From a virus: 24,141 bases of DNA. Both the position numbers and the translations under genes were made by a program. Shown one piece after another: positions 1 through 24,141 of this stretch. The stretch is taken from the IMG/VR virus record IMGVR_UViG_3300014493_000026, positions 1 to 24,141 of that record, one strand, 5' to 3'. The notes under the pieces are model-generated. The model searched no databases, had not been told where the DNA came from, and saw only the letters and a list, made by a program, of their open reading frames with translations. Each line of letters opens with the position of its first letter. Position 1 is the stretch's first letter.

Positions 1-220
1 CATCGAACTTCGTACTGGTAAAGATTGCGCGACCTTCAATAGAATTTAGAAACTGATCGGCAGTAATCCCTATGTTATAGCCCGAGTAAGGCACCATAAA
101 TTTATCAGACATGAACATATTGTAGGTTTTCTCGATGCTAATCTTAGGATAACGCCCAAAGATGCTCGAACCTACTATGTTTAACGGGAACTGTTTAAAG
201 TTCTGCCCACGACCGACCAT
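1..220 (-). CDS. Putative tail accessory / packaged-DNA stabilisation protein (P22 gp10-like), 5' part only
   Basis: Open reading frame from ATG at 220 running off the left edge; 73 residues are visible. AAGGA lies 6 bases upstream of the ATG, so the start is well supported. The N-terminus contains FKQFPLNIVG and later GITADQFLNSIEGRAIF, which resembles the opening of P22 gp10-type proteins, where a short 'lPvNm' segment precedes the beta-propeller. Gene order (coat, adaptor, this gene) also matches P22, where gp10 sits on gp4 and seals DNA in the head. The call rests on position and short resemblance only; another head-completion or tail protein is possible. Confidence 0.5.
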   Translation of the reverse strand, partial: MVGRGQNFKQFPLNIVGSSIFGRYPKISIEKTYNMFMSDKFMVPYSGYNIGITADQFLNSIEGRAIFTSTKFD

Positions 221-229
221 TTGTTGTCC

Positions 230-424
230 TTAAACTATGTTAAAGCCCTTGGCTAATAAGCCTATAATGGTTGTGTTAATACTAAACACTAAGCCCATTA
301 ACCAACGTAAATTACGCTTTATTTCTTTCACATCTTCTGCCATTGCAGTGGAATTCACTTCGACTTTTGTTAATCGAGCTTCAACCAGTAGGTTATAGCT
401 TGTAACCACCTCAGCATCATTCAT
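230..424 (-). CDS. Small single-pass membrane protein with coiled-coil N-terminus
   Basis: A 64-residue product from the ATG that overlaps the stop of the upstream gene as TAATG, with GGAG 9 bases before it. An in-frame ATG at 439 would add five residues but lacks a good ribosome binding site. The first 40 residues are charged and heptad-like (LTKVEVNSTAMAEDVKEIKR); the last 20 form one membrane helix (LMGLVFSINTTIIGLL). This layout resembles XhlA-type or holin-associated small phage proteins and the early product at 23697-23915. Its place between two head-tail genes gives no clear function. Confidence 0.65.
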   Translation of the reverse strand: MNDAEVVTSYNLLVEARLTKVEVNSTAMAEDVKEIKRNLRWLMGLVFSINTTIIGLLAKGFNIV

Positions 425-1179
425 TAACTTGGTCTCCATCCGCGCCCAATATTCACATCACCCCAATTTAGGCCGCCAGCTTGGTCAGCACAGAGGATTG
501 ATGTTTTAGTCACGGTTAAATCCGGTGGTGAAATGTACATGAGCTTGCGTTTCATAGCTGTGAGAATCTTTTCTGATTCTGGATTGAACAATACACCATA
601 CTCAGAACACATATATTGTGCGAGTCCATAACGTAGGTATTCAATGTAGGAGGTGTCTAAACCCTGATTTGAGCTATTAATAAACGTATAAGGTACGACC
701 TCACTCAGATTAGTTAGGTCGGTCTGTAGTTCCACATCTACCAGGAATATTTTAACCATCATTTTCATGGGATAAGCAGATTCAGGCTTAAAATACAATG
801 CCATGTTTCCACCACCCAAAGCGCGGTTATAATTCCAGTTAAACGGTAATGTAGAAATATTATCAACACGACTTGAACCGAAGTACATGCGTCTTGATGT
901 GTTGTCCATTGGGTAACGCACAACATTGATATTAAAGGTCGCCGACTCAACAGCAGCTACATAAGGAAGAAAATAGAACTCTTGATCAGCGACAAGGGGT
1001 AACTCGATGTAAGTCCAATATGGAATTAAATCGGTTTCAATCTGTTTAAAATTGAGCAAGTCATTAAGCATCTGCAACCCATCATAAATCTGATCGCCTG
1101 TAGGTACTTGTAAATTCCTTGCCACAATACCTGATAAAAACCAGGAACGAGTGACTAACTGTTCTGCTGTATAAGGCAT
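424..1179 (-). CDS. Putative head-tail adaptor (P22 gp4-like tail accessory factor)
   Basis: 251 residues; AGGAG lies 8 bases before ATG 1179. The first 50 residues contain a helical segment (GLQMLNDLLNFKQIE) typical of gp4/head-completion proteins that plug into the portal ring. A beta-rich middle follows (residues about 55-150) and a helical C-terminal third (YIEYLRYGLAQYMCSEYG...). P22 gp4 is shorter (about 166 residues), so this belongs to a longer branch of the group if the call is right. Position directly downstream of coat-region genes and upstream of the gp10-like gene supports an adaptor role. I see no diagnostic catalytic motif. Confidence 0.55.
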   Translation of the reverse strand: MPYTAEQLVTRSWFLSGIVARNLQVPTGDQIYDGLQMLNDLLNFKQIETDLIPYWTYIELPLVADQEFYFLPYVAAVESATFNINVVRYPMDNTSRRMYFGSSRVDNISTLPFNWNYNRALGGGNMALYFKPESAYPMKMMVKIFLVDVELQTDLTNLSEVVPYTFINSSNQGLDTSYIEYLRYGLAQYMCSEYGVLFNPESEKILTAMKRKLMYISPPDLTVTKTSILCADQAGGLNWGDVNIGRGWRPS

Positions 1180-1199
1180 AGTACTCGCTCCTGTAAGGT

Positions 1200-2057
1200 T
1201 TAAACTAACGCTGGGTAAGCAGTATTAGAAACCCCAGTCCAACTAACTACAGATACAGATACAGCATCACCAGACACAGATACCAAGTAATCGATTTCAG
1301 GTTTGGAAGAACCAACGCCAGCAATAACTTGAATGTATTGTGTTTGAGCAACACCCGCAGTAACACCTGTGATAGTCGGTAATCCACCAGTAGCCGTACT
1401 TCCTGTAGGTCTGAATTGAACAATGTCATTAGCAGCCAATGGAGTGAAGGTTACGAGTAAGGTCACGATGATGTTTTGTAACGTCGTTGTTGGAACAGCA
1501 CTGTTAGTGGTCAAATCGATTGCAGTAAATGAAGTCGCATTACCACCAGACAACACAGATACAGGAGGTTGTTCAATGTATTGCAATGCAAATCTCATGT
1601 TCTGAGGTTTAGATGTAGCGTACACGAATGTAGAGCTACCACCTGTAGCTTGGAAACCAAGCAAGCGATAAGAGTCATAACCCAATGGCAGTTTTGGCAA
1701 CACATTGCTGGTCAACGTCAATATACCTGCGACAGGCAAATAACCACGTGAATCACCAATTAGGTAGACTGCGTATTGAGTAGAAGCAGCTAAAGCACCT
1801 GCGTCTATACCATTAGCACCAACAACAGCAGCATTAATTAAAAGCCCTGGTTGATAACCTTGGAATTGAACAGCGGGAACACTATTACCTTGCAAATTGG
1901 GGAAACCAACAGGCATGTCTATCATGTCGTTACTGTCGCGTGCTTGACCTGGAGCAATTGCTAATACGGTGGTAGAAGCAATAGAGATATTCAAGCCACT
2001 AATGTATAGGTAGGGCAATGAATAAATCGGATCATTCTGAACTTGTGGAGTTGGCAT
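1200..2057 (-). CDS. Virion structural protein, probable head decoration or fibre-like protein
   Basis: 285 residues, AAGGA 7 bases before ATG 2057. The sequence is low in charge and rich in Val, Thr, Gly, Ala and Ser, as expected for beta-sheet virion surface proteins. Residues about 75-140 hold a pattern seen in many phage virion and fibre-stem proteins: a 'G(I/L)D.GALAASTQYAVYLIGD' stretch followed by 'LPLGYDSYRLLGF'. The C-terminal 110 residues look like a separate beta-sandwich. The gene lies between coat and adaptor, where podoviruses often carry decoration or head-fibre genes. The exact role is not known. Confidence 0.6.
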   Translation of the reverse strand: MPTPQVQNDPIYSLPYLYISGLNISIASTTVLAIAPGQARDSNDMIDMPVGFPNLQGNSVPAVQFQGYQPGLLINAAVVGANGIDAGALAASTQYAVYLIGDSRGYLPVAGILTLTSNVLPKLPLGYDSYRLLGFQATGGSSTFVYATSKPQNMRFALQYIEQPPVSVLSGGNATSFTAIDLTTNSAVPTTTLQNIIVTLLVTFTPLAANDIVQFRPTGSTATGGLPTITGVTAGVAQTQYIQVIAGVGSSKPEIDYLVSVSGDAVSVSVVSWTGVSNTAYPALV

Positions 2058-2086
2058 TTTAATGTCCTTACTAAAACGTTTATAAG

Positions 2087-2108
2087 AGAGCGGCTTTTAC
2101 ACCGCTCT
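2087..2108 (-). terminator. Hairpin after the coat gene (weak terminator or mRNA-processing stem)
   Basis: Perfect 7-bp inverted repeat AGAGCGG / CCGCTCT with an 8-base loop, 6 bases past the coat stop codon in the leftward transcript. The bases after the stem are CTTATAAACG, so there is no strong U tract. It may let some transcription through while protecting the abundant coat mRNA from 3' decay. Confidence 0.45.
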
Positions 2109-2113
2109 ACCAA

Positions 2114-3430
2114 TTAACCTTGTGATAACGGTATGACATAACGCATGGAGTACTCGGGAACAATTACTGAACCGTGAGTCTCGTCGTAGATCATGCCTGT
2201 CTCGTTTTGACCAAACAGAGAACCGTAAGTCAAACGCATTGACACGCCTGTATCTTCGTCATATTCGTTTGCAGTGTCGTAAGGACGTTGTTCTGGCAAC
2301 TGAGGCATTGCTAAGTAGAACGCATCCCCACCTAAGATACCGCCCGCTCTGTGAGAAGGAATACCAAGGATTTGCATACCTGTTGCAATTGGATTGTTCA
2401 GGTTTTGGTTTTGTCCGCCAGCCCAATTCAACGCAGGGAAGATGTTCAATACAACATTACCAGAAGCATTCGCAGCCGCATCAGCAGTTACACGGAACTG
2501 AACTTGGTTGGCACTAGGGAAGTGACCAATGAAGGTTAAGTAACGCATGTTAGGTTGACCAGAAACGCCGTCTTGGAAGCTGAACAAGTCACCAGAGAAC
2601 ACCGCAGAAGCATCACTTGCAGTAGCGCCGCTCACAGTGATTTGAGTAACGTTTTGTCCTGTTGGATCGTTAGTGCTGATTACAGTCAATGTTTGCTGTA
2701 ATACGCCAGTATTACCTGATACGTGGATAGGCATTAAGTTTGACTGGTAGTAACTAACTAAAGGAGTACCGAAATCCCCAATTTCCCATGACATAGCGAT
2801 ATCATCGTTACGATGTGGTACGAATTGGTTAAGACCATTACCCACAACAGCAGGAACAACTGTATCAGGAAGATAAACCTTGATTCCCTCAGCTACAGAG
2901 CCGTAGTTCTTGAAGAACATAATGGCTTGCGCTAATTGTTGGTAAGAAGTCAAAGCAGTAGAACCATTACCGAAATATCGATAGGGTCCACTAAATGTAT
3001 TTAAGGAACCGTCTAACTGGCTGCGTACAGAGCTATCCCAGTTCTTAGCAACATTACCCTCTACTTGGGTTGCCAATTCAGCGATGAATGACTTACCAAA
3101 TACACGCATATAATCTTCTTCGCCTTTTTCCAAGTTGAAGATACGTTGTTGAGAAGTAACAGCAAATGAACTGTTGTTTGCCTGGTCGCACACGAGTTGT
3201 TGAACACGTTGAACGGCTGGTTGGAATGATGCTACCAAACCTGCAACAGTAGTCGCACGTGGTGGTAAATCAAACGTAACAGCAGAGCCAAGGTTCGCTT
3301 GTATCTTGTCGAAGTCTTTGAATTTGGTATTAGCCGTAGCAATGTGACAGCATAAATTCTGTAACAGTGCCAATCCTGACCGTTGATAGGTCTGGACGGT
3401 TTGTAAAATGTTATTCGGGAAAACAGCCAT
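2114..3430 (-). CDS. Major capsid (coat) protein, P22 gp5-like
   Basis: 438 residues, close to P22 gp5 (430). The N-terminal half is the shell fold, with EKGEEDYMRVFGKSFIAELA in the long-helix region. Residues about 245-300 (VTQITVSGATASDASAVFSG, then DLFSFQDGV) match the position and style of the inserted telokin-like I-domain of P22 coat. The C-terminus has a strongly conserved block (IPSHRAGGILGGDAFYLAMP through YSMRYVIPL). It builds the T=7-type procapsid with the scaffold encoded just upstream. Translation starts at ATG 3430 with AGGAG held inside a hairpin (3440-3466). Confidence 0.88.
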   Translation of the reverse strand: MAVFPNNILQTVQTYQRSGLALLQNLCCHIATANTKFKDFDKIQANLGSAVTFDLPPRATTVAGLVASFQPAVQRVQQLVCDQANNSSFAVTSQQRIFNLEKGEEDYMRVFGKSFIAELATQVEGNVAKNWDSSVRSQLDGSLNTFSGPYRYFGNGSTALTSYQQLAQAIMFFKNYGSVAEGIKVYLPDTVVPAVVGNGLNQFVPHRNDDIAMSWEIGDFGTPLVSYYQSNLMPIHVSGNTGVLQQTLTVISTNDPTGQNVTQITVSGATASDASAVFSGDLFSFQDGVSGQPNMRYLTFIGHFPSANQVQFRVTADAAANASGNVVLNIFPALNWAGGQNQNLNNPIATGMQILGIPSHRAGGILGGDAFYLAMPQLPEQRPYDTANEYDEDTGVSMRLTYGSLFGQNETGMIYDETHGSVIVPEYSMRYVIPLSQG

Positions 3431-3439
3431 GTTAGTAAC

Positions 3440-3466
3440 TCCTAACTTTCATCCATTAAGTTAGGA
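3440..3466 (-). promoter_or_regulatory. Hairpin covering the coat-gene ribosome binding site
   Basis: In the leftward mRNA a perfect 9-bp stem, TCCTAACTT / AAGTTAGGA with a 9-base loop, has the AGGA of the coat Shine-Dalgarno sequence in its 3' arm; the coat ATG follows 9 bases later. This can delay or tune coat translation, or couple it to ribosomes leaving the scaffold gene. The structure is clear from the sequence; the regulatory role is inferred. Confidence 0.6.
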
Positions 3467-3487
3467 CTCAGGATTTACCTTCGGCGT

Positions 3488-4189
3488 TTATGCGCGATAC
3501 TTTGCTTTAAGATCACGCATCGACAGAGTATTACCTGAATCCGTTCCGGTATTAGAAGGTCGTTGCTGTGATAATGGTGTTCTGGCATGGGTCATCTGTG
3601 AGTGCGTTTCATTTGCCTTTATTGAATCTGACAAACGCTTAATCTCATAGATTGCGTCTTGAGGATTGTGCTGACATGTTGATTCTAGCTGATACAGTTT
3701 CGATCTGTTCTTCGCCAGGTCATACAACACATCATGAGAGTTATCAACGTATTCGGCTAAAAGCTGTACAACGTTAGGATAGTATCTCATGTCCACATTA
3801 TTTGTGACGGCCTCAAAATCTTCATATTTCTCTTTACCAGCGGAAATCTTCTCTTTGTAGCTATTCACTATGCGCTCTGCTGCTTCGGCATTCATGCGTT
3901 CTTGGCTCTCACGAGTCCATTCTTCACGATACCTATTCAGCTCTTCGCCAGTTAATCGCTTAACATCATCTTCTGATAATGCTTTAGAAGACGGAGCTTG
4001 ACTGTATTGTTGTGCTGGCTGTTGTGTCTGCTGTTGTTGGCGTTTATAGCTTTCAACGGCGTCATGCTTGGCTCGCCCTACAATTTCGTTTAACTCTGCT
4101 TGCTTAAACAAACGTTCTTGTGTCTGTTGAGCAGTCTCTACTGGTGCCTGAGTCATATCAGACGCGTTGTCCATAACACTGTTATCCAT
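3488..4189 (-). CDS. Capsid scaffolding protein
   Basis: 233 residues, highly polar and helical. It has a Gln-rich low-complexity stretch (RQQQQTQQPAQQYSQ, about residues 49-63), a charged coiled-coil-like middle (LTGEELNRYREEWTRESQER), and a short basic tail ending DLKAKYRA. P22-type scaffolds have exactly such extended helical bodies and a basic coat-binding C-terminus, though P22 gp8 is longer (303). It lies directly upstream of coat, the usual order. AGAAGGA precedes ATG 4189 by 5 bases; a second ATG five codons in is also possible. It assembles inside procapsids and leaves before DNA packaging. Confidence 0.8.
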   Translation of the reverse strand: MDNSVMDNASDMTQAPVETAQQTQERLFKQAELNEIVGRAKHDAVESYKRQQQQTQQPAQQYSQAPSSKALSEDDVKRLTGEELNRYREEWTRESQERMNAEAAERIVNSYKEKISAGKEKYEDFEAVTNNVDMRYYPNVVQLLAEYVDNSHDVLYDLAKNRSKLYQLESTCQHNPQDAIYEIKRLSDSIKANETHSQMTHARTPLSQQRPSNTGTDSGNTLSMRDLKAKYRA

Positions 4190-4494
4190 AACATTCCTTC
4201 TAGCTATTGCCCCGCTACGGTAATACCTCTGCCTTACGAACAGGTCTCGGATTATTACGCCATCACGCTAAAAAACATTCCCCAACTAACGCATGGGTCT
4301 CGTGTGTGAAGTTGCAGTCCATTGCACCTTTTGCGATTTCACATGTTCAATGTAGTCAATTTAAGGGGTATTGGAAACGCGGCGTATGAGCCGGTATGAA
4401 AGAATATGAAGCGGTAGTAAAATAATGTACTTATATAAAGTGAATAAATGAAATATGATGTTTTAGAGAAATGTAAACTTAATTAAGGATAATT
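4190..4494. other. 305-bp non-coding interval between scaffold and the AlpA-like gene
   Basis: No gene is supported here. One structure stands out: GTGAAGTTGCA (4306-4316) pairs with TGCGATTTCAC (4332-4342) as an 11-bp stem. Its two non-Watson-Crick positions are G.U pairs only if the RNA is read from the plus strand; on the minus strand they become A/C mismatches. The right part (4400-4494) is very AT-rich and holds AAGGA before ATG 4495. No convincing sigma70 promoter was found on either strand, although the scaffold/coat genes follow a likely terminator at 4692-4726. Confidence 0.5.
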
Positions 4495-4689
4495 ATGCTT
4501 ATATTAGATGGAGTCAAATATCTAGTAGAAAAAGAGTTGTCAGTTAAATATGGGTTATCAGTCCATTGGTTTAGAAAAGCGCGATATGATGGGAAAAGCC
4601 CGCAATATCATAAATTAAATGGGAAGGTTTATTATACTGAGGAAAATGTAGATAGATGGTTCAAAGATAATCTAAAGACAATGCAATAA
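4495..4689 (+). CDS. AlpA/excisionase-like small helix-turn-helix DNA-binding protein
   Basis: 64 residues with AAGGA 7 bases before ATG. The sequence fits the MerR-like winged HTH of the AlpA/HTH_17 group: KELSVKYGLSVHWFRKARYD is the HTH, followed by the 'SPQYHKLNGKVYYTEENVDRWF' wing pattern, here split at the loop. Such proteins act as excisionases or transcription regulators. It is a plus-strand gene alone among leftward virion genes, convergent with the gene at 4743, so it is probably transcribed in lysogeny or independently of late genes. Whether it directs excision, plasmid control or gene silencing cannot be told from sequence. Confidence 0.75.
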   Translation: MLILDGVKYLVEKELSVKYGLSVHWFRKARYDGKSPQYHKLNGKVYYTEENVDRWFKDNLKTMQ

Positions 4690-4691
4690 AG

Positions 4692-4726
4692 TTGGGCTTG
4701 AGAAAGGAAGGAAAACTCAAACCCAA
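4692..4726 (-). terminator. Leftward hairpin terminator after the virion gene at 4743
   Basis: In the leftward transcript TTGGGTTTGAG pairs with CTCAAGCCCAA (11 bp with one G.U) around a 13-base pyrimidine loop, then CTTTATTG. On the plus strand the same stem has a C/A mismatch, so the minus strand is favoured. It lies 16 bases past the stop codon at 4743 and between two convergent genes. Confidence 0.5.
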
Positions 4727-4742
4727 ACAGGATGGAACACGA

Positions 4743-5756
4743 TTAGAGCACGCTATATCCAAGTAACAATGTTCCGTTCAGCGCTGTAGCTGCGGTGTTA
4801 TTGAATATGGTTAGCGTTGCTGTGCCTGAACCTGGAACACAGGTAAAGGTAATATTGTTGGTTGCATTATTCGTGCCACCTTGGATAGTTAGGCCAATTA
4901 CAGATGTAGCCGTAATTTTGGTATTAGTCCAAGTAATTACATAAGTCGCCCCACCTGCTGTAGTCAGTGAAGATGTAGTAATTACCCCAGCATTACCACT
5001 AGCAGTCACCGCGTTAGCAGCTTCCGTGCCATTGGCTTTTGCAAGGATGATTTGACCAGCACCAGAGAACGTATTAGCAGCAGTTAGATTAGCAAACGAA
5101 CCAGGAGCGGCGCCAGAGTCTACAAATAAGCCACCCGTACCGGAAGCAATCGGGAAGTTACCAGATACGAACGGTGTCGCAGTGGCACCAACCATAAATC
5201 GAGCAGCAGCATTCACTGGATCAGGAATACTCACAACCGAGGCTTGACCCATGGCTACGTTACTAACAGTGGTATTAGTATTTCCTGTGTTCGCAACACC
5301 TGCAACAATTAACGACCCACAAGCCGCAGTAGCAGGAAATGAGGCTAAGGTTCCAGCAGTACCCGATAATCCAGCCTGAATGTTTCCACCATGAACGGCA
5401 GGTGCGCTTCCATCATAAATTTGGCCAGTAGTTCCATTAAATTGTGCGATATGGTTCGCAACAACAGGAAGCAACACATCGCCAGGGCTAACTGCCGCAA
5501 CCAATGTTATTACGCCACTGGTGCTAATGCTTACGGTAAACACACCATAAGTACCAACCTGGGTCACGTTATTGAACGAGTACAGTACTTGTAATACGTC
5601 AGTACTTGATAATGGATTAGATTCAAGACTAACCTGATTCAAATAACCTGCGGTCGTAATGGTTGCAAGATTATCACCAAATACAGCGAACTTCTGGTTA
5701 GGGAACACGCCCACCATTGCTGGCTGTTGAATGGGCAATTGATAAATAGTGGGCAT
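4743..5756 (-). CDS. Virion protein, probable head-fibre or capsid-associated beta protein
   Basis: 337 residues, almost free of Lys, Arg and Glu and rich in Thr, Ala, Gly, Val and Asn, typical of beta-structured virion surface proteins. The N-terminus (QQPAMVGVFPNQKFAVFGDN then LATITTAGYLN and SSTDVLQVLY) resembles a conserved opening seen in hypothetical phage structural proteins encoded near head genes. The C-terminus is a run of short beta repeats ending in LLLGYSVL. AAGGA lies 10 bases from ATG 5756. Located between the tiny-gene cluster and scaffold. Role in the particle is inferred. Confidence 0.6.
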   Translation of the reverse strand: MPTIYQLPIQQPAMVGVFPNQKFAVFGDNLATITTAGYLNQVSLESNPLSSTDVLQVLYSFNNVTQVGTYGVFTVSISTSGVITLVAAVSPGDVLLPVVANHIAQFNGTTGQIYDGSAPAVHGGNIQAGLSGTAGTLASFPATAACGSLIVAGVANTGNTNTTVSNVAMGQASVVSIPDPVNAAARFMVGATATPFVSGNFPIASGTGGLFVDSGAAPGSFANLTAANTFSGAGQIILAKANGTEAANAVTASGNAGVITTSSLTTAGGATYVITWTNTKITATSVIGLTIQGGTNNATNNITFTCVPGSGTATLTIFNNTAATALNGTLLLGYSVL

Positions 5757-5774
5757 GATATTATATCCTTATAA

Positions 5775-5969
5775 TTATGCTTTTCGTGGAGTTAGTGAAT
5801 CGCCGCGTTTCCAATTGGATTGACTAGGTATGTCCATACCCATCTTTCCATTATGACCTTTAACATCATTACGGTCAGTTTTACGTTGTAATACGCGCTC
5901 AATACCACCTTGGTGATTGTCGTTAACCTTACGGTTGTCAATCATACCTTCTTTGCATTTGTAGTCCAT
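5775..5969 (-). CDS. Small basic hypothetical protein
   Basis: 64 residues, hydrophilic and rich in Lys, Arg, Asn, Asp and Gly; starts MDYKCKEGMID and ends SLTPRKA. AAGGA precedes ATG 5969 by 8 bases in a TATAAGGATATAA context almost identical to that of the following gene (5756), suggesting duplicated leader sequence. No recognised domain. Probably disordered and possibly virion-internal given its neighbours. Confidence 0.6.
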   Translation of the reverse strand: MDYKCKEGMIDNRKVNDNHQGGIERVLQRKTDRNDVKGHNGKMGMDIPSQSNWKRGDSLTPRKA

Positions 5970-5989
5970 TTTATATCCTTATACAATGG

Positions 5990-6229
5990 TTAGTAATACT
6001 GGTTGTCGTCTATTTGACCCATCCCACCACAACTACGGTGATTGAAATTATCTATGCTGCCTCTAAACTCATTTGGCAATTTATGTTCCAATTCAGCATC
6101 TAATTGTCGCACTTGCCAGTTAAAATAGGTAGTATAGCTAACTTTTTTCTTTTTAGGCTTCTTTTTCTTTACCACTAAGCAGTCATCAATATCAACCTCT
6201 TGCCCTACAGTATCAATTACTTTTATCAT
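5990..6229 (-). CDS. Small protein with a lysine-rich tract
   Basis: 79 residues. A short acidic N-terminal strand region (DTVGQEVDIDDCLVV) leads into KKKKPKKKK, followed by an aromatic-rich segment (SYTTYFNWQVRQL) and a Gly/Asn/Asp tail. The start overlaps the stop of the upstream gene as ATGA (6226-6229), so the two are translationally coupled. The polylysine tract suggests binding to nucleic acid or to another virion protein. No family recognised. Confidence 0.6.
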   Translation of the reverse strand: MIKVIDTVGQEVDIDDCLVVKKKKPKKKKVSYTTYFNWQVRQLDAELEHKLPNEFRGSIDNFNHRSCGGMGQIDDNQYY

Positions 6230-6405
6230 TTTTTCATCTTCTTTAGGGTTTTTGCAAGTGCCACTTCCTTTCGGATAGTTGGTGATTTACTTTTGGCAGC
6301 CTTGGCTAACTTCTTCTCAGGAATTTTTTCACCTTGTGGCACGCCTAGTTCGCGGTGTAATTTTCCTGGATGCTTGATGGCGCCTTTGATCCATTTCTCG
6401 GCCAT
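6226..6405 (-). CDS. Small conserved phage protein (KWIKGAIKHPGKLHRELGVP type)
   Basis: 59 residues, below common length cut-offs but convincing: it contains EKWIKGAIKHPGKLHRELGV, then 'GEKIPEKKLAKAAKS' and an 'ALAKTLKKMKK' tail. This pattern of a short helix, a 'KHPGxLHxxLGVPxGEKIP' turn and a Lys-rich helix is shared by small proteins near portal and head genes in many phages. Function unknown. Coupled to the next gene by ATGA. Confidence 0.75.
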   Translation of the reverse strand: MAEKWIKGAIKHPGKLHRELGVPQGEKIPEKKLAKAAKSKSPTIRKEVALAKTLKKMKK

Positions 6406-6407
6406 GA

Positions 6408-6593
6408 TTAGTTTTCCTCTGATTTATCTTCTGCTGGAAGCGTTGGAACCACGCCGATTTTACTTTCAGCATAAGTCATAAGCTGTTGGCCTATTTTGTG
6501 TAGCTGCTTTAAGGCAAATTCAGCAATAACAGGTTCAGACGCGATTAATTCCTTTTCTAACGCAGGTAAAATTATCGAACTTAATAGACTCAT
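6408..6593 (-). CDS. Small helical hypothetical protein
   Basis: 61 residues starting MSLLSSIILPALEKELIASE, an amphipathic helix-rich product with an acidic tail (PAEDKSEEN). ATG 6593 lies just after the stop of the 6596-6847 gene. No domain recognised. The N-terminal hydrophobic helix could contact a membrane or partner protein. It resembles small virion-region proteins in other podoviruses only in size and position. Confidence 0.6.
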   Translation of the reverse strand: MSLLSSIILPALEKELIASEPVIAEFALKQLHKIGQQLMTYAESKIGVVPTLPAEDKSEEN

Positions 6594-6595
6594 GA

Positions 6596-6847
6596 TTAAC
6601 GATCCTTGTTATATTGTTTCTCATTAGTAGCTTTTTTCTTATTACTAGAAACGGGAAGTTCTTTTTTAACAGTAACACCTACTTTGCGATCTTTAGTAGA
6701 AGTCCTGCGAGTTTTATTAGTATCACGAGCTACGGGCTTTACAGATTTCTCAACGCCTTTAAATGCCTTGATAGTCTTAGCTTCGGGCTCACGCATGTAA
6801 GGGCTTTTATCTAAGGATTTGCCCTTGGCTCCTGGTTTTCTATCCAT
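6596..6847 (-). CDS. Highly basic, probably disordered small protein
   Basis: 83 residues, about one third Lys plus Arg, with few hydrophobic residues (MDRKPGAKGKSLDKSPY... through VARDTNKTRRTSTKDRK). Such composition suggests DNA binding or an internal head protein that neutralises packaged DNA. The start at 6847 lies inside the 3' end of the upstream coiled-coil gene (6811-6981) in another frame, so the genes overlap by 37 bases. No family recognised. Confidence 0.6.
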   Translation of the reverse strand: MDRKPGAKGKSLDKSPYMREPEAKTIKAFKGVEKSVKPVARDTNKTRRTSTKDRKVGVTVKKELPVSSNKKKATNEKQYNKDR

Positions 6848-6981
6848 TTTTCTATATTCTCCAATCGTTCATGAATGCCTGTCAGGGCTTCGACCAAACA
6901 CTGCGTAGACTGATTGTAATCAGTAGCGGCAGATTCCATTGACTCACATATTGCGTCTAATCTTTGTTCTAAATCACTCAT
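6811..6981 (-). CDS. Small coiled-coil protein
   Basis: 56 residues: MSDLEQRLDAICESMESAAT, then a second helix ending ALTGIHERLENIEKWIENQ. Heptad spacing of Leu/Ile suggests a short coiled coil. AAGGA stands 9 bases before ATG 6981, and the ATG overlaps the stop of the upstream 38-residue gene as ATGA. Its 3' end overlaps the next gene by 37 bases. Function unknown. Confidence 0.55.
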   Translation of the reverse strand: MSDLEQRLDAICESMESAATDYNQSTQCLVEALTGIHERLENIEKWIENQEPRANP

Positions 6982-7094
6982 TTCATGCAGTCCTTCTTGA
7001 CTATTTTTTTAACGAGCTTTTTATCTTCTTTGGCATCCATGTGCTTTTCCATTTTCTTAGCACGTTGTTTAATGTCTTTAGCTTTCATTTTCAT
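6978..7094 (-). CDS. Tiny lysine-rich protein (38 aa)
   Basis: 38 residues, beginning MKMKAKDIKQRAKKMEKHMD and ending KKIVKKDCMK; about 40 percent Lys. It is bounded on both sides by ATGA overlaps with neighbouring genes, the best evidence that it is real despite its size. No family recognised. Likely helical and nucleic-acid binding by composition only. Confidence 0.55.
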   Translation of the reverse strand: MKMKAKDIKQRAKKMEKHMDAKEDKKLVKKIVKKDCMK

Positions 7095-7237
7095 TTATTT
7101 TTCCCCTTCTTTTTAGTTTTAGCCTCTGAGTACGCAATTGCAATGGCCTGATTTTTTGGCTTTCCAGCCTTAATTTCAGTCGCAATGTTTTGACCAAACT
7201 TCTTTGAGCCTGGTTTAGCACCTTTAGTGAGTGGCAT
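7091..7237 (-). CDS. Small conserved phage protein (MPLTKGAKPGSKKFGQNI type)
   Basis: 48 residues. The sequence MPLTKGAKPGSKKFGQNIAT, then 'EIKAGKPKNQAIAIAYSEAK', fits a widespread short protein found in bacteria and phages (pattern 'skNI..E...GkP..QAvAIAys'), of unknown function. A Lys-rich tail follows. ATGA overlap with the next gene; its start lies within the end of the upstream gene. The conserved motif makes this one of the more certain members of the tiny-gene cluster. Confidence 0.75.
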   Translation of the reverse strand: MPLTKGAKPGSKKFGQNIATEIKAGKPKNQAIAIAYSEAKTKKKGKNK

Positions 7238-7409
7238 ATTCCACCCCATCAATTAATCTATCAAGTTCGAGAATAGCGCCTTTCATATTGGCTACTTCCT
7301 TCTTGATTATTTTAGAACGTTCTTTTAAATCAAGTAAACTTTCTTCGCTACTGTGTAGGGTAGTTTTTAATATATCTCTGCGTGCTTCTAATTCTGGTAT
7401 GGTTAACAT
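7224..7409 (-). CDS. Small coiled-coil protein
   Basis: 61 residues predicted as one long helix: MLTIPELEARRDILKTTLHS, then 'LLDLKERSKIIKKEVANMKGAILELDRLID' in sense, with regular heptads. ATG 7409 overlaps the stop of the upstream gene as TAATG. No specific family; short coiled-coil proteins in this position may be assembly chaperones or internal head proteins, but this is speculation. Confidence 0.65.
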   Translation of the reverse strand: MLTIPELEARRDILKTTLHSSEESLLDLKERSKIIKKEVANMKGAILELDRLIDGVEYATH

Positions 7410-7582
7410 TATCGATCCCGTTTCGCATAAACAGTTTGATATAAGCCCTTGCGCTGCTCCATAGATGCGCCATCCATATGCTTACGAACTTGAACTTCCA
7501 ATTGCCTATCTGATAACTTATAGGTCTTTTTGAGTTCAGATTGTGTAGCATTATGTAAATCATTCCATGATACTTTGCTCAT
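7409..7582 (-). CDS. Small hypothetical protein (57 aa)
   Basis: 57 residues, starting MSKVSWNDLHNATQSELKKT and ending LYQTVYAKRDR. The order WNDLHNAT / LKKTYKLSDRQLEVQVRKHM suggests two or three short helices. AAGGA precedes ATG 7582 by 6 to 7 bases and the stop overlaps the next ATG as TAATG, supporting this frame over a longer overlapping frame at 7348-7563. Function unknown. Confidence 0.6.
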   Translation of the reverse strand: MSKVSWNDLHNATQSELKKTYKLSDRQLEVQVRKHMDGASMEQRKGLYQTVYAKRDR

Positions 7583-7787
7583 TTTCTTCCTTCTCCTGTA
7601 GTGTTTTTTGTAGAAACGTAATCATCTGCTTAATACCGTCTTCCTCTATGATTGTTCCTGGAAAAGGAACTGTTTGTGGAAACCCTTCTATACAATGAAA
7701 TGCTAAGGTTTCAGTAGTACTTCCAAATACAATTCCCCATTTATCATTGCCGAAATCTTTACCAATTTTCACTAATAACTTACGCAT
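7560..7787 (-). CDS. Small hypothetical protein downstream of portal
   Basis: 75 residues. The first 50 form a mixed alpha/beta segment (LVKIGKDFGNDKWGIVFGST ... FHCIEGFPQTVPFPG), then a Glu-rich helix (LQKTLQEKEENEQ). The start codon lies within the last codons of the portal gene, overlapping by 8 bases, so translation is coupled to portal. No family recognised. Confidence 0.65.
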   Translation of the reverse strand: MRKLLVKIGKDFGNDKWGIVFGSTTETLAFHCIEGFPQTVPFPGTIIEEDGIKQMITFLQKTLQEKEENEQSIME

Positions 7788-9876
7788 GCGCTCTACCGCC
7801 GTCCTGTTTATTATGTAGTTTGTGGTGAGTTTCTAGTGCTTCTTTAACATGCCGATGACTCATATCACGGTGCTTCATTTCTAAATCAACATGCTTGGCG
7901 TAACGCTCAGTTTGTGCTTTGACTAGCTGTACGGTTGCGGCTTGTTGACCTAAATGCAGGTCAGCCATAACTTTTTGCTGGTCTTGTTGGAGCTTCGCCA
8001 TATCTAATTGCAATTTCGCTTGGTCTATTTGGCCTTTTTGTTGAACTTTAGCCATATCTACTTGTGCTTTCATTGCGGCTGGATTTTGCTGCGCTTGTTG
8101 CTGGGCTGCTTGTTTTTCTTGCTGGTATTCTTTCAACCACTCATCCGTTAAGTCTTTAAGCTGCTCAATGCCTTTACCTTCCATATTGTCTAGCACGAAG
8201 TTTAATCCCTTCTCTGCTATGAATTGTCCAAATAATGGCGACATACCCATCATTTCTTTGACCATCATGATTGTGCGTTGTTTTTGTACTTGGAAACTAG
8301 CGCCAGCTTTGAGTGATACATTCAGCGCGTTAGTGTCGAAGTCCATAGGTAGACCTTCGGGTTGATTGATTTTGACAAAGTGCCTCTTTCCACGCTCATC
8401 TAGGATTGGCAATGTTCGTGGAGTAGTGAAGTACTTAGGCATCAAGTTTACATATATTTCAGCAACACGCTGGAATCCCTGTAAGCAGCCGATAATATAG
8501 GGCATAGCAGTCGCATTGGACTGGGTAGCAGCCTCAACTATTGCCACACCTGATAATTGGTTGTTGTTAATACCTAAGCTTGCATCGTATGAACCTAGCA
8601 CGTTCTGAATTAGAGAATCAGCCCCCGTAAAAGCTTGCGCAATTTCAGGAGGACACGGAACCCGCTGAATTTCGCGGATTGGATTAGCAATTGGCATGTC
8701 AGGATTGGATTCGTGTACAGAATTATAAACAAGCACAGACTCTTTCTGTGTATTTTTGTAAGCATCGAGAAACCCTTCCTCTTTAGGTAAAGCCTCTTTT
8801 GCCACCATGAATTTATGCTGTACCGTATTCTCAATCTCATTTGCCAGAGAAATACCTGCGTAGTTTTTAAGCCTTTGCGCACCTTTAGCATGATATACAT
8901 AGGGTCTTGTCACCTGTCTGATATTACCGTTTTTAGGCGTCTTAATCATGAGCGAGTGGCCATCAATAAAGACGAGGGGTAAATGCGTAAAGTCTGTTTC
9001 TTCGTACTCTATAACTTGGTTTTCAATCATTCGATAACGGTTGATGCTGTCGATTAGGGTTTTACGTGGCTTACCCATAAGCGCTGGTGGCACAGTGATA
9101 TCATTCCACGTGTCCAACATTTTACGATATTTGGTCATGGTCATTACGGAACCGTCACGAACTTGGACGATTGTTTCTTCTTTGCGTTTTTTCTCGTAAT
9201 AGTCTGCTACTACAATTATTTTGCTGTTGTCGTTTAGGTATGACCAGTTAAAACCTGCGAAGTCTCTACGAAAGCTTAGTGTCTTTAGGGGTATTTCGGG
9301 ATATTCTTCTTCAAACTCGTCCTTATCTCTTGGGAATAGCTGGAAGCAGAATTGACCATCGCCTTTATGACTGAACCTTGCTAGCTTATCAAATCCTGAT
9401 AGGGTTGGTTCGCAACGTTCAATCTTAATGACTTGGTTCATCGACATGGGATGTTCATAATCAGTGAACACTTTGATAGTACTAAACCCACCGGATAATA
9501 GGTCTTTGTAAACCTCGTATCTGGTGTGCTCGTTATTATCGTCCATGAACACGTGCTTTAGATGTTGCTCGACAACCTTAATAGTGATAGGGTCGGCTTT
9601 GTCCTCATCATAAGCGTTAACCGCAATATCGGGTTCCTGCTTTGAAAACTCACCTAGAAGTCTGCTAATATAGGCTTCGAGTACGTTAAATTCGAGTTGC
9701 GGACGGTTCATTGTCATTAGAAGTGTGATTTCATCTTCTTTTAGGGAAGAGTCGAACACAAACCTACGAAACTCATTATAGCGATCATAGTTATCTTTAA
9801 AATAATCATGCGCATTGCGTACACGCTTTTTAATACGCGCAAGATCATCTTGATAGCGTTTTGCTACATCCTTCAT
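7780..9876 (-). CDS. Portal protein, P22 gp1-like
   Basis: 698 residues, near P22 gp1 (725). It has a strong ribosome site (AAGGAG, 8 bases from ATG 9876). The N-terminal half has the P22-portal layout: MNRPQLEFNVLEAYISRLLG, the long helical 'GG FSTIKVFTDYEHP' segment matching P22 'GVGAWRLVTDYEDQS', and 'KIIVVADYYEKKRKEE' matching the 'IQIAEFYE' strand. The last 120 residues are Gln- and Lys-rich heptads (QQAQQNPAAMKAQVDMAKVQ onward), like the C-terminal helical barrel of P22 portal. It forms the dodecameric ring at one head vertex, docks the terminase and later the adaptor. Confidence 0.88.
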   Translation of the reverse strand: MKDVAKRYQDDLARIKKRVRNAHDYFKDNYDRYNEFRRFVFDSSLKEDEITLLMTMNRPQLEFNVLEAYISRLLGEFSKQEPDIAVNAYDEDKADPITIKVVEQHLKHVFMDDNNEHTRYEVYKDLLSGGFSTIKVFTDYEHPMSMNQVIKIERCEPTLSGFDKLARFSHKGDGQFCFQLFPRDKDEFEEEYPEIPLKTLSFRRDFAGFNWSYLNDNSKIIVVADYYEKKRKEETIVQVRDGSVMTMTKYRKMLDTWNDITVPPALMGKPRKTLIDSINRYRMIENQVIEYEETDFTHLPLVFIDGHSLMIKTPKNGNIRQVTRPYVYHAKGAQRLKNYAGISLANEIENTVQHKFMVAKEALPKEEGFLDAYKNTQKESVLVYNSVHESNPDMPIANPIREIQRVPCPPEIAQAFTGADSLIQNVLGSYDASLGINNNQLSGVAIVEAATQSNATAMPYIIGCLQGFQRVAEIYVNLMPKYFTTPRTLPILDERGKRHFVKINQPEGLPMDFDTNALNVSLKAGASFQVQKQRTIMMVKEMMGMSPLFGQFIAEKGLNFVLDNMEGKGIEQLKDLTDEWLKEYQQEKQAAQQQAQQNPAAMKAQVDMAKVQQKGQIDQAKLQLDMAKLQQDQQKVMADLHLGQQAATVQLVKAQTERYAKHVDLEMKHRDMSHRHVKEALETHHKLHNKQDGGRAHA

Positions 9877-9916
9877 TATTGTAGCTCCTTGTAGAGAAAT
9901 CCTTTCCCTTCGATAA

Positions 9917-9935
9917 TTAATTGTATATCAATTAA
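9917..9935. repeat. 19-bp AT-rich inverted repeat before the portal gene
   Basis: TTAATTG TATAT CAATTAA, a perfect 7-bp dyad with 5-base centre, sits in the 81-bp gap between the alpha-CTD-like gene and portal, about 40 bases upstream of the portal start. Size and symmetry fit an operator for a small dimeric regulator. No clear promoter is visible around it. Confidence 0.4.
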
Positions 9936-9957
9936 CAATCGTGTATAAGCGGTTCAC

Positions 9958-10437
9958 TTACATTTGTTCAAGCTTATGGTATAAATCATAAACAGTCGCA
10001 GAGAAACCAGGCACCTTTTCGTTTATTTTCCTTAACAACCCATCTGGGCTTTTTTCTAGTTGTATCGACTGTAACAACCTGTATTGTTCTAGCATTATAG
10101 TACGCATTCCTTGTACTTCTTCGGCTAGTATTCCTAATTTACTTACTGCTAATTTCTCCATCATTTCACTGAGCATATTTACTTTGCGCTCTACTGCCAT
10201 TAGCTTTGAGCCTATGTCTTGGAGCATTTGTTGCTCAGGGTTAACTAACTTCCTGAATCGCTTTAATGCTTTTCCTATCATGTTTAATGATTCCTTTCCT
10301 ATGCCTGGTACTCGTAATAATTCCCCTGAATCAGCTTCTAGTAACTTCTCAACGGTGTGATAGCCACCACATATTAAATTATTCAATATACGAACATTTA
10401 AAGCTAATACACCAATATCTGTTACCTGATCGCTCAT
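9958..10437 (-). CDS. RNA polymerase alpha-CTD-like domain fused to a coiled coil
   Basis: 159 residues. Residues 8-61 align along their length with the C-terminal domain of bacterial RpoA: LALNVRILNNLICGGYHTVE against E. coli [20 protein letters not shown], then LLRVPGIGKESLNMIGKAL against LLKTPNLGKKSLTEIKDVL. Of the residues by which alpha-CTD grips UP-element DNA, R265, N268, G296 and S299 are kept (R16, N19, G47, S50); C269 and K298 are replaced (N20, E49). Residues about 65-125 form a coiled coil, so the protein is probably a dimer or larger. It lies between large terminase and portal with AAGG 7 bases from the start. It could bind AT-rich DNA, promoters or a packaging site; a generic HhH DNA-binding role is the alternative. 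Confidence 0.75.
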   Translation of the reverse strand: MSDQVTDIGVLALNVRILNNLICGGYHTVEKLLEADSGELLRVPGIGKESLNMIGKALKRFRKLVNPEQQMLQDIGSKLMAVERKVNMLSEMMEKLAVSKLGILAEEVQGMRTIMLEQYRLLQSIQLEKSPDGLLRKINEKVPGFSATVYDLYHKLEQM

Positions 10438-10441
10438 AAAC

Positions 10442-11986
10442 TTACCTTGTATATGCGCTCTGTTTCAAGCGGTTAATCTTATTACTGTTACTTGCAAGAC
10501 TTTTAGCAACACTTGAGTAATCCACGGCATTTACGTGTGATGATATAATTGTTTTATCAATTAAAGCTATCTTTACGGCATCTGCTGCTGTATCTGCTAT
10601 GTCATCCCATCTGTGGGTTTCGTTTGCTGTAATCTTGCTCATGTGGTCTATACACACTTTAACATGACGACCAAAGGCTGGGAACGAGACACGGCGTTCG
10701 GCAAAATAGGGTTGAGCTTCTAGGAATCGTTTTGTTTTGTTTCCTTGTTCGCGTGTTCGTGGAATATCCATCATCTTTATAGTTCTAATCTCGTCCAATA
10801 AGCTTAATAGCGTTCCGCCTGTGGATTTCTTCTCGATTGCTACTAGCTGCGGCGGTTTCTTATAACGCATACATTGCTGCCAAAAGTCCAAAAATGTATC
10901 TTTCAGGTCTTTAGGTTCTATTCGTGTCTCTAATGTATCTATCCAATGTAGGCCGTATTGTCCGGTTTTTACACCATAGGACTCAATCTCATAGATACCC
11001 CAAAAGCTAAATGCGGTCGCGTCATTGTAACTCTTGGCTGTTTCCGCAGTATCCGCAGTGATGAAACTGAATAATACGTCTGGCTCTTCTTCAAGCATGA
11101 CAAACCATTCGGGTTTAAATAGTGCGCCACCTGCGGGTATTGGGTCTTGTTGGTATTGTGAAGCAAACACGTAAGGGTCGCATTCTTGTTTAATCATGAG
11201 TGATTCACGTGTATTTACTTCGGGATATAGCGCGTTCCCTGCCTCATCAATACTTTTTAGAATCACCTTGTACCATTCATAACCGTCTTTGTTGGCTATT
11301 AGGTAAGCGGCTAAGTCGTCCTCATGGAGTCTCTGGCCAATGAAGATAAAAGGTACGTTGATTCCGCGGGCACGCTGCTGAATTGTTTCTCGATAGTTTT
11401 CAATGACTGATTGTCTAATAGTGTCGGAATGAACTTCATCAGGTTTGTGAGCGTCATCAATAATAACTGCTCCTGAGAATCGCTCAAGTGCGGGAAGTCC
11501 AGCATCTTGTCCAGTGATTGCGCCGCCTGAGCCGAAAGCAGCAACAGCTCCGCCTGCTGTCGTCTGGAAATATTCTCTGGCCTTTGAGTCATGTCGAATC
11601 CTTACGTCAAATAGGTACACGTAGTTTGCTAATTGCATAATACGCTTGATTGTTTCAGTGTGTTTTGCTGCGAGAACCTTGGAGTAGGATATATACAAGA
11701 ACCGGGAATCAGGCCATTTAGCCAATGTCCACGCAACCCACATAGCCAGTAATGTTGATTTACCTGAACCAGGGCTTACATTAACTAGCAATCGGTGATT
11801 AGGGATTTCAAGGCGTGATGCTTGGCTTAATGAGCGGCAAATAGTCACGTGATGCGACTCGCGCCCCATGGGTTCTGAGATAATGAATTGGCGGCCAGTT
11901 AACAAAGGGTAGAAGAACTTTGTAAACTCTAATAAACTTGACCTTAATTCTGATGCTAACTGTTCCTTGTCAGCGATTCCTGTCAT
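10442..11986 (-). CDS. terL: Terminase large subunit
   Basis: 514 residues, the usual size. N-terminal ATPase: Walker A SPGSGKST at residues 71-78, Walker B VIIDDAHK at 174-181, coupling segment FIFIGQRLHEDDL near 213-225. C-terminal RNase H-like nuclease: first acidic site in FITADTAETAKSYND (about 308-322), second in VAIEKKSTGG (382-391), third in WDDIADTAADAVKIA (about 460-474). It drives DNA into the head through portal and cuts the concatemer. Its ATG overlaps the stop of the upstream gene as ATGA. The small subunit is not adjacent but 4.6 kb upstream at 16576-17097. Confidence 0.93.
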   Translation of the reverse strand: MTGIADKEQLASELRSSLLEFTKFFYPLLTGRQFIISEPMGRESHHVTICRSLSQASRLEIPNHRLLVNVSPGSGKSTLLAMWVAWTLAKWPDSRFLYISYSKVLAAKHTETIKRIMQLANYVYLFDVRIRHDSKAREYFQTTAGGAVAAFGSGGAITGQDAGLPALERFSGAVIIDDAHKPDEVHSDTIRQSVIENYRETIQQRARGINVPFIFIGQRLHEDDLAAYLIANKDGYEWYKVILKSIDEAGNALYPEVNTRESLMIKQECDPYVFASQYQQDPIPAGGALFKPEWFVMLEEEPDVLFSFITADTAETAKSYNDATAFSFWGIYEIESYGVKTGQYGLHWIDTLETRIEPKDLKDTFLDFWQQCMRYKKPPQLVAIEKKSTGGTLLSLLDEIRTIKMMDIPRTREQGNKTKRFLEAQPYFAERRVSFPAFGRHVKVCIDHMSKITANETHRWDDIADTAADAVKIALIDKTIISSHVNAVDYSSVAKSLASNSNKINRLKQSAYTR

Positions 11987-12174
11987 AGGCGCTCTTCGTA
12001 TTTATTAATTTCGTCTTGTATCTGCTCAACTGTAGCATCTTCTATCATCCACGCAAGTCTGCGTAGTTCTGCTTGAAGATAAGCTTCGGTTATATATGTC
12101 ACATCGAACCATAGGCCGTTATCGTCAGTCTGTTTGTCAATATATTCCTTTAACATTGTCAACTTAGTCTTCAT
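11983..12174 (-). CDS. Small hypothetical protein upstream of terminase
   Basis: 63 residues (MKTKLTMLKEYIDKQTDDNG ... EQIQDEINKYEERL), acidic and helical. ATGA overlaps join it to the YkgJ-like gene before it and to the large terminase after it, so all three are made from one transcript in coupled fashion. No domain recognised. Confidence 0.65.
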   Translation of the reverse strand: MKTKLTMLKEYIDKQTDDNGLWFDVTYITEAYLQAELRRLAWMIEDATVEQIQDEINKYEERL

Positions 12175-12542
12175 ATTGCCTCTGTTTCCCTGATAAGGTT
12201 GTATGCTTCTTCTTTGGTAAGTGTGGCTTTAGGCTTACAACCAAATTGGCATTCAAGACCTTCGGCTACGCCATATAGTCGGCAAATGGCTGGACGTATG
12301 GTGTAGATTGAACACTTCATATCTTTCAAAGCCCTACAGGTTGGCACTGATTTATTGTCTATAGCGCGCTGTATCTCATCAGCAGTAGGTTTGTATGGGC
12401 TACAGCCTAAACGGTCTCTGGCGCGCTGTGATTCGGCCTTAGCTACAGGAATTAAGGTACAACTGTGGTGACATAACCCCTTGCAGTCTATTTCGGGTAT
12501 CTTGCCGTAGATTTTATCTAGCTTCCTGTATTTGTTTTTCAT
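12171..12542 (-). CDS. YkgJ-type cysteine cluster protein (metal-binding)
   Basis: 123 residues with the arrangement of the YkgJ / Fe-S or zinc cluster family: CKGLCHHSC near residue 20, a middle Cys (VPTCRAL), then MKCSIYTIRPAICRLYGVAE and a final CQFGCKP. The 'CSIY..RP..CR..' core is the family hallmark. Members are thought to chelate iron or zinc; their biochemical role is poorly known, with one relative linked to protein lysine methylation. An early or middle role in altering host metabolism is possible but not shown. ATGA coupling on both sides. Confidence 0.78.
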   Translation of the reverse strand: MKNKYRKLDKIYGKIPEIDCKGLCHHSCTLIPVAKAESQRARDRLGCSPYKPTADEIQRAIDNKSVPTCRALKDMKCSIYTIRPAICRLYGVAEGLECQFGCKPKATLTKEEAYNLIRETEAI

Positions 12543-12985
12543 TTATCAGCAAGCCTTTTGAGTAAATATTTATTTTCTTCACAAAACTTTTTAGCAAATT
12601 CTGTAGCATTTTCCGGAGGTTTTCTAAACGATTTTTCAATGATTGGCAGACTTCCATCATTAGGATAGTAAACCATACATTCACCATGAACCATGAATTC
12701 CTTATATACATCTTCATGTAATTGAGCTAATGGATCGTCAATAATAATTGCTCCAACCTGACGAACAGGCGGTTTAAATTTGGGGAAATCAGGTAAATGT
12801 CTCCAATGCGTTACATGACATACATCAGCATTAAGACCATGCGACATATAGGGTAAATAAATATTCCATCCTGTATCACACATATAGCCCATAGAGATAT
12901 TTTTACCATGACCATTTAGAAGCCAGTGAAACAATACCTTCTCTAATTTCTTTGGTAATCGTGTATCAACACTAATCCAACCCAT
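12539..12985 (-). CDS. DUF551-like phage protein
   Basis: 148 residues from ATG 12985, which has AGGGG 8 bases upstream; the longer frame to 13024 overlaps the preceding gene in full and lacks a good site. The opening MGWISVDTRLPKKLEKVLFH and the later VCHVTHWRHLPDFPKF fit DUF551, a short domain common in phages and prophages ('WI.v...LP....vL' ... 'VTHW.PLP..P'). The C-terminal 75 residues are an extension of unknown kind. Function of DUF551 is not known. Confidence 0.75.
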   Translation of the reverse strand: MGWISVDTRLPKKLEKVLFHWLLNGHGKNISMGYMCDTGWNIYLPYMSHGLNADVCHVTHWRHLPDFPKFKPPVRQVGAIIIDDPLAQLHEDVYKEFMVHGECMVYYPNDGSLPIIEKSFRKPPENATEFAKKFCEENKYLLKRLADK

Positions 12986-13163
12986 TGTATAACCCCTCAT
13001 ACAGCGCAGCCTTTCCAATATCATTGAATCGGCAGTTAATACATATTAGATCTGATGCGACCTTAACTACGCATGGTTTATCTTTGTGACACTTAGAACA
13101 ATTAAAGTGCTTTAATGCTCCGTGTGTTAGTTCAAAGTTTTCCGGCGCAAGATTAACGGTCAT
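12972..13163 (-). CDS. Small zinc-ribbon protein
   Basis: 63 residues with CSKCHKDKPC around residues 22-31 and CINC near 41-44: two CxxC knuckles separated by about 17 residues, a four-cysteine zinc ribbon. Sequence before it (ENFELTHGALKHF) and after it (RFNDIGKAALYEG) is helical. Coupled by overlap with genes on both sides. Likely binds a nucleic acid or protein partner; no specific family. Confidence 0.65.
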   Translation of the reverse strand: MTVNLAPENFELTHGALKHFNCSKCHKDKPCVVKVASDLICINCRFNDIGKAALYEGLYNGLD

Positions 13164-13302
13164 CGCATAATTCCCACATGTTTTTATCTAATATTTCTTG
13201 AAACTCTGGCGGTAACTGTTGTTGTTCGCCGAATAGCTTTATGGCAAAGTTATTTAGTCCCTCAAAAACCTCATCATCGGTTAACTCACCTAATTCGTTC
13301 AT
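13153..13302 (-). CDS. Small acidic hypothetical protein (49 aa)
   Basis: 49 residues, MNELGELTDDEVFEGLNNFA then IKLFGEQQQLPPEFQEILDK; acidic and helical. Starts with an ATGA overlap to the upstream gene and ends overlapping the zinc-ribbon gene by 11 bases, which supports it as real. Function unknown. Confidence 0.6.
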   Translation of the reverse strand: MNELGELTDDEVFEGLNNFAIKLFGEQQQLPPEFQEILDKNMWELCDDR

Positions 13303-13547
13303 GTTATCGCCTTACGCGCTACACCTTTCAAAAACTCACAAAAAGCTTCAATCTCGGCACATTGCGCGTCTACATCTTTGATTGGTGTTTGTACTGTGAA
13401 CAATACTCTAGCAAGGAAACTGTAGGCTGCCATGAACTCACTACGGTCTAAGCTTCCATGTTCTTTCATGAACTTGTCCATGCCGTCAACGATAATGTTT
13501 GTTAGGGCATCTTCGCGTTCCGTCATCTTGCCTATTCTGTCCTTCAT
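13299..13547 (-). CDS. Small helical hypothetical protein
   Basis: 82 residues, all-helical by appearance (EREDALTNIIVDGMDKFMKE ... AEIEAFCEFLKGVARKAIT). ATG 13547 has GAGGG closely upstream. It is the first gene of the leftward run towards terminase after the divergent ParA gene; the 77-bp gap between them is an AT-rich tract that could carry both promoters. No family recognised. Confidence 0.65.
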   Translation of the reverse strand: MKDRIGKMTEREDALTNIIVDGMDKFMKEHGSLDRSEFMAAYSFLARVLFTVQTPIKDVDAQCAEIEAFCEFLKGVARKAIT

Positions 13548-13567
13548 TCAACCCTCATAGTATTAGC

Positions 13568-13624
13568 TTGACTAAGATATATATTTATATAATCATATAA
13601 AAATATAATTATATAGGCATATAC
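13568..13624. promoter_or_regulatory. AT-only tract upstream of parA: promoter and candidate centromere
   Basis: TTGACT at 13568 could be a -35 element, though no perfectly spaced -10 follows; TATAAT occurs at 13588 and again at 13604. From 13577 to 13615 almost every base is A or T, with overlapping TATATAA/TTATATA words and the palindrome TATAATTATA. Ribbon-helix-helix partition proteins commonly bind repeats upstream of their own operon, so this is the best candidate for operator and partition site. The repeat unit is too degenerate to define by eye. Confidence 0.5.
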
Positions 13625-14257
13625 ATGATAATTTCAATACTAAATCAAAAAGGTGGCACAGGTAAGACAACTCTTGCAGTTAATATTGCTCGTGAATATA
13701 CGATACGTACCATCAAAACATTGCTGGTTGATTCGGATAGCCAAGGTTCCGCATTGCGATGGCACGAGGAATCAGGCGGTGAATTGATTGATTTAACTTG
13801 CCTTCCAGTTAATACCCTTGATAAAGATGTTGTTAAATTCAAAGACCGGTATGAGCGCATTATTATTGATGGCATTCCCCGAGTATCACCATTGACGGTT
13901 TGCGCTATTAAAGCCTCAAATGCTGTTCTCATCCCAGTTCAGCCATCACCTTATGACATTTGGGCTACTGAAGACTTGGTTCGGTTAGTCAAGGACAGAA
14001 TTGAAATCACTGAAGGAAAACTTAAGGCAGCATTTGTCATCAGTAGGCGCATTAAAGGCACCCTTATAGGTGATGAAATTGTGTCTCAACTTCAACAATT
14101 TGAGTTACCCATATTTTTAAATGGAACGTATCAACGCGTTGAATATGCCAAAGCAGTTCAACAAGGTAGAACTGTATGTGAACAAGACACCGAAGCAACA
14201 CGTGAAATTGTAAGCATCGTTAACGAACTAGAGGATTTTCTTCATGGCAAGAATTGA
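13625..14257 (+). CDS. parA: ParA-family partition ATPase (ParF-type, Ib)
   Basis: 210 residues. Deviant Walker A KGGTGKTT at residues 9-16, the signature of ParA/MinD ATPases; switch I region VDSDSQGSA (36-43; most relatives have DxDPQ, here Ser replaces Pro); Walker B-like RIIIDGIPR near 78-86. Lack of an N-terminal HTH and the short length place it with ParF-like type Ib proteins; the segments LIPVQPSPYDIWATEDLV and QRVEYAKAVQQGRTV fit ParF's VIPVTPSPLDFSAAG and QRQVYVKSILDGDSV. It would pull or position plasmid copies on the nucleoid together with the RHH protein encoded next, whose gene overlaps by 14 bases. Confidence 0.88.
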   Translation: MIISILNQKGGTGKTTLAVNIAREYTIRTIKTLLVDSDSQGSALRWHEESGGELIDLTCLPVNTLDKDVVKFKDRYERIIIDGIPRVSPLTVCAIKASNAVLIPVQPSPYDIWATEDLVRLVKDRIEITEGKLKAAFVISRRIKGTLIGDEIVSQLQQFELPIFLNGTYQRVEYAKAVQQGRTVCEQDTEATREIVSIVNELEDFLHGKN

Positions 14258-14450
14258 TTCAGGAAAGACTTTTGATAAAGAAGGCCAACACGATAAAATG
14301 AAAGTGCGCATGGAGAATATGGATGTTAAACCCTATCTTCTGAATATTCCGGCTCCATTGTACAAGAAGGTTAAGCGCAAGTTGCTTGAGGAAGAGCGAA
14401 GCATGAAGTCAGTCATAGTTGAATATTTATATAAATATATAAATGAATAA
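14244..14450 (+). CDS. Ribbon-helix-helix centromere-binding protein (ParG-like)
   Basis: 68 residues. A flexible, charged N-terminus (MARIDSGKTFDKEGQHDKMK) is followed by a beta strand KPYLLNIP (29-36), helix A PLYKKVKRKLLEEE and helix B MKSVIVEYLYKYI, the standard ribbon-helix-helix. In ParF/ParG systems the small RHH dimer binds the centromere and represses the operon while its flexible tail stimulates the ATPase. Size, order and overlap with ParA match that arrangement. The last codons run into an A+T-only tract. Confidence 0.8.
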   Translation: MARIDSGKTFDKEGQHDKMKVRMENMDVKPYLLNIPAPLYKKVKRKLLEEERSMKSVIVEYLYKYINE

Positions 14451-14463
14451 ATATATACTTATA
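14423..14463. repeat. AT-only tract at the end of the partition operon
   Basis: Forty bases almost entirely A or T (words ATATTTATATAAATATATAA and AATAAATATATACTTATAGG), overlapping the end of the RHH gene. It mirrors the tract upstream of parA in composition and in its ending ATAGG. Candidate second centromere or strand-opening element; could also simply encode the Tyr/Ile/Lys-rich tail. Confidence 0.35.
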
Positions 14464-14613
14464 GGTAGCGCGGGGCTTTCACCCGCTCCAATCCCTAGTA
14501 CTGCCGACCTTTGCAGAGCACTTACAGATGATTTATGTTCTCATAGTGGAACCACATCAACATTATGGCAAGGTGCTAGCGCCTCTCAACTCTTACCTAG
14601 GCAAGTTGAGTTC
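14451..14613. other. Non-coding interval between the partition operon and tRNA-Asn, with two hairpins
   Basis: 163 bp with no supported gene. It is GC-richer than its flanks. GCGGG / CCCGC (14470-14486, 7-base loop) could end the plus-strand partition transcript, but no U tract follows. CTCAACT / AGTTGAG (14585-14610, 12-base loop containing CCTAGG) lies just past the tRNA 3' end in the minus-strand direction. The segment may be a processed spacer or an unrecognised RNA. Confidence 0.4.
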
Positions 14614-14688
14614 TGGCTCTCCGTGATGGGATCGAACCACCGACCAACAGCTTAACAGGCTGCGGCTCTGCCTCTGAGCTAACGGAGA
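14614..14688 (-). tRNA. tRNA-Asn (anticodon GUU)
   Basis: 75 nt including encoded CCA. Acceptor TCTCCGT pairs fully with ACGGAGA; D arm GCTC/GAGC with a short 7-base loop; anticodon stem GCAGC/GCTGT around loop CTGTTAA, anticodon GTT; T stem GGTGG/CCATC around TTCGATC; discriminator G, as in bacterial tRNA-Asn. All arms are intact, so it should be functional. It lies 6 bases past the end of the gene at 14695 and is likely cut from the leftward transcript. Confidence 0.95.
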
Positions 14689-14694
14689 ATATCT

Positions 14695-14937
14695 TTACAA
14701 ATTAAAACCATACTTTTCAAAATACTGTAATATTTTCTTAATTTCGTCGTAGGTTAACTCGGGCTTTTTCTCAACTTCACGTTTCTCACAGATAATTTCT
14801 CCTTCCCAACCATAAGCGGGTTTCCATTTATTTTTATTCTTAGCTTTCTCTGCTAATCGCCTAGCATTTCTGGCTGTTGGCGCATCGCGTTTAGATGTGT
14901 GCTTAGCACCTAATCCGTAATTATGAAACATCGTCAT
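14695..14937 (-). CDS. Small basic hypothetical protein
   Basis: 80 residues, Lys/Arg-rich (HTSKRDAPTARNARRLAEKA) with an acidic helical C-terminus (YDEIKKILQYFEKYGFNL). ATG at 14937 overlaps the preceding gene by 17 bases; an in-frame ATG two codons later is also possible. No domain recognised. The gene is immediately followed by the tRNA. Confidence 0.6.
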   Translation of the reverse strand: MTMFHNYGLGAKHTSKRDAPTARNARRLAEKAKNKNKWKPAYGWEGEIICEKREVEKKPELTYDEIKKILQYFEKYGFNL

Positions 14938-15160
14938 CCAATCCTTGTAATGCCTTACTTAGTTCAACATCAAGGGCTATACTTTCAGGGGTTAAGCAGC
15001 CCTCATTCATTTCGCGCACTAAATGTACTAAAAACATATAAGCTCGTTGTATTGCTTCTGGATTCCTGCCTTTAACGCTTTTCTCCATTCGGTCAAAGAA
15101 GATGCCCACATTCTTTAACTCACGTAAGACGCCTAGGCGCATTTTATTTATGTCTTTCAT
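14921..15160 (-). CDS. Small hypothetical helical protein
   Basis: 79 residues if started at ATG 15160 (MKDINKMRLGVLRELKNVGI...), which overlaps the end of the upstream gene. The same frame stays open to 15268, but that extension runs through the neighbour's coding sequence and is probably not translated. ATG 15145, just past the neighbour's stop, is another option. All-helical with an acidic end (LSKALQGLDDDVS). No family recognised. Confidence 0.6.
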   Translation of the reverse strand: MKDINKMRLGVLRELKNVGIFFDRMEKSVKGRNPEAIQRAYMFLVHLVREMNEGCLTPESIALDVELSKALQGLDDDVS

Positions 15161-15398
15161 CTGTTGGTTCTGGTTCCTGTGCGTACATTTCCTTGAACTC
15201 AGCTTGCGACATAGGTTGCATTCGTACCGCTTTGAGTCTGTGAGGGGCTTGGCCGTCCTGTTCACCACAAAAGTAGCCGTAGCTCACATATTGAGCTTGT
15301 GAGTAGGTCAAGCGTTCGCGCTCCGCATCAGTCATACGCCGTCCGCAATCGTTGTTACATCGAGGACTAGCGCAGAATGTCTTATCCAAATAACTCAT
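15144..15398 (-). CDS. Small cysteine-containing hypothetical protein
   Basis: 84 residues. The N-terminus holds four well-spaced features, FCASPRCNNDCGRRM followed by GYFCGEQD, suggesting a small zinc-binding fold with four Cys. Phage proteins with a similar 'C.sp.C...C.R' start are common but uncharacterised. ATGA coupling with the preceding gene (15395-15398). Function unknown. Confidence 0.6.
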   Translation of the reverse strand: MSYLDKTFCASPRCNNDCGRRMTDAERERLTYSQAQYVSYGYFCGEQDGQAPHRLKAVRMQPMSQAEFKEMYAQEPEPTDERHK

Positions 15399-15619
15399 AG
15401 TGATACCTTACAAACATGTTTCGTCAAACCGTTTAGCATTTCCCGGCAGTCCTCACAGGTCGCAACCCAGCCAGTGCCTTGCGTGAACTGATGCCTAATG
15501 AGTGGTGTTGCTTCGCCCTTGGCAATAAATCCCTCATAGGTTCTCGCACAAAAGCAACTCGGGTTAAATGGTGCGTTCATGCGTCCACACCTTGGACATT
15601 CCCAAGCTTCGTTACTCAT
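15395..15619 (-). CDS. Small zinc-ribbon protein
   Basis: 74 residues from ATG 15619 (MSNEAWECPRCGRMNAPFNP), which lies inside the end of the upstream gene; the frame extends to 15655 but without need. CPRCG plus SCFCARTY form one zinc ribbon and CEDCREM...HVC probably a second metal site. The 'W.CP.CG..NAP....C.C' opening is frequent in small phage proteins. Likely protein or nucleic-acid binding. Confidence 0.65.
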   Translation of the reverse strand: MSNEAWECPRCGRMNAPFNPSCFCARTYEGFIAKGEATPLIRHQFTQGTGWVATCEDCREMLNGLTKHVCKVSL

Positions 15620-15809
15620 TTGGCTTTGCTTCCGGGTAGTATAATTGCGCCACACCTTCCATTAATTTGTTTAACAGGTCAATCGTGGCTTGCTTCTCCG
15701 CCTGTGGTCGTCTGTCAACTCTGATAACCTCTGATAAACCACCAGTTGCTAACCCAAGCAGGAACGACATTTTATTACATCGTGATACCACATCTTCATA
15801 CTGGCTCAT
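15612..15809 (-). CDS. Small hypothetical protein
   Basis: 65 residues, mainly helical (YEDVVSRCNKMSFLLGLATG ... QATIDLLNKLMEGVAQLYYP). The hydrophobic segment MSFLLGLATGGL is too short and broken for a firm membrane helix. AAGGA lies about 8 bases before ATG 15809. No family recognised. Confidence 0.55.
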   Translation of the reverse strand: MSQYEDVVSRCNKMSFLLGLATGGLSEVIRVDRRPQAEKQATIDLLNKLMEGVAQLYYPEAKPNE

Positions 15810-15811
15810 GC

Positions 15812-16015
15812 TTAATCCTTTAGAAACGCTGTATATTTGGCCTCTTTGCGAGTCTTCACCACTAAATGCCAGTAGCCGGGCACGATTTCACCGTTATCAA
15901 GCTCAACATCAATCGGGTGTGGTACTCGTATTTCGCCTATAATCTCATCACCGCATGGCTTAATGGTGATCGTCACATTCTTTTTAACCAAGGATGGCAA
16001 CGTTGTTACTGTCAT
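15812..16015 (-). CDS. Small beta-rich hypothetical protein
   Basis: 67 residues with alternating hydrophobic strands (NVTITIKPCGDEIIGEIRVP ... GYWHLVVKTRKEAKYTAFL). The start overlaps the preceding small gene as ATGA. Likely a compact beta-barrel-like protein; no function can be assigned. Confidence 0.6.
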   Translation of the reverse strand: MTVTTLPSLVKKNVTITIKPCGDEIIGEIRVPHPIDVELDNGEIVPGYWHLVVKTRKEAKYTAFLKD

Positions 16016-16176
16016 TCGGTCGCCTCATCCTGTAAAAATCTATCAAGTTCAAGTAGTGCTTGCTTGTACCCGGTGTTGTAACCACAGGCAAAGCTAGCGG
16101 GTTCAGTGTGTACGAGCTGGGGCAACTTCTCCGCAATACCCGCAAATTTGGCATCAATCCAATCTTGTAGGCTCAT
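16012..16176 (-). CDS. Small hypothetical protein (54 aa)
   Basis: 54 residues, MSLQDWIDAKFAGIAEKLPQ followed by ASFACGYNTGYKQALLELDR. Both ends overlap neighbours (ATGA at 16012-16015; start inside the end of the DUF6378-like gene), supporting it as a coupled gene. The 'F.CGYN.GYK.ALLeLdrFL' end occurs in short phage proteins of unknown role. Confidence 0.65.
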   Translation of the reverse strand: MSLQDWIDAKFAGIAEKLPQLVHTEPASFACGYNTGYKQALLELDRFLQDEATE

Positions 16177-16430
16177 GGTTGTTCAGCTAGTAGCTTGTCG
16201 ATACACTCAACATATCCCACAATGTCAATGTAGCTATCACGGTGGTTCGTGTTCTTAGCCCGTGACACCTTCAACAATATCATCATCTTGCCAACGTCAT
16301 ACGCATCAACATGTGTGCCTAAGTAGGCAGACCATAGGCCAGCAATCCGGCGGAACGAATCGCCCATATTGCCGTAATCATCTTGCCTATCACCATTCAC
16401 CAGCGTTGTTGCTTCCTGTACAATGCTCAT
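16173..16430 (-). CDS. DUF6378-like phage protein
   Basis: 85 residues from ATG 16430 with AAGGA 6 bases upstream (a TTG one codon earlier is less likely). The sequence EATTLVNGDRQDDYGNMGDS, then 'FRRIAGLWSAYLG', 'VGKMMILLKVSRA' and 'HRDSYIDIVGYVECI', fits the DUF6378 pattern 'gdRqddYG...FariA.lWsayLg....dV..mM.llKisR......DnyvDiaGY'. These short helical proteins are widespread in phages; a nucleotide-hydrolase-like fold has been suggested for some relatives but the function is unproven. Confidence 0.8.
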   Translation of the reverse strand: MSIVQEATTLVNGDRQDDYGNMGDSFRRIAGLWSAYLGTHVDAYDVGKMMILLKVSRAKNTNHRDSYIDIVGYVECIDKLLAEQP

Positions 16431-16482
16431 CAATCGTCCTTAATTGGTTAAATGCCCATTCCACGCACTAGAGGGCTGCTAG

Positions 16483-16572
16483 TTAATAACCTGATGGAGG
16501 CAGGCAGCGTATGACTGGGAACGCGTAACGTTCCTGTAACTCCTTTACCGTCTTGGGCAACGAGCTATACAA
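16483..16572 (-). CDS. Possible 29-residue peptide with TTG start
   Basis: The 142-bp gap between the DUF6378-like gene and small terminase holds one open frame that starts TTG at 16572 with AAGGA 10 bases upstream and reads LYSSLPKTVKELQERYAFPV to a stop at 16483. The composition is protein-like, but the start is weak and the peptide tiny. It could be a decayed gene remnant or leader. Confidence 0.3.
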   Translation of the reverse strand: MYSSLPKTVKELQERYAFPVIRCLPPSGY

Positions 16573-16575
16573 CGC

Positions 16576-17097
16576 TTAAAAATCCTTTTTATTCTTTTCA
16601 TCCAGTCTATGCTTATGGTCTAAAGACTCTTGCAAGATTGTATCTGTCTTGCCCTCATCTTTGGCCTGTTCTCCGTACTGCTTGGGTTGTAACTTGCTAG
16701 CTTGCCATTTGATAGCATCATATTTAACCCGTAACATACTTACATCAATGCGAACGTTCCCAAATTCATCAAAGTACTTATGTGGCTCGTCCATCATTTC
16801 TTGCATTAAATTTATACTAGCATCAACTTGGTCAACTTTTGCCCTCGCGTATTGCTCTCGAAACTCAGGGTACTTGCGTAACCACACGAATATATTCGCC
16901 GGGGCTGGCCAATGTTCACGCTCACTACAAAGCTTTGCGAGTCCATTAGGATGACTTGCCACAGTATCGCAAATTTCTTCCGCTAAAGCTGGGCTGTACT
17001 TCGTTGGTCGCCCTATTGGTTTGTCAACTTTAGCCTTCGCCTTTGTCAACTTCCCTTTGGATTTCGGCACGTCCTGTGCCTCTTTCTTCCCTGTCAT
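16576..17097 (-). CDS. terS: Terminase small subunit
   Basis: 173 residues. After a Lys-rich N-terminus, GRPTKYSPALAEEICDTVAS begins the DNA-binding HTH typical of this small-terminase group; 'GLAKLCSEREHWPAPANIFVWLRKYPEF' and 'QYARAKVDQVDASINLMQEM' follow in the usual order, then 'RIDVSMLRVKYDAIKWQASKLQPKQYG', a hallmark C-terminal block. It recognises the packaging site and loads the large subunit. AAGG stands 7 bases before the ATG. Unusually, its partner gene lies 4.6 kb downstream at 10442-11986, with the partition cassette and tRNA between. Confidence 0.85.
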   Translation of the reverse strand: MTGKKEAQDVPKSKGKLTKAKAKVDKPIGRPTKYSPALAEEICDTVASHPNGLAKLCSEREHWPAPANIFVWLRKYPEFREQYARAKVDQVDASINLMQEMMDEPHKYFDEFGNVRIDVSMLRVKYDAIKWQASKLQPKQYGEQAKDEGKTDTILQESLDHKHRLDEKNKKDF

Positions 17098-17106
17098 AGT
17101 TAACCC

Positions 17107-17352
17107 TTAAGGTTTATTGTATGCCTCATCAAACATCTTAATGGCTTCGGGTCGGGATATGCTAGGATTTACCGCCATAATATCTTTAATAGCTTTCTGA
17201 TAGGATTTAGACTTTCGATCAATTGGTGGTAAAACGTCTTTGCCCTTTACTGCTTTGGGTTCGGAGTCGTCACCGTCACATACATTGCAATCGGCCATCA
17301 TCATTCCATTACCTAAATACCGACCTGTGCCACCACATTTAATACATAACAT
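17107..17352 (-). CDS. Small DnaJ-type zinc-finger-like protein
   Basis: 81 residues from ATG 17352, which is 9 bases after AAGGA; the ATG at 17361 is too close to that site. MLCIKCGGTGRYLGNGMMMA then CNVCDG gives CxxCxGxG-like knuckles, as in the DnaJ zinc domain. The second half is helical and ends 'SRPEAIKMFDEAYNKP'. Such small proteins often sit near terminase genes. Function unknown. Confidence 0.6.
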   Translation of the reverse strand: MLCIKCGGTGRYLGNGMMMADCNVCDGDDSEPKAVKGKDVLPPIDRKSKSYQKAIKDIMAVNPSISRPEAIKMFDEAYNKP

Positions 17353-17443
17353 TGTAGCCATTCCTTAGCGTAATTTGATGGTTAAAGTCTAACACACTGA
17401 TCTAATAACATAAAGTCAGATTTATTTATTTTGTAAATTGTAC

Positions 17444-17472
17444 TTGACATATGTAATCACTGTTGACATAAT
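17444..17472 (+). promoter_or_regulatory. Strong sigma70-type promoter for the plus-strand operon
   Basis: TTGACA (17444-17449), 17-base spacer, CATAAT (17467-17472): a perfect -35 and a 5/6 -10. A second TTGACATA copy overlaps the -10 (from 17463), 20 bases after the first, so a regulator recognising this word could cover the promoter. Start of transcription is expected near 17479, about 40 bases before the first gene. Confidence 0.7.
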
Positions 17473-17518
17473 AGCGTCATCAAGCAGAGATAAACACTTT
17501 AACCAGATAGAGACGAAA

Positions 17519-17818
17519 ATGCGTAGACCTACAATGACAACAATCAAATCATTCATCAAGAAGAATCACGGTAACTTATTCATCAATATCAAGTCATCAT
17601 TCAATGGCATGGTTGATGGTTGTGATTATCATTCTGGCTCAAAGTTCGAACCTGTTGAACATACAGAGTCACATTTCAATAATAAATTAGGCGTTAGCGG
17701 TGCGTGGTTTGTACGTGGTCGCAGCGGTGATTTAATTTCAGCGTATGACGATGGCGAGTACTTCGGTTATGACGTTTATAACTGCTGTGGCACTTTCGTA
17801 ATCGCTATCAAGAAGTAG
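17519..17818 (+). CDS. Hypothetical protein of a plasmid/ICE-type small family
   Basis: 99 residues from ATG 17519, preceded by the leader word TTTAACCAGATAGAGAC. The sequence IKSFIKKNHGNLFINIKSSF, 'NGMVDGCDY', 'GAWFVRGRSGDLISAYDDGE' and 'YFGYDVYNCCGTFVIAI' resembles, from memory, small uncharacterised proteins carried by plasmids and integrative elements. No known domain name can be given with certainty. First gene of a five-gene rightward operon facing the replication operon; likely expressed independently of lytic genes. Confidence 0.65.
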   Translation: MRRPTMTTIKSFIKKNHGNLFINIKSSFNGMVDGCDYHSGSKFEPVEHTESHFNNKLGVSGAWFVRGRSGDLISAYDDGEYFGYDVYNCCGTFVIAIKK

Positions 17819-17826
17819 TTCACGTA

Positions 17827-17864
17827 CCTACGACACAAGCCAGTTTAATAAGCGGTGTCGTAGG
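17827..17864 (+). repeat. 10-bp perfect stem between first and second plus-strand genes
   Basis: CCTACGACAC and GTGTCGTAGG flank an 18-base loop, 8 bases past the stop of the first gene. No U tract follows, so it is more likely an mRNA-stabilising or partly terminating hairpin that lowers expression of the downstream genes than a full terminator. Confidence 0.6.
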
Positions 17865-17915
17865 GCGGGTAAATTTAACCAAAGACAGATTTTTTAACCA
17901 GAGAGAGGCAATACC

Positions 17916-18155
17916 ATGAGCAATGAAATCAATGTAATCCGTGAGTTAATGACTTGGATCAGAACCAATACAGGAAAATCGGTGAACTTTAGTGTTAATC
18001 ACTGGTCGTTTAAAGCTGATGGTTCGGAAACAACAGAGTATAAACTATGGGTAGATGAGCTGATTAATAAATCTACGGAGACAATAGACGAGCTGATTTC
18101 GCTTATCCCAAGTATCAAACAATATTGCACCTTAAACATGGAGTTAGCAGCATGA
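17916..18155 (+). CDS. Small hypothetical protein
   Basis: 79 residues. The leader TTTAACCAGAGAGAGGC ends 6 bases before ATG, nearly repeating the leader of the first gene. Sequence is mixed (VIRELMTWIRTNTGKSVNFS ... ETIDELISLIPSIKQYCTLN), with one possible C-terminal amphipathic helix. Stop overlaps the next ATG as ATGA. No family recognised. Confidence 0.65.
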   Translation: MSNEINVIRELMTWIRTNTGKSVNFSVNHWSFKADGSETTEYKLWVDELINKSTETIDELISLIPSIKQYCTLNMELAA

Positions 18156-18298
18156 GCTATCAAGGAATGATGGACGGTTGGCATGGTGATGAAAACGAGT
18201 GCCACGGTAGTTGTGGGTTGTGTAGCGATTGTGATGATCGCTATGACCAACGTTGTGATGATGAGTATGAAGCATGGCGAGACGAGGAAGCAGCATGA
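18152..18298 (+). CDS. Small cysteine/aspartate-rich protein (48 aa)
   Basis: 48 residues, MSYQGMMDGWHGDENECHGS then CGLCSDCDDRYDQRCDDEYE. Five Cys (C17, C21, C24, C27, C35) and two His suggest a metal-binding knot. ATGA overlaps at both ends tie it to its neighbours, good evidence of a real gene. Function unknown. Confidence 0.6.
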   Translation: MSYQGMMDGWHGDENECHGSCGLCSDCDDRYDQRCDDEYEAWRDEEAA

Positions 18299-18486
18299 AA
18301 AAACACGGTGATTATTATCAGTTCATAGCATTCGAAGATAATCAACATGAATGGGTCTATGAAATCTATACGCTAGACGATAAGCCCAGTCTTGTTGTCG
18401 AATCAAATGAATGGTTTGATAGTGAAGGCGAGGCAGGATTAGCAGCCATTGGACATATCAGCTTATTAGAAAACGGAGAGGGCTAG
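18295..18486 (+). CDS. Small hypothetical protein
   Basis: 63 residues from ATG 18295 in an ATGA overlap; the frame runs back to 18274 but the overlap start is the natural one. Strand-rich (DYYQFIAFEDNQHEWVYEIY, 'KPSLVVESNEWFDSEGEA'), with a helix at the end. No domain name. Part of the rightward operon. Confidence 0.65.
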   Translation: MKKHGDYYQFIAFEDNQHEWVYEIYTLDDKPSLVVESNEWFDSEGEAGLAAIGHISLLENGEG

Positions 18487-18488
18487 AA

Positions 18489-18680
18489 ATGGAATTTATT
18501 AATAAAATGCTACCCACATTATGGGCGATTGTAGAAAAACGTAAGTGTGCCGTTAATATCAGCACCACAGAAAACAAGTTAACGGTTAATATCCTTCTAG
18601 GGAAACGAAGAAAAACGTTTTGCGATAAGGACGAGAACCAAGTGCTTAAGCAGCTTCAACAATACCTAGCTGCTGCTTAG
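18489..18680 (+). CDS. Small hypothetical protein, last gene of the rightward operon
   Basis: 63 residues; GGAGAGGG precedes ATG 18489. Sequence LPTLWAIVEKRKCAVNISTT 'ENKLTVNILLGKRRKTF' alternates strands, followed by a helix (VLKQLQQYLAAA). It ends 16 bases from the stop of the convergent leftward gene. A 5-bp CTAGC/GCTAG hairpin lies between, too weak to call a terminator. Confidence 0.6.
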   Translation: MEFINKMLPTLWAIVEKRKCAVNISTTENKLTVNILLGKRRKTFCDKDENQVLKQLQQYLAAA

Positions 18681-18696
18681 CATAGGCTAGCCCCTG

Positions 18697-19032
18697 CTAG
18701 TCTGGATAGGGAACGAATGGCGCACGGTATTTAATGCCTTCGTTCTCTACCGTTTGGGGTTTGAATGGTTTCTCACGCTTTAATCGCTTTTGTTCATCAG
18801 CGTAAGTTTCCGTTTTACCGTGTGCGTAATCAGGCATACCATTTTCAACCCAAACTTTTATATGACATTCTAACGACTCAATAGGCAAATCGCCGTGGCG
18901 CATATCGTTTTTATCATCCTCGCTTAGTAGCCTTGTAACTACCAAGTGAGGACGTACACAGAGTTTCTTGCAAAGGATATTGATTATCGATTTGCAATCA
19001 TCGTCGCTTAACAGGGGTGTTTGTTGTTCCAT
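18697..19032 (-). CDS. Hypothetical protein downstream of the P-like gene
   Basis: 111 residues (MEQQTPLLSDDDCKSIINIL ... PFKPQTVENEGIKYRAPFVP). The start lies inside the 3' end of the P-like gene, a 35-base overlap, so translation is coupled. The N-terminal 70 residues look helical and compact, the rest extended. It is the last gene of the leftward early operon and may be a replication or recombination accessory, by position only. Confidence 0.6.
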   Translation of the reverse strand: MEQQTPLLSDDDCKSIINILCKKLCVRPHLVVTRLLSEDDKNDMRHGDLPIESLECHIKVWVENGMPDYAHGKTETYADEQKRLKREKPFKPQTVENEGIKYRAPFVPYPD

Positions 19033-19729
19033 CCGGGTTAATCCCTAACATTTTTCGTATCTCAGGCATACATTGCTCATAGCCTACCAAGTGATCAAAA
19101 TCCTTTTTGATATCGTCTTGCTTTTTTAGCTCTTGGGTTTCCTCGTGCTTGTCTTCAATGCCTTTCGGTACTGGCTCAATCTTTCCGGCTAAGAAGTTCC
19201 GAAGGATGATTTCATAGTTCCGATAAAACACGGGTTGCGTTTTGGTTGCTGCGTTGTTGCGTAAGAAATAGCGATCAGATTCCTTTACGGCTAAGCCTAA
19301 CAGCATGTTTTGTTCGGCTGATAAGTCTTTCAAGTCACCATCACGCATATATTCAGCACTGCGGTTAAATGCTTGCTCCTTGGTAAGTAAGCCCAAGTCA
19401 TCCGGTGTTGATTCGTTCCATGCTAGGAATTCGCCTAACTGTGGTGGATTAGGGTATCTATGGCGTTCAAGCTTTAACAACGCTTTGCGGATATGGTCAA
19501 CGCTGCTGTAACCTTCCCGGGTAAATGTTGATTGCCATTGGGTTTTTTCCGCTAATAGTCGCTTAGGGTCAGCGTACAAAACATCTGTTCCACGACATAG
19601 CATATAAAACTTAGCAAAAACATATTCAACAAGCTTTGCTGATAAGGGGTCAATCGTTGTGTAGGTCTGCTTTTCTTCACGGGCTACAGACATATTGCCC
19701 ACTTTAATTAACTCGCCGATGTGTTTCAT
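18998..19729 (-). CDS. Lambda P-like replication protein (helicase loader)
   Basis: 243 residues (lambda P is 233). LAEKTQWQSTFTREGYSSVD 'HIRKALLKLERHRYPNPPQLGEFLAW' fits lambda P 'EIRRQWVLAFRENGITTMEQVNAGMRVARRQNRPFLPSPGQFVAW' in order and spacing (quoted in parts: 'RQWVLAFRENG', 'PFLPSPGQFVAW'). Such proteins deliver host DnaB to the origin bound by O. The C-terminal third is charged and less conserved. ATGA coupling with the O-like gene upstream. Together with the O-like protein and iterons this forms a lambda-type initiation module. Confidence 0.75.
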   Translation of the reverse strand: MKHIGELIKVGNMSVAREEKQTYTTIDPLSAKLVEYVFAKFYMLCRGTDVLYADPKRLLAEKTQWQSTFTREGYSSVDHIRKALLKLERHRYPNPPQLGEFLAWNESTPDDLGLLTKEQAFNRSAEYMRDGDLKDLSAEQNMLLGLAVKESDRYFLRNNAATKTQPVFYRNYEIILRNFLAGKIEPVPKGIEDKHEETQELKKQDDIKKDFDHLVGYEQCMPEIRKMLGINPDGTTNTPVKRR

Positions 19730-20553
19730 GCTACGTCACCAACAATTTCATCCCATGATTTGTATTTGGTCGATGGTCGATTAGTCGATACTTGGTTAAG
19801 GTGTATTTCGCCTTCCCATTCACGGCCATTGAGGTAAGTAGCTGGAAATGGAATCTTGCTTTTGTCTCTACCCTTCCAGTTGTTAGCAATGCGTGACTCA
19901 AGGTCTTGTACAAGCATGGCTACGAAGTCCGCATCTGGCTTGTGCTTTAAGAAAGCCTTGTGAGCTATGACGGGTTTTTGTTTATTGGGGTAGTTTTTAT
20001 AGAATTCCATGAAGAGAGAATCTTGTTTGTAATCCTTGGTCGTATTCGAAGAATCGACAATAGGTTTTAAATGAGAAGATTGTTGAAAAGAGTTATTGAT
20101 TATGTCGTCCACATCCTGGACTACCCCATCCACACCGTGGACTACCCCGTCCGTATCGTGGACTGGTGGTAAATCGACTTGTTCTTGTGGTTTTTCCGGT
20201 TCTGGTTCTGCTGGTTCTTTGGGTAGGAAGTAACCCATGTCTTGGGCTACGAGGTATAAGTTTTGATATCCGGGGTCTGCGCTTCTCGTAAGCAATCCAT
20301 GCGATTCAAGTTCGTTCAAGGCTTCAAAGCATCGACTACGACTTACTCGCGCCTTGTTACATAAGCATTTTATGTTCCGTTTTACTGGGGCTGCTTCGCT
20401 TCCATAGTCACCATCAAACCTTAAGGACATGTACACGGACAAGGCATGAGCTGATAACGCTTGATATATATTCTCGCGTATCATGATGTAACGGGATTGA
20501 ATAGGTTTTTGTGCGTAAGTTGAGTGTTCTTTGTTGTTCTTTTCATTAGTCAT
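19726..20553 (-). CDS. O-like replication initiator with winged-helix N-terminus
   Basis: 275 residues. N-terminal domain (about 25-105) is a winged helix: LSAHALSVYMSLRFDGDYGS, 'VKRNIKCLCNKARVSRSRCFEALNELESHGLL', as in phage replication initiators and DnaD-like proteins. A Pro/Glu-rich linker and three 7-residue repeats (HDTDGVV, HGVDGVV, QDVDDII; residues 132-152) follow, encoded by the iterons at 20107-20169. The C-terminal part (FMEFYKNYPNKQKPVIAHKA ... 'FPATYLNGREWEGEI') matches the common tail of such initiators. It should bind the iterons within its own gene and recruit the P-like loader. Inverted repeats upstream may control it. Confidence 0.8.
   Translation of the reverse strand: MTNEKNNKEHSTYAQKPIQSRYIMIRENIYQALSAHALSVYMSLRFDGDYGSEAAPVKRNIKCLCNKARVSRSRCFEALNELESHGLLTRSADPGYQNLYLVAQDMGYFLPKEPAEPEPEKPQEQVDLPPVHDTDGVVHGVDGVVQDVDDIINNSFQQSSHLKPIVDSSNTTKDYKQDSLFMEFYKNYPNKQKPVIAHKAFLKHKPDADFVAMLVQDLESRIANNWKGRDKSKIPFPATYLNGREWEGEIHLNQVSTNRPSTKYKSWDEIVGDVA
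20107..20169. repeat. Three 21-bp iterons inside the O-like gene: probable replication origin
   Basis: Units start at 20107, 20128 and 20149. Each has the form RTCCRY-AYC-STGGAC, an interrupted dyad, followed in the first two by TACCCC and in the third by TGGTGG. Lambda and relatives carry iterons with interrupted dyads in the middle of gene O, bound by the O protein. As in lambda, an A+T-rich stretch (about 20060-20106) lies on the side towards the 3' end of the gene and could be the unwinding element. The location is seen directly; origin activity is inferred. Confidence 0.7.
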
Positions 20554-20578
20554 GGTGTATAATTGCCTTTGTTATGTG

Positions 20579-20608
20579 TATGCATTAACCATAGTTGTGG
20601 AATGCATA
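20579..20608. promoter_or_regulatory. Inverted repeat upstream of the O-like gene (candidate operator)
   Basis: TATGCATT and AATGCATA are a perfect 8-bp inverted pair 14 bases apart, giving a centre-to-centre distance of about two helical turns, as for two contacts by a dimeric regulator. It starts 26 bases upstream of the O-like start codon. Confidence 0.45.
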
Positions 20609-20639
20609 AACCAAAACGCGAACGGATGCGCAGCCCATA

Positions 20640-20668
20640 ACAAAAAGCCCGGAGCCAAAACTTTTTGT
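20640..20668. repeat. Inverted repeat with A/T-rich arms (possible terminator)
   Basis: ACAAAAAG and CTTTTTGT flank a 13-base, GC-richer centre (20648-20660). On the minus strand the segment contains GGCTCCGGGC followed by TTTTTG, a terminator-like look without a good GC stem. It may be a weak terminator or a cruciform element. Confidence 0.4.
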
Positions 20669-20686
20669 CCTTCGCGTGTCTTTATA

Positions 20687-20721
20687 GTTTGAATAACGAT
20701 CTTGGCGGAACATATTCAAAC
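20687..20721. repeat. 9-bp perfect inverted repeat in the replication upstream region
   Basis: GTTTGAATA pairs with TATTCAAAC around a 17-base loop (20696-20712). The arms are equally good on both strands, so either an RNA hairpin in the early leader or a protein-binding site is possible. Confidence 0.5.
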
Positions 20722-20730
20722 GGCCTAATA

Positions 20731-20758
20731 ATAAAAAAGTAGTGAGGCAGGAAGCCTC
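20731..20758 (-). terminator. Hairpin plus T-run after the gene at 20817 (leftward)
   Basis: On the minus strand GAGGC-TTCCT-GCCTC is followed by ACTACTTTTTT. The 5-bp stem is short, but the U tract fits an intrinsic terminator or attenuator in the early operon, 59 bases past the stop of the upstream gene. Confidence 0.45.
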
Positions 20759-20816
20759 TAAAACTTCCTAAACATCTTACCTCTAAATCAAAAAAATTCC
20801 TATCTCTCCGACCAAA

Positions 20817-21026
20817 TTAATCGACTGGGTTGTTTAAGAAAAAGTCAATAGATTCAACAATCTGCTTAGTTAATGTGTCGATCAACTCTTGATCCAGATT
20901 TTTATTGAAATGACAAGATATATTTGATTTTAACAATGTGGACAATTTTTCACTGTTAAGCCTGATAGATGGCCTTGAGCTGGGTACGGTAACTGATCCA
21001 AAAGGTTCAACCACATGAAAAGTCAT
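20817..21026 (-). CDS. Small early hypothetical protein
   Basis: 69 residues from ATG 21026, with AGAGGA 6 bases upstream; a TTG two codons earlier lies too close to this site. Sequence MTFHVVEPFGSVTVPSSRPS, then a helical 'LDQELIDTLTKQIVESIDFF'. No family recognised. It is the last gene before the 263-bp regulatory gap. Confidence 0.6.
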   Translation of the reverse strand: MTFHVVEPFGSVTVPSSRPSIRLNSEKLSTLLKSNISCHFNKNLDQELIDTLTKQIVESIDFFLNNPVD

Positions 21027-21044
21027 ATACAATCCTCTAAATAA

Positions 21045-21386
21045 TTAATGAGCCGTGCTAGGGTCTGCTTTCGCTGCTTCCATAGCTGAAAATAGTTTTA
21101 ATGATAGGGTTGCTACCTCGTCCACTGCGTCTTGTATCAGCAAGAGCCGTGTACCTATGTCAAGGCTTGGTTTTAATGAGCGGTCTACCAGATTAACCAG
21201 TATGTTTGTTACGACCATAGAAATGACCATCCTTGGGTGAATGGTCGCAAGTTCGTTTTCTGGGTCGTCAAGGCCATCACTGATTAACTGCCGTACCGCG
21301 CTCACAATGTCACGCATCATGACTTGTATAGGCGAGTTGGTATCAATACCACCAACGCTTATTTGCGCTTCGGCTAATTCAGTCAT
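21045..21386 (-). CDS. Early hypothetical helical protein
   Basis: 113 residues, strongly helical and hydrophobic in heptads (MVISMVVTNILVNLVDRSLK, 'LDIGTRLLLIQDAVDEVATLSLKLFSAME'). It could be a helical bundle or oligomeriser; the segment near residues 55-67 is not long enough for a sure membrane span. AAGGA precedes ATG 21386. Function unknown. Confidence 0.6.
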   Translation of the reverse strand: MTELAEAQISVGGIDTNSPIQVMMRDIVSAVRQLISDGLDDPENELATIHPRMVISMVVTNILVNLVDRSLKPSLDIGTRLLLIQDAVDEVATLSLKLFSAMEAAKADPSTAH

Positions 21387-21398
21387 AGAGAATCCTTG

Positions 21399-21866
21399 TT
21401 ATTCGTCAGATGGCTTGTCGGAGTCTGTCGGCTCGTCAGATGGTTGATCGGGTTCATCATTTCCACGTAATAGCCAATCTTGTAAATGCTCAAGGTTACA
21501 GAAATTCATTGCTCGGCTTAGCTCGGGCTTTGCTTCACCTTGTTCACCTTCCGGCAATAGGTTGCGCACTTCCTCTTGTAGCCTGATTCTGTAGGTCGGG
21601 TAATATTTGTCGGCTGTGATATCCGTATCGCAATGATCACAGGTAACTTTGTATGTTTCGCTCATGGGTTTAGCTCCTTCTAAGTGTAAGATATACTCGC
21701 ATAACTTTTCTACTTCCCTTGTAGCTCGCCAGAGATTCGAATCTCGATTTGCTCTATACTGTTGTAGCACATAAGGCTCATACCATATACCGTTTTGCAG
21801 TTCGCAACGCCATGTATAACGCTCATCCGTAAGCCCCGTATAAGGTGTGTATATTCCATTAGTCAA
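21399..21866 (-). CDS. Early protein with zinc-knuckle C-terminal part and a possible internal start
   Basis: Open frame of 155 residues from a TTG at 21866 (weak site, overlapping the previous gene by 8 bases). An in-frame ATG at residue 68 (21665) has AAGGAG 8 bases upstream, the best ribosome site in the area. The short form (88 residues) begins MSETYKVTCDHCDTDITADK and carries a CDHC knuckle, a later FCNLEHLQDWLL and a tail of DEPxxPSDE repeats. The N-terminal part (YTWRCELQNGIWYEPYVLQQ) also looks coding, so both forms may be made. Confidence 0.6.
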   Translation of the reverse strand: MTNGIYTPYTGLTDERYTWRCELQNGIWYEPYVLQQYRANRDSNLWRATREVEKLCEYILHLEGAKPMSETYKVTCDHCDTDITADKYYPTYRIRLQEEVRNLLPEGEQGEAKPELSRAMNFCNLEHLQDWLLRGNDEPDQPSDEPTDSDKPSDE

Positions 21867-22152
21867 TATAAAGCCCCAATCCTAAGCCCATAAATGTTGC
21901 TTCCCATAGGGTTAAACTAATCTGGAAATGGTGACATAAAACCAACCAAATCATATACCCACCAAGCACCCGGAAAAACTTACCCCACGGATAATCCAAG
22001 GCAATATCAATGAGCCTTCCGCGCCAATTTTTCTTAACAATAGTGTGGTAAATCTTTAGCGTTTCTTCTTCATTTGTGAATAAATTCGCATGTTTATCTG
22101 CGTCCTTTTTCCGCTTAAATGGTTGACCACATAAGCATAAATATTTACTCAT
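21859..22152 (-). CDS. Small membrane protein with zinc-finger-like N-terminus
   Basis: 97 residues. The N-terminus CLCGQPFKRKKDADKHANLF resembles a C2H2-type finger but lacks the second His in standard spacing. Residues about 60-96 (FRVLGGYMIWLVLCHHFQIS then LTLWEATFMGLGLGLYI) form one or two membrane helices. Early, function unknown; may alter the host envelope or exclude other phages, by analogy only. Confidence 0.6.
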   Translation of the reverse strand: MSKYLCLCGQPFKRKKDADKHANLFTNEEETLKIYHTIVKKNWRGRLIDIALDYPWGKFFRVLGGYMIWLVLCHHFQISLTLWEATFMGLGLGLYID

Positions 22153-22494
22153 TTAATCCCCGCAAATCATCGTTTTTAGTTTCTCTTTAGCAATGCCTAA
22201 ACGGTGTTGATTTGGCTTGCCCTCTACCCACATTTTTTCCTTCCATTCTATGTACCATTCGCCAATCATGTAGCATATGTGATCGATTTGCGTTGATGTA
22301 AATGACTGCTCTACTGCCTGTCTTCGCTCGTATTGTTCTTTAAGCCCGGGGCAAGCTGCTTCCATTGTTTCTAGGGCTTGGTTCCAGTCATCAATCATAT
22401 GCTGTATGGGTTCTACGTCACCTTTCGAGTCATCCGTAACCTGCTTAATCATCTTTTTTGTAGCTCTGTACCATTCTGCAATTGCATCACTCAT
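22153..22494 (-). CDS. Conserved small phage protein (FTSTQIDHICYMIGEWYIEW type)
   Basis: 113 residues from ATG 22494 with AGGAG 10 bases upstream (a GTG one codon earlier is less likely). The C-terminal half has the block SFTSTQIDHICYMIGEWYIE 'WKEKMW' and 'HRLGIAKEKLKTMICGD', a pattern I recognise from short early proteins of diverse phages. Function unknown. ATGA-like overlap with the gene at 22487. Confidence 0.65.
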   Translation of the reverse strand: MSDAIAEWYRATKKMIKQVTDDSKGDVEPIQHMIDDWNQALETMEAACPGLKEQYERRQAVEQSFTSTQIDHICYMIGEWYIEWKEKMWVEGKPNQHRLGIAKEKLKTMICGD

Positions 22495-22684
22495 CACCCG
22501 AAAACTCCTGAATCTCAGTTAAAAATTGTCCGTTAATGTAAGCCTCAATCAACATCAGTCCATAAGCTGCGCGTTCCTGTGAAAATCCTTCCCCTATCTG
22601 CGCATGTTTCTTGAGTTGCTTAATAAAATGTAGCGATTTATTAGCACAGCCCACGGCCTTATATTTTGTGGCTTTATCTAGCAT
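22487..22684 (-). CDS. Small early hypothetical protein
   Basis: 65 residues (MLDKATKYKAVGCANKSLHF ... 'GLMLIEAYINGQFLTEIQEF'), helical. Overlaps neighbours at both ends by about 7 bases, supporting coupled translation. No domain recognised. Confidence 0.6.
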   Translation of the reverse strand: MLDKATKYKAVGCANKSLHFIKQLKKHAQIGEGFSQERAAYGLMLIEAYINGQFLTEIQEFSGDE

Positions 22685-22869
22685 TCAACGTCCTTTATAA
22701 TTCTCTTTAATGTTTCACGACATTGTTTCACGGCCATTAAATAGCCTTGGCCAAATTGCCCATGCTTTTCTATGTCTGATTCTATGGTCATCACACAGGC
22801 ATCAACATCGATTTCAGTTAGCATAAAAAACAACGACAATATGTCTTCTTTTTCTAGGGTTCCGTTCAT
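22678..22869 (-). CDS. Small early hypothetical protein
   Basis: 63 residues, MNGTLEKEDILSLFFMLTEI 'DVDACVMTIESDIEKHGQF'. Acidic, helical; overlaps the next gene and is coupled by ATGA to the previous one. No family recognised. Confidence 0.6.
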   Translation of the reverse strand: MNGTLEKEDILSLFFMLTEIDVDACVMTIESDIEKHGQFGQGYLMAVKQCRETLKRIIKDVEC

Positions 22870-23075
22870 CGTAGAAAGCCCTTTTCGCGCATGTAAGCAA
22901 GGTCACTCGGTGACTCGCCATCTTGTATAGCCTGTAGCCATTGGCGTATGTACAGTGCGTTTTCAATATCTTTTAAACGTTTCTCTAGCTTGCGATACCA
23001 GAGCGTAAGCATAATAATGGACGCGCTGTTTAATACGATTGGTATTGTGTGTGATAGGAATGGATACCAACTCAT
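22866..23075 (-). CDS. Small single-pass membrane protein
   Basis: 69 residues from ATG 23075, in an ATGA overlap with the upstream gene. N-terminal membrane helix (YPFLSHTIPIVLNSASIIML), then a charged coiled-coil-like stretch (WYRKLEKRLKDIENALYIRQ) and a C-terminal tail. Probable orientation: short outside end, cytoplasmic tail. Function unknown. Confidence 0.65.
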   Translation of the reverse strand: MSWYPFLSHTIPIVLNSASIIMLTLWYRKLEKRLKDIENALYIRQWLQAIQDGESPSDLAYMREKGFLR

Positions 23076-23608
23076 GCGGCCACCTGTATTAGTTGGTCGA
23101 TAATGTGGTGACATTGCTTTTCAACATAATCGTATTCTTTAACGGTTTGGCCTGAGTAGCCATGATTCATACAGTCGAAGAACGATTGTTTTGCCTTTAC
23201 TTGTTCTTCGCCGAAGTATTTTTTAAACATTTTTACGTCACACATATCACCGTGGTGGCCACAATCAAAGCCAATCCACATATCAGTACATGGAACAGGC
23301 AATAAATCCTTTAGTCCGTGATCGGGAGCCATAAACGTTAACCCGCCGTGTACATCAATATCAAGGCTGTCATAGTCATAATGCTGGTAAGGTTTACCGC
23401 AGAATTCGCGGGTTTCCTCTGGCGTTTGACTATAGGGGTGTTCCGGTGGTATAGCCACGTAACCGCAGCGGTGGCCACTGGTGTTTAAGACAATAATGTA
23501 TTCATGGTCTTTGTAAGTTCCACCGCCTTCAACTGCTATCCATTCGCCATCAGGTACAAGCACTTCCTGATCACCTTTCAGCTTTAATATTTCTGTAATA
23601 CAGCTCAT
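23072..23608 (-). CDS. Conserved phage protein with GFDCGHHGD motif
   Basis: 178 residues. Contains GYVAIPPEHPYSQ, VHGGLTFM and WIGFDCGHHGDM in that order, a combination I recognise from uncharacterised phage and prophage proteins. The conserved His, Cys and Asp suggest a metal site or an enzyme, but no known catalytic family can be named. C-terminal 40 residues are helical (KEYDYVEKQCHHIIDQLIQV). Early gene, ATGA-coupled to the membrane protein after it. Confidence 0.65.
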   Translation of the reverse strand: MSCITEILKLKGDQEVLVPDGEWIAVEGGGTYKDHEYIIVLNTSGHRCGYVAIPPEHPYSQTPEETREFCGKPYQHYDYDSLDIDVHGGLTFMAPDHGLKDLLPVPCTDMWIGFDCGHHGDMCDVKMFKKYFGEEQVKAKQSFFDCMNHGYSGQTVKEYDYVEKQCHHIIDQLIQVAA

Positions 23609-23610
23609 CG

Positions 23611-23697
23611 TTATCTATCCCTATTGCAAATTATGTATGTGATTATTACGGCAGCTACACATATAAACAGCACTGCTGCTGTGCCGTCTCCGGCCAT
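23611..23697 (-). CDS. 28-residue membrane peptide
   Basis: ATG 23697 overlaps the stop of the upstream gene as TAATG. The peptide MAGDGTAAVLFICVAAVIIT 'YIICNRDR' is one membrane helix with a positively charged end, so it should insert with the tail in the cytoplasm. Small one-helix peptides in early phage operons often modify host membrane proteins or act in exclusion; this is inference. Coupled position and clean helix support it. Confidence 0.55.
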   Translation of the reverse strand: MAGDGTAAVLFICVAAVIITYIICNRDR

Positions 23698-23915
23698 TAC
23701 ATTACACCGAATATTTTAGCCAGTGCTGCTGCGCCAATCATTGCGTAAATACCCAAAATTAAGCCTAAGTTCATATGGCCTTGGCTCTTAAGATCAGCTT
23801 TTATTTCGCCTAATTGGGTCTTAATGTCATCAAACGACCTAAAAATACCCTCATTTGTGGTCTTTAATACGGCTATATCCATCTGTTCTTGCGTGTATTT
23901 CGCTGGATTGCTCAT
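23697..23915 (-). CDS. Small coiled-coil/membrane protein (XhlA-like layout)
   Basis: 72 residues: charged helix with heptads (EGIFRSFDDIKTQLGEIKAD) then a C-terminal membrane helix (MNLGLILGIYAMIGAAALAK). The layout repeats that of the product at 230-424 and recalls XhlA/holin-associated proteins. Here it is the second early gene, so a lysis role is unlikely; superinfection control or membrane anchoring is possible. Confidence 0.65.
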   Translation of the reverse strand: MSNPAKYTQEQMDIAVLKTTNEGIFRSFDDIKTQLGEIKADLKSQGHMNLGLILGIYAMIGAAALAKIFGVM

Positions 23916-23917
23916 GA

Positions 23918-24097
23918 TTAATCCTCTTTATTGGCAATTAGTTTGCCGTTAGTAATAATTTGTAGCTCACATTGCTTTGGATAAGGGATAGAATCGGCCT
24001 TTTTCCATTGCGCTACATACTGTCGGCTCGTCTCAAGAGCCTTTGCTATCTTCGACATATTATAATCGTAGAAGATCATTACCTCACTAAATTTCAT
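23918..24097 (-). CDS. cro: Cro-type transcriptional repressor
   Basis: 59 residues from ATG 24097 with AGAGGA 4 bases upstream; a TTG at 24112 lies before that site and is not the start. MKFSEVMIFYDYNMSKIAKA 'LETSRQYVAQWKKADSIPYPKQCELQIITNGKL' fits small Cro/P22-Cro-like repressors: helix 2 SKIAKAL, recognition helix SRQYVAQW, then 'IP...ELQ..TNGKL'. First gene of the leftward operon, adjacent to the switch region at the window edge. It should shut down the lysogenic repressor and tune early expression. Confidence 0.85.
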   Translation of the reverse strand: MKFSEVMIFYDYNMSKIAKALETSRQYVAQWKKADSIPYPKQCELQIITNGKLIANKED

Positions 24098-24141
24098 AAA
24101 ATCCTCTAACAAAACGTAATTAGTATTGACAAATGATAATA
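24098..24141. promoter_or_regulatory. Start of the cro upstream switch region (cut by window edge)
   Basis: TATTAT on the minus strand (24136-24141) could be the -10 of the leftward early promoter; TTGACA on the plus strand (24126-24131) could be the -35 of a rightward promoter towards an unseen repressor gene. Both partners lie outside the window, so this is tentative. Confidence 0.35.

Follow-up and report, generated by a model that had tools for sequence, protein, structure and literature searches.

A conserved hairpin over the coat-gene Shine-Dalgarno site of a phage family, probably an operator of the CsrA/RsmA type

The coat gene of the phage described here is preceded by a hairpin that pairs its Shine-Dalgarno (SD) sequence, and comparison across relatives reveals that this hairpin is a conserved RNA structure. 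Judged by its sequence, it is probably a translational operator of the CsrA/RsmA type, with about eight of its kind per record. The window (the whole stretch of DNA analysed) is a virus record of 24,141 bases, and its features are collected in Table 1. The portal protein of the window phage is of the P22 type (Pfam P22_portal). Among named phages, its coat relatives are remote: 16 records, from Vibrio and Shewanella phages, share 22-23% identity. A ParA-type partition ATPase, a tRNA-Asn gene and replication genes suggest that the phage may exist as a plasmid. For a clue to the host, plasmids were searched with the coat and replication proteins, with no matches, and ParA was considered and set aside as too widespread to help.

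Table 1. Features of the window, with positions counted from its first base
Feature	Position	Strand	Remarks
Coat-leader hairpin	3440..3466	-	5' arm (anti-SD) 3466-3458; loop AATGGATGA 3457-3449; 3' arm with SD 3448-3440
Coat SD, AGGAG	3439..3443	-	All but the last G paired in the 9-bp stem; assigned from sequence
A-N-GGA-Y motif (AUGGAU), candidate CsrA/RsmA site	3451..3456	-	In the apical loop
Coat (major head) gene, 438 aa	2114..3430	-	phrog_283 major head protein, E 9.1e-10
Scaffold gene	3488..4189	-	phrog_8865 head scaffolding protein, E 5.2e-7
Scaffold-start hairpin TGTTA[TGGA]TAACA	4180..4193	-	A of ATG is the A of A-N-GGA
Portal gene	7780..9876	-	Pfam P22_portal, E 1.1e-95
Portal-leader hairpin AGGGAA[AGGAT]TTCTCT	9893..9909	-	14 nt (GGA to GGA) above the portal SD
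Gene downstream of coat	1200..2057	-	No PHROG match
Hairpin CGTTTTAGT[AAGGAC]ATTAAAATG	2055..2078	-	Before the post-coat gene; SD in loop, start codon in stem
Hairpin ATTATA[AGGA]TATAAT	5760..5775	-	SD in loop; before ORF 4743-5756
Hairpin TAATTA[AGGA]TAATTA	4480..4495	+	SD in loop; before 64-aa ORF 4495-4689 (+)
ParA-type partition ATPase	13625-14257	+	Pfam AAA_31/CbiA; about 50% identity to plasmid ParA
tRNA-Asn gene	14614-14688	-	
Replication genes	18998-20553		

The coat-leader hairpin in the window and its relatives

Read on the minus strand, the hairpin is 5'-TCCTAACTT AATGGATGA AAGTTAGGA-3', with a perfect stem of 9 bp, a loop of 9 nt and a stability of -8.8 kcal/mol when folded alone; its 3' arm ends in the AGGA of the SD and is followed by G TTACTAAC ATG, where ATG is the coat start. 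A first-pass annotation had described such a stem before the coat gene, with the AGGA of the ribosome site in its 3' arm; both the stem and the enclosure of the SD are borne out, and they hold on the minus strand, the earlier description having named no strand. A perfect stem of at least nine pairs that includes the SD is found in one of the 61 SD-bearing leaders of the window, and shuffled sequences yield 0.0075 per window. A search of curated RNA families (Rfam-type, at gathering score) matched the window at one tRNA only, with no match at the leader, and an RNA-family search of the relatives L002, L006 and the csrA-bearing L018 returned tRNAs only. The coat protein had no match in Pfam.

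Relatives were collected by four IMG/VR protein scans (the best 80 of each), one pattern scan and one GTDB scan, the last contributing four contigs of metagenome-assembled genomes (MAGs). Together these yielded 323 loci that include a coat start, although many overlap, being fragments of one and the same contig, and collapsing identical leaders left 107 distinct leaders of 60 nt. Five loci with leaders shorter than 60 nt were dropped, L104 lacked an anchor, L082 and L104 were too short for the tree, and L023 was excluded from the covariation test. A UCC is present within the tested span before the SD GGA in 92 of the 107 leaders (about 18% being expected by chance). The register of the stem was anchored on the UCC and the GGA, or chosen by best pairing where a leader had two UCCs or none, and the inner pairs 4-9 were tested for covariation against 300 simulations on the coat-gene tree in which each column changes independently. 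Covariation of these pairs is 2.14, with a null mean of 0.66 and a maximum of 1.12, so that none of the 300 simulations reaches it; double-change cells number 83 against a simulated maximum of 58, and the share of paired cells, 0.80, is matched in one simulation of 300. Repeating the test on the 79 tree rows with a single UCC, where no register is chosen, gives a covariation of 1.84 (maximum 1.53) and 51 double changes (maximum 39), with the paired share again matched in 1 of 300. Compensatory changes among relatives, which the first-pass annotation had named as a check on the stem, are thus found, and they exceed a tree-aware null.

The arms differ in sequence from leader to leader and the hairpin spans 18-32 nt, with pairing kept, G-U pairs and a G-A mismatch included, and the SD GGA begins 8-13 nt upstream of the coat start codon. 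An inverted repeat that acts as DNA, for example as an operator or a recombination site, would suit the perfectly palindromic arms seen in the window, but the variation of arm sequence and span under retained pairing and the placement of the SD relative to the start codon both tell against it, and of all the readings weighed here we find it the hardest to credit. At stem position 4, 48 of 104 leaders have the G-A mismatch and 42 have a T-A pair; the mismatch may keep the stability of the hairpin near a set value.

In ensemble predictions (from -75 to +15), 94 of 106 leaders form the described stem with a probability above 0.5. The loop GGA comes out unpaired in 57 of 58, the sole exception being the window. 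There, the described stem has a probability of 0.37 and the loop GGA is free with a probability of 0.38, the SD being paired with a probability above 0.99 in either fold. In the lowest-energy folds of longer stretches of the window (3410-3500 and 3380-3520), the SD is paired to a second UCC farther upstream, and the near UCC to the loop GGA. Such folds are what a two-state RNA switch would predict, in which the near UCC alternates between the SD and the loop GGA as its partner. However, two UCCs occur within the tested span in 12 of the 107 leaders, the loop GGA is predicted to be free in 57 of 58 leaders, and a switch of this kind does not need the invariant A that we describe below. We therefore consider a two-state switch extremely improbable.

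The A-N-GGA motif in coat loops and at other gene starts

GGA occurs within the loop in 57 of 105 distinct coat leaders (shuffled loops: mean 9.2, maximum 19 in 2000 shuffles), beginning 10-14 nt before the SD GGA. The base two positions before it is A in all 57, with 0 parsimony steps on a tree of 105 coat genes, whereas the base between this A and the GGA changes at least 16 times on the tree. The base after the GGA may be T, C or A, with at least 18 changes on the tree, but is G in none of the 57. Published CsrA/RsmA motifs, as quoted in PMC7705225, include RUACARGGAUGU, AUGGAUG and CANGGAYG, and the window loop, AAUGGAUGA, has A-N-GGA and matches AUGGAUG exactly. At the level of sequence, the A-N-GGA of the coat loops is the CsrA/RsmA core motif.

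The loop GGA is missing in the other 48 of the 105 leaders, most of which retain the stem, and the stem must therefore have a role that is independent of the loop GGA. This would be expected if the hairpin served simply to sequester the SD and so to tune or couple coat translation, being opened by the ribosome that finishes the scaffold gene and requiring no protein; the coat gene of single-stranded RNA phages is under such SD-hairpin control by coupling. In keeping with this, the SD is paired in 106 of 106 leaders, the stability of the hairpin is moderate (median -7.9 kcal/mol across 106 leaders), and the upstream long ORF ends a median of 14 nt before the hairpin in the 94 leaders with such an ORF (21 nt in the window, counted from the scaffold stop codon). 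That distance nevertheless ranges from 0 to 64 nt, and a plain hairpin leaves unexplained the invariant A of the loop motif, the loop-motif hairpins at the portal and other genes, and the absence of any excess of hairpins in csrA-bearing phages. We regard it as an unlikely explanation, albeit one to be taken seriously.

The first-pass annotation had suggested that the coat hairpin might control the ratio of scaffold to coat, by coupling or by protein binding. The SD is indeed hidden, and protein binding is the better of these two ideas, but a limit to the scaffold-to-coat ratio is not supported: A-N-GGA hairpins are also present before the portal gene, at the scaffold start, before the post-coat gene and at other genes (Table 1), which makes it likely that the regulator acts on many genes. 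Among 38 distinct portal leaders, 21 have an A-N-GGA hairpin with at least 5 Watson-Crick pairs (shuffle mean 0.6, maximum 4), and the A-N-GGA stems are dissimilar from one another (AGGGAA[AGGAT]TTCCCT, AGCAA[AGGAT]TTGCT, GAGAA[CGGAT]TTCTC and GCCAGAA[TGGA]TTCTGGT). For the post-coat gene, 4 of 98 leaders were removed as wrong starts; 21 of the remaining 94 have a second GGA 7-10 nt above the SD (shuffle mean 2.8, maximum 9), and this is A-N-GGA in 21 of 21. When A.GGA above SDs is counted with no hairpin requirement, there is only a small excess.

A genome scan placed these cases in a wider frame. It took in 51 viral records of at least 21 kb (43 without recognisable csrA and eight with csrA) and covered, at each SD-bearing ORF start, the stretch between 50 nt upstream and 12 nt downstream of the start codon; a hairpin was counted where at least 5 Watson-Crick pairs enclose A.GGA in a loop of 4-10 nt, and the null keeps every A.GGA and shuffles the rest. 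For six records longer than 40 kb, the scan ran as far as base 40,000; the L040 record includes a 38-base duplication from the joining of two pieces. In the 43 csrA-less records, an A-N-GGA hairpin is present at 340 of 2400 SD-bearing starts, with 38.1 expected, which amounts to a mean of 7.9 per record (range 0-14). The 340 hairpins are related by descent and comprise 276 distinct sequences. Four P22-like control phages have 3 hairpins, against 1.2 expected. In the window, 5 of 53 SD-bearing starts have an A-N-GGA hairpin, its own 9-nt coat loop falling outside the scanned loop shapes.

The same scan bears on the specificity of the motif. In csrA-less phages, 253 of 1091 SD-position copies of A.GGA lie in a hairpin loop, compared with 14 of 672 where C, G or T replaces the first A and 247 of 9363 for copies of A.GGA away from gene starts; if at least 6 pairs are demanded, the figures are 174 of 1091 with the first A and 1 of 672 with another base. 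The first A is thus decisive at the SD, as it is for CsrA. That the motif occupies the SD position in 253 of the 340 hairpins could mean that presenting an SD in a loop generally helps ribosomes to bind or stabilises the mRNA, with no regulator involved. Yet this would account neither for the rarity in loops of SDs in which C, G or T replaces the first A, nor for the low counts of SD-position A.GGA in loops among csrA-bearing relatives (7/156) and controls (0/42), nor for the coat leader, where the motif is apart from the SD and the SD is hidden, and such an aid is very improbable. For A.GGA copies that lie in a leader but elsewhere than at the SD, the number in hairpins is 99 of 749 in csrA-less phages, 3 of 114 in csrA-bearing phages and 3 of 26 in controls, where the last figure is close to the csrA-less rate and, being a small number, does not separate the groups. 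RegB of T4 cleaves at GGAG; a RegB-type cleavage site was considered and rejected, the base after GGA being G in 27 of the 340 hairpins and never in the coat loop.

Phage csrA and the number of hairpins

A search for the Pfam CsrA family took in 80 records, namely 76 viral records (many of them fragments) and four MAG genomes. Matches to csrA above the Pfam cut-off were found in 8 of the 76 viral records, two of which (L026 and L027) share one coat leader, and L159 and L031 gave weak or cut-off matches. Seven distinct complete phage CsrA sequences share arginine 6 and the stretch HR(E/K/G)E, both RNA-contacting features of CsrA proteins. The protein of the L159 record (L330) is a degenerate CsrA-like one at 22.8 bits, under the cut-off, with arginine 6 and HR(E/K/G)E both missing; the L159 genome retains 8 A-N-GGA hairpins. 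Near csrA, several relatives encode small proteins that begin, or nearly begin, with MNDFTKEE(L) (L331, L333, L328 and L327), and the portal frame of the csrA-bearing L018 contains one in-frame TGA (L376, G008:C1:37836-39953).

In the eight related records that carry csrA, A-N-GGA hairpins are present at 8 of 458 starts, with 6.6 expected, so there is no excess of sites in these relatives. Counted by record, there are at most 2 hairpins in every csrA-bearing record and at least 4 in 41 of the 43 csrA-less ones, the exceptions in the main scan being L314 (2 hairpins) and L011 (0; a 21-kb record). Four viral records longer than 20 kb were tested for csrA and lie outside the main scan; three of these, L193, L073 and L094, were covered by a later scan and have 2, 6 and 4 hairpins, respectively, and L151 was left out. 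That later scan, of twenty further records identified by their order among the loci, gives a mixed picture: L031, with its partial csrA, has 0 hairpins, L030 has 2, fourteen others have 1-6, and L044, L069, L078 and L081 have 0, with no csrA found in their fragments (records of 21 kb or less).

A rank test of csrA against hairpin number gives p = 2e-5 with kinship ignored. On the coat tree, however, csrA changes only three times, which leaves two to three independent contrasts, and with these no sign test can reach 0.05; in 191 of 200 tree pairings, both well-supported contrasts agree, few hairpins going with csrA. The csrA contrast is consequently strong in size and weak in the number of independent changes. 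Within the hairpin-rich clade, L066 has a divergent csrA and 2 hairpins, one of which is the coat hairpin with its motif, and the csrA-bearing L067 retains a portal hairpin, ATTGTT[ACGGAC]AACAAT. An association of the coat-loop GGA with csrA (Fisher p 0.045; 0.064 in records of at least 35 kb) has no support from the tree and was set aside as proof, since it is not tree-independent.

That so many hairpin-bearing phages have no recognisable csrA might also indicate that the A-N-GGA hairpins are read by a protein from outside the CsrA family, encoded by phage or host, and several proteins of the window have no assigned function. Against this, the fixed A, free N and GGA match CsrA/RsmA, we know of no other bacterial protein with A-N-GGA specificity, and such a reader would not account for the hairpin excess being missing just where csrA is present. 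A reader of another family is, in our estimation, distinctly unlikely.

A proposed mechanism and its known counterparts

From these observations, we infer that CsrA binds the hairpins and represses. In the coat leader, the upstream anti-SD pairs with the SD and the hairpin presents A-N-GGA in its loop; a dimer of the CsrA family would bind this loop, stabilise the closed hairpin and exclude ribosomes, as has been proposed for RsmA on psl. Other genes have the more usual CsrA layouts, in which the A-N-GGA loop either contains the SD or belongs to a hairpin a short way upstream of it, and there CsrA would cover the SD or start codon directly. Given that hairpins are present in phages with no recognisable csrA of their own, the CsrA is most likely made by the host, and once host CsrA is titrated or falls, the structural genes would be translated together. 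Relatives that carry csrA would have shed most of their sites, probably because their own CsrA would repress their own genes.

As to which host this may be, the CsrA of L018 shares 46-58% identity with plasmid CsrA proteins of several genera among the matches listed (15 of 205) and names no host. Coat genes at 82-88% identity (one at 68%) are present in MAGs named as Bacteroidetes, Parvularculaceae, Sulfuricurvum and a beta proteobacterium (L101-L104), but these look like viral contigs that were binned wrongly. Two of these four MAGs contain CsrA, though the MAGs are of unlike groups and their binning is doubtful.

Single-stranded RNA phages have a coat-gene initiator hairpin and a coat-protein operator, so that there, too, an SD-bearing hairpin controls translation in a phage. 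The present case differs in that it concerns a DNA phage with a P22-type portal, and in the conserved A-N-GGA of the loop, which recurs before many genes. The closest likeness is to the psl leader of Pseudomonas aeruginosa, described in PMC2984543 as a hairpin that pairs the SD with an anti-SD and has a GGA motif in its loop, 12 bases before the SD; binding of RsmA was shown, and RsmA was proposed to hold the hairpin closed. The coat leader has the same anatomy, with SD/anti-SD pairing at the base and GGA in the loop upstream of the SD. In contrast, the psl stem is large and imperfect and belongs to a cellular operon for a polysaccharide, whereas here a phage coat gene has a short stem that is perfect in the window, and for the coat leader the binding site is a candidate from sequence. 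PMC4066749 lists CsrA targets in which the SD is surrounded by several GGA sites; these resemble the portal, scaffold and other genes considered here, but in the phages the sites recur over about eight gene starts per record and are in no excess where the phage has its own csrA.

CsrA has been linked to phages before. Genes for csrA are reported in 30 of 2517 phage genomes in PMC7366521, where prophage activation under the control of CsrA in Serratia is cited as well; the corresponding number here is 8 of 76 viral records, and 82 of 50,697 named phage records match the CsrA of L018. That paper is drawn on here for the presence of csrA genes; the putative operators in phage mRNAs and their apparent inverse relation to csrA come from the present analysis. 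Searches of a paper library in which many subscription papers are missing turned up no CsrA-type operators described for the structural genes of phages.

The broader reading of our data is that, across the whole phage family, structural genes (coat, portal, scaffold and others, at about eight starts per record) are under host CsrA by way of A-N-GGA hairpins, that virion production awaits the Csr switch of the host, and that lineages which gain a csrA of their own erase nearly all operators. We hold this to be an even proposition. Abstracts on the subject describe CsrA/RsmA as a regulator that acts globally on growth state and virulence traits in many bacteria, and the role of phage csrA genes is left open in PMC7366521. 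If correct, the broader reading would give phages a direct reason to care about CsrA and would provide a natural experiment on virion production that reads host physiology, with the distinct hairpin sequences offering hundreds of evolved CsrA-type sites from which binding rules could be learned. Phage production in this family may thus be wired to a host-wide regulator.
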